A DNA stretch of 64,000 nucleotides from Thiohalomonas denitrificans (GTDB lineage Bacteria > Pseudomonadota > Gammaproteobacteria > Thiohalomonadales > Thiohalomonadaceae), in contig DYFR01000014.1 in NCBI GenBank assembly GCA_020725115.1, forward strand, positions 1-64,000, given 5' to 3'. Made by a program: the position numbers and the translations under genes. Every line of letters begins with the position of its first letter. Position 1 is the stretch's first letter. Below the pieces are notes generated by a model, which was not told the origin of the DNA, did not search any database, and saw nothing but the letters and a program-made list of their open reading frames with translations. Positions 1 through 64,000 of the stretch are shown one piece after another.

Positions 1-669
1 GACGATGATGGCGATGAACAGGTTGAGCATGGTGAAGGTGGCGATGAGGATGAACGGGATGAAGAACAGCCAGGCGTAGGGATAGGCCTCCATCACCGGA
101 CGCACGATGCCCATCGACCAGCTCTCCAGCGTCATGATCTGGAACAGGGTGTACATGGAGGCACCGATGTTGCCGAACCATTCGGGGAACTGGGCACCGA
201 ACAGGCCGGTGACCATCACCGCCGCCACGTAGTACAGCAGCAGCATCAGGCCGGCGATGGACAGGATGCCGGGCACCGCCAGCAGCAGCGCCTCCACCAC
301 CAGCCTGAGGCGCGGCATCATCGAAATCAGTCGCAGCACACGCAACACGCGCAGGGCACGCAGCACCGCCAGCGGGCCGCTGGCCGGCACCAGGGCGATG
401 CCGACGATGATGAAGTCGAACACATTCCATGGGTTGCGGAAGAAGCGCCAGCCGAAGGCCGTCAGCTTGATGCCGATCTCCACCACGAACACCGACAGGA
501 TCAGACGATCCAGCAGGAGCAGCACGTCGCCGAACTGCGCCATCAGTGTCGGCGAGGTCTCCATGCCCAGGGTGATGGCGTTGAGCACGATGAGCGCGAT
601 GATGATGCCCTGTACCCGTGGCAATTCGATCCAGGCGCCAAGTTGCGTGCGATTCAGCCGTTGTCCCAT
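1..669 (-). CDS. Bacterial voltage-gated sodium channel (NaChBac/NavAb type), 3' end outside window
   Basis: Reading the minus strand from the ATG at 669 gives 223 codons open to the window edge, so the C-terminus is missing. The protein has the one-domain six-helix plan of the ion transport family: S1 near residues 20-36, an S4 segment with arginines every third position (LRALRVLRVLR, about 103-113), and a pore loop with the filter TLESWSM, the same motif as in NavAb and NaChBac. Four subunits form the channel in this family. It is the first gene of the minus strand and faces away from phosphoribulokinase. Sodium selectivity is inferred from the filter; the cytoplasmic tail cannot be seen. 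Confidence 0.93.
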   Translation of the reverse strand, partial: MGQRLNRTQLGAWIELPRVQGIIIALIVLNAITLGMETSPTLMAQFGDVLLLLDRLILSVFVVEIGIKLTAFGWRFFRNPWNVFDFIIVGIALVPASGPLAVLRALRVLRVLRLISMMPRLRLVVEALLLAVPGILSIAGLMLLLYYVAAVMVTGLFGAQFPEWFGNIGASMYTLFQIMTLESWSMGIVRPVMEAYPYAWLFFIPFILIATFTMLNLFIAIIV

Positions 670-776
670 ATATGCCTCTGATATTGAAAAGGGGTTGCGC
701 ATGCTACCCCATGCCGTAGTCATGACAGCAGGTTTGGGGCTACAGTAGGGCGGTTACAAGACCGCGAGTGCTGCCC

Positions 777-1736
777 ATGTCGGTTCGTCACCCTATCGTT
801 GCCGTTACCGGTTCCTCCGGCGCCGGCACCACCACCGTCAAGCAGGCCTTTGCCGAAATCTTTCGGCGCGAGGGCATCAACGCCTTTTTCGTCGACGGTG
901 ACAGCTTCCGCCGTTACGACCGCGCCGGCATGAAACAGGCCGTCGCGGCAGCCAGCGCGGCAGGTCGCCCCATCAGCCACTTCGGTCCCGAGGCCAATCT
1001 GTTCGAGCGGCTGGAGGGGCTGTTTCAGGAATACTCCCGCACCGGTGGCGGCCTCCATCGTCACTACCTCGGCAGCCGTGAAGCTGCCGTACGGCATGGT
1101 GGCGTGGAGGGTGCCTTTACGCCCTGGCAAGAGATTCCACCGGGCTCAGACCTGCTGTTCTACGAAGGGTTGCATGGCGCCTGCATAGAATCCACCTGGA
1201 GCCGGCGCGAGATGACGCCGTCGCACAACCCGCTGGTGATGAAGCTGCGTCAGCAGCAGCGCGAGCGCGGCGATCGCGGCATCGACGTGGCGCGCTGGGT
1301 GGATCTGCTCATCGGCGTGGTGCCCAGCATCAATCTGGAGTGGATCCAGAAGATCCACCGCGACTGCGCCGACAAGGGCTGCTCGGCCGAGGCGGTGACC
1401 GCCACCATCCTGCGTCGCCTGCCCGACTATCTGCGCTACATCACGCCGCAATTCTCCCTTACCGACATCAACTTCCAGCGCGTGCCGCTGGTGGACACCT
1501 CCAATCCCTTCATTGCCCGCGACATCCCCACCCCGGCGGAGAGCATGGTGGTGATCCGCTTCCGCGAACCGAAGCGCCACGACTTCCCCGATCTTCAGCG
1601 CCGCCTGCCCAAGGCCTTCATGTCGCGTCCCAACACCCTGGTGGTGCCCGGTGGCCACATGGGGCACGCCATCGGCGTGATCTGTGCGCCGCTGGTGCAG
1701 GAATTGCTTACGCGCCGGCGCACCGTCAGCGGGTGA
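777..1736 (+). CDS. prk: Phosphoribulokinase, class I
   Basis: The enzyme phosphorylates ribulose 5-phosphate to ribulose 1,5-bisphosphate with ATP, the Calvin-cycle committed step. The 319-residue protein starts with a P-loop (GSSGAGTTT, about residues 11-19), followed by VDGDSFRRYDR, the YEGLHG box, GVVPSINLEWIQKIHRD and VDTSNPF, all class I hallmarks. Between YEGLHG and the DLLIGVVP strand there is a charged stretch about 20 residues longer than I recall for Rhodobacter PRK or E. coli PrkB. I chose ATG 777; an in-frame GTG lies at 768. No RuBisCO gene is in the window, so a role in CO2 fixation is inferred. Confidence 0.9.
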   Translation: MSVRHPIVAVTGSSGAGTTTVKQAFAEIFRREGINAFFVDGDSFRRYDRAGMKQAVAAASAAGRPISHFGPEANLFERLEGLFQEYSRTGGGLHRHYLGSREAAVRHGGVEGAFTPWQEIPPGSDLLFYEGLHGACIESTWSRREMTPSHNPLVMKLRQQQRERGDRGIDVARWVDLLIGVVPSINLEWIQKIHRDCADKGCSAEAVTATILRRLPDYLRYITPQFSLTDINFQRVPLVDTSNPFIARDIPTPAESMVVIRFREPKRHDFPDLQRRLPKAFMSRPNTLVVPGGHMGHAIGVICAPLVQELLTRRRTVSG

Positions 1737-1847
1737 ACCGTCGTCAAGGCGCCTGAGGGTCGGGCAGCAACCCGGTCCATCATCATGCAGGAACAATTCC
1801 CTTTGCCACCAAGGGGTTCGGCCTCCCGGCGGGGGTGAAAAAAATAC

Positions 1848-1875
1848 TTGATCAGCGGGATGTTTGTTCTAGAAT
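1848..1875 (+). promoter_or_regulatory. Sigma-70-type promoter for the decarboxylase gene
   Basis: TTGATC (1848-1853) and TAGAAT (1870-1875) are separated by 16 bases. This would start a transcript near 1882 and leave a leader of about 205 bases before the coding start at 2088. Seen by eye only. Confidence 0.45.
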
Positions 1876-1923
1876 ACTGCCCACTTCTTGAGGGTAGCCC
1901 GCTCACGGCACGACCGAAACGGC

Positions 1924-1959
1924 ATGAGAATCTATCCAAAGAGAATGAATTTGTCCTGA
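1924..1959 (+). other. Eleven-codon open reading frame in the decarboxylase leader
   Basis: ATG 1924 to TGA 1957-1959 would encode MRIYPKRMNLS. It contains two AGA arginine codons, rare in this GC-rich sequence. It has no clear Shine-Dalgarno. It lies between the proposed promoter and the decarboxylase start, where an attenuating leader peptide such as E. coli SpeFL would sit. Chance occurrence is quite possible. Confidence 0.2.
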
Positions 1960-2087
1960 TTCAGAGAGCGCTGGCCGATATCGGTGCGGCGCCGCTCAAA
2001 TTCAGATCTCTTAGTGTGTTTCAAATGTCGGTCGTGTCTTGCCCACCCTTGAGAAGAGGGGCGGAGGCCCGACCTGGAGGTATGACC

Positions 2088-3296
2088 ATGGTCGATGCCC
2101 TGTGTGAAGCCGCGTCCATCGTTTCCGGTGACAAGGCCGATGAACCCCCCGAAGCCGAACGCATCCGCCGCCTGGTCGCCATTCATGGCGCCCCGCTGCT
2201 GATCCTCGATTGCGAAGCGGTGCGACGACAGTACCGTGCCCTCGCTGCGGCGCTTCCCGGCGTCGATCTGCACTATGCCCTCAAGCCCCTGCCGCACGCC
2301 GCGGTAGTCACCACCCTGATGCAGGAAGATGCCTGGTTCGATCTCGCCACCAGCGGCGAAGTGGACCTGGTGCGCGACCTCGGTGTCGCCCCGGAACGCT
2401 GCATCCATACCCATCCCATCAAGCGTGACCGCGACATCCGCGACGCCCTCGATTTCGGCGTCACCACCTTCGTAGTGGACAACCCGGACGAGCTGCGCAA
2501 GTTCGAAAAATACGCCGACCAGGTGGAGTTGCTGTTGCGCGTGTCCTTCCGCAGCCCCGCCGCCAAGGTCGACCTGTCGAAGAAATTCGGCTGCACCCCG
2601 CAGGCGGCGCGCGAGCTGCTGGTCATGGCGCGCGATCTCGGCATCCGCATCAAGGGCCTGTCCTTCCACGTCGGCTCCCAGGCGGCGGACCCGCGCAAGC
2701 ATGTCGAGGCGGTCAACGCCTGCGGCGCGATCATCGCCTGGAACAAGGACGCCGGCCTGCCGCCGCTCTCCGTGCTTGATATCGGCGGCGGTTTCCCGGT
2801 GGAGTACAACGAGGACGTGCCGCCCATCAACGAATTCTGCCGCCCCATCCGCGAGGCACTGGCGCAGATCCCGGATGAGGTGCGCCTCATCGCCGAGCCG
2901 GGCCGTTTCATCTCCGCCCCGGCGATCACCGCCGTGTCGTCGGTGATGGGCAAGGCCCTGCGCGACGGCCGCTGGTGGTATTACCTGGACGACGGCGTGT
3001 ACGGCTCCTACAGCGGCCAGATGTTCGATCACGCCAAGTACCCGGTGGACTGCCTGGACTGGGCTGGCGAGCGTTTCCCCAGCGTGCTGGCCGGCCCCAC
3101 CTGCGACAGCATCGACGTCATCGACGAGGACATCTCGCTGCCCGAGCTGAACGAGGGCGACCTCGTCGTCGGCCGCATGATGGGCGCCTACACCTGGGCC
3201 AGCGCCACCGAGTTCAACTTCTTCCGCAAGGCGCAGATCGTGGTGATCAACGAGTACGTGGGCGACGCCTGCGAGGTCGTGCACCTGACCGGCTGA
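2088..3296 (+). CDS. Ornithine/lysine decarboxylase, PLP fold III
   Basis: This 402-residue protein belongs to the alanine-racemase-fold ornithine/DAP/arginine decarboxylases. YALKPLPH (about residues 64-71) carries the PLP-binding lysine, SFHVGSQ and DIGGGFP are the phosphate-binding and glycine-rich segments, AEPGRF binds PLP, and GPTCDSIDVI supplies the active-site cysteine typical of ornithine decarboxylase. It should make putrescine (or cadaverine) from ornithine (or lysine) in the cytoplasm. ATG 2088 is preferred because GGAGG (2076-2080) lies 7 bases upstream; ATG 2082 is too close and ATG 2025 has no ribosome site. Substrate preference cannot be told from sequence alone. Confidence 0.88.
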   Translation: MVDALCEAASIVSGDKADEPPEAERIRRLVAIHGAPLLILDCEAVRRQYRALAAALPGVDLHYALKPLPHAAVVTTLMQEDAWFDLATSGEVDLVRDLGVAPERCIHTHPIKRDRDIRDALDFGVTTFVVDNPDELRKFEKYADQVELLLRVSFRSPAAKVDLSKKFGCTPQAARELLVMARDLGIRIKGLSFHVGSQAADPRKHVEAVNACGAIIAWNKDAGLPPLSVLDIGGGFPVEYNEDVPPINEFCRPIREALAQIPDEVRLIAEPGRFISAPAITAVSSVMGKALRDGRWWYYLDDGVYGSYSGQMFDHAKYPVDCLDWAGERFPSVLAGPTCDSIDVIDEDISLPELNEGDLVVGRMMGAYTWASATEFNFFRKAQIVVINEYVGDACEVVHLTG

Positions 3297-3334
3297 TGAG
3301 CGCAACGCCGGCCAGCCCGGCGGGTGCGGAAGTT

Positions 3335-3360
3335 GCGGGTCGGGTTTCAGCCCGACCCGC
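3335..3360. repeat. REP-like perfect inverted repeat
   Basis: GCGGGTCGGG (3335-3344) and CCCGACCCGC (3351-3360) form a 10-bp perfect stem around TTTCAG. A variant, GCGGGTCGGGCTGAAGCCCG, is at 57067. It lies 38 bases after the decarboxylase stop and has no T-tract, so it looks like a dispersed REP-type palindrome and might also act as a terminator or mRNA stabiliser. Confidence 0.7.
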
Positions 3361-3466
3361 AGAAAATCACCGGTGAAGGGGGGCTGGAGTCTCCGTCGCG
3401 CAGCCGCCTCCGACTGGCGCGTCGTTACCCGATGCGCGCATACTGCGGCGAAACACCTACGCCGCC

Positions 3467-3901
3467 ATGTTCCGACATCACGTCTCCCGCCAGCTGCCCT
3501 ATACCTGCGACCAGTTGTTCACGCTGGTGCTCGACATCGAACGTTACCCCGAATTTGTCCCCGGCTATCTCGCCGCCCGCATCCTGTCCCGCGAAGCGCG
3601 GGCGCTGGAAGTGGAGCAGAGTGCCGGCTTCGGGCCGCTGACCATCGCGTTTCGTTCCCGTGCGGAATTCAGCACGCCGACGCGCATTCATATCCAAGCC
3701 AGCGATGGCCCTTTCCGCCGTCTTGAAGTTACCTGGCAGTTCGAATCGGTACCGGGCGGTTGCCGTGTCAGCGCCGATACCTGTTATGAGTTGGGCGGGT
3801 TGCGGGCGCCGCTCCTGCGCGGCGGACTGGCGATGTTTGCGCCGCGCCTGCTTGATGCCTTTGCCCGCCGTGCAGCACGGCTGTATGGCGCGCATGATTA
3901 A
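3467..3901 (+). CDS. Coq10/RatA-type START-domain protein
   Basis: The 144-residue protein matches the SRPBCC ligand-binding family that includes RatA/PasT and Coq10. Visible family signatures are YPEFVPGY after the first helix, DGPFRRLEVTWQF in the central sheet and a C-terminal amphipathic helix with FARRAARLYG. Family members bind hydrophobic ligands; Coq10 proteins bind ubiquinone. The usual RatA neighbours (ratB, smpB) are absent here, so a quinone-binding role is as likely as an anti-ribosome association role. It is followed after 33 bases by the outer-membrane protein gene. Confidence 0.8.
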   Translation: MFRHHVSRQLPYTCDQLFTLVLDIERYPEFVPGYLAARILSREARALEVEQSAGFGPLTIAFRSRAEFSTPTRIHIQASDGPFRRLEVTWQFESVPGGCRVSADTCYELGGLRAPLLRGGLAMFAPRLLDAFARRAARLYGAHD

Positions 3902-3934
3902 GATGACGTATCCACCCACACAAGGAGTTACCAC

Positions 3935-4450
3935 ATGAAAAACACCACAAGCATGATGTCGGCATGGTCGCGCGGCAGGGCGATGGCACTGATCCTCGTC
4001 GGTGCATTGACCGCCGGTTTTGCCCCGGCCGCAGCGGCGGACTGGTATTTCGGCGCCAAGGCCGGGCCGATGCTCATCGACACCGCCGGCGTCGGCGACC
4101 CCACCAATGCCGGCGTGATGATCGGCAAGGAGTGGGGCGTGGTGATCGGCGATGTGGGGGTGCAGGGCGAGTTCACCACCAGCACCACCAAGGGCAAGTA
4201 TGCCGGCAGCGATGTGAGCGTCGACACCCAGGCCGTTTACGGCGTGTTCCGCACCGCCGGCGCACTGTATCTCATCGCCAAGGCGGGCATGCTGCGCGAA
4301 GACGTGAAGATCGGCGCTGCCTCCAGTACCGACAGCGGCAGCTCGGTGGGCCTCGGTGTCGGGTTCAGTCTGGGCGTGGCCCAACTGGAGCTGGAGTACA
4401 CCCAGGTGGAGAAGGACATCGCCTATCTCAGTTTAGGTGTCCGTTTTTGA
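3935..4450 (+). CDS. Small outer-membrane beta-barrel protein
   Basis: The 171-residue product begins with a long signal peptide: positively charged n-region, hydrophobic core ALILVGALTAGF, probable cleavage after APAAAA. The mature part alternates polar and hydrophobic residues in strand-length blocks with glycines, and ends in LSLGVRF, the terminal phenylalanine recognised by the BAM complex. The size suits an eight-stranded OmpW/OmpA-like barrel. AAGGAG lies 8 bases before ATG 3935. Function is unknown. Confidence 0.75.
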   Translation: MKNTTSMMSAWSRGRAMALILVGALTAGFAPAAAADWYFGAKAGPMLIDTAGVGDPTNAGVMIGKEWGVVIGDVGVQGEFTTSTTKGKYAGSDVSVDTQAVYGVFRTAGALYLIAKAGMLREDVKIGAASSTDSGSSVGLGVGFSLGVAQLELEYTQVEKDIAYLSLGVRF

Positions 4451-4527
4451 TCGCGGGGAACACGAAAACAGAGCTGCGGGCTTCACCGTAGGACGTGCAC
4501 TGCGCATCACAGGTTTGCCCGGGAGTG

Positions 4528-4821
4528 TCAGGCCGCCACGAAATCTACCGGGCGTACGCCTTTCAAATTGAGGGTCTGCCGTGCTTGCCACAGGTCATGG
4601 CTGTCCTGCATGGCAAGCCAGCTTTCGGGAGAGCGGCCCAGCGCCTTGGACAGGCGCAAGGCCATTTCCGGGCTGATACCGCTCTTGCCGGTGATGATAC
4701 GGTTGAGGGTGGAGGGCGACACATCCAGATTGTCCGCCAAGGCGCGCACGCTGAGGCCGAAGGGCTCCAGGTAGGTGGCGTAAATAAACTCGCCAGGATG
4801 CGGGGGATTGTGCATGGCCAT
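4528..4821 (-). CDS. higA: HigA-type antitoxin (XRE family)
   Basis: The 97-residue protein begins with HPGEF and has the helix-turn-helix LSVRALADNLDVSPSTLNRI followed by SGISPEMALRLSKALG, the standard HigA pattern. HigA neutralises the HigB mRNA interferase and represses its own operon. The start overlaps the HigB stop by one base (TGATG at 4823-4819), so the two are translationally coupled. The antitoxin looks intact while its toxin does not. Confidence 0.9.
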   Translation of the reverse strand: MAMHNPPHPGEFIYATYLEPFGLSVRALADNLDVSPSTLNRIITGKSGISPEMALRLSKALGRSPESWLAMQDSHDLWQARQTLNLKGVRPVDFVAA

Positions 4822-5072
4822 CAGTGATAATCCTCATAATCCAGCACGTAAACGTTTCCTTCCCGAAACTCGAAAGTGACTCGCCAGTTGCCGCTGACCC
4901 AGATCGACCAGCGCCCCTTTTCCTTTCCCTTCAGGGGATGCAGACGATAGCCCGGGATATCCATGTCACCGATGCCGGTGGCGGTATCCAGGGCGGCCAA
5001 TTGCATGCGGAGCCGGGCGGCATGGTGCAAGTGTAGCGTGTTGCGCGATGCGCGATGCGCGATGCGCAACAA
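4821..5072 (-). pseudogene. higB: HigB-type toxin, N-terminus lost and replaced by a heptamer repeat
   Basis: From HHAARLRMQLAALDTA onward the protein follows RelE/HigB toxins: MDIPGYRLHPLKG, GNWRVTF and the C-terminal DYEDYH are intact. Normal HigB has about 20-25 residues before this point. Here that stretch is replaced by residues encoded by three GATGCGC heptamers (5047-5067 on plus) flanked by GTTGCGC and GCGCAAC. The only in-frame starts are TTG codons inside or beside the repeat (5072, 5069). No Shine-Dalgarno is seen, and the upstream radical SAM gene ends at 5090, leaving no room for the missing part. I infer a disabled toxin. Confidence 0.7.
5040..5070. repeat. Heptamer array in the 5' end of higB
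   Basis: GTTGCGC is followed by three exact GATGCGC units (5047-5053, 5054-5060, 5061-5067) and then AAC. The outer seven bases GTTGCGC and GCGCAAC are reverse complements. The 21-base core keeps the reading frame. It belongs to the short-tandem-repeat elements seen in many gaps of this window. Confidence 0.85.
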
Positions 5073-5089
5073 GGCGCGGTAGTGTGGCC

Positions 5090-6157
5090 TCAGAACAGCC
5101 CCAGCTGCACCGCCCGCCCCGGCACGCGGAATGGTTCGCAGTCGAGGGGGGCGGTGTCGTCGAAACCCAACTTGCGATAGGCGAGGCGAAAGCGCCGGCT
5201 GAGCAGATCGGCGTAGTCGCCTTCACCGCGCATGCGTTTGCCGAAGCGGCTGTCGTAATCCCGCCCGCCGCGGCAATCGCGCAGGCGGTTCATGACATGC
5301 TCTGCCTTGAGCGGGGCATGCACGCGCAGCCAGTCCTGAAACAGTGCGTTGACCTCCAGCGGCAGGCGCAGCAGCACGTAGCCGCAGTTGAGCGCACCGG
5401 CCGCATGTACGGCCGCCATGATGTCTTCCAGTTCGTGATCGGTGAGCACCGGGATCAGCGGGGCGATGAGTACGGTGACCGGAACACCCGCCTCGCGCAG
5501 GCGGCGGACGGTTTCCAGGCGTCGCTGCGGTGCGGCGGCGCGTGGTTCGAGCAGGCGGGCTAAGGGGCGATCCAGTGTGGTGAGCGATATGGCCACATGG
5601 GCCAGGTTGCGCCGGGCCAGCGGCACCAGCAGATCGATGTCGCGCTCGATGAGGGCCGATTTGGTGATCACGCTGAAGGGATGGGAAAACTCCGCCAGCA
5701 CCTCGATGATGGCGCGGGTCAGGCCGAGGCGGCGCTCCACCGGCTGGTAGGCATCGGTGTTGATGCCGAGGGCGATGGGGGCGCAGCGGTAGCCGGGTCG
5801 GGACAATTCCTGACGCAGCAGCACCGGGGCGCCAGGCTTGTGGAACAGACGGCTCTCGAAGTCCAGCCCCGGCGACAGGCCGAGCCAGGCGTGGCTGGGG
5901 CGGGCGAAACAATACACGCAGCCATGCTCGCAGCCCCGGTAGGGGTTGATGGAGCGATCGAAGGGGACATCGGGTGAATCGTTGTAGCTGATCACCGTGC
6001 GGCTGGCGTCCACCAGCAGTTCGGTGTGCAACGGCTCTGCTTGTTCCAGGCTGCCCCAGCCGTCGTCCACGGACTCACGCTGGTGTTCCGCATAGCGGTT
6101 GTCCGGGCTGCCGGCGGCGCCGCGGCCGCGGAGGGGCTGGAAGGGGGATCTGGCCAT
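5090..6157 (-). CDS. PA0069-family radical SAM protein
   Basis: The 355-residue protein contains the cluster motif CEHGCVYCFARPSH (CX3CX2C) at about residue 75, preceded by INPYRG, as in the PA0069/SplB-related group. The three cysteines bind the 4Fe-4S cluster that cleaves S-adenosylmethionine. Other visible parts are GINTDAYQPVE and SVITKSALIERDID, which are typical of the group. The substrate of PA0069 proteins is not established. It is divergent from the PilZ gene and reads toward the higBA remnant, 18 bases away. Confidence 0.88.
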   Translation of the reverse strand: MARSPFQPLRGRGAAGSPDNRYAEHQRESVDDGWGSLEQAEPLHTELLVDASRTVISYNDSPDVPFDRSINPYRGCEHGCVYCFARPSHAWLGLSPGLDFESRLFHKPGAPVLLRQELSRPGYRCAPIALGINTDAYQPVERRLGLTRAIIEVLAEFSHPFSVITKSALIERDIDLLVPLARRNLAHVAISLTTLDRPLARLLEPRAAAPQRRLETVRRLREAGVPVTVLIAPLIPVLTDHELEDIMAAVHAAGALNCGYVLLRLPLEVNALFQDWLRVHAPLKAEHVMNRLRDCRGGRDYDSRFGKRMRGEGDYADLLSRRFRLAYRKLGFDDTAPLDCEPFRVPGRAVQLGLF

Positions 6158-6265
6158 GAGGACTCGGGTGGCGGGGGCGACTACGCGGAATTATACCCCT
6201 TGCCCTTGAGCCGGGCCGCGCCAGTGGTTACATTCGTGCGCTGTCTTGCAGATAAGGAATGTGAC

Positions 6266-6616
6266 ATGGCCATGCCGGAAGAGCGCCGCACCGCCCCGCG
6301 CCTGCTGCGCGACGAGAAGGTGACAGTGAAAATCCTCGCCGCACCAACCCTGCCGGAGCTGGTCGGCAAGGTGGTGGAATGCTCCACGGTAGATGTTTCT
6401 GCCACCGGGCTGCGCATCCTGCTGGAAACCTCGGTGGCAACAGGCAGCCGGCTTGGTTTGGAGGTGGCCGTGCCGGAGGGTGATGAGCGTTATCTCCTCG
6501 GCGGCGAGGTGATGTGGTCACGGGAAACCGAGGCGGCAGGTACTTATCTCATCGGTGTACATCTGGCGGGAGAGGAGCCGCGGCATCTGGAGCAGTGGCG
6601 CAGCCGGTTCATTTGA
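6266..6616 (+). CDS. PilZ-domain protein
   Basis: The 116-residue protein carries both parts of the PilZ c-di-GMP site: the arginine-rich start ERRTAPR (about residues 5-11) and DVSATGLRI (about 48-56, the D/NxSxxG motif). It has no other domain. ATG 6266 is chosen because AAGGA lies 7 bases upstream; the open frame extends further but runs antisense to the radical SAM gene. Binding of c-di-GMP is expected from the motifs; the partner is unknown. The signal-peptidase-like gene follows after 31 bases. Confidence 0.88.
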   Translation: MAMPEERRTAPRLLRDEKVTVKILAAPTLPELVGKVVECSTVDVSATGLRILLETSVATGSRLGLEVAVPEGDERYLLGGEVMWSRETEAAGTYLIGVHLAGEEPRHLEQWRSRFI

Positions 6617-6647
6617 CCGCGACGTAACCGAACAGGAGGCGATGACG

Positions 6648-7538
6648 ATGGGTGGTGAACAACGGGTGGCGGCACAACACTGGTTTGCTGCTGCGCAGGA
6701 GCCGGGGCGGGTGTGCCCGCGCAACCCGTGGCTGGCCGTGGCGCTGTCAGTCTGTCCCGGCCTGGGCCAGCACTATGCCGGTCATATTGTGCGCGGCATT
6801 GCGGTGTATGTGGCGCTGATAGTGCTTTCGTGGCTGGCGGCCATTGCCTTCATGCATGTGGAAAGCAAGATCGGTATCGTGTTTCTTGCCGTACCCTTTG
6901 TCGCTACAGCCTGGATCGTTTACGACGCGTGGCATTGCGCGGCGCGGCAGGAGCGCAGTTATCGCTTGCGCTGGTTCAATCGCATCTGGATCTATGCAGC
7001 GGTGACGCTGTTTCTGATCATCACGGTCAATCCGCTGATGGACAAGATCATCGGCGGTCATGTGATGCGTGCGTTTTTCATGACCACCACGGCCATGCAG
7101 CCGGCGGTGCTCAACCATGATGTGTTGCTCATCAACAAATTGGCCTTTCCTGGCCGCGGCGATCTGGCCCTGATCGATTTCAGCGGCGGCAATCAGCCGG
7201 CGCAGTTGTCACGGGTGATGGAGGATCAGCTCATCCGCCGGGTGATCGCCCTGCCGGGTGACACCGTTGAAGTGCGCGAGGGCGAGGTGTGGCTCAATGG
7301 TGCGCGGCTGGATGAGGACTATGCCCGCCTGCCTGCGCCGGAGCGCAATTTTGGCCCGGCGGAAGTGCCGGCGGGACACTATTTCGTATTGAGTGATCAG
7401 CGTGCCGTCGGTATCGACAGCTGTGTGCTGGGCTTCATCGAGCGCGCCCGCATCGGCGGCAAGATCACCAAGGTGTTCTGGTCGTGGAATTTTGACGACG
7501 GGGCGATACGCTGGGAGCGCACGGCGCTGGGGCTGTAA
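6648..7538 (+). CDS. Signal-peptidase-I-like membrane protein lacking catalytic Ser and Lys
   Basis: This 296-residue protein starts with a membrane region (NPWLAVALSVCPGLGQHYAG and several hydrophobic helices up to about residue 130), then a S26 peptidase-like domain. The Box B position reads TTTAMQPAV where signal peptidases have SMxPTL, putting Ala149 in place of the nucleophile. The Box D position reads LIRRVIALPGDTVEV, putting Arg197 where the general-base lysine sits. The last box is VLSDQR instead of GDNR. The fold is expected to remain but not the protease activity. Start at ATG 6648 has AGGAGG 8 bases upstream; ATG 6642 is too close to it. Confidence 0.82.
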   Translation: MGGEQRVAAQHWFAAAQEPGRVCPRNPWLAVALSVCPGLGQHYAGHIVRGIAVYVALIVLSWLAAIAFMHVESKIGIVFLAVPFVATAWIVYDAWHCAARQERSYRLRWFNRIWIYAAVTLFLIITVNPLMDKIIGGHVMRAFFMTTTAMQPAVLNHDVLLINKLAFPGRGDLALIDFSGGNQPAQLSRVMEDQLIRRVIALPGDTVEVREGEVWLNGARLDEDYARLPAPERNFGPAEVPAGHYFVLSDQRAVGIDSCVLGFIERARIGGKITKVFWSWNFDDGAIRWERTALGL

Positions 7539-7597
7539 CTTGTTTCATGCCGCCGCCGGCCCCAAATGATGAGACTGGCCGCCAGCCCGGAGATACC

Positions 7598-7936
7598 ATG
7601 AGCTTTCCCGTCATCCACACCGCCATTCCCCTGCGCCGTTACCAGTACGGTGAATTTGTCGTTACCGTGCTGGGGGATATCGTCAGCCCCGACGCGGTGA
7701 ACTACCGCTACATCATCGCCGTGGCCCAGGAGGGCAATCCGCACCCCGGCCTGTATCTGTCCGCCGAGCGGGCGGTCGATGGCGGCTGCGATCTGCGCGT
7801 GTCCATGGCCGACGGTTCCCAGGTGCTGGAAACCTCGCCGGCCTTCTGCGACCTCGATCTGTTTGTGAAAGAGGCGCTGCAGGTCATCTCCACCATGCTC
7901 AGCCTGGACGATGAGATGCCGCATCGCCTGATGTAG
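7598..7936 (+). CDS. Small protein of unknown function
   Basis: I do not recognise this 112-residue protein. It is acidic, has no signal peptide or membrane helix, and shows alternating strand-like segments (FVVTVLGDIV, YRYIIAVAQ, GLYLSAER) before a C-terminal helix FVKEALQVISTML. ATG 7598 has a GGAG 5 bases upstream. It follows the signal-peptidase-like gene by 59 bases on the same strand and precedes the mnmG promoter. Confidence 0.65.
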   Translation: MSFPVIHTAIPLRRYQYGEFVVTVLGDIVSPDAVNYRYIIAVAQEGNPHPGLYLSAERAVDGGCDLRVSMADGSQVLETSPAFCDLDLFVKEALQVISTMLSLDDEMPHRLM

Positions 7937-7952
7937 CCCGGTAATATCGTCA

Positions 7953-7982
7953 TTGGCCCAAGTGCCTGCCACACCGTAGAAT
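7953..7982 (+). promoter_or_regulatory. Sigma-70-type promoter upstream of mnmG
   Basis: TTGGCC (7953-7958) and TAGAAT (7977-7982) are separated by 18 bases and lie 40 bases before the mnmG start. Confidence 0.5.
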
Positions 7983-8022
7983 AGGCGCCCCTTATCGGGA
8001 TTCCGGCGTGGTGTGGGCAGCA

Positions 8023-9912
8023 ATGCAGTTTCAGGATCGTTTCGATGTGATCGTGGTGGGCGGCGGCCATGCCGGAACCGAGGCGGCCCTGGCCGCCGCG
8101 CGCATGGGCGCGCGTACCCTGCTGCTCACCCACAACATCGAAACCCTGGGCCAGATGAGCTGCAACCCGGCCATCGGCGGCATCGGCAAGGGCCACCTGG
8201 TCAAGGAGATCGACGCCCTCGGCGGCCTGATGGCGCGCGCCATCGACCAGGCCGGCATCCAGTTCCGCATCCTGAACGCCAGCAAGGGCCCGGCGGTGCG
8301 CGCCACCCGCGCCCAGGCCGACCGCCAGCTGTACAAGGCGGTGGTGCGCAGCGCGCTGGAAAACCAGCCCAATCTCACCCTGTTCCAGCAGGCGGTGGAA
8401 GACCTCATCGTCGAGGGCGACCGCGCCGTGGGCGTGGTGACCCAGATGGGTCTGCGCTTCGCCGCCGCCGCCATCGTGCTTACCGTCGGCACCTTTCTCG
8501 CCGGCCGCATCCACATCGGCCTGGCCAATTACGAAGGCGGTCGCGCCGGCGACCCGCCGGCCAATGCCCTGTCGCGCCGCCTGCGCGAGCTGCCGGTGAA
8601 CGTCGCCCGCCTCAAGACCGGCACGCCGCCGCGCCTGGACGGGCGCAGCATCGACTGGTCCATCCTGCAGGCGCAGCCGGGCGACGACCCGGTGCCGGTG
8701 TTTTCCTTTCTCGGCAAGGTCGAGGATCACCCGCGCCAGATTGCCTGCTACATCACCCACACCTCGGCGCGCACCCACGAAATCATCCGCGGCGGCCTGG
8801 ACCGCTCGCCCATGTACACCGGGGTGATCGAGGGGGTGGGGCCGCGCTACTGCCCCTCCATCGAGGACAAGGTGGTGCGCTTCGCCGACAAGGACCAGCA
8901 CCAGATATTCCTGGAACCGGAAGGGCTGACCACCCACGAGGTGTATCCCAACGGCATCTCCACCTCGCTGCCCTTCGACGTGCAGTACGCCCTGGTGCGC
9001 TCCATCCGCGGCCTGGAAAACGCCCATATCGTGCGCCCCGGCTACGCCATCGAATACGACTTCTTCGACCCGCGCGACCTGCACCCGACCCTGGAGACCA
9101 GGCACATCCCCGGCCTGTTCTTCGCCGGCCAGATCAACGGCACCACCGGCTACGAGGAGGCGGCGGCGCAGGGGCTCTTGGCCGGCCTCAATGCCGGTTT
9201 GCAGGTGCAGGACAAAGCGGCCTGGTGGCCGCGCCGCGACGAGGCCTACCTCGGCGTGCTGGTGGACGACCTGATCACCCGCGGCACCTCCGAGCCCTAC
9301 CGCATGTTCACCTCCCGCGCCGAACACCGTCTGCTGCTGCGCGAGGACAACGCCGACCTGCGCCTCACCGCCATCGGGCGCGAGCTGGGCCTGGTGGACG
9401 ATGCACGCTGGGCCGCCTTCGAGTCCAAGCGCGAGGCCATACAGTGCGAACAGCAGCGCCTGCACGATACCTGGGTGCGGCCGCAGACCGTGCCCGATGC
9501 GGAGGCGGAGCGGGTACTGGGTCAGCCGATCACGCGCGAGTATCGTCTCGCCGACCTGCTGCGCCGGCCGGACGTCAGTTATGACTCACTCATGAGCCTG
9601 GCCGCAGCGGGCGAGGCGGTGGCCGACCCGGCGGTGGCGGAGCAGGTGGAGATCCAGGCCAAGTACGCCGGCTACATCGAGCGCCAGCAGGCCGAGATCG
9701 AGCGCCAGCGCCGCCACGAGGACACCCGGCTGCCGGCCGATCTGGACTACCGCGAGGTCAGCGGCCTCTCCAGCGAGGTGCGCGACAAGCTTTCACGCCA
9801 GCGCCCGGACACCCTGGGCATGGCGGCGCGCATTCCCGGCCTCACACCCGCGGCGATCTCGCTGTTGCTCATCCATCTAAAAAAACGCGAACTGGGGAGA
9901 AGAACGGCATGA
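8023..9912 (+). CDS. mnmG: tRNA uridine 5-carboxymethylaminomethyl modification enzyme MnmG (GidA)
   Basis: With MnmE, MnmG installs the carboxymethylaminomethyl group on U34 of certain tRNAs using FAD and methylene-tetrahydrofolate. The N-terminal [21 protein letters not shown] is the FAD-binding Rossmann motif; [21 protein letters not shown] and the C-terminal KYAGYIERQ with helical domain are family signatures. Starting at ATG 8023 the protein is 629 residues, the same length as E. coli MnmG; an in-frame GTG 8008 is less likely. The gene heads the mnmG-FadL-rsmG-parAB cluster and its stop overlaps the next start (ATGA at 9909-9912). Confidence 0.97.
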
Positions 9913-11204
9913 GCACCGTCGTCAAGGGGGGGGCCGCCATCATCCTGTGGGCGGTCGGCAGCACCGCTTGGGCGGCCGGCTTTGCCGTCAGCGACAAAAG
10001 CGTCAGCAGCCTGGGCAGCGCCTTCGCCGGCGTGGCGGCGCAGGCCGAGGACGCCAGCGTGGTGTACACCAACCCGGCGGCGATGCAGCGGCTGTCCGGT
10101 TCCACCCTCAGCCTGGCGGCACACTACATCACCCCGCACGCCACCTTCACGAACCAGGGTTCCAGCACCGGCGGCAGCAATCCGGGCGATGCCGGTCGCG
10201 CCAAGCTGGCGCCCAACCTGTACTACGTCACCGAACTGTCGCCGGAGGCGCGTTTCGGCTTCGGCCTCTACGTCCCCTTTGCCCTGGGACTGGAGTACGA
10301 CGACCAGTGGCCCGGCCGCTACCACTCCATCAAGTCGGACATGACTACCCTCAACCTCAGCCCGGCCCTGTCCTGGCAGCTCAGCCCGACCCTGTCGGTG
10401 GGCGGCAGCCTCGATATCCAGTACCTCACGGCGGAGATGAGTCAGGCGGTGGATTTCGGCACTATTTGTGTTGCGGAGTACAGTTCGGTGGTCTGTACTG
10501 GCCTCGGCCTGGCTCCGGAGCAGAACGACGGCAAGCAGACCCTGAAGGGCGACAACTGGGATATGGGTTTCAGCCTCGGCCTGCACTACGCGCCCACGTC
10601 CCAGCTGCAACTGGGCGCCACCTATCACAGCGACACGCGGCAGAACATTGATGGCACTTCCGCGTTCGAGAATGTGCCGGGCGCATTTACCAGCGTGTTC
10701 TACAACAGCGGCGGCAAGACCCGCGTCCACCTGCCCGAATCCCTCAGCCTCAGCGCCGCCTGGGCAGCCGGCGAGCGCCTCACCTTGCTGGCCGACTACA
10801 CCTGGACCGCCTGGAGCCGGCACAAGGAATTCCGTGTCGATTTCGCCAACGGCCTGCCCGACAGCGTCAGCACCTATGACTGGCACGACACCGGTTTCTA
10901 TGCCCTGGGCCTCAACTACCGCCTAGGTCCGCAGTGGCTGTTGCGCGCCGGCGTGGCCTACGACGAATCGCCGGTGCCCGACGCCGAGCACCGCACCCCC
11001 ATCGGCCCGGACAACGATCGGCGCTGGTATGCCCTGGGCGTCACCTACGCGCCGGGCAGCGCCCTTTCCATCGATGCCGCCGTGAGTCATATCGAGATGG
11101 ACGACGCGGCCATCAATAATACCGACAGCCAGAATCACGTTCTCAGCGGCAGCTACCGCCTGGGCGGCAGCTTCCTCAGCGTGCAGGCCAGCTGGCGATT
11201 TTGA
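9909..11204 (+). CDS. FadL/TodX-family outer-membrane transport protein
   Basis: The 431-residue protein has a signal peptide ending near WAAG and the mature N-terminus [27 protein letters not shown] followed by [11 protein letters not shown], the FadL hatch-domain signature NPA. It ends in a beta signal (SVQASWRF). FadL proteins form 14-stranded barrels that pass long-chain fatty acids or other hydrophobic compounds through the outer membrane. The start overlaps the mnmG stop by four bases; this gene between mnmG and rsmG is an unusual neighbour, since mnmG and rsmG are usually adjacent. Confidence 0.88.
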
Positions 11205-11219
11205 TTCAACATGGGTATC

Positions 11220-11315
11220 CGCAAATGAACGCCAATAAACGCCGATGCAACTCGATGGTTGTTCACGCCGGGCGGGCATCCATTTGCGCACATTCGCGTG
11301 CATTCACGGACTGAT
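11220..11315. repeat. Decamer tandem inverted-repeat element between FadL-type gene and rsmG
   Basis: The left arm holds three ten-base units, CGCAAATGAA (11220), CGCCAATAAA (11230) and CGCCGATGCA (11240). The right arm (about 11283-11312) holds TTTGCGCACA, TTCGCGTGCA and TTCACGGACT, roughly their reverse complements. The same family recurs at 12779-12878 between parA and parB. Confidence 0.75.
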
Positions 11316-11320
11316 TCTTT

Positions 11321-11965
11321 ATGGCTGCCGACCCGAACACCGATCTGCACCGCCGGCTGGCCGACGGCATCGCCGCCCTGGGCCTTTCGCTGGACGCCGC
11401 CCGGCAGGAGCAACTGCTCGCTTACCTGGCACTCCTCGTCAAATGGAACCAGGCCTATAACCTGACGGCGATCCGCGACCCGCTGGAGATGGTCACCAAG
11501 CACCTGCTCGACTCCCTGGCGGTATTGCCGCATCTGCACGGCACCCGGGTGCTGGACGTGGGCAGCGGCGCCGGCCTGCCCGGCATCCCGCTGGCCATAT
11601 GCGACCCGGCGCGGGAATTCACCCTGCTCGACAGCAACGGCAAGAAGACCCGTTTCCTGCTCCAGGCCAAGGGGGAGTTGGGGCTTTCCAGGCTCTCTGT
11701 GGTACATTCGCGCCTTGAACAATATCGGCCCGGGCAGCTGTTCGACACCGTCACCGCCCGGGCCTTCGCGTCTCTGGCCGACATGACGGCGGGTGCCGCC
11801 CCCCTGCTCGCCCCCGGCGGTTCGTTGCTGGCGATGAAGGGCGAGTATCCGCAGCAGGAGCTGGACGCGCTGCCGCCGGGCTTTGTGGTGCGCGAGATCA
11901 TTGCGTTGACGGTGCCGGGACTGGAAGCACAGCGTCACCTGGTGCGTATCGCACCCGCCGCCTGA
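11321..11965 (+). CDS. rsmG: 16S rRNA (guanine527-N7)-methyltransferase RsmG (GidB)
   Basis: RsmG methylates N7 of G527 in 16S rRNA with S-adenosylmethionine. The 214-residue protein has the upstream signature KWNQAYNLTAIRDP, the SAM-binding VLDVGSGAGLPGIPLAI (about residues 71-87) and LDSNGKKTRFL. A decamer repeat occupies the gap before its ATG, leaving no obvious ribosome site. It is followed by parA after 19 bases, the common rsmG-parA-parB order. Confidence 0.96.
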   Translation: MAADPNTDLHRRLADGIAALGLSLDAARQEQLLAYLALLVKWNQAYNLTAIRDPLEMVTKHLLDSLAVLPHLHGTRVLDVGSGAGLPGIPLAICDPAREFTLLDSNGKKTRFLLQAKGELGLSRLSVVHSRLEQYRPGQLFDTVTARAFASLADMTAGAAPLLAPGGSLLAMKGEYPQQELDALPPGFVVREIIALTVPGLEAQRHLVRIAPAA

Positions 11966-11984
11966 GGTGGAAGGGAGAGAGAAA

Positions 11985-12764
11985 ATGGGCCGGATAATTG
12001 CCATAGCCAATCAGAAGGGCGGGGTCGGCAAGACCACCACCTGCATCAACCTGGGCGCCTCGCTGGCGGCGACCAAGCGCCGCGTGCTGGTCATCGATCT
12101 CGATCCGCAGGGCAACGCCACCGTCGGCAGCGGCGTCGACAAGAACAGCTTCGAGCAGAGCAGCTACGACATGCTGCTGGGCCATGCGCCGGCGGAGCAG
12201 GTGATCGTGCGCGCCGAACAGGCGGGCTACGACCTGGTGCCCACCAACGGCGACCTCACCGCCGCCGAGGTGGAGCTGATGCAGAGCCCGCAGCGCGAGC
12301 GTCGTCTGCGCGATGCGCTGGCACCGGTGCGCGAGCGCTACGAATTCATCCTGGTGGACTGCCCGCCCTCGCTCAACATGCTGACGCTGAATGCGCTGGT
12401 GGCGGCCGACTCGGTGATGATCCCCATGCAGTGCGAATACTATGCGATGGAAGGTCTGTCCTCGCTGCTCAACACCATCGAGCAGATCCGCAGCACGGTG
12501 AATCCGCAGCTGCAACTGGAAGGCCTGCTGCGCACCATGTTCGATCCGCGCAGCAATCTGTCCAACGACGTTTCCGGCCAGCTGATCCTGCACTTCGGCA
12601 ACAAGGTGTATCGCACCTCGATCCCGCGCAACATCCGCCTGGCCGAGGCGCCCAGCTACGGCCTGCCGGCCCTGGCCCACGACCGCGCCTCGCGCGGCGC
12701 CGTGGCCTACCTGGCCCTGGCCGGCGAGATCCTGCGCCGCGACGAACAGCCGGCGGCGGGCTGA
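11985..12764 (+). CDS. parA: Chromosome-partitioning ATPase ParA (Soj)
   Basis: ParA is a deviant Walker ATPase that moves ParB-parS complexes along the nucleoid. The 259-residue protein starts IIAIANQKGGVGKTTTCINL with the KGGVGKTT P-loop, then VIDLDPQGNAT and the Walker B segment FILVDCPPSLNML. There is no N-terminal helix-turn-helix, so it is the chromosomal Soj type. ATG 11985 is preceded by AAGGGAGAGA. parB follows 150 bases later, separated by a decamer repeat. Confidence 0.96.
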   Translation: MGRIIAIANQKGGVGKTTTCINLGASLAATKRRVLVIDLDPQGNATVGSGVDKNSFEQSSYDMLLGHAPAEQVIVRAEQAGYDLVPTNGDLTAAEVELMQSPQRERRLRDALAPVRERYEFILVDCPPSLNMLTLNALVAADSVMIPMQCEYYAMEGLSSLLNTIEQIRSTVNPQLQLEGLLRTMFDPRSNLSNDVSGQLILHFGNKVYRTSIPRNIRLAEAPSYGLPALAHDRASRGAVAYLALAGEILRRDEQPAAG

Positions 12765-12778
12765 CGGTAAACAAGTGG

Positions 12779-12878
12779 GTCCGCGAATGAACGCAAATGT
12801 CTATTTCGCCAGCGACCCTGACTGGGTACCGTCGGTAACAGGAGTTTTATTTGCGTGTATTCGCGTTCATTCGCGGAC
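12779..12878. repeat. Decamer tandem inverted-repeat element between parA and parB
   Basis: The left arm GTCCGCGAATGAACGCAAAT (12779-12798) faces the right arm at 12849-12878, made of TTTGCGTGTA, TTCGCGTTCA and TTCGCGGAC. Units repeat every ten bases. It is the same family as the element at 11220-11315. Confidence 0.8.
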
Positions 12879-12914
12879 TACCAAAAATCAATCAATGCAG
12901 TTGGCAGGTACAGC

Positions 12915-13805
12915 ATGGCAGTGAAGAAAAAGGGTGGTTTGGGACGCGGGCTGGAGGCGCTGCTGGGCAGCGCGGCAGTACCGGCGGCGGGCACCGGCGC
13001 AACGACTGAGAAGAGCGGCAACGGCCAGGACGGCGATCTGCGCAACCTGCCGGTGGACATCATCCAGCGCGGCAAGTACCAGCCGCGCATCGACATGCAC
13101 CCGGACACCCTGGAAGAGCTGGCCGACTCCATCCGCGCCCAGGGCGTGGTACAGCCCATCGTGGTGCGCCCCATCGGCCCGAACCGCTACGAAATCATCG
13201 CCGGCGAGCGCCGCTGGCGCGCTGCGCAGATGGCCGGGCTGCACGAGATCCCCGCCGTGATTCGCGAGGTGCCGGACAACGCCGCCATCGCCATGGCGCT
13301 GATCGAGAATATCCAGCGCGAGCAGCTGAATCCCATGGAAGAGGCGCGTGCCCTGCAGCGCCTGATCGACGAATTCGAACTCACCCACCAGCAGGCCGCC
13401 GAGGCCGTGGGCCGCTCCCGCGTCGCCGTGTCCAACCTGCTGCGCCTGCTGTCGCTCAATGACGACGTCAAGCGCCTGCTGGAAAACGGCGACCTGGAGA
13501 TGGGCCACGCCCGCGCCATCCTGGCGCTGGAAGGCACGCAGCAGAGCGAGGCCGCCCGCACCGTCACCGCCAAGGGCCTGTCGGTGCGCGAGACCGAGCG
13601 CCTGGTCAAGCACCTGCAGGAAGGGCCGGCCGCCAAGCCCCAGCCCAAGGCCGTCGACCCGGACGTGCGCCGCCTGGAACAGGACCTGGGCCAGAAACTG
13701 GGTGCCCAGGTGGCGATCCAGCAGGCCGGCAAGGGCAAGGGAAAATTGGTGATTCAGTACAACAGCCTGGACGAGCTGGACGGTATCCTCGCCCACATCC
13801 GGTAG
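12915..13805 (+). CDS. parB: Chromosome-partitioning protein ParB (Spo0J)
   Basis: ParB binds parS, spreads as a CTP-dependent clamp and works with ParA in segregation. The 296-residue protein has the KKGGLGRGLEALLG N-terminus, the CTP-binding GERRWRAAQMAGL and ENIQREQLNPMEEARAL motifs, the helix-turn-helix TQQAAEAVGRSRVAVSN region and a C-terminal dimer domain. ATG 12915 is chosen from the conserved N-terminus. No parS palindrome was seen in the window. A REP-like repeat begins at its stop codon. Confidence 0.96.
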   Translation: MAVKKKGGLGRGLEALLGSAAVPAAGTGATTEKSGNGQDGDLRNLPVDIIQRGKYQPRIDMHPDTLEELADSIRAQGVVQPIVVRPIGPNRYEIIAGERRWRAAQMAGLHEIPAVIREVPDNAAIAMALIENIQREQLNPMEEARALQRLIDEFELTHQQAAEAVGRSRVAVSNLLRLLSLNDDVKRLLENGDLEMGHARAILALEGTQQSEAARTVTAKGLSVRETERLVKHLQEGPAAKPQPKAVDPDVRRLEQDLGQKLGAQVAIQQAGKGKGKLVIQYNSLDELDGILAHIR

Positions 13806-13830
13806 GAGCCCACTCCGTGGGCGAATGCGT
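13802..13830. repeat. REP-like repeat at the parB stop codon
   Basis: GTAGGAGCCCACTCCGTGGG and the following CGAA overlap the parB TAG. GCCCAC and GTGGGC form a 6-bp stem. The same sequence is at 30980-31003. Confidence 0.65.
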
Positions 13831-13941
13831 CAATACCCGCGCACCCCGTTGGCCAAGGAAAATTATCAACTTTTATCAATAAATTACGCTAATAGGCAGC
13901 ATGCGGGTTTACTTATATAGAAGCGATTTATTGCTATATCA

Positions 13942-13970
13942 TTGACCCTAGGGGCGACGATATATATACT
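13942..13970 (+). promoter_or_regulatory. Strong sigma-70 promoter for the atp operon
   Basis: TTGACC (13942-13947) and TATACT (13965-13970) are separated by the ideal 17 bases. The surrounding 13860-13970 is the most AT-rich gap before the operon, which would favour an UP-element. The predicted leader to atpI is about 85 bases. Confidence 0.7.
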
Positions 13971-14061
13971 CCCGCGCCGCTGACAGCACTAATTTCCCCT
14001 GTAATCTGCGTCTTCGACCGATGGCACCGAACGCCGGGAGCGGTGAGGAGACCTTTTACGC

Positions 14062-15311
<1,250 letters not shown>

Positions 15312-15319
15312 TTTTTTGC

Positions 15320-15347
15320 TTCAAACCTTCAACCTTTAACTTTTAAC
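15320..15347. repeat. Degenerate heptamer run between atpB and atpE
   Basis: Four seven-base units in register, TTCAAAC (15320), CTTCAAC (15327), CTTTAAC (15334) and TTTTAAC (15341), fill the gap just before the atpE ribosome site. No inverted partner is present in this 53-base gap. Confidence 0.55.
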
Positions 15348-15355
15348 TGCTTTAG

Positions 15356-15607
<252 letters not shown>

Positions 15608-15668
15608 GGGATCCGCAGTCCGCTTAACAGCAATCCTGTAACCAACCCACACCACACGAGGTGCGAAC

Positions 15669-16139
15669 ATGAATATCAATGCGACCCTGATTGGTCAGTT
15701 CATCGCATTCTTCGTGTTTGTCTGGTTCGTGATGAAGTACGTCTGGCCGCCGCTGATCCACGTACTGAACGAACGCAAAAAGACAATCGCCGATGGTCTG
15801 GCAGCCGCCGAGCGCGGCAAGAACCAGCAGGTTCTGGCCGAGCAGCATGCCGCCGAGGTGATACACGAAGCGAAGGGACGGGCCGCGGAAATTCTGGCCA
15901 GGGCCGAGAAGCGCGCCAGCGAAATCGTCGAGGAAGCCAAGGATGCCGCCCGTACCGAGGGCGACCGCATCAAGGCTGCCGCCAACGCCGAGATCCAGCA
16001 GGAAGTCAGCCGTGCCCGCGAGCAGTTGCGCGGTCAGGTGGTGAGCCTGGCGGTGGTCGGCGCGGGCAAGGTGCTGAAGCGCGAGCTTGACGCCAAGACC
16101 CACGACGATCTGCTGCAAGATCTCGTCGCCCAGCTCTAA
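15669..16139 (+). CDS. atpF: ATP synthase Fo subunit b
   Basis: Subunit b is the peripheral stalk. The 156-residue protein has one N-terminal membrane helix ([20 protein letters not shown]) and a long charged, alanine-rich helix. This matches E. coli AtpF, which is also 156 residues long. Lies between atpE and atpH in the standard order. Confidence 0.95.
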
Positions 16140-16151
16140 GGTCACATACCC

Positions 16152-16688
16152 ATGGCTGAGAAGACAACGATCGCACGCCCCTACGCCCAGGCCGTATTCG
16201 AGGCTGCCCAGGAACAGGGCAACCTGAAAGGCTGGTCGGAGTTGCTGCAGCTGGCGGCAGCGGTAGTGAGCCACGAACAGGTGGCGGCCGCTATCGACAG
16301 CCCGAGTCTGGACAAGGCGCAGCGCGGACAGCTGGTTATCGACATTTGCGGCGATGCAGTTACTGATGCCGGCAAGAACCTGATTCGGGTACTGGCCGAA
16401 AATGGCCGCCTGAGTCTGTTGCCGGAGATTGCCGTGCTGTACGAAATCGAGCGCGCCAATGCGGAGAGCCGCATCACCGCCGAGGTCACCTCGGCGACGC
16501 CGCTTTCCGACAGCCAGAAACAGGCGATTGCTGCCGCGCTGCAAAAGCGGCTGGGACGCGACATAGCCCTGGAATGCAAGGTGGACGAGGCGCTGATTGG
16601 CGGCGCGATCGTTCGGGCCGGCGACATGGTCATCGATGGTTCGGTTACGGGCAAGCTGGACAAGCTGAGCGCGGCTCTGCTGCGCTGA
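16152..16688 (+). CDS. atpH: ATP synthase F1 subunit delta
   Basis: Delta joins the peripheral stalk to the top of F1. The 178-residue protein shows the N-terminal TIARPYAQAVFEAAQEQG motif and the C-terminal GGAIVRAGDMVIDGSVTGKL, both family signatures. It is 12 bases after atpF. Confidence 0.96.
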   Translation: MAEKTTIARPYAQAVFEAAQEQGNLKGWSELLQLAAAVVSHEQVAAAIDSPSLDKAQRGQLVIDICGDAVTDAGKNLIRVLAENGRLSLLPEIAVLYEIERANAESRITAEVTSATPLSDSQKQAIAAALQKRLGRDIALECKVDEALIGGAIVRAGDMVIDGSVTGKLDKLSAALLR

Positions 16689-16714
16689 CCCCGGACTGCT
16701 AGAGGACAAAACGA

Positions 16715-18256
<1,542 letters not shown>

Positions 18257-18270
18257 GCGAGGGTTGAGCA

Positions 18271-19134
18271 ATGGCCAGCGGTAAAGAAATACGCAGCAAG
18301 ATCAAGAGTGTCCAGAACACTCAGAAGATCACGCGCGCGATGGAAATGGTGGCCGCCAGCAAGATGCGCCGGGCGCAGGATCGCATGGTCGCAACCCGTC
18401 CCTATGCGGACCGGATGCGTACCGTGATCCAGCATCTGGCCCACGCCCATACCGAGTACAAGCACCCGTACATGGTGGAACGCGAGGTCAAGCGCGTCGG
18501 CATCATTGCCGTCTCCACCGATCGCGGCCTGTGCGGCGGCCTGAACATCAACATGTTCAAGGCGGCCCTCGGCACCATGAAGGAATGGCGCGACAGGAAT
18601 GTCGACGTGGAGCTGTGCACCATCGGCCAGAAGGCGCAGGGTTTCTTCAGCCGCGTCGGTGGCCGCATCCTGGCGCAAGCCACCCAGCTGGGCGACGCGC
18701 CCAAGCTGATGGACGTGATCGGCACGGTCAAGGTGATGCTGGATGCCTACGACAGGGGCGAGATTGATCGCATTTATCTGGTCTACAACCGTTTCGTCAG
18801 CACCATGACACAGTCGCCGCGGGTCGAGCAGCTGTTGCCGATCGCCGCCGAAGAGCGTGATGAGACGCTGAAGCATCACTGGGACTATCTGTACGAACCC
18901 AATGCCGAAGCGGTACTGGATCAGCTGCTGATGCGTTACGTCGAGTCGCTGGTCTATCAGGGCGTGGTCGAGAACATCGCCTGTGAAATGGCGGCGCGCA
19001 TGGTGGCAATGAAGGCCGCCTCCGACAACGCCGGCAACCTGATCAGTGAATTGAAGCTCGCTTACAACAAGGCGCGTCAGGCAGCGATTACGCAAGAGCT
19101 GTCGGAAATCGTCGCCGGCGCCTCCGCGGTCTGA
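18271..19134 (+). CDS. atpG: ATP synthase F1 subunit gamma
   Basis: Gamma is the central rotating shaft. The 287-residue protein has the N-terminal [20 protein letters not shown], the [11 protein letters not shown] segment and the C-terminal [19 protein letters not shown] helix. Spaced 14 bases from atpA. Confidence 0.97.
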
Positions 19135-19153
19135 GCGCGCTAACCGGATTTAA

Positions 19154-20548
<1,395 letters not shown>

Positions 20549-20572
20549 CCGGCCTGACAGGGGGTAAATGCC

Positions 20573-20998
20573 ATGGCCATGACCATGCATCTAGACGTAG
20601 TGAGTGCCGAGGCCTCCATCTTCACCGGAACGGTGGAGATGCTGTTCGCCCCGGCGCAGGAAGGCGAGGTCGGCATCATGCCGCGCCACAGCCCCTTGCT
20701 GGCCCAGCTCAAGCCGGGCCAGGTGCGTGTCGTCAAGCAGGGTGGGGAAGAGGAATTCTTCTATGTTTCCGGCGGCATGCTCGAGGTACAGCCGCACATG
20801 GTGACCGTGCTGGCCGACACCGCGCTGCGTGCCCGCGACATGGACGAGGCCGCCGCAATGCAGGCCAAGGAACGCGCCGAGCAGGCCATGCGTGATCGCA
20901 CCGGCGCGATGGAATGGGCTCAGGCCCAGGCCGAGCTGGCCGAGGCCATCGCCCAGCTGCAGATGATTCAGCGCATGCGGGACAAGACCCGGCGCTGA
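20573..20998 (+). CDS. atpC: ATP synthase F1 subunit epsilon
   Basis: Epsilon couples gamma to the c-ring and can inhibit ATPase activity. The 141-residue protein has the beta-sandwich start [38 protein letters not shown] and a two-helix C-terminus. Start could be ATG 20573 or 20579. It is the last gene of the operon, followed by a terminator. Confidence 0.95.
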
Positions 20999-21028
20999 CA
21001 GGCTCATGCACGGCAGCAGATGAGAACC

Positions 21029-21057
21029 AAAAAGGGCAGTGTTACACTGCCCTTTTT
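21029..21057 (+). terminator. Rho-independent terminator of the atp operon
   Basis: AAAAAGGGCAGTG (21029-21041) and CACTGCCCTTTTT (21045-21057) form a 13-bp perfect stem with loop TTA, followed by CTTT. The A-rich side means it may also act on the other strand. Confidence 0.93.
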
Positions 21058-21077
21058 CTTTGGGGGGGAACAGGATA

Positions 21078-21566
21078 ATGGCGGAACCGAAAGTCGCCCG
21101 CGGCAAGGTGGTCTCGGTGACCTACACCATCCGCGACCAGGCCGACGACAACCTGCTGGAAGCGATCGAAGTCCCGGTCGACTACCTCCACGGTGGTCGC
21201 GTCGGCCTGTATGAAAAGATCGAGGCGGCGCTGGAAGGCAAGGCCGTGGGCGATGGCGTTGAGGTGCTGCTGCATCCGGAGGACGCCTTTGGTCCGCGCG
21301 ACCCCGACCTGACCTTTACCGACGTCATCGAAAACGTGCCGCCTGATTTTCGCCGGCTCGGCGCCCAGGCCGAATTCCACAACGAGGAAGGTGAGGCCGT
21401 GACCATGACGGTGACCCACCTCGACGCCGGCACCATCACCCTGGACGGCAACCACCCTCTCGCCGGCAAGAACCTGATCTTCGCCGTGCGCGTCGCCGCC
21501 ATTCGCGATGCCACGCCGCAGGAACTGATGGTGGGCGAGGTGGCACAGGCGCAGGGCCTGCATTAA
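21078..21566 (+). CDS. SlyD-like FKBP-type peptidyl-prolyl isomerase
   Basis: The 162-residue protein matches SlyD-type FKBPs: VTYTIRDQADDNLLE, the DYLHGG segment before GLYEKIEAALEGKAVGDGVEV, and the inserted chaperone flap (HPEDAFGPRDPDLTFTDV...). NHPLAGKNLIFAVRV closes the FKBP half. It lacks the histidine-rich metal-binding tail of E. coli SlyD. It folds cytoplasmic proteins. ATG 21078 lies 21 bases after the atp terminator. Confidence 0.88.
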   Translation: MAEPKVARGKVVSVTYTIRDQADDNLLEAIEVPVDYLHGGRVGLYEKIEAALEGKAVGDGVEVLLHPEDAFGPRDPDLTFTDVIENVPPDFRRLGAQAEFHNEEGEAVTMTVTHLDAGTITLDGNHPLAGKNLIFAVRVAAIRDATPQELMVGEVAQAQGLH

Positions 21567-21585
21567 GGTCTGAATTCCAGGATTT

Positions 21586-21706
21586 GTCGCAGAGACGCAG
21601 AGGACGCAGAGTAATGAAATCCCGTTTTGCAGCCGTGCGGCCGAATGTCGTGATGCGCTTTGGTGCAACGAATAGTTTTCTCTCTGCGTCTCCGCGTCTC
21701 CGCGAC
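21586..21706. repeat. Octamer (CGCAGAGA) inverted-repeat element before glmU
   Basis: Left arm: CGCAGAGA (21588), CGCAGAGG plus A (21596), CGCAGAG (21605). Right arm (21682-21706): CTCTGCGT, CTCCGCGT, CTCCGCGA. About 70 bases separate the arms. One of five copies of this family in the window. Confidence 0.85.
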
Positions 21707-21723
21707 AAGAGGTTTTGACGTTC

Positions 21724-23094
21724 ATGAGCCAGGCACTGGAAGTGATCATCCTGGCCGCCGGCCAGGGCACGCGGATGAAATCGGCACTGCCCAAGGTGCT
21801 GCACGCCATCGGCGGCGAGCCGATGCTGGCGCGGGTCTACCGTACCGCCCGCCTGCTCGAACCCAGGCATATCCACATCGTCTACGGCCACGGCGCCGAT
21901 CGGGTGCGCGAACGGCTGGGTCAGCTCGACGCGCAATGGGTATTGCAGGCGCAGCAGCTCGGCACCGGCCACGCGGTGGCGCAGGCGATGCCCGCAGTGA
22001 GCGACGACAGCCGCGTGCTGATCCTCTACGGCGATGTGCCGCTGATCGAAGCGGAGACCCTGGACCGGCTGGTGGATGCCGCCGCCAATGCCCTCGCCGT
22101 CCTCACCATCGAACTGGACAACCCCAGCGGCTATGGCCGCATCGTGCGCGACCGCGACGGTCGCGTGCAGCGCATCGTCGAGCAAAAGGATGCCTCCGAG
22201 GCCGAGCATGCCATCCGCGAGATCAACACCGGCCTGCTCGCCGTCGATGCCGCGCGCCTGCGCAGCTGGCTGGAGCGCCTCGACAACCACAATGCGCAGG
22301 GTGAGTACTACCTCACCGACATCATCGCCATGGCGGTGGAAGATGGCGTCATGATCAACACCGTCAGCGCCCCCGACATCGACCAGGTCTCCGGTATCAA
22401 CGACCGCGCCCAACTGGCGACGCTGGAGCGCGCCCTGCAGCGCCGTCAGGCGCGGCAGCTGATGCTGGCCGGCGTGACGCTGCGCGACCCGGAGCGCTTC
22501 GATCTGCGCGGCGAGCTGTCCGTGGGCCGCGACGTGATCATCGACGTCAACGTGATCATCGAAGGCCGCGTGGTGCTGGGCGACAACGTGACCATCGGCG
22601 CCAACTGCGTGCTGAAGGACGTGGAGATCGGCGCCGGCACGGAAGTGAAGCCGATGAGCATCATCGACAGCGCGGTGATCGGCAATTGCGCCCATATCGG
22701 CCCGTTTGCGCGCATCCGTCCCGACACGCGCATCGCCGACGGCGCCCACATCGGCAACTTCGTCGAGGTGAAGAAGAGCGACATCGGCGCCGGCTCCAAG
22801 GTGAATCATTTGAGCTACATCGGCGACACCACCATGGGCGCGAAGGTGAACATCGGCGCCGGCACCATCACCTGCAACTACGACGGCGCCAACAAGCATC
22901 AAACGATCATCGGCGACGGCGTGTTCGTCGGCTCCGACACCCAACTGGTGGCCCCGGTCACCTTGGCCGACAACGCCACCATCGGCGCCGGCTCCACCAT
23001 CACCAAGGATGCGCCGGCGGGCGAGCTCACCCTGAGCCGCAACAAACAGGTCACCATCAACGGCTGGAAAAGACCGGTGAAGAAAAAGACATGA
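21724..23094 (+). CDS. glmU: Bifunctional UDP-N-acetylglucosamine pyrophosphorylase / glucosamine-1-phosphate acetyltransferase
   Basis: GlmU acetylates glucosamine-1-phosphate and then makes UDP-GlcNAc for peptidoglycan and LPS. The 456-residue protein (the E. coli length) begins with the pyrophosphorylase motif [17 protein letters not shown]. From about residue 250 it has left-handed beta-helix hexapeptides ([26 protein letters not shown]) and NCDGAN-like [14 protein letters not shown] 21724 gives the conserved N-terminus. It is followed by glmS, the preceding step of the pathway. Confidence 0.98.
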
Positions 23095-23103
23095 AAACAC
23101 CCT

Positions 23104-23184
23104 GTCGCAGAGCCGCAGAGACGCAGAGGGTGCGTTGGTAAAAAGCTCGTGCAGTATTCTCTGCGCCTCCGCGTCTCTGCGGCG
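23104..23184. repeat. Octamer (CGCAGAGA) inverted-repeat element between glmU and glmS
   Basis: Left arm CGCAGAGC (23106), CGCAGAGA (23114), CGCAGAGG (23122); right arm CTCTGCGC (23159), CTCCGCGT (23167), CTCTGCGG (23175). The units are exactly eight bases apart on both sides. Confidence 0.9.
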
Positions 23185-23211
23185 GGGTTATTCATTTGTG
23201 AGGAATGAACA

Positions 23212-25044
<1,833 letters not shown>

Positions 25045-25181
25045 GAACAGCAATTTTTCGCAATTTTTGACGGTACTTCGGCCGAAGTTGCCGCCGACTT
25101 GCTGTCAATGCCCGGTTCGGGTGTTCATCGGCCGCAAGTCCGGCCATCCCCCCTGTTCTGAGTGATGTGCGTCCCTTTTGT
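25045..25181. other. Gap after glmS without a recognised gene
   Basis: It holds a CTTCGGCCGAAG palindrome around 25075 and GC-rich sequence. There is no convincing terminator or small gene. Confidence 0.4.
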
Positions 25182-25210
25182 TTGAGGCGGGGAGGGGCTA
25201 TGCGTAGAAT
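25182..25210 (+). promoter_or_regulatory. Sigma-70-type promoter for the P-loop protein gene
   Basis: TTGAGG (25182-25187) and TAGAAT (25205-25210) are separated by 17 bases, with a 40-base leader to ATG 25250. Confidence 0.5.
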
Positions 25211-25249
25211 GAGGCCCGTTTTTGTCCGCTGATTTTCCTACTTGCAGAG

Positions 25250-27166
25250 ATGGCCATGGAACAGATACTTGAGATTCGCGACGGTTGCAGTACCCCTGAG
25301 CAGTTGCTGAAGAGTCGCGCCTTCTCGCGCTATCTGAACATCTATAAAAAGGCCTTCGTCGATGAGCTGGGGGCGCGCGAGGGGCGGCAGCGTCCGGAGG
25401 CGCAGCATCGTGCGGCGATGTTCAAGGATCTGTCGGCGCGCGAGGTGCTGGCGATTCTGCAGGGGCCGATGCCGTCCACCGAAGAGGGTGTGGAACGGGC
25501 GCGGGCGGTGGTGCGTTTTCTCGATGGCGCCTTTCACCATTACCGCGCCAGCGGCTACAAGCGCCTGGTGCGGCTGCAAAATGATGTGGTTTCCACCGGC
25601 GAGGAGACACCGGATACGGTGAAGGACAAGGTGACGGCCAAGGCGCGCAGCCTGGCGGATCTGATCCTGGAGACGCGCCGCGACCTGCTGGCCAGGGTGG
25701 ATCTGGAACACGGCGTGCGTCGCACGCCCGGCCTAGACCCGTCGCCCAATGTGACCGCGGGCGAAATCTCCGGTCACTACCTCAATCTGCCGGGCGACTA
25801 TGTGGCGCTGTCTCATGTGCCGCTCACCATCGCCGCCGACATTCTCACGGGCGTCGATTATTCGACCCCGTCCAACAAGCGCGCCAAGCCGTTTTACGAG
25901 CTCGACCACAACCCCTTCGACAGCGACAGGTTCGCGCCGGATGAGTGGGTGTCGGTGCCGTTACAGGTGGGCAGCTCGCTGATCGTTGCCTATCTGCACA
26001 AATCGCGCGGCAGTATCGAGATGGAGCCGGGCCTGCTCAATCTGTTTCCCTTTGCGCACATCGCCGACATCCAGGCGGGGCGGCGCCCGGACGGCATCTT
26101 CATCTTCTGCGACCCCAACGCCGACGCCGGCGATCTCGGTTACTGGTGGGATGCGGCCAATGAGGTGCTGGTGGGGATGGTGCCGAATCGTGACGAGCTG
26201 AAGTACTTCGGTTACTGCAAGAAACCGATTCTGACCCTGCACAACGTGCTCGCCATCCGCAAGGGCGAGATCCCGCTGCACTGCGGTTGCACGCGCTATC
26301 TGGTGCGCTTCGACAATAACGAGCCGTATATCACCGAGATGCGCGTGAAGGCCGATGACATGGGCCGCGTGGTGCTCACGCGCGGCGGCGATGGCCTGGT
26401 TCGGCCGATCTTCTTCGGCACCGAGACCGGCGCCTTTGCCTGCCTCGACGGTTTCAGCGAGCAGGCGAAGATCCAGATGCTCGGCCGTGAGGTGGGCTAC
26501 AACAAGGACACCGGCTCCAATGCGCGGCAGATTGTGCCGGTCACCGACGATAGCGAGGTGTTCCGCGGCGACGTGCTCGACGTGTTGCTGTACATGAACA
26601 ACTTCGATCTGATCCCGCAGGGCAGCAGCACCATCGACATCGACATGAGCGTGGAGCAGGCCATCGAGCATTTCCGTCTCGGCGAGCGCGTGGCGGCCGG
26701 TTCCACCTCCACCCATCGCGGTGCCAAGGAGTCGAGTTACTGGGCCAATCCCTTCCCGCTGCTCAAGGACAACGACGGCACCATCCTGCATCCCGATCTG
26801 CACGACAAGTTCTCCATCACCGAGGCGGGTTTCATCGGCGATCTGAAGGCGCTGATGGCACGCGGCGAGATCAAGGTGGGCGTTGCCCACAGTCAGTTGA
26901 TGGCCGGCGTCTACAGCGGCAACAGCGATGACGATCTGGTGCGCTGTGGCTACGCCAATCGCCATGAGGTGGAAATGAAGGCCCCCGAACGTCTGGGTGA
27001 GGATCTGATCGAGCTGATCAAGGCGCGTGCCCAGGCAAAGCGCGAACGCCTGGGCGGCAGTGTCGCCGAGGTGAGCATCACCGTGGCGCTGGTGGGCGAC
27101 AGCCGCACCGGTAAATCTGAAACAGCGGAAAAGATGGAGGGGATCCTCTCTCTCTATCTGGTTTGA
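25250..27166 (+). CDS. Large protein of unknown function with a P-loop at the extreme C-terminus
   Basis: I do not recognise this 638-residue cytoplasmic protein. Composition and codon use resemble its neighbours, so it is a real gene. Near the end, residues 616-624 read GDSRTGKSE followed by TAEKM, which resembles the Walker A of HPr kinases (GxSGxGKSETA) and, more loosely, ATP-dependent PEP carboxykinases. In those families 100 or more residues follow the P-loop; here the protein stops after 14. A (CT)5 run (27146-27155) precedes the stop, but the shifted frame downstream shows no family motif. The segment MSVEQAIEHFRLGERVAAGS (about 464-483) loosely recalls a PEPCK motif. Function is left open. 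Confidence 0.6.
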   Translation: MAMEQILEIRDGCSTPEQLLKSRAFSRYLNIYKKAFVDELGAREGRQRPEAQHRAAMFKDLSAREVLAILQGPMPSTEEGVERARAVVRFLDGAFHHYRASGYKRLVRLQNDVVSTGEETPDTVKDKVTAKARSLADLILETRRDLLARVDLEHGVRRTPGLDPSPNVTAGEISGHYLNLPGDYVALSHVPLTIAADILTGVDYSTPSNKRAKPFYELDHNPFDSDRFAPDEWVSVPLQVGSSLIVAYLHKSRGSIEMEPGLLNLFPFAHIADIQAGRRPDGIFIFCDPNADAGDLGYWWDAANEVLVGMVPNRDELKYFGYCKKPILTLHNVLAIRKGEIPLHCGCTRYLVRFDNNEPYITEMRVKADDMGRVVLTRGGDGLVRPIFFGTETGAFACLDGFSEQAKIQMLGREVGYNKDTGSNARQIVPVTDDSEVFRGDVLDVLLYMNNFDLIPQGSSTIDIDMSVEQAIEHFRLGERVAAGSTSTHRGAKESSYWANPFPLLKDNDGTILHPDLHDKFSITEAGFIGDLKALMARGEIKVGVAHSQLMAGVYSGNSDDDLVRCGYANRHEVEMKAPERLGEDLIELIKARAQAKRERLGGSVAEVSITVALVGDSRTGKSETAEKMEGILSLYLV

Positions 27167-27296
27167 TGGTGACCGGTTCCCGCTGCAGGATGCCCTGCCC
27201 ACACCACGCACGGTGGTGATGCTTGCCGTTGTTCTGCACGCCGGCGTGCTACGCTAACGGGCAGCCTTTTCGGATCACGCACTTCAGAGTCCAGCC

Positions 27297-27842
27297 ATGG
27301 CGCTTACCGCAACCATCTTCAAGACCGAGCTGCAGATCGCGGACATGGATCGCGGTTACTACGCCGACCACATCCTGACCCTGGCACGTCATCCGTCGGA
27401 AACCGACGAGCGCATGATGGTGCGCCTGCTGGCCTTCGCCCTCCATGCGGGCGAGGCCCTGCAATTCACCAGAGGGGTGTGCGCCGACGACGAGCCGCAG
27501 TTGTGGGAACGCAGCCTGAGCGACGAAATCCTGCTGTGGATCGAGGTGGGCATGCCCGATGAGCGACGCCTGCGCAAGGCCTGCAACCGCGCGCGCCAGG
27601 TGGTGTTGTATGCCTATGGTGGCCGCACCGCAGAACAGTGGTGGGAGCGCACCGCGCCGGAGTTGCGGCGCTTCGACAATCTGCAGGTGTTCAATCTGCC
27701 GCAGGAAGCGACGCGGGCGCTGGCCGGGCTGGTGAACCGCAGCATGCAGTTGCAGTGCACCGTGCAGGAGGGGCAGGTGTGGCTCGGCAATGCGGATGCG
27801 ACGGTGTTGATTGAGCCGCAGCGCTGGCTGGGAGAGGCCTAG
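27297..27842 (+). CDS. yaeQ: YaeQ family protein
   Basis: The 181-residue protein matches YaeQ, which has a PD-(D/E)XK nuclease-like fold: [46 protein letters not shown] and [15 protein letters not shown]. The D-E-K pattern is present in WIEVG and the ARQVVLY strand. Its cellular role is not established. It directly precedes arfB. Confidence 0.92.
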
Positions 27843-27844
27843 GC

Positions 27845-28258
27845 GTGCTGTCGATCTCGCGCCAGGTGGAGATCCCGGACAATGAGATCGAGCTCAGTGC
27901 CATCCGCGCCCAGGGGGCAGGCGGGCAAAACGTCAACAAGGTGTCGAGTGCGGTGCATCTGCGCTTTGATATCCGCGCCTCGTCGTTGCCGGAGTTCTAC
28001 AAGGAGCGCCTGCTGGCATTGAGCGATCAGCGCATCAGTGCCGACGGCGTGGTGGTGATCAAGTCGCAGGAGCACCGCAGTCTGGAAAAGAATCGCGAGG
28101 CGGCGCTGGCGCGGCTGCAGACGCTGATCCGTGAGGCCGGTGTGGTGCAGAAAAAACGCCGTCCCACCAGGCCGACGCGCGGTTCGCAGCAGCGGCGCGT
28201 CGATGAAAAGAAACTGCGCGGGCGCGACAAGGCGTTGCGCCGGCCGGTGGTGGACTGA
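27845..28258 (+). CDS. arfB: Alternative ribosome-rescue factor / peptidyl-tRNA hydrolase ArfB (YaeJ)
   Basis: ArfB enters ribosomes stalled on mRNA ends and hydrolyses peptidyl-tRNA. The 137-residue protein has [21 protein letters not shown] with the catalytic GGQ motif and the basic C-terminal tail ([21 protein letters not shown]) that binds the mRNA channel. The start is GTG 27845, two bases after the yaeQ stop, so the two are likely co-translated. Confidence 0.93.
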
Positions 28259-28318
28259 ACGCGTGCCCGTCGGGTTACGCTGCGCCAATCCGATCTGCAT
28301 GTGTTGCATGGAGGTGTC

Positions 28319-28822
28319 ATGAGCCGCTTCGCCGCCATCGACTTCGAGACCGCCAGCCACGGCAGGGACAGTGCCTGTGCGCTGGGTGTGGTGGTGGTTG
28401 AGGACGGTCGGATCGTGCAGGCGTTGTATGAGCTGATCCGCCCGCCGGCGCGGCAGTTTTCCTTTACGCATATCCATGGCTTGACGTGGGCCGACGTGAA
28501 GGATGCGCCGTCCTTCGATGCGGTGTGGGCCGCCATGGCGCCCGTGCTGGCGGGGGTCGAGTTTCTGGCGGCGCACAACGCGCCGTTCGACAAGGGCGTA
28601 CTTGGCGCCTGTTGCGCCACCTATGGGCTGACGGTTCCGGCGCAGCCCTTTGTCTGTACCGTGCGCCTGGCGCGGGCGCAGTGGGACATACACCCGACCC
28701 GGCTGCCCGATGTGTGCCGCCATCTTGGTATCGAGCTGCGCCACCATCAGGCGGATTCGGATGCAGAGGCCTGTGCGCGCATCGTCATCGCGGCGGAGCA
28801 GGCGGGTTGGCGCCACCGCTGA
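28319..28822 (+). CDS. DEDDh-type 3'-5' exonuclease
   Basis: The 167-residue protein is a stand-alone exonuclease domain like DNA polymerase III epsilon: AAIDFETAS supplies the first Asp/Glu pair, AHNAPFDKGVL the second Asp, and HHQADSDAEAC the His and last Asp. There is no C-terminal polymerase- or BRCT-binding region. GGAGG lies 5 bases before ATG 28319. Probable role in DNA proofreading or nucleic-acid degradation, not further defined. Confidence 0.88.
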   Translation: MSRFAAIDFETASHGRDSACALGVVVVEDGRIVQALYELIRPPARQFSFTHIHGLTWADVKDAPSFDAVWAAMAPVLAGVEFLAAHNAPFDKGVLGACCATYGLTVPAQPFVCTVRLARAQWDIHPTRLPDVCRHLGIELRHHQADSDAEACARIVIAAEQAGWRHR

Positions 28823-28900
28823 ATCAAGTATTCCGCATGGACATCCGCCTCATGCCTGGCGAAACACTTCTTTGGCGCCGACGCGGACTCCTGCGGGTGT

Positions 28901-30115
28901 TCAGGCGCCGATGATGCGGTCGTAGATGAGGTAGCCGGCGACGTAGGTGCCAATGGAGGAGCCGAAACCGGCGAGGAAGAATACCAGCAGGGTGCGCGAG
29001 ACGCGGTTCTTCCACCAGCCACGCCAGTGGGTGACGTCATGGCGCAGGTTGTTGAAGTCGGCCACGCGCGGTTTTCTGAAATACAGCTCCACCGCGCCGG
29101 CCACCATGCTGGCACCGATCATCGGGTTGAGCGAGGTCCACGGTGCGGCGAGAAAGGCCGCCAGGATAGTGGCCGGATGGCCGCCTGCAATGAGTGCGCC
29201 GAGCGCCGACAGCGTGCCGTTGATCAGGATCCAGTCCCATAGCATGGTCATGCCCAGCTCGGGGCTGCGGCTGAAGCCGATGACGAAGCCGAGCAGGATC
29301 ACGGCAACGATCAGCCAGGGAATGAGTTTGGGCCAGCGTGCCGGCTGTGGGCGCGCCTCCAGCCGCTGCACCGCCGCTTGTGGCTGGGTGCAGGCAGTTT
29401 CGTTTTCCAGATGTGCGGCGATGCCCTTGAGATGGCCTGCGCCGATCACGACGAGGATATTCCGGTGGCCGCTGGCCTGAGCCTCCTCGCACAGCCGCGC
29501 CGCCATGTACTCGTCGCGTTCGGCGATGAGCGGTTCATACAGCACGGTGCTGCGGTCGGCGAACTCGGCAAAGGTGGTTTCGAGGAGGTCACCCTGCTTG
29601 AGATTCTCGATCTCCTGTTCGCTCACCTGCTCGCGTGACAGCACGCTGCCCAGCAGGCCGCCGACGATGCCGAGGCGTTGCCACCACGGCACGTTGTGAT
29701 AGACGCGGCGCAGGGTGATGCCGATGTCGCGGTCGATGAGCAGCACCGGCAGGCCGCGCGCCAGAGCGCCTTCCATGGCCGCTTGCATTTCCGCGCCGGG
29801 CCGGATGTCGAACTGCTCGGCGAGGCGCTGCTGGTAGGCGCCCAGGGCCAGGCTGGCCGCCATCATGGTGGTGCGGCCCTGGCGGAACACCTGGTACAGA
29901 TCGGTCTGGCCCCACACATCCGGATTGACCAGTGCCTGATGCCGTGCCGGACACAGCTCGATGGCCACCGCGTCGAAATGCGCGCCCTCCAGCAGCGTCA
30001 GCACATCTTCGGCGCTGGAGCGCGAAACATGGGCGGTGCCGAGCAGGGTGTAGGTGGTGTCGCCACGGGTGATGCTGCGCAGGGGGCCGCTGGTGCGGAT
30101 CGTTTCTTCGGACAT
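28901..30115 (-). CDS. TraB/GumN-family membrane protein
   Basis: The 404-residue protein has the TraB core: LLGTAHVSRSSAEDV, AIELCPARHQAL and VIGAGHLKGIAAHL, whose conserved GxxH and GxGHL histidines suggest a metallopeptidase-like site. After about residue 265 follow several membrane helices (LIPWLIVAVILLGFVIGF, TLSALGALIAGGHPATILAAF, and two more), so the soluble domain is tethered. The founding TraB of Enterococcus shuts down pheromone production; bacterial chromosomal members are uncharacterised. It is convergent with the exonuclease gene. Confidence 0.88.
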   Translation of the reverse strand: MSEETIRTSGPLRSITRGDTTYTLLGTAHVSRSSAEDVLTLLEGAHFDAVAIELCPARHQALVNPDVWGQTDLYQVFRQGRTTMMAASLALGAYQQRLAEQFDIRPGAEMQAAMEGALARGLPVLLIDRDIGITLRRVYHNVPWWQRLGIVGGLLGSVLSREQVSEQEIENLKQGDLLETTFAEFADRSTVLYEPLIAERDEYMAARLCEEAQASGHRNILVVIGAGHLKGIAAHLENETACTQPQAAVQRLEARPQPARWPKLIPWLIVAVILLGFVIGFSRSPELGMTMLWDWILINGTLSALGALIAGGHPATILAAFLAAPWTSLNPMIGASMVAGAVELYFRKPRVADFNNLRHDVTHWRGWWKNRVSRTLLVFFLAGFGSSIGTYVAGYLIYDRIIGA

Positions 30116-30165
30116 GAATAGAGTTCGTTGGCGATGGAAGGGGGGATTATCCCCGCAAGGGAGGT

Positions 30166-30275
30166 AAATTCAAAATCCAGGATTCAAGATTGAAAACTCG
30201 CGTGGCCGCGTTCATGCTGTTTTTGAATTTTGAATTTTGAATTTTGAATTTTGAATTTTGAATTTTGAATTTGAG
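30166..30275. repeat. Heptamer inverted-repeat element with seven exact TTTTGAA units
   Basis: Left arm in strict 7-base register: AAATTCA (30166), AAATCCA (30173), GGATTCA (30180), AGATTGA (30187). Right arm: seven identical TTTTGAA units from 30221 to 30269 and a partial one. The spacer contains GTTCATGCTGTTTTTGAA, shared with the elements at 35102 and 36637. The array runs right up to the next gene's start. Confidence 0.9.
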
Positions 30276-30283
30276 TGCAAGCC

Positions 30284-30964
30284 ATGCTCCTCGCCATCAT
30301 CGGCCTCCTGATCCTCGCCCTGACCCTGCTGCCTGCGCTGTGGGCGAAGGCCGTGCTGCGCCGTTACAGCGGTGTGCGCAGCGATTATCCCGGCAGCGGC
30401 GGCGAGCTGGCGCGCCATCTGCTCGATCGCCACGGCCTGCAACAGGTGGCGGTGGAAACCACGGAGCAGGGCGACCATTATGACCCGCTGGCCAAGGTGG
30501 TGCGGCTGGCGCCGGAGCATTACAACGGCCGTTCGCTTACCGCCGTGACGGTGGCGGCCCATGAAGTGGGTCATGCGCTGCAGGATCATGCCGGCTATGC
30601 GCCGCTGGCCTGGCGCACACGCCTGGTGCGCCTGGCCCAGGGGGCGGAGAAGGCCGGTGCGGTACTGATGCTGGCGCTGCCGGTGCTCACCGTGCTGACG
30701 CGCGCACCGTCTGCCGGTCTGGTGGTGCTGCTGGCCGGTCTGGCCAGTTTCGGTACCGCCATCCTGGTGCACCTGGTCACCCTGCCGGTGGAACTGGACG
30801 CCAGTTACCGTCGCGCCCTGCCGCTGCTGGCCTCAGGCTATCTGCCGCGCAACGACCTGCGCCCGGCACGGCAGATCCTCACCGCCTGCGCCTTCACCTA
30901 CGTCGCTGCCTCGCTGTTCAGCGTGCTCAACCTGTGGCGCTGGCTGGCAATCCTGCGGCGCTGA
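30284..30964 (+). CDS. YugP-like zinc metallopeptidase, membrane-bound
   Basis: The 226-residue protein (COG2738 family) has an N-terminal membrane helix (LLAIIGLLILALTLLPALW), the zinc-binding AAHEVGHALQDHAGY (HEXXH type, about residues 87-91) and two further hydrophobic segments. Its substrate is unknown. ATG 30284 fits the conserved start; GTG 30275 is also possible. There is no Shine-Dalgarno because a TTTTGAA array occupies the leader. Confidence 0.85.
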   Translation: MLLAIIGLLILALTLLPALWAKAVLRRYSGVRSDYPGSGGELARHLLDRHGLQQVAVETTEQGDHYDPLAKVVRLAPEHYNGRSLTAVTVAAHEVGHALQDHAGYAPLAWRTRLVRLAQGAEKAGAVLMLALPVLTVLTRAPSAGLVVLLAGLASFGTAILVHLVTLPVELDASYRRALPLLASGYLPRNDLRPARQILTACAFTYVAASLFSVLNLWRWLAILRR

Positions 30965-30979
30965 TCTCTCGATGGTTTT

Positions 30980-31052
30980 GCAGGAGCCCACTCCGTGGGC
31001 GAACACGGCGCATGGCCTGGGCGTCTGTTCGCCGAGGGGACCCGGCTCCTGC
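30980..31052. repeat. REP-like inverted pair
   Basis: GCAGGAGCCCACTCCGTGGG with following CGAACA (30980-31005) faces TGTTCGCC (31026) and GGCTCCTGC (31044-31052). The left half is the repeat also found at 13802. It lies between the convergent metallopeptidase and TPR genes, where it may act as a bidirectional terminator. Confidence 0.7.
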
Positions 31053-31062
31053 GACGGAAGAA

Positions 31063-31380
31063 TTACGCGCGGGGCGTTTGCAGTCGCTTGAGAAACACCC
31101 GCATCTCCTTCGCCGCCTGGATATCGCCCTTTTCCTGCGCAATGCGTATGCCTTCCTCGTAGGCGGCGACGGCCTCGTCGTTGCGGTCGGCCGCCGCCAG
31201 GGCCTTGCCGAGCAGCTTGTGGCTGGCGGAATGGGCTGGGTCGTGACGCAGGGCGGCGCGCAGATGGTCGACGGCACGGTCGTAGTCATCCTGCTTGAGA
31301 TACGCGCTGCCGAGGCCGAAGCGCAACATCAGGTTGTCCTGGCCGGCGGCGAGCAGTTTTTCCAGTACGGTGATGTCCAT
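31063..31380 (-). CDS. TPR-repeat protein
   Basis: The 105-residue protein consists of tetratricopeptide helices: LMLRFGLGSAYLKQDDYDRAVDHLRAAL, ASHKLLGKALAAADRNDEAVAAYEEGI and a capping helix. No signal peptide is seen. ATG 31380 is taken as the start, since the longer frame runs into an octamer repeat. Likely a protein-binding adaptor. Confidence 0.8.
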   Translation of the reverse strand: MDITVLEKLLAAGQDNLMLRFGLGSAYLKQDDYDRAVDHLRAALRHDPAHSASHKLLGKALAAADRNDEAVAAYEEGIRIAQEKGDIQAAKEMRVFLKRLQTPRA

Positions 31381-31436
31381 GTGCAGGAGATGGGGCCTGT
31401 CGGTTGCCGCGGCAAGGTACGGCAAGACCCTATTGG

Positions 31437-31542
31437 CGCGGAGACGCAGAGTTGGCGGGGCGGGTGCATCATCGGCCCCCAACGATGCCGCCCAGCCGCA
31501 CGCACCAGGTGTTCGCAAAAATAATCTCCGCGTCTCTGCGAC
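31437..31542. repeat. Octamer (CGCAGAGA) inverted-repeat element between methyltransferase and TPR genes
   Basis: Left arm CGCGGAGA (31437) and CGCAGAGT (31445); right arm CTCCGCGT (31526) and CTCTGCGA (31534). This copy has two units per arm and a 73-base spacer. Confidence 0.8.
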
Positions 31543-31551
31543 AGAGGATTT

Positions 31552-32130
31552 TCAAACCACCGGCCGCTGCGCCACCAGATACGCCTCGTTGCGCAGGCCG
31601 CGCGCGGTGTCGCCCAGCGTGTCCTCCTCGCGGTAGGCGATGACGTCCAGTTCCGCGAACAGGTGCAGCAGTTCGTTGCACGCCAGACGGAAGGCGGGAT
31701 TGCCGGGGCCGTGTTCGCTCACCTGGGCGCGGGTCCAGGTCTGGTAGTAGAGCAGGCCGCCGGGCTTGAGGGCGGCGGCGATGGCCGGGCACAGGCGGCG
31801 CTCCAGATAGCGGCCGACGACGATGACGTTGAAGTGATGTTCCGGCAGGCCGTGCAGCGTCAGGTCGCGCACCTCGGCGGCGAGCGGCAGGTCGTGGCCG
31901 CGGGCGTGGGCGTTGAGCTTGTCGATGGCAACGGGGGAGATATCCCAGGCCACGGTGTCGAGGCCGCGCGCGGCGAGCAGCAGGGCATTGGCGCCGAGGC
32001 CGCAGGCGAGGTCCAGTGCCGTGCCGTGGGACGGCAGCAGGTGGGCATAGTCGCTCAGTACCTGCACGGGGCGGCCATCGCCCACCTGGGCGTCACGATA
32101 GCGGGTGTTCCACTTGTCGGCGTCGGACAC
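31552..32130 (-). CDS. SAM-dependent methyltransferase (TehB-like)
   Basis: The 192-residue class I methyltransferase has KWNTRYRDAQ at its start, the SAM site ALDLACGLGANALLLAARG (about residues 36-54), VAWDISPVAIDKLNAHA and a late LKPGGLLYYQTW strand. The substrate is unknown. GTG 32130 is taken as the start because everything upstream in this frame is translated repeat. The bases before it are an AGTTTCG array, so no Shine-Dalgarno is present. Confidence 0.82.
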   Translation of the reverse strand: MSDADKWNTRYRDAQVGDGRPVQVLSDYAHLLPSHGTALDLACGLGANALLLAARGLDTVAWDISPVAIDKLNAHARGHDLPLAAEVRDLTLHGLPEHHFNVIVVGRYLERRLCPAIAAALKPGGLLYYQTWTRAQVSEHGPGNPAFRLACNELLHLFAELDVIAYREEDTLGDTARGLRNEAYLVAQRPVV

Positions 32131-32136
32131 TTTTTT

Positions 32137-32205
32137 AGTTTCGAGTTTCGAGTTTCGAGTTTCGAGTTTCGAGTTGAGGTTATTCGAAACCCGCAACTCG
32201 AAACG
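32137..32205. repeat. Heptamer inverted-repeat element with five exact AGTTTCG units
   Basis: Five exact AGTTTCG units run from 32137 to 32171. The opposite arm, in strict 7-base register, is CGAAACC (32185), CGCAACT (32192) and CGAAACG (32199). The spacer is only about 13 bases. It fills the gap between trkH and the methyltransferase. Confidence 0.9.
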
Positions 32206-32213
32206 GCCGTTTT

Positions 32214-33668
32214 CTATTTGCGCCAGAACGTCGGTGTGAACAGCACCAGCAGGGTAAAGATTTCCAGACGGCCAAGCAGCATGGCGACCATCAGCACCCA
32301 TTTGGCGGCCGCCGGGATATCGGCATAGTTGGCACCCACATCACCCAGGCCGGGGCCGAGATTGTTGAGGCAGGCGGCGACGGCGGAGAAGGCGGTGACC
32401 TGATCCAGGCCGAACATCATCAACAGCAACATCATGAGCGTGAACACACCGACGTAGGCGGCAAAGAAACCCCACACCGCATCGATGACCCTGTCGGGCA
32501 GACACTTGTTGCCCACCTTGATGGGAATGACCGCATTGGGATGAATCAGTCGGCCGATCTCGCGCAGGCCCTGCTTCACCAGCAGCACGAAACGGATCAC
32601 CTTCATGCCGCCGGCAGTGGAGTTGGCACAGCCGCCGATGAAGCTGATGAACAGCAGCATTACCGGCAGAAAGCCGGGCCAGGCATGGTATTCGGTGGTG
32701 GTGAAGCCGGTGGTGGTACCGATGGATACCGCCTGGAACATGCCGTGCAGCAGGGCATCGGCAGGGTCGCGGTAGGTGCCGCTCACATACAGGTAGGCAC
32801 TGGTGATCAGCGCGGCGGAGCCGAGGATGATGGCGTAGGTGCGCGATTCGGTGTCGCGCAGATAGGGCCGTGGGCTGCGGCCGCGCCAGGCGTAGAAGTG
32901 CAGGGTGAAATTGATGCCGGCGAGAAACATGAACACGATGGCGCTCAGTTCGATCAGCGCATTGCCGTGGTAATAGCCCATGCTGGCATCGTGGGTGGAG
33001 AAGCCGCCGATGGCCACGGTGGAGAAGCTGTGGCCGATGGCATCGAACGGGGTCATGCCGGCACTCCAGTAGGCCAGGGCGCAGGCGATGGTCAGGCTGA
33101 GGTAGATGTACCACAGCGTCTTGGCGGTTTCGGTGATGCGCGGCGTGAGTTTGCTGTCCTTCATCGGCCCCGGCATCTCGGCGCGATAGAGCTGCATGCC
33201 GCCGATGCCGAGCATGGGCAGGATCGCCACCGCCAGCACGATGATGCCCATGCCGCCCAGCCATTGCAGTTGCTGGCGGTAGTAGAGGATGGAGCGCGGC
33301 AGGGCGTCGAGGCCGGTGATTACCGTGGCGCCGGTGGTGGTGAGGCCGGACATGGATTCGAATACGGCATCGGTTACAGATAGGCCGGGATGCTCCGACA
33401 GCGCCAGCGGCAGGGCGCCGAACACGCCCAGTACGGTCCAGAACAGCACCACCACCGCAAAGCCGTCGCGCAGGCGCAGTTCGCGGCGCAGCCTGCACAC
33501 CGGCAGCCACAGCACGATGCCGGTGATCAGGGTGACGGCGAAGGCGAGCAGAAAGGTGTTGTGCGCGCCATCGCCGTAACCGAGAGAAACCAGCAGCGGC
33601 GGCAAGAGGGTGCTGCTGAAGATCATCAGCAGCAGGCCGACCACACGCTGGATAACGGTGAATTGCAT
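32214..33668 (-). CDS. trkH: Trk potassium uptake system membrane subunit TrkH
   Basis: TrkH forms the K+ pathway and is gated by TrkA. The 484-residue protein has about ten hydrophobic helices and four pore-loop-like segments, such as ESMSGLTTTGATVI, AIGHSFSTVAIGGFSTHDAS, FQAVSIGTTTGFTTTEYHAW and AAVAACLNNLGPGLGDVG, each with the filter glycine. It lies 5 bases after trkA in the same operon. Confidence 0.96.
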   Translation of the reverse strand: MQFTVIQRVVGLLLMIFSSTLLPPLLVSLGYGDGAHNTFLLAFAVTLITGIVLWLPVCRLRRELRLRDGFAVVVLFWTVLGVFGALPLALSEHPGLSVTDAVFESMSGLTTTGATVITGLDALPRSILYYRQQLQWLGGMGIIVLAVAILPMLGIGGMQLYRAEMPGPMKDSKLTPRITETAKTLWYIYLSLTIACALAYWSAGMTPFDAIGHSFSTVAIGGFSTHDASMGYYHGNALIELSAIVFMFLAGINFTLHFYAWRGRSPRPYLRDTESRTYAIILGSAALITSAYLYVSGTYRDPADALLHGMFQAVSIGTTTGFTTTEYHAWPGFLPVMLLFISFIGGCANSTAGGMKVIRFVLLVKQGLREIGRLIHPNAVIPIKVGNKCLPDRVIDAVWGFFAAYVGVFTLMMLLLMMFGLDQVTAFSAVAACLNNLGPGLGDVGANYADIPAAAKWVLMVAMLLGRLEIFTLLVLFTPTFWRK

Positions 33669-33673
33669 ACGGG

Positions 33674-35047
33674 TTACAGAAAGGTCACGCCGACCTGGAA
33701 CAGGCGTTCCACTTCGGGAATGCGCTTCTTGTCCACCACGAACAGGATGACATGATCTTCGGCTTCGATGGTGGTGTTGTGATGGGCGATGAGTACTTCG
33801 CTGCCGCGCACGATGGCGCCGATGGTGGTGCCGTGGGGCAGCTTGATGTCCTCGATGGCGCGGCCGACGACCTTGGATGATTTTTTGTCGCCGTGGGCCA
33901 CCGCCTCGATGGCCTCGGCGGCACCACGGCGCAGCGAGTGTACCGCCGCGACGTCGCCGCGGCGCACATGGGTGAGCAACGAACCGATGGTGGCCTGCTG
34001 CGGTGAAATGGCCACGTCGATTTCGCCGCTCTCCACCAGGTCGACGTAGGCGGCACGGTTGATCAGCGTCATCACCTTGCGCGCACCCAGGCGCTTGGCC
34101 AGCATCGAGGACAGGATGTTCGCCTCGTCGTCGTTGGTCAGTGCGCAGAAGATATCGGTCTCCTCGATATTTTCCTCCAGCAGCAGATCGCCATCAGCGG
34201 CATCGCCCTGCAGCACGATGGTGCGCGTCAACTCTTCCGACAGCGCCTTGGTGCGTGCCGTGTTGTGATCGATGAGCTTGACCTGATAATCGTTTTCCAG
34301 CGCGGCGGCGAGGCGTTTGCCGATATTGCCGCCACCGGCGATGATCACGCGCCGCGCCGGCTTTTCCTGCCGGCGCAGTTCGCTCATCACCGCGCGGATG
34401 TCCTTCTTGGCGGCAATGAAGAACACCTCGTCGTCGGCCTCGATGACGGTGGTGCCTTCCGGAATGATGGGCCGGTTGCGGCGGTAGATGGCGGCGACAC
34501 GGGTGTCGACGCCGGGCATGTGCTGACGCAGTTTCTGCAGTTCCTGTCCTACCAGCGGGCCGCCATAGTAGGCCTTGACCGCCACCAGCTGTACCTTGCC
34601 CTCGGCGAAATTGAGCACCTGCAAGGCGCCGGGGTATTCGATCAGGCGATGGATGTAGTCGGTGACCAGCTGCTCGGGGCTGATCAGCACGTCGACCGGG
34701 ATGGCATCGGGACCGAACAGCTGCGGATGCACCAGATATTCGAGGGCACGCACACGGGCGATCTTGGTGGGGGTGCGGAACAGGGAATAGGCCACCTGGC
34801 AGGCCACCATGTTGGTTTCGTCGGAGTTGGTGACGGCGATCAGCATGTCGGCGTCCTCGGCGCCGGCACGCAGCAGCACCTCCGGATGCGAGGCCTGCCC
34901 TACCACGGTGCGCAGGTCGAGTCGATCCTGCAGCGCCTGCAGCCGTTGCGGCTCGGTATCGACCAGGGTGATATCGTTGGCTTCGCTGGCGAGGTTGTTG
35001 GCGAGGGAGGAACCCACCTGGCCGGCGCCGAGGATGATGATCTTCAT
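33674..35047 (-). CDS. trkA: Trk potassium uptake regulatory subunit TrkA
   Basis: The 457-residue cytoplasmic protein has two RCK halves, each with an NAD-binding motif: [20 protein letters not shown] at the N-terminus and [18 protein letters not shown] near residue 233. Each is followed by a RCK_C domain. It gates TrkH in response to nucleotide. ATG 35047 is preferred; the upstream frame is repeat sequence. Confidence 0.96.
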
Positions 35048-35101
35048 GGCCGAGTATCCGCTGTGCGTTGGGCGCGCATTGTAGTTGAGGCTTAGAAGCA
35101 G

Positions 35102-35223
35102 ATACAAGTTACAAGTGGCAAGATACAAGGGGAGGAGCGCGCTGTGCGCACGGCTATTTGGATTCAAAACAGCACGAGCGCAGCGAGTTCACTCCCTTGT
35201 ATCTTTCCTCTTTGCTCTTGTAT
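35102..35223. repeat. Heptamer inverted-repeat element between ntrX and trkA
   Basis: Left arm in 7-base register: ATACAAG (35102), TTACAAG, TGGCAAG, ATACAAG (ending 35130 or so). Right arm: CTTGTAT (35196), CTTTCCT, CTTTGCT, CTTGTAT (35217-35223). The spacer is nearly the reverse complement of the spacer of the element at 36637, so the two are inverted copies. Confidence 0.9.
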
Positions 35224-35228
35224 CTACC

Positions 35229-36590
35229 CTAACCTCGGCTCTTGGCATCAATACCCAAGGATTTCAGTTTCCGGTACAGATGGGTGCGTTCGATGCCGGA
35301 ATGCTGGGCTACCTGGTTGATGTTGCCGTCGAGGCGGGCCAGCAGTTCGATAAAGTAGTTGCGCTCGAACTTCTCCCGCGCCTCGCGTAGCGGCAGGTCG
35401 GCGTCCGTTGTCAGCGCGGCCGGCGTCATGCTGCGCGCGGCGCCCAGCGCCGCATCCACCTCGCCGGCATCGATTTCGCTGCTGCTGCCGACGATGAGCA
35501 GACGCTGCACCAGATTGCGCAGTTCACGCACATTGCCGGGCCAGGGATAGTTGCGCAGACGGTTTTGTGCCGCCACGGTGAAGGTGCGGTAGGGCAGTTT
35601 CTCCTGGCTGACGAAATGCTCGATGTAAAAGGTGATCAGGTCGGTGACATCCTCGCTGTGCTCACGCAGTGGCGGCACGCCGAGCGGCACGACATTGAGA
35701 TGGTAGTAGAGGTCGTTGCGGAAGCTGCCGTCGCGCACGCGCTGCGCCAGGTCGTGATGGGTGGCGGCGATGACGCGCACGTCCACCTTGACCGGCTCGG
35801 TGCCGCCGACGCGGTGATAGCTGCGCGTCTCCAGCGCACCCAGCAGGCGTGCCTGGGTGGCGCTGTCCATGTCGCCGATGTCGTCCAGGAACAGTGTGCC
35901 GCCGTTGGCCTGCTCCAGCAGACCATAGTGCACCTTGTCGTCTTCTTCGCTGCCGAACAGCTCCACCATCGCATTGTCGCCCAGCAGCGAGGCGACGCCG
36001 ACATCGACGAAGGGGCCGTCGCGGCGCGGGCTGCAGGCGTGCAGGTAGCGCGCCATCACGCCCTTGCCGCTGCCGGATTCGCCGCTGATCAGTACCGTGG
36101 TGTCGTGCTGGGCAACGCGCTTGATCTGTTCGCGCAGCTGCTGCATCACGCTGCTGCGGCCGATGGGTTCGCCGACGGGCTGCGCCAGCCGTTTCAGCCC
36201 CACCACTTCGCGATGCAGGTTGTAGGCCTCCAGCGCCCGTTTCACGGTGGTCAGCAACTTGGCCAGTGACAGCGGTTTCTCGATGAAGTCGTAGGCCCCG
36301 AGGCGGGTGGCCTCCACGGCGGTTTCCACCGTGCCGTGGCCCGACATCATGATCACGGGGGCGGTGAGCGGGCCCTCCTCGCTCCACTCCTTGAGCAGGG
36401 AGATGCCATCGGTATCCGGCATCCAGATGTCCAGCAAGACCAGATCGGGCCGGCGCGCCTTGCGCGCCTTGCGCGCGCTGGCGGCATTTTCCGCCATGTC
36501 CACCTCGTAGCCTTCGTCGCGCAGGATGTCCTGCAGCAACGAACGGATGTCCGGCTCGTCGTCCACTACCAGGATGTAGCCGTGCGCCAT
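35229..36590 (-). CDS. ntrX: NtrX-type sigma-54-family response regulator
   Basis: The 453-residue protein has a receiver domain (ILVVDDEPDIRSLL, phospho-acceptor in LVLLDIWMPDTDG, MSGHGT, KPLS), an AAA+ domain with Walker A GESGSGKGVMARYLH and Walker B GGTLFLDDIGDMD, and a Fis-type helix-turn-helix at the C-terminus. The sigma-54 contact loop GAFTGA is absent: FGSEEDDKVHYGLLEQA stands in its place. This loss is known in other NtrX proteins and suggests repression or sigma-70 regulation instead. Heptamer elements flank the gene on both sides. Confidence 0.93.
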   Translation of the reverse strand: MAHGYILVVDDEPDIRSLLQDILRDEGYEVDMAENAASARKARKARRPDLVLLDIWMPDTDGISLLKEWSEEGPLTAPVIMMSGHGTVETAVEATRLGAYDFIEKPLSLAKLLTTVKRALEAYNLHREVVGLKRLAQPVGEPIGRSSVMQQLREQIKRVAQHDTTVLISGESGSGKGVMARYLHACSPRRDGPFVDVGVASLLGDNAMVELFGSEEDDKVHYGLLEQANGGTLFLDDIGDMDSATQARLLGALETRSYHRVGGTEPVKVDVRVIAATHHDLAQRVRDGSFRNDLYYHLNVVPLGVPPLREHSEDVTDLITFYIEHFVSQEKLPYRTFTVAAQNRLRNYPWPGNVRELRNLVQRLLIVGSSSEIDAGEVDAALGAARSMTPAALTTDADLPLREAREKFERNYFIELLARLDGNINQVAQHSGIERTHLYRKLKSLGIDAKSRG

Positions 36591-36636
36591 GGTTTTGAAT
36601 CCTCTGTGTGTATCAGGGCCGGGGTCTAGAAATCAG

Positions 36637-36758
36637 ATACAAGATACAAGTGACAAGATACAAGGGAATGAACTCGCTGCGCTCATGCTGTTTTGAATTC
36701 AAATGGCCGTGCGCGCCGCGCACACCTTCCCTTGTATCTTTCCTCTTCACTCTTGTAT
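36637..36758. repeat. Heptamer inverted-repeat element between ntrY and ntrX
   Basis: Left arm: ATACAAG (36637), ATACAAG (36644), TGACAAG (36651), ATACAAG (36658). Right arm: CTTGTAT (36731), CTTTCCT (36738), CTTCACT (36745), CTTGTAT (36752). The central GCTGTTTTGAATTCAAA and GCGCACACC parts match the reverse complement of the 35102 element. Confidence 0.92.
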
Positions 36759-38954
36759 CTGATTTCTAGTTCCTGGCCCCTCATCCCGAGCCTTCACCGG
36801 CAAGCGAATGATAATGCACGCGCCCCCTTCGGGCAGGTTCTCCACCCAAATCATGCCGCCGTGCTCTTCCGTGATCTTCTTGACGATGGCCAGCCCCAGG
36901 CCGGTGCCCTTGGGTTTGCTGGTGACGTAGGGCTCGAACAGGTTGGTCAGCAGTTCTTCGGGGATGCCGGGGCCATCATCGCATACGCCGAGTTCCACAT
37001 AGCGGCAGCCCGTTTCCTCGGCGCAGCGGGTGGTGATGCGCAGGTGGGCGCCGTCATGACCGCAGGCCTCCAGCGCATTCTTGATCAGGTTGTGCAGAAC
37101 CTGGCGCAGGCGGCCGGCATCGGCCTCGATGGCAGGGGTACGGGCATCCAGCTGCAGGTCGAAGCTGACCGGCCGGTGGTCGGTGCGATACAGATCGACC
37201 ACCTCGCTGATGATGCGGTTCATGCCCACCATTTCCAGCCGCATCTGCGGCGGGCGGGCGTAGTCGGAGAAGGCCTTCACCATTTCCTTCAGGGCCTCCA
37301 CCTGCTGCACGATGGTATGGGTGGAACGGTCCAGTACCTCGGCGTCCGCTGCCGGCATGGTGGTGAGGTACTTGTGACGCAGCCGTTCGGCGGAGAGCTG
37401 GATCGGGGTAAGCGGGTTCTTGATTTCGTGGGCCAGGCGCCGTGCCACCTCGCCCCAGGCGGCATCGCGCTGGGCCTGGATCAGGGCGGTGATGTCGTCG
37501 AACACGATGACATGCCCGCCGCCGATCTGTTCGTTGCCCGGCAGCAGGGCGCCACGGCACATCAGCACCTGGCGACCCTTCGGGCCGAACAACACCAGTT
37601 CGGCGCGCCAGTCCGGCTCGGCCGGTGTCAGGTGCGGCAGCAGGGCCGCGACGAACTGATCCAGCACCGGGTGGCGCCCCGGCAGTTCCTGCAGTGGCCG
37701 GCCTACCACATCGTCCAGTTCGGCACCGAGGATATGGCCGGCGGCGGCATTGACCGTGTGCAGCACGCCGTCACCGTCCAGGGTGAGCACGCCGGAGGAA
37801 AGGCGGCCCAGCACCGCCTCCAGGTAGGTGCGCTGTTCCTCGGCCTGGCGCTGGCTGTGGCGTGCGGCCAGCTGGCTCTGGGCGATCTTGTAGGTCATTT
37901 CGTTGAAGGAGCGCACCAGAAAGCCCAGTTCGTCACGGCCGGGCAGGGGCAGACGCTTGTCATAATCGCCCTCGGCTACCGCACGGGTGCCCTCGGCCAG
38001 GTCGCGGATCGGTGCCACCAGCCGCCGCGCCGAGAAAAAGGCGGCCCACACGGCGGTGAGCAGCGACAGCAGCAGGATCAGCGACAGGGTGAGGGTGAAG
38101 CTGTATTTGAGCGGCTGGCGCAGGAAGGCCAGTTCCTTGTACTGGGAATAGGCCTCCTGCACGCTGTCGGCTAGCTGGCTGAGGCGTTCCGCCACCGGGA
38201 ACAGGGCATGCAGCACGCGGGATTCGGCCCCCGGCTCCAGTGACGGCAGGGTGACGGCGACACGCACGTGCATGCCGGCATCGCCCAGCGGTTCCAGGCG
38301 GGCGTAGTCCAGGCCCTGGCGCAGCTGCTGCAGCACCGCCTCGCTCGGCATGGCCGGGATGATGGCGCTGGGGTCCATGCTGGCACTGGCGATGGGGCGG
38401 CCGCGCAGGGTGAGCAGGGTCATCTCCGCCGCCTCGCTGTTCTGGCGCAGCTCATTCAGTTTCAGCGCCGCCGTGCCGTCCGGCACCGGCCCCAGTTCGC
38501 CGGCGGCCTGGCGCGTCTGGCGCAACAGTTCACGCAGGCGGCCGTCGAGGGAGGCGCGGCCCAGCTCCAGCGCATCTTCCAGTGACTTTTCCACCCGCAG
38601 GTCGAACCAGCTGTCGATGCCGCGGTGGAGGAACTGCAGCGAGAAGTAATACACCACCGACACCGGCGCCAGCGCCAGCAGCACGAACATCACGACCAGC
38701 CGCAGGGTCAGGCGCGAGCCCGGGGCATGTTCGCGGTACTGCTGCAGCAGGTGAACCAGGTTGCGCCCGATGAGGGCGAGCAGCAGCAGCAGGGCCAGGA
38801 TGTTCACTGCCAGCAGCAAGGAATAGAGGCGGCCGAACAGGGCGGTGTTCTGGGTGGCGCCGCTCATCAGGTAGAACGATGCCAGCAGCAGCACAAACAG
38901 CAGTGCCACCGGCCGCGGCCCGGAGGTGAGGCGCTTTAAGGCGTCAAGGAGCAT
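36747..38954 (-). CDS. ntrY: NtrY-type membrane sensor histidine kinase
   Basis: The 735-residue kinase has several N-terminal membrane helices (to about residue 105), a periplasmic sensing region, another helix near residue 295, a HAMP domain, a PAS domain (YLEAVLGRLSSGVLTLDGDG) and the kinase core with H-box RRLAHEIKNPLTPIQLSAERL. HATPase motifs follow: HNLIKNALEA, DDGPGIPEELL and GTGLGLAIVKK. It phosphorylates NtrX. ATG 38954 lies inside the end of the DUF4390 gene (19-base overlap). Confidence 0.95.
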   Translation of the reverse strand: MLLDALKRLTSGPRPVALLFVLLLASFYLMSGATQNTALFGRLYSLLLAVNILALLLLLALIGRNLVHLLQQYREHAPGSRLTLRLVVMFVLLALAPVSVVYYFSLQFLHRGIDSWFDLRVEKSLEDALELGRASLDGRLRELLRQTRQAAGELGPVPDGTAALKLNELRQNSEAAEMTLLTLRGRPIASASMDPSAIIPAMPSEAVLQQLRQGLDYARLEPLGDAGMHVRVAVTLPSLEPGAESRVLHALFPVAERLSQLADSVQEAYSQYKELAFLRQPLKYSFTLTLSLILLLSLLTAVWAAFFSARRLVAPIRDLAEGTRAVAEGDYDKRLPLPGRDELGFLVRSFNEMTYKIAQSQLAARHSQRQAEEQRTYLEAVLGRLSSGVLTLDGDGVLHTVNAAAGHILGAELDDVVGRPLQELPGRHPVLDQFVAALLPHLTPAEPDWRAELVLFGPKGRQVLMCRGALLPGNEQIGGGHVIVFDDITALIQAQRDAAWGEVARRLAHEIKNPLTPIQLSAERLRHKYLTTMPAADAEVLDRSTHTIVQQVEALKEMVKAFSDYARPPQMRLEMVGMNRIISEVVDLYRTDHRPVSFDLQLDARTPAIEADAGRLRQVLHNLIKNALEACGHDGAHLRITTRCAEETGCRYVELGVCDDGPGIPEELLTNLFEPYVTSKPKGTGLGLAIVKKITEEHGGMIWVENLPEGGACIIIRLPVKARDEGPGTRNQIQE

Positions 38955-39496
38955 GTGTACCACGCGCTCGACAGGCGCCAGGCGGGGGTGACATAGGCCA
39001 CCGGCCGCAGCGGTGCCGGCAGCGCCTCGATATCCAGGGCGGTGCGGAGTTGCACCTGATACTCCTCGCCCGGCGCGATCAGGTCGGCCTCCAGCAGCGG
39101 GAAATCGTCCAGGGCGCCGAGGGCGGCCAGGGCCAGGTTGAGGGTGTGGTAGATGGTCAGTGTGCCGCTGTTCAGGTTGCGCAGCAGGTACTGATCGGAA
39201 AAGGCGTGATAGGTGAGCTGGTGGCGCTGTTCCAGCTTCTTCACCGTTTCGTTGGCCCACCAGCGCCGCAGGCGCTGCACCTCGATCTCCAGGCGCAGGG
39301 TGAGGGGAACGCCGCTGTTGAGGGCGTCGAGCATCTCGGTGCTGAGCTGATAGTCGATGCGGGCGGTGAGCTGGTAGGACTCATCCTGCAGCTTGGTGGC
39401 GGCAGCGCGCACCTCGAAACCGCTGGCGTGGCTGGCCGCAGCGCACAGCCCGAGGGCGAGCACGCACAGCAACCGGCGCCAGCCGGCTGGCGCCAT
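38936..39496 (-). CDS. DUF4390 exported protein
   Basis: The 186-residue protein has a signal peptide (RRLLCVLALGLCAAASHASG) and a mature domain starting with FEVRAAATKLQDESYQLTARIDYQLS, typical of DUF4390. It is commonly found beside rsmB and ntrY, as here, but its role is unknown; a periplasmic partner of the NtrY sensor is a reasonable guess. It starts at ATG 39496, just overlapping the rsmB stop region. Confidence 0.85.
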   Translation of the reverse strand: MAPAGWRRLLCVLALGLCAAASHASGFEVRAAATKLQDESYQLTARIDYQLSTEMLDALNSGVPLTLRLEIEVQRLRRWWANETVKKLEQRHQLTYHAFSDQYLLRNLNSGTLTIYHTLNLALAALGALDDFPLLEADLIAPGEEYQVQLRTALDIEALPAPLRPVAYVTPAWRLSSAWYTCSLTP

Positions 39497-39497
39497 G

Positions 39498-40808
39498 TCA
39501 TGCCTTGCCGAGAGCTGCGTAATAAAAACCATCCATTCCATTCTCGCCGGGCAGGATTTGCCGCCCCGCGGCCACGGCCTGTCCCCAGGCAGTGGCAAGG
39601 GGGAGTTCGCGCGCCTGCGCCTCATCATGCAGGAACGCCGTCACCTGTCCGGCGTTCTCCGCCGTGAGTATCGAGCAGGTGGCGTAGACAAGGATACCGC
39701 CCGGCGCCAGCAAGGGCCACAGCGCACGCAGCAGCCGCGCCTGCTGCGCCGCCAGTGTCGTGATGTCCTCGGGTCGGCGCAAGGCCTTGATGTCGGGGTG
39801 GCGGCGGATCACGCCGCTGCCGGAGCAGGGGGCGTCGAGCAGGATGCGATCGAAGGGGCGGCCGTCCCACCAGGTCGCCGGGTCGCCGGCATCGCCGGTG
39901 CACAGTTCCGCCGTGAGTCCCAGCCGCGTCAGGTTTTCCTCCACCCGTGTCAGCCGTTCCGCCTCGCTATCCAGCGCCAGCAGTGCAAGCTCGGGACAGG
40001 TTTCCAGGATGTGGCCGGTCTTGCCGCCGGGGGCGGCGCAGGCATCCAGCACGCGTTGCCCCGGTGCCAGTTGCAGCAGGCCGGCGGCGAGCTGCGCCGC
40101 AGTGTCCTGTACCGACACGTCGCCGTCGGCAAAGCCCGGCAATCGCTCCACCACCACGGGAGTCTCCAGGGTGATCGCATCCGTGGCATGGAGGGCGGGG
40201 CTGGCGGCGAGGCCGGCCTGCTGCAGTCGCTCCAGATACTGTTCGCGGCTGCCGCGCAGGCGGTTCACGCGCAGGGTCATGGGCGGGCGTTCGTTATTGG
40301 CTGCGGCGATGGCCTGCCAGTGATCGGGCCAGTCCTGCTGGAAGCGGGCCAGCAGCCAGGCGGGGTGGGCCAGGGCGGCGGCCTCGGCGGCATCCACCAC
40401 GGCGAGCAGTTCTTCCTGTTCCCGCGTCAGCCGGCGCAGCACGCCGTTGAGCAGGCCGCGCGCCCACTCCTTGTGCAGCCGCGCGGTGGCCTCCACGGTA
40501 AGCGATACCGCGGCATGGGGCGGCACATTGAGGTAGAGCAGCTGGTACAGGCCGGCCAGCAGCAGGGCATGCACATCGCCATCGCGTGCGCGCAGCGGCT
40601 TGTCCAGCAGCAGCCCGGCCAGGGCCTCCAGCCGCGGCGCCCAGCGCAGGGTGCCATAGCACAGTTCCTGGGCCAGGCCGCGCTCGGCAGGCGGCACGCC
40701 GGCCAGTGCCGGCGGCAGTACCGCGGCCAGCGAGCGCCCCTCGGCCAGCACCTGGTGGATTACTTTGGCCGCCGCACTGCGGGCGTCGTCATGTTTGACC
40801 TTAGCCAT
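39498..40808 (-). CDS. rsmB: 16S rRNA (cytosine967-C5)-methyltransferase RsmB (Sun/Fmu)
   Basis: RsmB methylates C967 of 16S rRNA. The 436-residue protein has an N-terminal NusB-like RNA-binding domain ([18 protein letters not shown] ...) and a C-terminal methyltransferase with [36 protein letters not shown] and VYATCSI, which hold the two family cysteines. ATG 40808 overlaps the fmt stop by 8 bases. The much longer frame upstream is antisense-free but belongs to fmt in another frame. Confidence 0.96.
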
Positions 40809-41751
40809 TGCCGAGGGTCGCTCCGTCAAGGGTGTGGGCGTTGAGGAAATCGGCGGCGGCCAGCGGTTTGCCGCCGGGCAGCTGCACGCGCAACAGGCGC
40901 AGCAGCCCGTTGCCGGTGGCGACGTCGATGCCGTCACGGCCGGCGCGCAGCACCTGGCCAGGGCTGGCGCTGTGGGCTTCGTCCAGCGCTTCGGCCTGCC
41001 AGATGCGCAGCACCTCGTCGCCGAGACGGGCCTGGGCCACCGGCCAGGGATTGAAGGCGCGCACCTGGCGCGACAGCTCGAGGGCACTGCGGCTCCAGTC
41101 GATGGCCGCCTCGGCCTTGTCCAGCTTTTTGGCGTAATTGGCCAAGGCGTCGTCCTGTGCCTCGCCGCGCAGGGTGCCGGCCTGGAGCTGATCCAGGGCG
41201 GTGAGTATGGCCGCGGCGCCCAGGGCGGCGAGGCGGTCATGCAGGCTGGCGGCGGTATCGTCGGCGCCGATGGGGGTGGCGACCCTGTGCAGCATGGCGC
41301 CGGTATCGAGTCCCACGTCCATCTGCATGATGGTGATGCCGGTCTCCGGATCGCCGGCCAGAATGGCGCGCTGGATCGGCGCCGCCCCGCGCCAGCGCGG
41401 CAAGAGCGAGGCATGGATGTTGAGGCAGCCGTAACGCGGCAACTCCAGCACGGCCCTGGGCAGCAGCAGGCCGTAGGCGGCGACAATCATCACGTCGGGC
41501 CGGAGGGTGGCCAGTTCCGCCTGCGCCGCCTCATCCTTCAGTGACAACGGCTGGTACACCGGCACGCCGTGTTCCAGCGCCAGCGCCTTGACCGGGCTGG
41601 GGGTGAGCTTGCGGCCGCGCCCCGCCGGACGGTCGGGCTGGGTGTAGGCGGCAACGACGCGGTGGCGCGAGGCCAGCAGCGCCCGCAGGGCCACGGCGGC
41701 AAACTCCGGCGTGCCGGCAAAGATGATGTTCAGGGCAGGGAACGTGTTCAT
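40801..41751 (-). CDS. fmt: Methionyl-tRNA formyltransferase
   Basis: Fmt formylates initiator Met-tRNA. The 316-residue protein has [18 protein letters not shown] at the start, the catalytic region [22 protein letters not shown] (Asn and His) and [17 protein letters not shown]. It normally follows def directly; here an octamer palindrome lies in the 104-base gap between them. Confidence 0.97.
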
Positions 41752-41770
41752 TCGGGTCTCAAAATTGCCA

Positions 41771-41841
41771 CCGCCGAGACGCAGAGGACGCAGAGAAAAT
41801 CATTTGATCGGAAAATCTCTGCGTCCTCCGCGTCTCGGCGG
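41771..41841. repeat. Octamer-type inverted-repeat element between def and fmt
   Basis: The 25-base left arm (41771-41795: CCGCCGAGA, CGCAGAGGA, CGCAGAG) and the right arm (41817-41841) match as reverse complements at 24 of 25 positions, with a 21-base loop. It could fold as a very stable hairpin in the def-fmt mRNA. Confidence 0.92.
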
Positions 41842-41855
41842 TAGGAAGGGACTTT

Positions 41856-42359
41856 CTACAGCGTCTGACGGCGCAGTTTTTCCAGCTTCTTGCGGATGCG
41901 CTCGCGCTTGAGGCTGGAGAGGTAGTCCACGAACAGCTTGCCCTCCAGGTGATCCATTTCGTGCTGGATGCACACCGCCAGCAGTCCGTCGGTCTCCAGT
42001 TCGAAGGGCTGGCCGTCGCGATTGAGGGCGCGCACCTTCACCCTTTCCGCCCGCTCCACGGTTTCATAGACACCGGGCACCGACAGGCAGCCCTCGTCCA
42101 TCTGCTCCACGCCGTCGCGGCTGATGATTTCGGGATTGATGAATACCCGGGGCTCATTTTTCTCTTCCGACACGTCGATGACGATGACGCGCTGGTGCAC
42201 ATTCACCTGGGTGGCCGCCAGGCCGATGCCCGGTGCGTCGTACATGGTATCGAACATGTCATCCACCAGGCGGCGGATGGTGTCGTCCACCTGCGTTACC
42301 GGCGCGGCGCGGGTGCGCAGGCGTGGATCGGGAAAATGGAGGATGTTGAGGAGGGCCAT
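41856..42359 (-). CDS. def: Peptide deformylase
   Basis: Def removes the formyl group from new proteins. The 167-residue protein has all three motifs: [15 protein letters not shown] (metal-binding Cys) and the [14 protein letters not shown]-type site. ATG 42359 gives the conserved [15 protein letters not shown] start. Confidence 0.97.
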
Positions 42360-42539
42360 GGTGGTTTTCCGTGACAAACCTATAGTAATTGCGCAAGACT
42401 TGCTGCTAAAGTAATGATGATACTAGGTTCTGACTCTCAGGACGACCCGCCAATCTGATTCTGCGGGTAGGGGTCAGTACGGGGAAACCGTTCCACCGGG
42501 ACGGCCTCTGAATTCGACACAAACATCTACGGGACGCCC
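42360..42539. promoter_or_regulatory. Divergent promoter region between def and the LysM gene
   Basis: On minus, TTTAGC and TACTAT with 17-base spacing (about 42410 down to 42382) could drive def-fmt-rsmB. On plus, TTGCGC (about 42391) with TAATGA 17 bases later is a weaker candidate. An inverted GACCCGC/GCGGGT pair lies near 42445-42470. All are by-eye guesses. Confidence 0.35.
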
Positions 42540-43670
42540 ATGGAAAAGAATCCGCTCCGTATCCCCCGGCTGCTCACCGCCCTGGCGGCGGCAGCCATTG
42601 TCGTCGGTTGTGCCGGCACGCCGCAACAGCCGCCCGCCCCTGAGGCGCAACCTGAGCCGGTGGCCGCCCCTGTCCCCGCGCCGCTGGTGGTGAAGCCCGA
42701 GGCCCCGCAACGCTATGTGGTGGTGAAGGGCGATACCCTGTGGGATATCTCCTCCCGCTTCCTGACAGACCCGTGGCGCTGGCCGGAGTTGTGGGACAGC
42801 AATCCGCAGATCGCCAACCCGCACCTGATCTATCCCGGTGATGTCCTGATCCTGGCGTACAGGGATGGACGTCCAATCATCCAGATTCACCGTGGCGGCG
42901 TCATCAGTACCACCGCCCCCGGCATTCCCGAGCAACGGCTGTCGCCGAAGGTGCGGGTGGAAGGGCTGGATCGCGCCATTCCCACCATCCCCATCGACGC
43001 CATCCGCCCGTTCCTGAGCCGCCCGCGCGTGGTGACCGAGAAGGAGCTGGAGGCCGCACCCTACATCATCTCCACGGCCGACAAGCATCTCATCGCCGGC
43101 CCTGGCCATCGCGTCTATGTGCGCGGCCTGGCCGATGCCGACATGACCGAATACGTGGTGGTGCGCCCCGGCGATATTTACCGCAATCCGGACAATCCGC
43201 GGGAGATCATCGGCTACGAGGCGATTCATCTGGGTGATGTGCAGCTGAAGGAGTTCAGCGGCGTGTCCACCCTGCAGATCACCTCGTCCACACGCGAGAT
43301 ATTGAACGGTGACCGCCTGTTGCCGGCCAATGACAGCCTGCCTGACACCAGCTTCATGCCGCGTGCACCGAAGGACAAGGTGATGGGGAAGATCATCGCC
43401 GTCCCCGGCGGTGTCTCCCTCATCGGCCAGTACCAGGTGGTCGCCATCAGCCTCGGCCAGCGCGAGGGGATGGAGCCGGGTCATGTACTGGCCATCTACC
43501 AGTCCGGCGAGATGGTGCGTGATCGCCTGCGCGACAATGAGCTGGTCAAGATGCCTGATGAGCATGCCGGTACGCTGATGATATTCCGCACCTTCGAGCG
43601 TGTCAGTTACGGGCTGGTGATGAAGGCAACCCGCACCATGCACGTGATGGACATGGTCACCAACCCGTAA
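42540..43670 (+). CDS. LysM-domain lipoprotein
   Basis: The 376-residue protein has a lipoprotein signal (AAAAIVVGCAG, lipobox Cys near residue 24), a proline-rich linker, then a LysM domain (RYVVVKGDTLWDISSRFLTDP ... NPHLIYPGDVLIL, about residues 58-106). The rest is strand-rich and unrecognised. It probably binds peptidoglycan in the periplasm. The same gene sits beside dprA in Pseudomonas. Confidence 0.9.
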   Translation: MEKNPLRIPRLLTALAAAAIVVGCAGTPQQPPAPEAQPEPVAAPVPAPLVVKPEAPQRYVVVKGDTLWDISSRFLTDPWRWPELWDSNPQIANPHLIYPGDVLILAYRDGRPIIQIHRGGVISTTAPGIPEQRLSPKVRVEGLDRAIPTIPIDAIRPFLSRPRVVTEKELEAAPYIISTADKHLIAGPGHRVYVRGLADADMTEYVVVRPGDIYRNPDNPREIIGYEAIHLGDVQLKEFSGVSTLQITSSTREILNGDRLLPANDSLPDTSFMPRAPKDKVMGKIIAVPGGVSLIGQYQVVAISLGQREGMEPGHVLAIYQSGEMVRDRLRDNELVKMPDEHAGTLMIFRTFERVSYGLVMKATRTMHVMDMVTNP

Positions 43671-43694
43671 GCGGCAAAGTCCGCTTCACCCTGC

Positions 43695-43716
43695 AACGGC
43701 GCCCACGGGCGCCGTT
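43695..43716 (+). terminator. Hairpin after the LysM gene
   Basis: AACGGCGCC (43695-43703) and GGCGCCGTT (43708-43716) form a 9-bp perfect stem. Only TTTGCATT follows, so it is a weak intrinsic terminator at best. Confidence 0.5.
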
Positions 43717-43752
43717 TGCATTGGGGGTTCATCATTTTCCGGTCGATGCCGT

Positions 43753-43758
43753 TATACT
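43753..43758 (+). promoter_or_regulatory. Probable -10 box of the dprA promoter
   Basis: TATACT (43753-43758) lies 33 bases before the dprA start; TTCATC (43729-43734) is a weak -35 at 18 bases. Confidence 0.4.
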
Positions 43759-43791
43759 GCGCACTGGCTATAGGGACATGGCTGACCGACG

Positions 43792-44895
43792 ATGACCTCA
43801 CACGACGAACTCCATTACTGGCTGGCCCTGTTGCATCTGCCCGGTGTCGGGCCGGTGCGGGTGCGCGAATTGCTGACGCATTACGGTACGCCACGCCAGC
43901 TGTTCGAGCTGGGCGCACGCGATGCGACGCTGGAATCCGAATTGCGCGCTGCGCTGCGCGTACCGGCCTGGGATGCGGTGGAGCACGATCTGGCCTGGGC
44001 CGGCAACGGACGCCGCATCCTGCGGCTGGATGACCCGCACTATCCTCCGCTGCTGGCACAGATCAGCGATGCCCCCCCGCTGCTGTTCGTGCACGGCAAT
44101 GTAGAGGCGCTGTCGCAGCCGCAGCTGGCGGTGGTGGGCAGCCGCAATCCAACCCCGCTGGGCGAGGAGACGGCGCAGCAGTTTGCCCGCACACTGGCCG
44201 GTGCCGGTCTCATAATCACCAGTGGCCTCGCCCTCGGTATCGATGCCGCCGCCCATCGTGGTGCGCTGGCCGGCAAGGGGCAGACCCTCGCCGTGTTCGG
44301 CACCGGCCCGGATCGCATCTACCCGGCGCGCCACCGTGATCTGGCCCATGCCATCATCGATGGCGGCGGCACGCTGGTGAGTGAATATGCGCCGGGTACG
44401 CCGCCCTTGCCGGGCCATTTCCCGCGTCGCAACCGCATCATCAGCGGCCTCGCCCTCGGCACGCTGGTGGTGGAGGCGGCACTGCGCAGCGGCTCGCTGC
44501 TCACGGCCAGGAGCGCGGTGGAACAGGGGCGCGAGGTATTTGCCATCCCCGGCTCGATCCACAATCCGCTGGCCCGCGGCTGCCATCGCCTGATCCGCGA
44601 TGGGGCCAAGCTGGTGGAGACGGCACAGGATATTCTGGAGGAGCTGGCGCCGCAGTTGCGCGCGGTGCTGGCAGAGGAGTCCATGTCAGCGGGCGGTGAA
44701 TTCATCCTTGATGCGGATTACCGGCGTCTGCTCGATTGCATCGACTTCGCGCCCACTGCCGTGGACATCCTGGTGGAGCGCAGCGGATTGACGGCTGATG
44801 CCGTTTCCTCCATGCTGTTATTGATGGAACTGGAGGGTTATGTGGCCTCCGCGGCGGGCGGAGGTTACGCCCGAACCAGCAAAGAGAGCCTCTGA
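43792..44895 (+). CDS. dprA: DNA-processing protein DprA (Smf)
   Basis: DprA protects incoming single-stranded DNA and loads RecA during transformation. The 367-residue protein has an N-terminal helix-hairpin region (LLHLPGVGPVRVRELLTHYG), the Rossmann core AVVGSRNPTPLGEETAQQFA with GLALGIDAAAHRGAL, and a C-terminal winged helix (DILVERSGLTADAVSSMLLLMELEG). It is followed without a gap by smg. Confidence 0.95.
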   Translation: MTSHDELHYWLALLHLPGVGPVRVRELLTHYGTPRQLFELGARDATLESELRAALRVPAWDAVEHDLAWAGNGRRILRLDDPHYPPLLAQISDAPPLLFVHGNVEALSQPQLAVVGSRNPTPLGEETAQQFARTLAGAGLIITSGLALGIDAAAHRGALAGKGQTLAVFGTGPDRIYPARHRDLAHAIIDGGGTLVSEYAPGTPPLPGHFPRRNRIISGLALGTLVVEAALRSGSLLTARSAVEQGREVFAIPGSIHNPLARGCHRLIRDGAKLVETAQDILEELAPQLRAVLAEESMSAGGEFILDADYRRLLDCIDFAPTAVDILVERSGLTADAVSSMLLLMELEGYVASAAGGGYARTSKESL

Positions 44896-45369
44896 ATGAA
44901 GCAAAATGTGTTTGATGTCCTGATGTACCTGTTCGAGAACTACATGGATGATGACACCGAATTCGACGAGGATCAGGACGCGCTAAAAGAGGTTTTGCTG
45001 GAAGCGGGTTTCAGGCAAAACGAGATCCGCAAGGCCTTCGACTGGCTGGAAGGCCTGGCCGAGCTGCAGGATGATGCACCGCCGGCAGTGCCGTCCGCGT
45101 CCCTCCGTCTTTACTCGGAGCCGGAGCTGGAGAAGATCAACACCGAATGCCGAGGTTTCATCCTGTTCATGGAACAAATGGGCGTGCTCGACGCTGCCAC
45201 GCGCGAGATGGTGATCGATCGGGTGATGGCGCTGGAAGAGGACGAGGTGGATCTGGAACAGCTCAAATGGGTGATCCTGATGGTTCTGTTCAACCAGCCC
45301 GGCCGCGAGGCCGCGTTCGCGTGGATGGAAGATCTGGTTCTGGACGAGACGGCGGGCGTGCTGCACTGA
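44896..45369 (+). CDS. smg: Smg protein (DUF494)
   Basis: The 157-residue acidic protein matches the Smg family: QNVFDVLMYLFENYMDDDTEF, EVLLEAGFRQNEIRKAFDWLEGL and the C-terminal LEQLKWVILMVLFNQPG. Its function is unknown. ATG 44896 is the base after the dprA stop, so translation is probably coupled. Its stop codon lies in an 18-base palindrome. Confidence 0.93.
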   Translation: MKQNVFDVLMYLFENYMDDDTEFDEDQDALKEVLLEAGFRQNEIRKAFDWLEGLAELQDDAPPAVPSASLRLYSEPELEKINTECRGFILFMEQMGVLDAATREMVIDRVMALEEDEVDLEQLKWVILMVLFNQPGREAAFAWMEDLVLDETAGVLH

Positions 45370-45378
45370 ACAGTGCAG
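45361..45378. repeat. Palindrome over the smg stop codon
   Basis: CTGCACTGAACAGTGCAG is an 8-bp perfect inverted repeat with AA at its centre; the smg TGA (45367-45369) is inside it. It may stabilise the mRNA end or bind a protein. Confidence 0.6.
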
Positions 45379-45408
45379 TCAGGCGCGTCACCCAGTTCAA
45401 TATAAGGT

Positions 45409-45437
45409 ATGCCCGCATTACGCGGGCATTTGTTTTT
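45409..45437 (+). terminator. Rho-independent terminator after smg
   Basis: TGCCCGC (45410-45416) and GCGGGCA (45422-45428) form a stem around ATTAC, followed by TTTGTTTTTT. It ends the dprA-smg transcript just before topA. Confidence 0.9.
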
Positions 45438-45449
45438 TAAGGAAGCGGC

Positions 45450-47765
45450 ATGAGCAAGTACCTCGTCATCGTTGAATCGCCGGCCAAGGCCAAGACCATC
45501 AAGAAATACCTGGGCAAGGATTTCGAGGTGCTGGCCTCCTATGGTCATGTGCGTGACCTGCTACCCAAGGAAGGGGCTGTCGACCCCGGCCACCGTTTCG
45601 CCATGAAGTATCAGCTCATCGACAAGAACGAAAAGCATGTCGATGCCATTGCCAAGGCGCTGAAAAAAGCCGACAGCCTTTATCTGGCCACTGACCCGGA
45701 TCGCGAGGGTGAGGCCATTTCCTGGCATCTGCTGGAAATACTGAAGGAACGCGGCCTGCTCAAGGAAAAGCAGGTGGCCCGCGTGGTGTTCCACGAAATC
45801 ACCAAGAAGGCGATCCAGGAGGCCACCGAGCACCCGCGCGAACTGGCCATGGATCTGGTCAATGCACAGCAGGCGCGCCGCGCCCTGGACTATCTGGTCG
45901 GCTTCAATCTGTCGCCGCTGCTGTGGAAGAAGATCCGCCGCGGTCTTTCCGCCGGCCGCGTGCAGAGTCCGGCGTTGCGCCTGATTGTCGAGCGTGAGCT
46001 GGAGATCGAGGCATTCACGACGCGCGAATACTGGAGCATCGAGGCCGATGCCCTGGCGGCCAGGCAGGGTTTCAGTGCCAAGCTGACCCAGCTCGATGGC
46101 GAGAAGCTGACCCAGTTTTCCATTACCGACAGCAAGCAGGCCAAGGCAGCGGAGAAGATGCTGACCAAGGCCGCCGGCGGCAAGCTGGTGGTGAGCAAGG
46201 TGGAGAAGAAGCAGCGCAAGCGCAATCCGGCCGCACCTTTTACCACCTCCACCCTGCAGCAGGAGGCCTCGCGCAAGCTGGGCTTCACCGCGCAGCGCAC
46301 CATGCGTACCGCGCAACAGCTGTACGAAGGTATCGATATCGGTGGCGAGACCGTTGGTCTCATCAGTTACATGCGAACCGACTCGGTCAATCTGGCGCAG
46401 GAGGCACTGGACGAGATCCGCGGTTATATCGCCGAGCGCTTCGGCCAGGACAATGTGCCGAAAGAGCCGCGCACCTACAAGACCAAATCGAAAAATGCCC
46501 AGGAGGCGCATGAAGCGGTACGCCCCACCTCCGTGTTGCGTGAACCGGATGCACTCAAGGATCACCTGGGCAAGGAGCAGTACCGGCTGTATGAACTGAT
46601 CTGGAAGCGCACCATCGCCTGCCAGATGGTACATGCCACCATCGATACCGTGGCAGTGGATATGTCGGCCGGCGAGGGCCATATCTTCCGCGCCAACGGC
46701 TCCACCGTGGTCAATCCCGGTTTCATGGCGGTATACGAGGAAAGCGTGGATGATGCCAAGGACAAGGAAGGTGATGACAATCGTCTACTGCCGCCGCTGA
46801 AGGAAGGCGAGAGCGTCGAGCTCAAGGCGATCCGCACCGAACAGCATTTCACCGAGCCGCCGCCGCGCTATTCGGAAGCCTCACTGGTCAAGGCGCTGGA
46901 AGAATATGGCATCGGCCGGCCGTCCACCTATGCCAGCATCATCTCTACCCTGCAGCAGCGGGAGTATGTGGAGATGGACAAGAAGCGTTTCATCCCCACC
47001 GACGTCGGTCGCGTCGTCAACAAGTTCCTTACCGAGCACTTCACCAAGTACGTCGATTACGACTTCACCGCCCGTCTCGAAGACGAGCTGGATGAAGTCT
47101 CCCGCGGTGAGAAGGACTGGGTGCCGGTAATGGAGCAGTTCTGGGGGCCGTTCAAGGATCTGGTGGATACCAAGGAAAAAGACGTCAGCCGCAAGGATGT
47201 CACCCAGGAGGCAATGGACGAGGCCTGCCCCAAATGCGGCAAGCCGCTGTCCATCCGTCTGGGCCGGCGCGGCCGCTTCATCGGCTGCAGCGGCTACCCC
47301 GAGTGCGACTACACGCGCAACCTGAACGAAACCGCCGAGCAGAAGGAAGAGGCGCCGCCGGAAGTGGTGGAGGGCCGCACCTGCCCGAAATGCGACTCGC
47401 CGCTGATCATCCGTCAGGGCCGCTACGGCAAGTTCATCGGCTGCTCGGCCTATCCCAAGTGCAAGTTCATCGAGCCGCTGGAAAAGCCGGCGGACACCGG
47501 CGTTGTCTGCCCGGAGTGCAAGAAGGGCACCCTGGTGCAGCGCAAATCACGCTACGGCAAACTGTTCTACTCCTGCAACACCTATCCGGACTGCAAGTAC
47601 GCCGTGTGGAATCCACCGGTCAATGAGCCCTGCCCGCAGTGCGGCTGGCCGATCCTCACGCTCAAGACCACCAAGCGCCGCGGCACCGAAAAGGTCTGCC
47701 CGCAGAAGGAATGCGGCTACGCGGAGCAGGTGGCGCCGCCGGGCGGTGGTGGTGATGAAGAGTGA
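45450..47765 (+). CDS. topA: DNA topoisomerase I (type IA)
   Basis: TopA relaxes negative supercoils. The 771-residue protein has the Toprim start LVIVESPAKAKTIKKYLG with TDPDREGEAISWHL, the active-site tyrosine in GLISYMRTDSVNLAQ (about residue 307) and ALEEYGIGRPSTYASII. The C-terminus has four zinc-ribbon units (ACPKCGKPL, TCPKCDSPL, VCPECKKGT, PCPQCGWPI). It is shorter than the 865-residue E. coli enzyme because the tail differs. Confidence 0.97.
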   Translation: MSKYLVIVESPAKAKTIKKYLGKDFEVLASYGHVRDLLPKEGAVDPGHRFAMKYQLIDKNEKHVDAIAKALKKADSLYLATDPDREGEAISWHLLEILKERGLLKEKQVARVVFHEITKKAIQEATEHPRELAMDLVNAQQARRALDYLVGFNLSPLLWKKIRRGLSAGRVQSPALRLIVERELEIEAFTTREYWSIEADALAARQGFSAKLTQLDGEKLTQFSITDSKQAKAAEKMLTKAAGGKLVVSKVEKKQRKRNPAAPFTTSTLQQEASRKLGFTAQRTMRTAQQLYEGIDIGGETVGLISYMRTDSVNLAQEALDEIRGYIAERFGQDNVPKEPRTYKTKSKNAQEAHEAVRPTSVLREPDALKDHLGKEQYRLYELIWKRTIACQMVHATIDTVAVDMSAGEGHIFRANGSTVVNPGFMAVYEESVDDAKDKEGDDNRLLPPLKEGESVELKAIRTEQHFTEPPPRYSEASLVKALEEYGIGRPSTYASIISTLQQREYVEMDKKRFIPTDVGRVVNKFLTEHFTKYVDYDFTARLEDELDEVSRGEKDWVPVMEQFWGPFKDLVDTKEKDVSRKDVTQEAMDEACPKCGKPLSIRLGRRGRFIGCSGYPECDYTRNLNETAEQKEEAPPEVVEGRTCPKCDSPLIIRQGRYGKFIGCSAYPKCKFIEPLEKPADTGVVCPECKKGTLVQRKSRYGKLFYSCNTYPDCKYAVWNPPVNEPCPQCGWPILTLKTTKRRGTEKVCPQKECGYAEQVAPPGGGGDEE

Positions 47766-47802
47766 GCGCAGCTGACATCCTGCCCTGACGCGGAAGGTTC
47801 CG

Positions 47803-48363
47803 ATGAGTAGTCAATGGCAGGTGCGTGAGGCCGCGCGGGCGTTGCATGCCGGCGGGGTGATCGCCTATCCCACCGAGGCGGTGTACGGACTGGGCTGTGA
47901 CCCGCTGGATGCGGATGCCGTGCTGCGCCTGTTGGCGCTGAAACAGCGGCCGGTCGAAAAGGGCGTGATTCTCATTGCCGCCGACCTCACCCAGCTCGAA
48001 CCCTATGTCGGCCCACTGCCCGATCCGCTGCGACGCAAGGTGCTGGCAACCTGGCCCGGCCCGGTAACGTGGCTGCTGCCGGTGTCGGACACCGTGCCGG
48101 TATGGCTGCGTGGCCGGCATGATTCCCTTGCCGTGCGTGTCACGGCGCATCCCCTGGCCGCTGCCCTGTGTCAGCGGTTTGGCGGTGCCATCGTCTCCAC
48201 CAGCGCCAACATCAGCAGCCGTCCCCCGGCACGTAATCCACTCACCGTGCAGCGGGTATTCGGCGGCCGCCTCGATTTCATCCTGCACGGCCCGCTGGGC
48301 GGCCTGGACAGGCCGACCGAAATCCGCGACGGCCGCAGCGATCGTGTGGTGCGCTCCGGTTAA
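47803..48363 (+). CDS. tsaC: Threonylcarbamoyl-AMP synthase TsaC (YrdC/RimN)
   Basis: TsaC makes threonylcarbamoyl-AMP for the t6A37 tRNA modification. The 186-residue protein has GGVIAYPTEAVYGLGCDP, LKQRPVEKGVILIAADL, PGPVTWLLP, AVRVTAHP and STSANISSRPP, the full Sua5/YrdC signature. It is TsaC-like, without the extra Sua5 domain. It is convergent with purK. Confidence 0.95.
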   Translation: MSSQWQVREAARALHAGGVIAYPTEAVYGLGCDPLDADAVLRLLALKQRPVEKGVILIAADLTQLEPYVGPLPDPLRRKVLATWPGPVTWLLPVSDTVPVWLRGRHDSLAVRVTAHPLAAALCQRFGGAIVSTSANISSRPPARNPLTVQRVFGGRLDFILHGPLGGLDRPTEIRDGRSDRVVRSG

Positions 48364-48378
48364 GGCTGGTGTCCGCGG

Positions 48379-49464
48379 CTAGCGCAGCCCGGTAACGTCG
48401 AGCAGGCGTTGCAGCCGTGTCTCCAGCGCATCGGCAGCGGTGGCGCGCACCGTGGCATGGCCCACCTTGCGACCGGGTCGCTCTTCCTTGTCGTAGTAGT
48501 GCAGATGCACGTCATCCATGGCCAGGACGGCCTCGCGCGGCGGCAGGGTGCCGATGAAGTTGAGCATGGCGGCATGGCCGAGCGCGGCCGTGCTGCCCAG
48601 CGGCAGGCCGCACACGGCGCGCAGGTGGTTCTCGAACTGACTGGTTTCCGCGCCTTCGATGGTCCAGTGCCCGGAGTTGTGCACCCGTGGCGCGATCTCG
48701 TTGGCGATGAGGCGCGCGCCATCCTGGAACAGCTCCAGCGCCAGAACACCGACGTAGTCCAGCTGCTCCAACAGCAGTTTGATGTAACTCTCGGCCTGCT
48801 CCTGCATGGAGTCGCCGACACAACTGCGTGAGAGATGGAGAATGCCGTTGCGATGGATGTTCTCCGCCAGCGGATAGCAGCGTATCTCGCCGTCGCGGCC
48901 GCGTACCGCGATTATCGAAACCTCGCGCTGGAAGGCGACGAAGCCTTCCAGAATGAGCGGCACGCCGCCGATACGGTGCCACGCGGCGTCGATGTCCTCG
49001 GGCTGGCGCAGCACGGCCTGACCCTTGCCGTCGTAACCGAGGCGACGCGTCTTGAGCACGGCGGGCAGGCCGATGCCGGCCACCGCCTGCTTCAGTTCTT
49101 CCAGGCTGTTCACCGCCTGGAACGGCGGTGTGGCGATACCCAGCTCGCGGAACAGGGTCTTCTCATGCAGCCGGTCCTGCGCCGTGTGCAGGGCCCCGGC
49201 CGGGGGCCAGACCGGCCGCCGGCGCGCGAGATATTCCACGCACGCCACCGGCACGTTCTCGAACTCATAGGTCACCACATCCACCGCCGCGGCGAAGCGA
49301 TCGAGCAGCGCGGTGTCGCCGTAATCGCCGCAATAATGCTCACCCAGGGCGGCGGCACAACTCTCCGACGCCGGATCAAGGAACGCGAAGCGCATTCCCA
49401 GGGGATGACCGGCCAGGGCCAGCATGCGCGCCAGTTGTCCGGCGCCGAGGACACCTACCCTCAT
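48379..49464 (-). CDS. purK: N5-carboxyaminoimidazole ribonucleotide synthase
   Basis: PurK converts AIR, bicarbonate and ATP to N5-CAIR in purine synthesis. The 361-residue ATP-grasp protein has [35 protein letters not shown] and [17 protein letters not shown]. Its ATG 49464 overlaps the purE stop (ATGA), so the two are translated together. Confidence 0.97.
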
Positions 49465-49955
49465 GCATCCCCCCGCGGGTCGGGGTTGGCCAGCACGGTC
49501 TCGGTCTGTTCGCGGCGGAACCGTTCCAGCGCCTGCCGGAACTGGGGATGCTTGGCACCGAGGATGGCCGCGGCGAGCAGGCCGGCGTTGGCGGCGCCGG
49601 CGTTGCCGATGGCCAGGGTGGCGACCGGAATGCCGGCAGGCATCTGTACGATGGACAACAGTGAGTCCAGGCCGTTGAGGGCCTTGGACTGCACCGGGAC
49701 ACCAAGCACCGGCAGCACGGTCTTGGCCGCCACCATGCCCGGCAGGTGGGCGGCGCCACCGGCGCCGGCGATGATCACCTCCAGCCCGCGCCCGGCGGCG
49801 CCGGCGGCGTAGTCGAACAGCAGATCCGGTGTGCGGTGGGCCGAGACCACGCGGGTTTCATAGGGCACGCCCATCTTGTCGAGCATGCCTGCAGCATGGC
49901 TCATGGTGTCCCAGTCCGATTTCGAGCCCATGATGAGGCCGACCAACGGCTGCAT
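49461..49955 (-). CDS. purE: N5-carboxyaminoimidazole ribonucleotide mutase
   Basis: PurE moves the carboxyl group of N5-CAIR to give CAIR. The 164-residue protein has [26 protein letters not shown] and [14 protein letters not shown], all conserved. ATG 49955 is set by the family N-terminus; a longer open frame upstream runs into the hemF promoter. Confidence 0.97.
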
Positions 49956-50066
49956 GTGTACTCTCCTTGGCTTGCGGCCCGTGGGCCGGAAAGGCGCGAT
50001 TTTACACCGCTTTTGACCGCACCGCTGCGCCGGTTGCGTTTTGTCGGCTGCCTGGCCGGCCCGGGC

Positions 50067-50075
50067 TGCTAGAAT
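50067..50075 (+). promoter_or_regulatory. Extended -10 promoter for hemF
   Basis: TGCTAGAAT is an extended -10 (TGn plus TAGAAT). It lies 35 bases before the hemF ATG. No good -35 is seen. Confidence 0.5.
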
Positions 50076-50101
50076 CGGCGCTTCCCGTTCCCGGTCCGTG
50101 A

Positions 50102-51022
<921 letters not shown>

Positions 51023-51056
51023 AGTTTTTCACTGCGCGATGAACACCAAAACCCGC

Positions 51057-51120
51057 CGCAGAGACGCGGAGGCGCAGAGGACCAGCAATCTTGTTCTCTG
51101 CGCCTCCGCGTCTCTGCGAC
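51057..51120. repeat. Octamer (CGCAGAGA) inverted-repeat element after hemF
   Basis: Left arm CGCAGAGA (51057), CGCGGAGG (51065), CGCAGAGG (51073); right arm CTCTGCGC (51096), CTCCGCGT (51104), CTCTGCGA (51112). The spacer is 15 bases, so a stable hairpin is possible. It lies between convergent hemF and the globin remnant. Confidence 0.92.
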
Positions 51121-51175
51121 ATTCGGGTTTTCAAGGCGCTCCTGGACGCCTATCGGTGGACAAGTTCTTTTGTCT

Positions 51176-51316
51176 TCACGTCCGGTTGAGCATGAAGTCG
51201 GCGACCTTGCGGAAGGCAGCCTCCAGCTCGTCGCGCAGGGCGGCGTCGGCGACCGTATCCTCCAGGGCGCGGACTGCTGCATCACCACCCATGCGTTGAT
51301 AATGGGAATCTTCCAT
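51176..51316 (-). pseudogene. Remnant of a group II truncated haemoglobin (internal deletion)
   Basis: ATG 51316 to TGA 51176 encodes 46 residues. The start HYQRMGGDAAVRAL resembles the N-terminus of group II truncated globins (YERLGGEAAVRALV), and the rest, EDTVADAALRDELEAAFRKV followed by ADFMLNR, resembles their C-terminus. About 80-90 middle residues with the haem-binding helices are missing, in frame. The junction is at RAL, a tripeptide found at both matching places in full-length proteins, which suggests a deletion by microhomology. It lies beside hemF. Translation as a micropeptide cannot be excluded. Confidence 0.55.
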
Positions 51317-51619
51317 GGTTATAGTTGCCGGCGTGTGCAAGGGCTTGCTTGATGTGGCGCAAATACCTGTTGTAATGAGATGCCAACTCTGTTCCCCAGG
51401 AAGTGATTCGGGGGTGGCCTGACCATGCAGGGAAAAATCCCTGGCCGTGGCCGGATGGGCAGGCTGTACTGCACCAGAATAGCACCTGTCGGTTTGGCCG
51501 GCGCACCATGAATGCGCATGTCCTGATCGCCACAGAGGTTAAAGCGGCGATAGCAGGGTGTGCATGAAAATTGCTTCACAACAACAACAAAGCCAGCCCA
51601 CGCTGGAAAGGGAGTTTCG
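51317..51619. other. Gap upstream of the chemoreceptor gene
   Basis: A 303-base stretch with no convincing gene; a minus-strand frame (51282-51533) has no family features. I see no clear sigma-28 or sigma-70 promoter. AAGGGAG just before 51620 is the chemoreceptor's ribosome site. Confidence 0.4.
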
Positions 51620-53482
51620 ATGACCATCAAGAACCGTCTTGTCCTTCTAACCTTCATGGTTACCTTTGGCCTGGCCAGTGAAGTCGCCCTGGTCCAATAC
51701 AGCGCGACCACACTGGTCGAGCTGGGGGAGAATCGCATCCTGGCCGAGCAATTGCGCAGTGACATGCTTTTGCTGCGTCGGCATGAGAAAGATTTTCTCG
51801 CCCGCCTGGATCTCAAATACACGGAACATTTTGCTGCCAGCTACCAGGCGCTGGCCGATCGTGCCGGGCAGTTGACCACATTCATGCATGAGGCCGGTCT
51901 CAATACGGCACCCCTGCAGCAGTTCATGACCGTGTCGGCGGAATACCGCAAATCGTTCGAACAGCTGATTGAGGTGCAGCAACGAATCGGGCTGCACCCC
52001 AAGGACGGCCTGTATGGCGGCTTGCGCAAGACCGTGCATGAAGTGGAAGAGTTGCTCAAGCAATACAATGACGACCGGTTGATGTGGCAGATGTTGATGC
52101 TGCGGCGCAACGAGAAGGATTTCATGTTGCGTCTGGATGCCAGTTATGTGGCAACCTTCGACAAGAATCTGGCTCGCATGCAGGAGTCAATTGCCTCCGC
52201 TAACTACAATACCGAGGTCAAAAATGCCTTGCAGTCACGCCTGGTCGATTACCGGCGTGATTTCCATGCCCTGGTGGCGGCCGAGCGGGAAAAGGGCCTG
52301 ACCAGCAGCGAAGGCGTAATGGGGCGGATGCGGGAGACGGTACATAAAACCGAAACCGCCCTGGATGCGCTGGCGACGGGCCTGAAGACGGAAGTCGATG
52401 CCGTAGAGCGACAGACCCAGTGGATGGTGGCCGTGGTTTCGCTGGCCATCCTCGGCGTGGTCATCGGTGTCATGATTCTTCTGGCCCGGGCGATACTGCT
52501 GCCGATCAATCAGCTGCGTGCCGTCATGGATCAGGTGCGCACCAAGGAAGACCTGACGCTGCGCGCCCAGATCAGCGGTCGTGATGAGGTGTCGGCCATG
52601 GCCGACAACTTCAATCGTCTGCTGGAGGATTTCCAGGGCATCATCCGGGAGGTGCTCGGTTCTACCGATCGCCTGAGCACGGCGTCGGAGGAGTTGTCCT
52701 CCATTACGGATCAAACCAGTGCGGCCATGCGTGAACAGCTGCAGGAAACCGATCAGGTCGCTACCGCGGTAGAGGAGATGAGCGCCACCGTGCAGGAGGT
52801 GGCCAGCAATACCACCCGCACGGCGCGCGCCACCGAAGAGGCAGAGCAGAGTGCCGCCCGTGGCAAACATGTGGTGGACGAGACGACCCGCGGTATCGCC
52901 GGATTGGCCGACGAGGTGAAGCGCGCCTCCGGTGTAGTCGAGCAGTTGGCACAGGAGAGTGCCGGAATCGGCAAGGTACTGGATGTGATTAACGGCATCG
53001 CCGAGCAGACGAACCTGCTGGCGCTCAATGCCGCCATCGAGGCGGCGCGTGCCGGTGAGCAGGGCCGTGGTTTCGCGGTGGTGGCCGATGAGGTGCGCAC
53101 CCTGGCCAAGCGTACGCAGGATGCTACCGGCGAGATCGAGGGGATGATCGGTCGCCTGCAGGGTGGTGCCCGCGAGGCGGTGACCGTGATGGAGGCCGGT
53201 CGCAAACGGGCGGATCAGACGGTCGCCAGTGCCGAGGCGGCCGACAGCGCCCTGGATACCATCAATGCCACCGTGTCTACCATCCACCAGATGAGCCAGC
53301 AGATCGCGGCGGCGGCAGAGGAGCAGGGGGCCGTCGCCTCCGAAGTGGCACGCAACGTCGGTGTCATCAAGGCAAATGCCGACAGTACCGGCGAGAGCGT
53401 GCACCATATTGCTGCCGCCTCCGAAGAGTTGAGCCAACTGGCCCATCACCTGCACAAGCATGTAATGCGCTTTACGGTCTGA
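51620..53482 (+). CDS. Methyl-accepting chemotaxis protein with HBM-type sensor
   Basis: The 620-residue receptor has an N-terminal membrane helix, a periplasmic helical bundle with two copies of the helical-bimodular motif ([15 protein letters not shown] near residue 51 and [15 protein letters not shown] near 162), a second membrane helix ([21 protein letters not shown]), HAMP and the signalling tip [23 protein letters not shown] receptors of Pseudomonas bind organic acids or polyamines. No che genes are nearby, so it works with a distant cluster. The start at ATG 51620 follows AAGGGAG. Confidence 0.93.
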
Positions 53483-53494
53483 CGCTGATCTCGT

Positions 53495-53523
53495 CCCCTG
53501 CGGTGCCTTCTGGCGCCGTGGGG
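53495..53523 (+). terminator. Imperfect GC-rich hairpin after the chemoreceptor gene
   Basis: CCCC-TG-CGG-T-GCC pairs with GGC-G-CCG-T-GGGG around TTCT. There is no T-tract. It lies between the chemoreceptor stop and the uvrD -10 box. Confidence 0.4.
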
Positions 53524-53533
53524 GAGGGCCATC

Positions 53534-53542
53534 TGTTAGAAT
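53534..53542 (+). promoter_or_regulatory. Extended -10 promoter for uvrD
   Basis: TGTTAGAAT is an extended -10 whose last base is 6 bases before the uvrD ATG at 53549. Transcription would start at or next to the A of ATG, giving a leaderless mRNA. Confidence 0.5.
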
Positions 53543-53548
53543 GGCCGG

Positions 53549-55714
53549 ATGTCAGATGATGTCTCCGACCTGCTGAACGACCTCAATCCCGCACAACGGG
53601 AAGCCGTGTGCGCAGCTCCCGGCAATCTGCTGATCCTGGCCGGCGCCGGCTGCGGCAAGACCCGCGTCCTGACCCACCGCATCGCCTGGCTGATCCGCGC
53701 CGAGAATGCCTCGCCGTGGTCGATCCTGGCGGTGACCTTCACCAACAAGGCGGCGCATGAAATGCGCGGCCGCATCGAACATCTGTTGCAGGCACCCATC
53801 GGTGGCATGTGGGTGGGCACCTTCCACGGTCTGGCCCATCGTCTGCTGCGCGCCCACTGGCAGGAGGCCGGCCTGCCGCAATCGTTCCAGATCATGGACA
53901 GTGAGGATCAGCAGCGCCTGGTGAAGCGCCTGATGCGCGAGGCCAATGTGGACGACGCGCGCTGGCCGCCGCGCCAGGTGGTGGGCTTCATCAACGCGCG
54001 CAAGGACGAGGGTGTGCGGCCGGCGGCGGTGGAACATTACGGCGATCCCTACCTGAAGATGATGGTGCAGCTCTACCAGAGCTATGAGGACGCCTGCCGG
54101 CGCAGCGGCCAGGTGGACTTCGCCGAGCTGCTGCTGCGCGCCCACGAGCTGTTCCTCAAGCGCCCCGACGTGCTACAGCATTACCAACAGCGTTTCCGCC
54201 ATATCCTGGTGGATGAGTTCCAGGACACCAACGCCATTCAGTACGCCTGGTTGCGCCTGCTGGCGGGTGAGTCCGGCATGGTGTTCGCCGTGGGCGATGA
54301 TGACCAGTCCATCTACGGCTGGCGCGGTGCCAAGGTGGAAAACCTCCATCAGTTCCGCAAGGATCTGCGCGATGTGCACCTGATCCGGCTGGAGCAGAAT
54401 TACCGTTCTACTGCCACCATACTCAACGCGGCCAATGCCTTGATCGATCACAATGAGGATCGTCTGGGCAAGGAGCTGTGGACCGAGGGTGAGCAGGGCG
54501 AACCGATCCGGCTCTATGGCGCCTTCAATGAACTGGAAGAGGCGCGCTACGTGGTCGACCAGATCAGGCAGTGGGTCAGCGAGGGCAACCGGCGCGACGA
54601 AGCGGCATTGCTGTACCGCTCCAACGCCCAGTCGCGCGTGCTGGAAGAGGCACTGATCAAGGCGCAAATGCCTTACCGCATCTACGGCGGCCTGCGCTTC
54701 TTCGAGCGGCAGGAGATCAAGGACGCCCTGGCCTATCTGCGCCTGGTGGCCAATCGCCATGATGATGCTTCCTTCGAGCGTGCCGTGAACACGCCGACGC
54801 GCGGCATCGGCGATCGCACCGTGCAGGTGGTGCGCGAACATGCCCGCGCCTTCGGCCTGTCGCTGTGGCGTGCGGCCCAGGAGATCATCGAACGCAACAT
54901 GCTGGCGGCGCGCGCGGCCAATGCGCTCAAGGCCTTTCTCGATCTGATTGATGCCCTGTCCGCCGACACCGCGGCGCTGGAGCTGCACGAGCAGACGCAG
55001 CACGTGGTGCAGCTCAGCGGACTCATCGAACATTACCGCAAGGAAAAAGGTGAAAAGGGCCAGGCACGCATCGAGAACCTGGAAGAACTGGTCAACGCGG
55101 CACGCGAATTCGAGTTCGACGAAGAGACCCACGGCGCAATGCTGCCGCTGGATGCCTTTCTGGCCCACGCGGCGCTGGAGTCGGGCGAAGGCCAGGCCGA
55201 CGAGTGGGAGGATGCCGTGCAGCTGATGACGCTGCACTCGGCCAAGGGCCTGGAGTTTCCCCTGGTGTTTCTCTGCGGCATGGAAGAAGGCCTGTTTCCG
55301 CACCAGCGTTCCATGGACGAACCGGGACGGCTGGAAGAGGAGCGGCGCCTGGCCTACGTGGGCATGACCCGCGCCATGCGGCGGCTGTTTCTCACCTACG
55401 CCGAAGTGCGCCGTCTTTATGGTGAGGAACACTACACGCGGCCCTCGCGCTTCATCCGCGAGGTGCCGGCGGAATTCATCGAGGAAGTGCGTCTGCGCGG
55501 CAGCGTCACCCAGCCGGCCTTTCACGGCACCGGTGCCGCCGGCGCGGCACCCGACGGCCTGCGCCTCGGCCAGCGGGTAATGCACCCCAAGTTCGGCGAA
55601 GGCGTGCTGCTGGCCTACGAAGGTCAGGGTGCGCAGGCGCGGGTGCAGGTAAACTTCAATCACGTGGGCAGCAAGTGGCTGGTGCTGGCCTATGCCAATC
55701 TGGCAACGGTATGA
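53549..55714 (+). CDS. uvrD: DNA helicase II UvrD
   Basis: UvrD unwinds DNA 3'-5' in excision and mismatch repair. The 721-residue SF1 helicase has DLNPAQREAV, Walker A LAGAGCGKTRVLTHR (cysteine where serine is usual), LVDEFQDTNAIQYAWL, GDDDQSIYGWRGAKV, the LMTLHSAKGLEFP motif and a C-terminal Tudor-like RNAP-binding domain (GLRLGQRVMHPKFGEGVLL). No Shine-Dalgarno lies before the ATG. Confidence 0.97.
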   Translation: MSDDVSDLLNDLNPAQREAVCAAPGNLLILAGAGCGKTRVLTHRIAWLIRAENASPWSILAVTFTNKAAHEMRGRIEHLLQAPIGGMWVGTFHGLAHRLLRAHWQEAGLPQSFQIMDSEDQQRLVKRLMREANVDDARWPPRQVVGFINARKDEGVRPAAVEHYGDPYLKMMVQLYQSYEDACRRSGQVDFAELLLRAHELFLKRPDVLQHYQQRFRHILVDEFQDTNAIQYAWLRLLAGESGMVFAVGDDDQSIYGWRGAKVENLHQFRKDLRDVHLIRLEQNYRSTATILNAANALIDHNEDRLGKELWTEGEQGEPIRLYGAFNELEEARYVVDQIRQWVSEGNRRDEAALLYRSNAQSRVLEEALIKAQMPYRIYGGLRFFERQEIKDALAYLRLVANRHDDASFERAVNTPTRGIGDRTVQVVREHARAFGLSLWRAAQEIIERNMLAARAANALKAFLDLIDALSADTAALELHEQTQHVVQLSGLIEHYRKEKGEKGQARIENLEELVNAAREFEFDEETHGAMLPLDAFLAHAALESGEGQADEWEDAVQLMTLHSAKGLEFPLVFLCGMEEGLFPHQRSMDEPGRLEEERRLAYVGMTRAMRRLFLTYAEVRRLYGEEHYTRPSRFIREVPAEFIEEVRLRGSVTQPAFHGTGAAGAAPDGLRLGQRVMHPKFGEGVLLAYEGQGAQARVQVNFNHVGSKWLVLAYANLATV

Positions 55715-55741
55715 GAACGCAATAGCGCGAGGGAACATGCA

Positions 55742-56821
55742 ATGAAACGTCGTGATTTCATCAAGGGTGCAGGGGCCGGTGCGGTACTGGCGGGCGCGGC
55801 AGCCACGCCATTGGTCCAGGCAGCGCCCCAGTTCAAATGGAAAATGGTCACTACCTGGCCGAAGAATTTTCCCGGCATGGGCACCGGCGCGAACCATCTG
55901 GCCAAGCTCATCGAGGAGATGAGCGGCGGGCGCATCGAGGTGAAGGTGTATGGCGCGGGCGAGTTGGTGCCGGCCTTCGAAATCTTCGATGCGGTGTCGC
56001 GCGGCACGGCGGAGATGGGCCACGGCGCATCGTATTACTGGAAGGGCAAGAGCGAGGCGGCGCAGTTCTTCGCGGCGGTGCCCTTCGGCATGACGGCGCA
56101 GGAGATGAATGCCTGGCTGTATCACGGCGGCGGCATGGCGCTGTGGGAAGAGGTATACAAACCCTTTGGCCTGATCCCGACGGCGGCGATCAACACCGGG
56201 GTGCAGATGGGCGGCTGGTTCAACAAGGAGATCAACAGCGTCGCCGATCTCAAGGGGTTGAAGATGCGCATCCCGGGTCTCGGCGGCGAAGTGCTGCAGC
56301 GCCTGGGTGGTACGCCGGTGAATCTGCCCGGCGGTGAAATCTACCAGGCCCTGCAATCGGGCAACATCGATGCAGTGGAGTGGGTCGGCCCGTACAACGA
56401 TCTCGCCTTCGGTCTGCACAAGGCGGCCAAGTTCTATTACTACCCGGGCTGGCATGAGCCGGGCACGGTGCTGGAGTGCTTCATCAACGAAAAGGCCTTC
56501 AAGGCGCTGCCCAAGGACTTGCAGACCATCGTGCTCACGGCCTGCAAGGCGGCCAACATGGATGGTTTGTCCGAGTTCACCGCGCGCAATAACGAAGCAC
56601 TGCATACCCTGGTGACCCGGCACAAGGTGCAGCTGAAGAAGTTCCCCGACGATGTGCTGCGTCAGCTGAAGGTGACCTCGGATGTGGTGGTGGCGGAGAT
56701 CGCTGCCAAGGATCCGGTGTCGAAGAAGGTATACGAATCGTTCGTCAAATTCCGCGATCAGGTGGTGGCCTGGCATGACGTATCGGAGCGCGCCTTCCTC
56801 AACGCGCGTGCGGGCGGGTAA
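55742..56821 (+). CDS. TRAP transporter substrate-binding protein, TakP/DctP type
   Basis: The 359-residue periplasmic protein has a twin-arginine-like signal (KRRDFIKGAGAGAVLAGAAA) and a mature domain close to Rhodobacter TakP: FKWKMVTTWPKNFPGMGTGA, GELVPAFEIFDAVSRGTAEM, NTGVQMGGWFNKEINSVADL and YPGWHEPG. The family binds 2-oxo or other monocarboxylic acids. Matching dctQ and dctM are on the other strand at 60997-62930, and would follow this gene directly if the segment between were inverted. Confidence 0.92.
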   Translation: MKRRDFIKGAGAGAVLAGAAATPLVQAAPQFKWKMVTTWPKNFPGMGTGANHLAKLIEEMSGGRIEVKVYGAGELVPAFEIFDAVSRGTAEMGHGASYYWKGKSEAAQFFAAVPFGMTAQEMNAWLYHGGGMALWEEVYKPFGLIPTAAINTGVQMGGWFNKEINSVADLKGLKMRIPGLGGEVLQRLGGTPVNLPGGEIYQALQSGNIDAVEWVGPYNDLAFGLHKAAKFYYYPGWHEPGTVLECFINEKAFKALPKDLQTIVLTACKAANMDGLSEFTARNNEALHTLVTRHKVQLKKFPDDVLRQLKVTSDVVVAEIAAKDPVSKKVYESFVKFRDQVVAWHDVSERAFLNARAGG

Positions 56822-56854
56822 TAGAGCACGAGGTAGGGGGATCGTGAGTGTGCA

Positions 56855-57091
56855 GGGTGGATATGGCTAACGGCATTCTGCCTTCCGCCAAATACCGTCC
56901 ATCCATGGACATAAGTACAGCGCATCCACCGTGCCGCGAATTGGTGGATGCGCTGCACTTATCCACCCTACGAGCGGCGCGTGAAGTGCTGTAGGGTGCG
57001 CACCGTGCACCATTTTGCGGTTGCTTGATGGGTTTCGCTTCGCTCTACTCATCCTACGGTCAGCGTGCGGGTCGGGCTGAAGCCCGCTCCC
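56855..57091. repeat. Cluster of dispersed palindromic repeats
   Basis: Outer pair GGGTGGATA (56855) and TATCCACCC (56960); inner CATCCACC (56923) and GGTGGATG (56943). Then GTAGGGTGCGCACCGTGCAC near 56991, a GATGGGTTTCGCTTCGC stretch near 57028, and the REP-like GCGGGTCGGGCTGAAGCCCG at 57067, related to 3335. It fills the 322-base gap between the TRAP binding protein and the DsrE-like gene; no gene is seen in it. Confidence 0.7.
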
Positions 57092-57143
57092 TAATTTGTT
57101 CGACTATAGTTGCAGTACTAGGCCCGCCTCACAGGAGGCCATC

Positions 57144-57647
57144 ATGCGTACTGCACTCATTCCCTTGCTGTTGTTGTTGTCATCATCCGCGGCCATTGCC
57201 GAGGCACGCATCACCACGCCGCCCTACGAGCCGCCGCGGGTGGTGTACGACTTTTATCTCGACCATCCGGCCAAGATGGGCGCGGCGCTGTACTGGATCC
57301 GGGCCTTGATCAATCCGCTATCAGAGGAACCTTACGGTTTTGCGCCGGAGATGATGTCGATCAAGGTGGTGCTGCATGGCACCGAACTGGTCACCGTGGC
57401 GCGCAAGAACTACGACGAGTATCGTGATGAGGTGGAGCGCATGCGCTATTACGCCAGCCTGGGTGTGGAGTTCAAGGTATGTGCCCTGGCGGCGGAGGAT
57501 TACCACTACACTGCAGCCGATTTATACGATTTTGTCGATTTGGTGCCCTTGGCGTTTACCGAGCTGGTGCACTGGCAGATGCAGGGTCATGCGCTGATTG
57601 CGCCGCAGGTGCCGGAACGGCATCACACGATCGAATCCATCCGCTGA
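57144..57647 (+). CDS. Exported DsrE-like protein
   Basis: The 167-residue protein has a signal peptide (RTALIPLLLLLSSSAAIAEA) and a DsrE/DsrF-like fold: KMGAALYWIRALINPL, SIKVVLHGTELVTVARKNYDEY, YYASLGVEFKVCALAAEDY and the late LVPLAFTELVHWQMQGHALI. A cysteine stands at KVCAL, the place used in several DsrE-like proteins. Chromosomal exported members are uncharacterised; sulfur handling is possible. AGGAGG precedes ATG 57144. Confidence 0.83.
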   Translation: MRTALIPLLLLLSSSAAIAEARITTPPYEPPRVVYDFYLDHPAKMGAALYWIRALINPLSEEPYGFAPEMMSIKVVLHGTELVTVARKNYDEYRDEVERMRYYASLGVEFKVCALAAEDYHYTAADLYDFVDLVPLAFTELVHWQMQGHALIAPQVPERHHTIESIR

Positions 57648-57824
57648 ACAGGGGTTGCCGACCATGCGGCAGATGGCCGGACTCCACCAGGCCGGTGTTT
57701 GCCTCCTTGTTGCGTTAGTGTGTACGGGGCGCTAGTATCCTTTCGCGATCCATGGTTAATTCTGGCGTGAAAAATTGCATATTTTTGCGAAATAAAATAA
57801 TTCGAGCCAGCAGGGGATGCCGGC

Positions 57825-60182
57825 ATGGTCGGTAGTGCAAGTATGGCGGCATTCAAACTCAAAGCCCGTATCCTGCCATCCTTTGTGGCAGCCAGCCTGC
57901 TGTTGTTTGCATTATTGCTGGTGGTGATCTATCTGGAGGAAAGCAGCCATATCACAGAGGAGTTCCAGCGTAGCGGGAACTCCATCCAGTCAGTGTATGC
58001 GACCCAACTGCGCAGTCATGCCGAGAAGATGCAGGCAGCGCTCGGTTTTCTGGAACAGGATGCCGGATTGCGCCGTGCCTTTGCGGCGCGGGATCGGGAG
58101 CTGCTGCTGAGGCAGGCCCAGCCGGTTTTCGAGCGTTTGCGCAACCAGCTCAACATAACCCACTTCTATTTTCTCGACCCGCAAAGGGTATGTTTCCTGC
58201 GGGTTCATCACCCGCAGCGGCATGGCGATGTGATCAACCGGCATACCGCACTGGAAGCAGAGCGGAGCGGGAAACTTTCCTATGGCGCAGAACTCGGCCC
58301 CCTGGGCACCTTCACGTTGCGCGTGGTGATTCCATGGCATGTGGATGGTCGCCTGCTTGGTTATCTGGAGCTGGGCGAGGAGGTGGAATCATTGTTCGCC
58401 GAGATGGCGACGGCATTCGACATCGATCTGTTGCTGCTGATCGACAAGCAGCATGTCGAACGTGCCGACTGGGAAGCGGGTATGCGCATGCTCGGACGCG
58501 AGGCGGAATGGGGGCGGCTGAGCGATGCGGTGATTCCATTTCATACGTTGGCCCGTCTTCCGGAGCAGGCCTTTGGTGTTGAGCAGGAACTGATGTTGCC
58601 GCTGTTTGCCGCGGATGCGCGTCGGTTATGGAGTCTGTCCCTGCCGGTGCAGGATATCGATTTACGCGAGGTCGGGCGGTTGCTGCTGTTGCGTGATGTG
58701 TCACAGCGCTTCGGCCAGTTATTCGATACCACCACGCTGATCGCTACGATAGCGGTGGTGGTCGGCATGGTGCTGTTTACGTTTTACTACGTGGTGCTTG
58801 GCCGGGCCGAGTGGCAGATGGCGTCCTGGGAGAGTCGCTTGCGGCAGGAGTCACGGGATCGGGAGACATTGCGGGAAGAGCACATCCGTGAGTTGGAGCA
58901 TGCAGCCCGGTATGACGCGTTGACCGGCCTGCCGAATCGAAAACTGTTGCATGATCGCATTACCCAGGCGGTCGAACTGGCAGGGCAGGGACAGGATACC
59001 TTCGCGCTGGTCTCGCTGGAGCTGCATCGCTTGCGTGAGATCAACGACACGCTGGGGCATGAAACCGGTGATTTGCTGTTGCAGCAGCTTGCAGAGCGGA
59101 TGCGCCATGAATTGCGTGAGTCCGATGTATTGGCCCGTCCTGGTGGCGGGGAGTTCATGCTGCTGTTGCCCTCGGTCGACAGGGCCATGGCATTGAGCAT
59201 CGCAGAAAGTTTGCATGCCCTGCTCAGCGAGCCATTCGACGTCCAGGGGTCAAGCCTGGATATCGGCGCGACCATTGGTATTGCCCTGTATCCGGAGCAT
59301 GGTGCAGATGCCAGCACGTTGTTGCGACGGGTGGATGTGGCGCTGCGCTATGCCAAGCGTGTGCGTGAGGGGTATGCGGTATATGAAAGCGAGCGTGATC
59401 CGCATAGCCTGCGCCGCCTCAATCTGTTTGGGGAGTTGCGCAAGGCCATCCAGAATGGTGGTTTGCAGCTGCACTACCAACCGCAATTGATGCTGGCCAG
59501 TGGCCGCGTGGAACGGGTAGAGGCGTTGGCACGTTGGCAACATCCGCAGTTCGGTCCCATCACGCCGGATGAATTCATATCGTTGGCAGAGGATACAGGA
59601 CTGATTCGGCCACTTACCACCTGGGTACTGAACGAGGCACTGCGCCAGTGCAGCGAGTGGAATCGGCTCGGCGTGCAGTTGCAGGTGGCCGTCAATCTGT
59701 CGCCGCACAATCTGCTGGATGGCGCGCTGCCCGGTTTGCTGGCCGGGTTGCTGGAGCATTGGCAGATCGATAGCCGTCAACTTTCGCTGGAGATTACCGA
59801 GAGTGCCTTCATGCATGAGCCGGCGCGGGCTCTGGAGGTGGTGCGGCGGTTGCACGAGATGGGTCTGGCATTGTCCATTGATGATTTTGGAACCGGCTAC
59901 TCCTCCCTGGCCTATCTGAAACGCTTGCCCCTCAGTGAGCTGAAGATCGATCGCAGTTTCGTCGCTGACATGCTTGAGGATGACAGTGATGCGATGATTG
60001 TTGCCTCCACCATTGATCTGGCACATGACCTGGGACTTGCCGTGGTGGCAGAGGGGGTGGAGACGGCGGAAACCCAGCAGGCCCTGGCCATGCGTGGTTG
60101 CGATGTGATACAGGGCTACCATCTGAGCAAGCCGTTACCGCCGCAGATGCTGGAGGCGTGGTTGCGGACTAGGATGTGCTGA
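57825..60182 (+). CDS. Membrane GGDEF-EAL protein with degenerate GGDEF motif
   Basis: The 785-residue protein has a membrane helix (residues about 12-37), a periplasmic Cache-like sensor (LNITHFYFLDPQRVCFLRVH), a second helix near 305-325, a GGDEF domain and an EAL domain. The cyclase site reads GGGEF (440-444), lacking the Asp/Glu of GG(D/E)EF. The phosphodiesterase site is intact: EALARW (from 566), ITESAF, DDFGTGYSSLAYL and AEGVET. I infer a c-di-GMP phosphodiesterase whose GGDEF half is regulatory. AGGGGA lies 7 bases before ATG 57825. Confidence 0.9.
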   Translation: MVGSASMAAFKLKARILPSFVAASLLLFALLLVVIYLEESSHITEEFQRSGNSIQSVYATQLRSHAEKMQAALGFLEQDAGLRRAFAARDRELLLRQAQPVFERLRNQLNITHFYFLDPQRVCFLRVHHPQRHGDVINRHTALEAERSGKLSYGAELGPLGTFTLRVVIPWHVDGRLLGYLELGEEVESLFAEMATAFDIDLLLLIDKQHVERADWEAGMRMLGREAEWGRLSDAVIPFHTLARLPEQAFGVEQELMLPLFAADARRLWSLSLPVQDIDLREVGRLLLLRDVSQRFGQLFDTTTLIATIAVVVGMVLFTFYYVVLGRAEWQMASWESRLRQESRDRETLREEHIRELEHAARYDALTGLPNRKLLHDRITQAVELAGQGQDTFALVSLELHRLREINDTLGHETGDLLLQQLAERMRHELRESDVLARPGGGEFMLLLPSVDRAMALSIAESLHALLSEPFDVQGSSLDIGATIGIALYPEHGADASTLLRRVDVALRYAKRVREGYAVYESERDPHSLRRLNLFGELRKAIQNGGLQLHYQPQLMLASGRVERVEALARWQHPQFGPITPDEFISLAEDTGLIRPLTTWVLNEALRQCSEWNRLGVQLQVAVNLSPHNLLDGALPGLLAGLLEHWQIDSRQLSLEITESAFMHEPARALEVVRRLHEMGLALSIDDFGTGYSSLAYLKRLPLSELKIDRSFVADMLEDDSDAMIVASTIDLAHDLGLAVVAEGVETAETQQALAMRGCDVIQGYHLSKPLPPQMLEAWLRTRMC

Positions 60183-60501
60183 TGCTGCGATCAATTTCTC
60201 CGATGAGTTTCAGCAAGTGCGACGTGTCCTGCGGCAGCTCGGCAAAGCTGTGTTCGGCCAGGGGCTGAATGTCGCAGGCGCCGGGCAGGGGGGCGCCCGC
60301 ATCGATCAGGGCGCGCATGCGTGCCAGAAATATCCATTGCAGCCACTGCTGGAACTGCAGGGTGTCGTAGCAGAAGGGCGCGCTGCTGGCGAGGGCCTGC
60401 GGGTCGGGTGCGATCTCTTCCCACAGGTCGATACGGCGCATTTCCGCCTCGATGGCGAGCAGCAGGTCGGCGATGGAATGGTGTCGGTCGTTGCGGGTCA
60501 T
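60169..60501 (-). CDS. yqcC: YqcC family protein (DUF446)
   Basis: The 110-residue protein matches Yqc[42 protein letters not shown] and the helix before ISTS. In E. coli yqcC lies beside truC (tRNA pseudouridine synthase); here it lies after greB and overlaps its stop by four bases. Its role is unknown. Its end overlaps the EAL gene end by 14 bases, tail to tail. Confidence 0.88.
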
Positions 60502-60995
60502 GGTGTATAGCGTATGGCAATAATCCAGTAGCGTGCCCTGCCCCTGGGCAGTTCGAGTTCCACTTCGTCGTCTACCTGCTTCTTCATCAGCGCGCGCGCC
60601 AGCGGCGCGTCCATGCTGATCCAGCCCTGCTCTGCATCAAACTCGTCCGGTCCGACGATGCGCCAGGTATGTTCGGCGCCATCCTCATCCTCCACGCTCA
60701 CCCAGGCGCCGAAATATACCCGCGACGGATCGCTGGGCGCTGCGCTTACCACGCTCAGTTCGGGCAGACGTTTCTGCAGATAGCGGATACGGCGATCGAT
60801 TTCACGCAGTTCCTTCTTGCGGTAGATGTATTCGGCGTTCTCCGAGCGATCGCCCTCGGCGGCGGCCGCGGACAGCGCCTTGACCACATCGGCGCGACGT
60901 CGCCACAGGCCCTGCAATTCCTCCTGCAGACGCTGGTAGCCGGCAGCGGTGATATACAGCGAGCTGCGCGGTTGCGGCGGACGGTAACGCGACAT
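60498..60995 (-). CDS. greB: Transcription elongation factor GreB
   Basis: GreB makes backtracked RNA polymerase cleave its RNA. The 165-residue protein has the coiled-coil with the acidic tip ([21 protein letters not shown] and E at the tip) and the C-terminal FKBP-like domain ([42 protein letters not shown]). The start and length are those of GreB rather than GreA. It lies directly after dctM. Confidence 0.94.
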
Positions 60996-60996
60996 G

Positions 60997-62382
60997 TCAG
61001 CGGCCGTACAGCACGCCGGGTAGCCAGGTGGCCAGTGCCTGCCACCATGCCAGCAGCCCGAGCATCAGCAGCTGGATGGCGATGAAGGGGATCACGCCGC
61101 GGTAGATCTGTGCGGTGGTGAGCTCGGGTGGCGCCACGCCGCGCAGGTAGAACAGGGCGAAGCCGAAGGGCGGGGTGAGGAAGGAGGTTTGCAGGTTGAT
61201 GGCGATCATCACGCCCAGCCAGACCGGATCGAGGCCCATGGCGAGCAGGATCGGCGCCACGATGGGTACCACCACGAAGGTGATCTCGATGAAGTCAAGG
61301 ATGAAACCGAGCAGGAACATCACCAGCATCACCACCAGCATGGCGCCGACGACGCCACCCGGCAGATCGGAGAGTAACTCCTCGATCAGTTCATCGCCGC
61401 CGTAGCCGCGGAACACCAGGGAGAACAGCGAGGCGCCGATGAAGATCAGGAACACCATGGCGGTAATTTGGGTGGTGCTGCGCATCACCTCATTCAACAT
61501 CGGCAGGGCGAGCTGGCGCTGGCTGGTGGCCAGCAGCACGGCACCGATGGCGCCCACCGCGGCGGCCTCGGTGGGCGTGGCGATGCCGGCCAGGATGGAG
61601 CCAAGCACCGCGAGGATCAGAAGCAGCGGCGGCAGCAGCACGGTGAACAGGCGCTTGAGCAGCGCAGTGCCGCGCAGGGCGCGATCCTCGGGCGGCAAGG
61701 CAGGCATTGCCGCCGGTTTCAGCACGGCAACACCCAGCAGATAAACGGCGTAGAGCAGCACCAGCACCAGGCCCGGGATCAGCGCGCCGGCAAACAGGTC
61801 GCCCACCGAGATGGTTTCCGGCGAGAAGATGCCCATGTCGAGCTGCGCCTGCTGGTAGGCCGACGACAGCACGTCACCGAGCAGGATCAGGATGATGGAG
61901 GGCGGGATGATCTGGCCCAGGGTGCCGGAGGCGCAAATGGTGCCGGCGGCCAGTTGCGGGCTGTAGCCGCGCTTCAGCATGGTAGGCAGGGAGAGCAGGC
62001 CCATGGTCACCACGGTGGCGCCGACGATGCCGGTGCTGGCGGCGAGCAGCATGCCTACCACGACCACCGAGATGCCCAGACCGCCGCGCAGCGGGCCGAA
62101 CAGCGCAGCCATGGTGTCGAGCAGGTTTTCCGCCACCTTCGAGCGCTCCAGCATCACCCCCATGAACACGAACAGCGGCACCGCGATCAGCGTCTCGTTG
62201 GTCATGATGCCGAACAGGCGGTTGGGCAGGGCCTGCAACAGGCTGGCATCGAATGTTCCCATGGCTGCGCCGCCCAGGGCGAAGATCAGCGCGGTACCTG
62301 CCAGGCTGAGGGCTACCGGATAGCCCGCCAGCAGTACCAGGCAGACGGTGAAGAACAGCAGCAGCGGCAGCCACTCCGTCAT
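60997..62382 (-). CDS. dctM: TRAP transporter large membrane subunit DctM
   Basis: The 461-residue protein has about 12 membrane helices and DctM signatures: [72 protein letters not shown] and [19 protein letters not shown]. It is the Na+/substrate symport subunit, working with DctQ and a periplasmic binding protein. Its start overlaps the dctQ stop by one base. Confidence 0.95.
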
Positions 62383-62930
62383 CAGAGCTCCACCCTGGCG
62401 TCATGGGCCGGGGCGTCCTCGGGATGGCCCAGCAGCACCAGCAGGCTGCGCAGCATCTGGCTGATGCCCTGCAGCAGCAGCAGCAGGGCCATGAGCGGAA
62501 TGACGCTCTTGAGCAGGTAGACCAGGGGCAGGCCGCCGGCATCGCGCGAGCCCTCGTACAGTGCCCAGGAGGCAGCCACATATTCCCAGCTGATCCACAG
62601 GATGAAGATACATACCGGCAGCAGCAGCAGCAGGGCGCCGAACAGATCCACCCAGGCCTGGCCGCGCGGCGAAAAGCGGCGGTAGAAGATATCGACACGT
62701 ACATGGCCGTCGTGGCGCAGGGTGTAGGCCGCGCCGAGCATGAATACCACCGCATGCAGATAGGTGATGGATTCCTGCACGGCGATCCAGCCCAGGTCGA
62801 AGGCATAGCGCAGCAGCACCACGGCGCAGGTTACCAGCACCATGGCCAGCGTCAGCCAGGCAACCAGTCTTCCGGTCCATTCGTTCAGGCCGTCGATGAC
62901 GGCGGCAATCTGTTCCAGCCGTTGCTGCAT
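62382..62930 (-). CDS. dctQ: TRAP transporter small membrane subunit DctQ
   Basis: The 182-residue protein has four membrane helices and the DctQ pattern: WLTLAMVLVTCAVVLLRYAF, WIAVQESITYLHAVVFMLGAAY, LRHDGHVRVDIFYRRFS and a final LLLLLQGISQML. It pairs with dctM. ATG 62930 matches the family start; the upstream frame is non-coding. Confidence 0.93.
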   Translation of the reverse strand: MQQRLEQIAAVIDGLNEWTGRLVAWLTLAMVLVTCAVVLLRYAFDLGWIAVQESITYLHAVVFMLGAAYTLRHDGHVRVDIFYRRFSPRGQAWVDLFGALLLLLPVCIFILWISWEYVAASWALYEGSRDAGGLPLVYLLKSVIPLMALLLLLQGISQMLRSLLVLLGHPEDAPAHDARVEL

Positions 62931-63037
62931 GGGGTCATCAATGGGGTGGGGAAAACAGCGGCACATTGTACGGAAGGGCTTGCCGCAGCGCCAACGGGGA
63001 CCGATTTGTAGGAATTTTCCTATACGGCAGGGCGCGT

Positions 63038-63250
63038 TTATGCACAGTAAGTCAAAACGCCGCGGCGGGTGGCGAAAGTGAGTGTCCGCTTGCGCCGCAG
63101 GGCGCATTTATTTTTATAACATGTTGAAAATAAACATATATTATGCGGTGGTTAAAGTGTGACCGATTTAAGAACGGGCCAGCGGTGGCGCCCTCCGGAG
63201 TGGTATGTCACCACTTCATCCACAGACTTATCCACAGATTTTGTGGATAA
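63038..63250. promoter_or_regulatory. Cluster of DnaA boxes beside an AT-rich stretch
   Basis: TTATGCACA (63038-63046), TCATCCACA (63216-63224, one mismatch), TTATCCACA (63228-63236) and the reverse TGTGGATAA (63242-63250) match the DnaA box TTATNCACA. Between them, 63106-63145 is almost all A and T. The last two form CTTATCCACA/TGTGGATAAG around GATTT. The cluster lies in the 360-base gap between dctQ and the DUF2782 gene, which holds no gene. It could be a replication origin, a DnaA-titrating site or a DnaA-regulated promoter. Confidence 0.6.
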
Positions 63251-63290
63251 GCGTTGCACCCGAACAGTGCACTCACGGCGAATCAGGGAC

Positions 63291-63620
63291 TTACCAGCGG
63301 AACAGGATCCAGCGGTTGATGTTGGGTGGGTCCAGCTCGTTGCGGCGGGTGTCGAGATTGCCGTCACCGTCGCTGTCGATGAGGTAATAGGGATAGCCCT
63401 TGGCCGGGGTGATCTTGACCATGTAGAGGCGACCGTTGTGGCGGTATTCCTCGACGGTGGCGTCGCCACGGGTACGGATGGTCACCTCCGGCTGCAGCTG
63501 CTCGGCCTCTTCAATGGCGGCCTCTTCGGACAGGGGGGGCGGGGGCAGGGGTTCAGGCTGCTCCGCGGCATGGATGGAGCAGGAAAGCAGCAGGGCGGCA
63601 GGGAGCAGGATTGGGCGCAT
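63291..63620 (-). CDS. DUF2782 exported protein
   Basis: The 109-residue protein has a signal peptide (MRPILLPAALLLSCSIHAAE), a proline-rich linker and the DUF2782 core VEEYRHNGRLYMVKITPAKG followed by YPYYLIDSDGDGNLD and WILFRW. Its function is unknown; the gene often lies beside polA in gammaproteobacteria. ATG 63620 is chosen; an in-frame GTG 63635 would overlap the upstream stop. Confidence 0.85.
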   Translation of the reverse strand: MRPILLPAALLLSCSIHAAEQPEPLPPPPLSEEAAIEEAEQLQPEVTIRTRGDATVEEYRHNGRLYMVKITPAKGYPYYLIDSDGDGNLDTRRNELDPPNINRWILFRW

Positions 63621-63631
63621 GGTGGGTCGGG

Positions 63632-64000
63632 TCACAGGTCGAGGAGGATTTCCCGCTCTTCGGCGGAAGGTTCGAAGCCGCGGTGTTCATAATGGTTGAA
63701 GATAGCATTGACCACGTCCTGCGGCTCATCCAGTACCTGGAACAGATCCAGGTCTTCCGGGCTGATGGTCTTCTCCGCCACCAGGGTGGCGCGGAACCAG
63801 TCGATGAGTCCGTTCCAGAACGGGCTGTGCACCAGGATGATGGGGATGCGGCGGGTCTTGCCGGTCTGTACCAGGGTGAGGATCTCGGCCAGTTCGTCCA
63901 GGGTGCCGAAGCCGCCGGGCATCACCACATAGGCGGCGGCATACTTCACGAACATCACCTTGCGCGAGAAGAAGTGGCGGAAGGTGAGGCGGATGTCCTG
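63632..64000 (-). CDS. LOG-family protein (TIGR00730), 5' end outside window
   Basis: The visible 122 residues begin in the gene (QDIRLTFRHFFSRKVMFVKY) and contain the LOG motif VMPGGFGTLDELAEILTLVQTGK, then PIILVHSPFWNGLIDWF. LOG proteins are nucleotide 5'-monophosphate phosphoribohydrolases, once misnamed lysine decarboxylases. The N-terminus lies beyond 64000. Confidence 0.9.
   Translation of the reverse strand, partial: QDIRLTFRHFFSRKVMFVKYAAAYVVMPGGFGTLDELAEILTLVQTGKTRRIPIILVHSPFWNGLIDWFRATLVAEKTISPEDLDLFQVLDEPQDVVNAIFNHYEHRGFEPSAEEREILLDL

Follow-up and report, generated by a model that had tools for sequence, protein, structure and literature searches.

Loss of both catalytic residues in a signal peptidase I homologue: a candidate membrane-anchored pseudopeptidase

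The gene described here lies at positions 6648–7538 (+) of a 64,000-nucleotide stretch of DNA, which we refer to as the window. Its translation is a single open frame of 296 residues, composed of an N-terminal membrane domain followed by a Peptidase_S26 domain. Given the AGGAGG ribosome-binding site recognised in the sequence at 6634–6639 (+), 8 nt 5′ of the ATG at 6648, this ATG is a well-placed predicted start. The membrane domain (6720–7064, +; codons 25–139) carries a PGLGQxYAG motif and three membrane helices predicted from a structure model and hydropathy. The C-terminal half matched Pfam PF10502 (Peptidase_S26; E = 3e-23, 82.9 bits against a cut-off of 22.9), and the protein also matched NCBIfam TIGR02227 (signal peptidase I; E = 8e-27, 94.2 bits against a cut-off of 47). 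Towards the end of the protein, alignments delimit a conserved C-terminal family signature, GGKITKVFWSWNFDD..IRWERTA (7452–7526, +; within residues 269–293). An AlphaFold2 model built on a 12-sequence alignment (mean pLDDT 74) placed helices at residues 47–70, 74–99 and 113–139, followed by a beta-rich domain. When this model was compared with the PDB using Foldseek, signal peptidase I (SPase I) structures ranked first by E-value (SpsB, 5e-9) and, among the structures listed, the target-normalised TM-score was highest for SipA (0.74–0.76), with query-normalised scores below 0.4, partly because the solved structures lack the membrane part. The model supports the predicted fold, not the fine geometry of an active site, and profile and fold together place the protein in peptidase family S26.

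The residues that define an SPase I enzyme are missing from it, as a sequence-only reading of this DNA had proposed. At the position of the catalytic Ser, which enzymes carry in box B (SMxPT), the window protein has Ala149 (GCC, 7092–7094, +) in AMQPA, within TTTAMQPAV. At the position of the general base Lys in box D it has Arg197 (CGC, 7236–7238, +), within LIRRVIALPGD; alignments and codons agree on both replacements. Box E, GDNRxxSxDSR in enzymes, is degenerate, as the same reading had noted: residues 249–259 (7392–7424, +) read SDQRAVGIDSC against GDNRxxSIDSR in orthologues, with the G, N, S and last R changed. A Ser-Lys pair at shifted positions, the alternative which that reading had raised against its own claim, was not seen in the alignments. 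The sole peptidase-domain Lys that is invariant in the 12-protein alignment, K164, is found in Ser/Lys enzymes too, and a Lys just before the RR motif of orthologues is not conserved (YKDGQLVRR vs YRDGQLVRR). A base-calling slip was ruled out as the source of these changes, since ten orthologue-invariant positions in box B and four in box E differ.

The window protein could in principle still be a peptidase that works through other residues, for example with Thr147 or Thr148 as the nucleophile, as TTTAMQP has hydroxyl side chains beside the lost Ser. We consider this highly improbable, however: no conserved Lys or His is positioned as a base, Gly255 replaces the box E Ser that orients the base, and SipA of Streptococcus pyogenes (PDB 4n31), an SPase-like pilus assembly factor with comparable changes, has no detectable peptidase activity (PMC4049620). 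From these motifs we infer that the window protein does not cleave.

A search for a separate active lepB, suggested in the sequence-only reading, found a canonical copy on another contig of the window genome, between lepA and rnc, with its Ser and Lys motifs intact (SMMPT and IKRVIGIPGD); the window gene is thus a second, divergent S26 gene. In genus g197, which holds the orthologues described below, a separate lepB was found in six of eight genomes (G230, G330, G385, G386, G387 and G389) and not in G388 or G390. We rejected a true lack of lepB in these two, which look like assembly gaps: the G388 contig ends ~45 bp past rnc, at the expected lepB site, and in G390 a 22-residue C-terminal S26 match adjoins rnc. 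This co-occurrence with canonical lepB would suit a window protein that is an accessory LepB subunit, pairing with LepB in the membrane and delivering or orienting particular pre-proteins without cutting them. Such a partnership seems improbable to us, as lepB lies on a different contig wherever both genes were placed, the two share no operon, and the S26 gene is missing from most relatives of the window genus.

Relatives of the window protein were few. A peptide-pattern scan of 84,980 species genomes, whose patterns were drawn from the window protein alone and so would miss more distant relatives, gave three related loci, one of them merely a contig-edge fragment. Profile searches of 369 genomes sampled from the class, covered twice with much the same sample, of 398 from the phylum and the order of the best match recovered full-length orthologues in only one other gammaproteobacterial genus, g197 of family f90, in six species. 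These comprise six distinct sequences (L013, L014, L017, L050, L051 and L052, of which L052 is truncated by the end of its contig). L016 and L049 duplicate L014 and L013, and boxes B and D are missing from the short pieces L015, L053 and L054. No relative was found among the viral contigs searched or in a further class of the phylum, a set without a positive control, and the plasmids searched held distant SPases and no closer relative.

The six orthologues are 51–58% identical to the window protein and share its end-to-end architecture, its C-terminal signature and, in all six, Arg instead of Lys at the base position (in QLVRR). L014 was modelled with a like arrangement (pLDDT 71), in which the family insertion formed a loop and a helix of low confidence. 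Unlike the window protein, however, all six keep the nucleophile Ser (in SSSMAPT) and an intact box E (GDNRxxSIDSR); most also have 21 additional residues ahead of box D, and they differ in gene neighbours. The Ala/Arg pair, whose conservation the sequence-only reading had proposed to check, is therefore not conserved: the orthologues are Ser/Arg, and Ala at the nucleophile position is private to the window sequence among the members found, carried by one draft genome of 91% completeness.

Amongst ~70 other S26 proteins compared, Lys was present wherever the motif was readable, and the seven Arg proteins (window and g197) formed a single clade with an SH-aLRT support of 99. The presence of Arg in all six orthologues and of Lys in other S26 proteins makes Lys-to-Arg an old family trait. 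In the six orthologues, Arg is encoded by AGG, CGA, AGA, AGG, AGA and AGG, and in the window by CGC; the use of four codons, with synonymous sites near saturation, suggests that Arg has been held by selection. The Lys proteins include six signal peptidases with a PGLGQxYxG domain (L025, L028 and L107–L110), which resemble the window protein in having a similar N-terminal membrane domain followed by S26, but they are 26–28% identical to it, retain an intact Ser/Lys pair, carry an extra NCxxC motif and are not sister to the Arg clade in a tree whose deep branches are weak.

In the Ser/Arg relatives, the nucleophile Ser, the Gly and Ser of box E and the DSR residues are conserved without exception, a pattern that would be unexpected for dead enzymes. 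It could be explained if these relatives were working Ser-Arg peptidases, with the window protein a dead descendant of that enzyme family, which we think distinctly unlikely. Arg is a poor general base, we know of no signal peptidase with a Ser-Arg catalytic pair, and the open-access literature that we searched yielded no Lys-to-Arg variant of signal peptidase or LexA. The phage 186 CI repressor, whose LexA-like domain belongs to the same superfamily and has Arg at the catalytic-base position, is described as lacking a canonical active site (PMC12984324), although it is a DNA-binding repressor of the LexA branch and not a membrane protein.

We compared the neighbourhood of the gene with those of its relatives. 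In the window, it is accompanied by a radical-SAM gene, pilZ, a short unknown gene and mnmG. Misbinning of the contig was rejected, because its mnmG is 93–94% identical to those of congeners G014, G016 and G017 and the surrounding gene order is conserved in two of these: G014 and G017 share the order coq10-like gene, membrane protein, radical-SAM gene, pilZ, short gene, mnmG. Congener G015 has pilZ, the short gene and mnmG in order, and G016 has no pilZ within the stretch read. The window-type S26 gene was absent from all four congeners searched, and in G014, G015 and G017 pilZ is followed directly by the short gene, with no S26 remnant found between them. These empty sites suggest that the window lineage gained the gene by insertion or that the others lost it cleanly. 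The roughly 270 bp that separate pilZ from the short gene in G014 (L093, about 3390–3630) contain no gene remnant but a short element bounded by imperfect inverted repeats, GGAAGGTCTGAATAAG ... TTTATTCAGGGCTTCC, which resembles a small MITE or a REP-type sequence. The window and g197 diverge by 43–49% in the S26 protein and by 34–37% in LepB, and members of g197 diverge from one another by 19–33% and 12–18%, respectively; these figures do not separate horizontal gain from vertical descent with losses.

In g197 the neighbours are different: a PQQ beta-propeller gene lies upstream of the S26 gene in divergent orientation, and lpxH lies on the other side in convergent orientation. PilZ is thus not a constant neighbour, and the idea of a c-di-GMP-linked membrane partner finds no support, with pilZ persisting without the S26 gene in three congeners. 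Amongst the loci compared, no conserved genomic neighbour pointed to a client. The PQQ beta-propeller gene was located at L013 3612–6078, L014 3543–5898, L050 2494–3780 and L052 1100–2248, and a multihaem cytochrome c gene adjoins it in L013 and L014.

We then considered the constraint acting on the gene. Of the 159 positions invariant amongst orthologues, the window protein keeps 119, including 55 of 67 in the membrane domain (residues 25–140), 9 of 12 around box D, 10 of 14 in box E and 9 of 19 in box B, the most eroded region. Conserved positions were lost more often in boxes B, D and E than in the rest of the protein (17/45 vs 23/114; P = 0.026, Fisher test, a single exploratory test). The Arg clade has its longest branch in the window sequence (0.91 vs 0.11–0.40 changes per site), and three-point arithmetic gives this branch a dN of ~0.26. 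Long branch, eroded boxes and absence from congeners are what would be seen if this species had acquired the gene, or alone had kept it, and the gene were drifting to a pseudogene, its catalytic losses being functionless early decay. We regard this as a serious possibility, albeit an unlikely one. In spite of the long branch, the frame contains no stop or frameshift and the ribosome-binding site is intact, whereas an unconstrained gene with 80–120 missense changes would be expected to hold 3–6 stops (probability of none about 0.04 to 0.003). Codon structure is kept (GC1/2/3 = 0.65/0.45/0.75), pairwise dN/dS against orthologues is 0.16–0.26, well below 1, with dS near saturation, and the membrane domain and C-terminal signature are well conserved. 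Loss in close relatives, which the sequence-only reading had taken as a sign of a decaying pseudogene, holds insofar as the gene is absent from them, but empty sites that hold no remnant fit a gain, or else a complete loss long ago, rather than ongoing decay. An open frame and ribosome-binding site that have persisted despite so many changes look like those of a maintained pseudopeptidase under relaxed constraint rather than of a wreck. We read the pattern as relaxed or shifted constraint on a maintained gene; from one genome, it could also be that of first-stage decay.

The explanation that we favour, with moderate confidence and on sequence grounds, is that the window protein is a membrane-anchored, peptide-binding, signal-peptidase-I-like pseudopeptidase, comparable in kind to SipA. 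The S26 fold would still expose its peptide-binding cleft on the periplasmic side of the inner membrane, where it may bind an exported protein or a signal-peptide-like segment and act as a chaperone, holdase or accessory factor, as SipA is proposed to do in pilus assembly. Catalysis would have been lost stepwise: the ancestor of the family would have exchanged Lys for Arg, and the window lineage would then have exchanged Ser for Ala and, along with it, the Gly and Ser of box E. The chaperone or decoy role that had been suggested is compatible with this mechanism. The earlier observation is confirmed, and its interpretation partly supported. Given the erosion of box B and the longest branch, however, the peptide-facing surface may no longer be used.

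SipA itself retains a peptide-binding cleft and is essential for pilus polymerisation (PMC4049620). Like the window protein, it has the S26 fold without a Ser-Lys pair and a small non-catalytic part, and the two box E changes of the window protein, Gly272 to Ser and Ser278 to Gly (E. coli numbering), fall at the same two positions that are replaced in SipA. It differs in being Gram-positive, in serving a sortase-built pilus, in having a single membrane helix and in carrying Asp/Gly where the window protein has Ala/Arg, with 25% identity over the aligned part; no pilus locus, sortase or pilin, surrounds the window gene. SpsA of Staphylococcus aureus, an inactive SPase homologue beside the active SpsB (PMC12445088), offers a parallel drawn by description and not by sequence: here too a second SPase I homologue lacks both conserved catalytic residues while the genome also encodes an active enzyme. 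SpsA is Gram-positive, and no multi-helix membrane domain is described for it. Inactive homologues have been described in Gram-positives; to these the window protein would add a Gram-negative candidate that carries a multi-helix membrane domain of its own. Its Ser/Arg relatives would stand one step earlier, with Ser kept and Lys replaced, and from these two states the steps by which catalysis was lost can be put to experimental test. They also raise the question of what a signal-peptidase fold does once cutting ends.

Several neighbouring genes have features of their own. The PilZ protein (6254–6616, +) keeps RTAPR (RxxxR) and DVSATG (DxSxxG) and looks able to bind c-di-GMP. The short gene between the S26 gene and mnmG (7547–7936, +) is conserved in three congeners at 62–78% identity and had no Pfam or PHROG match. 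A HigA-like helix-turn-helix gene and a HigB-like toxin gene (4528–5072, −) lie 1.5 kb from the S26 gene; the toxin matched PF05015 (E = 3e-16) from profile position 21 of 91 onwards, which may mean that HigB lacks its start. The pair had no match in the congener stretches read and thus looks like a second lineage-specific insertion.
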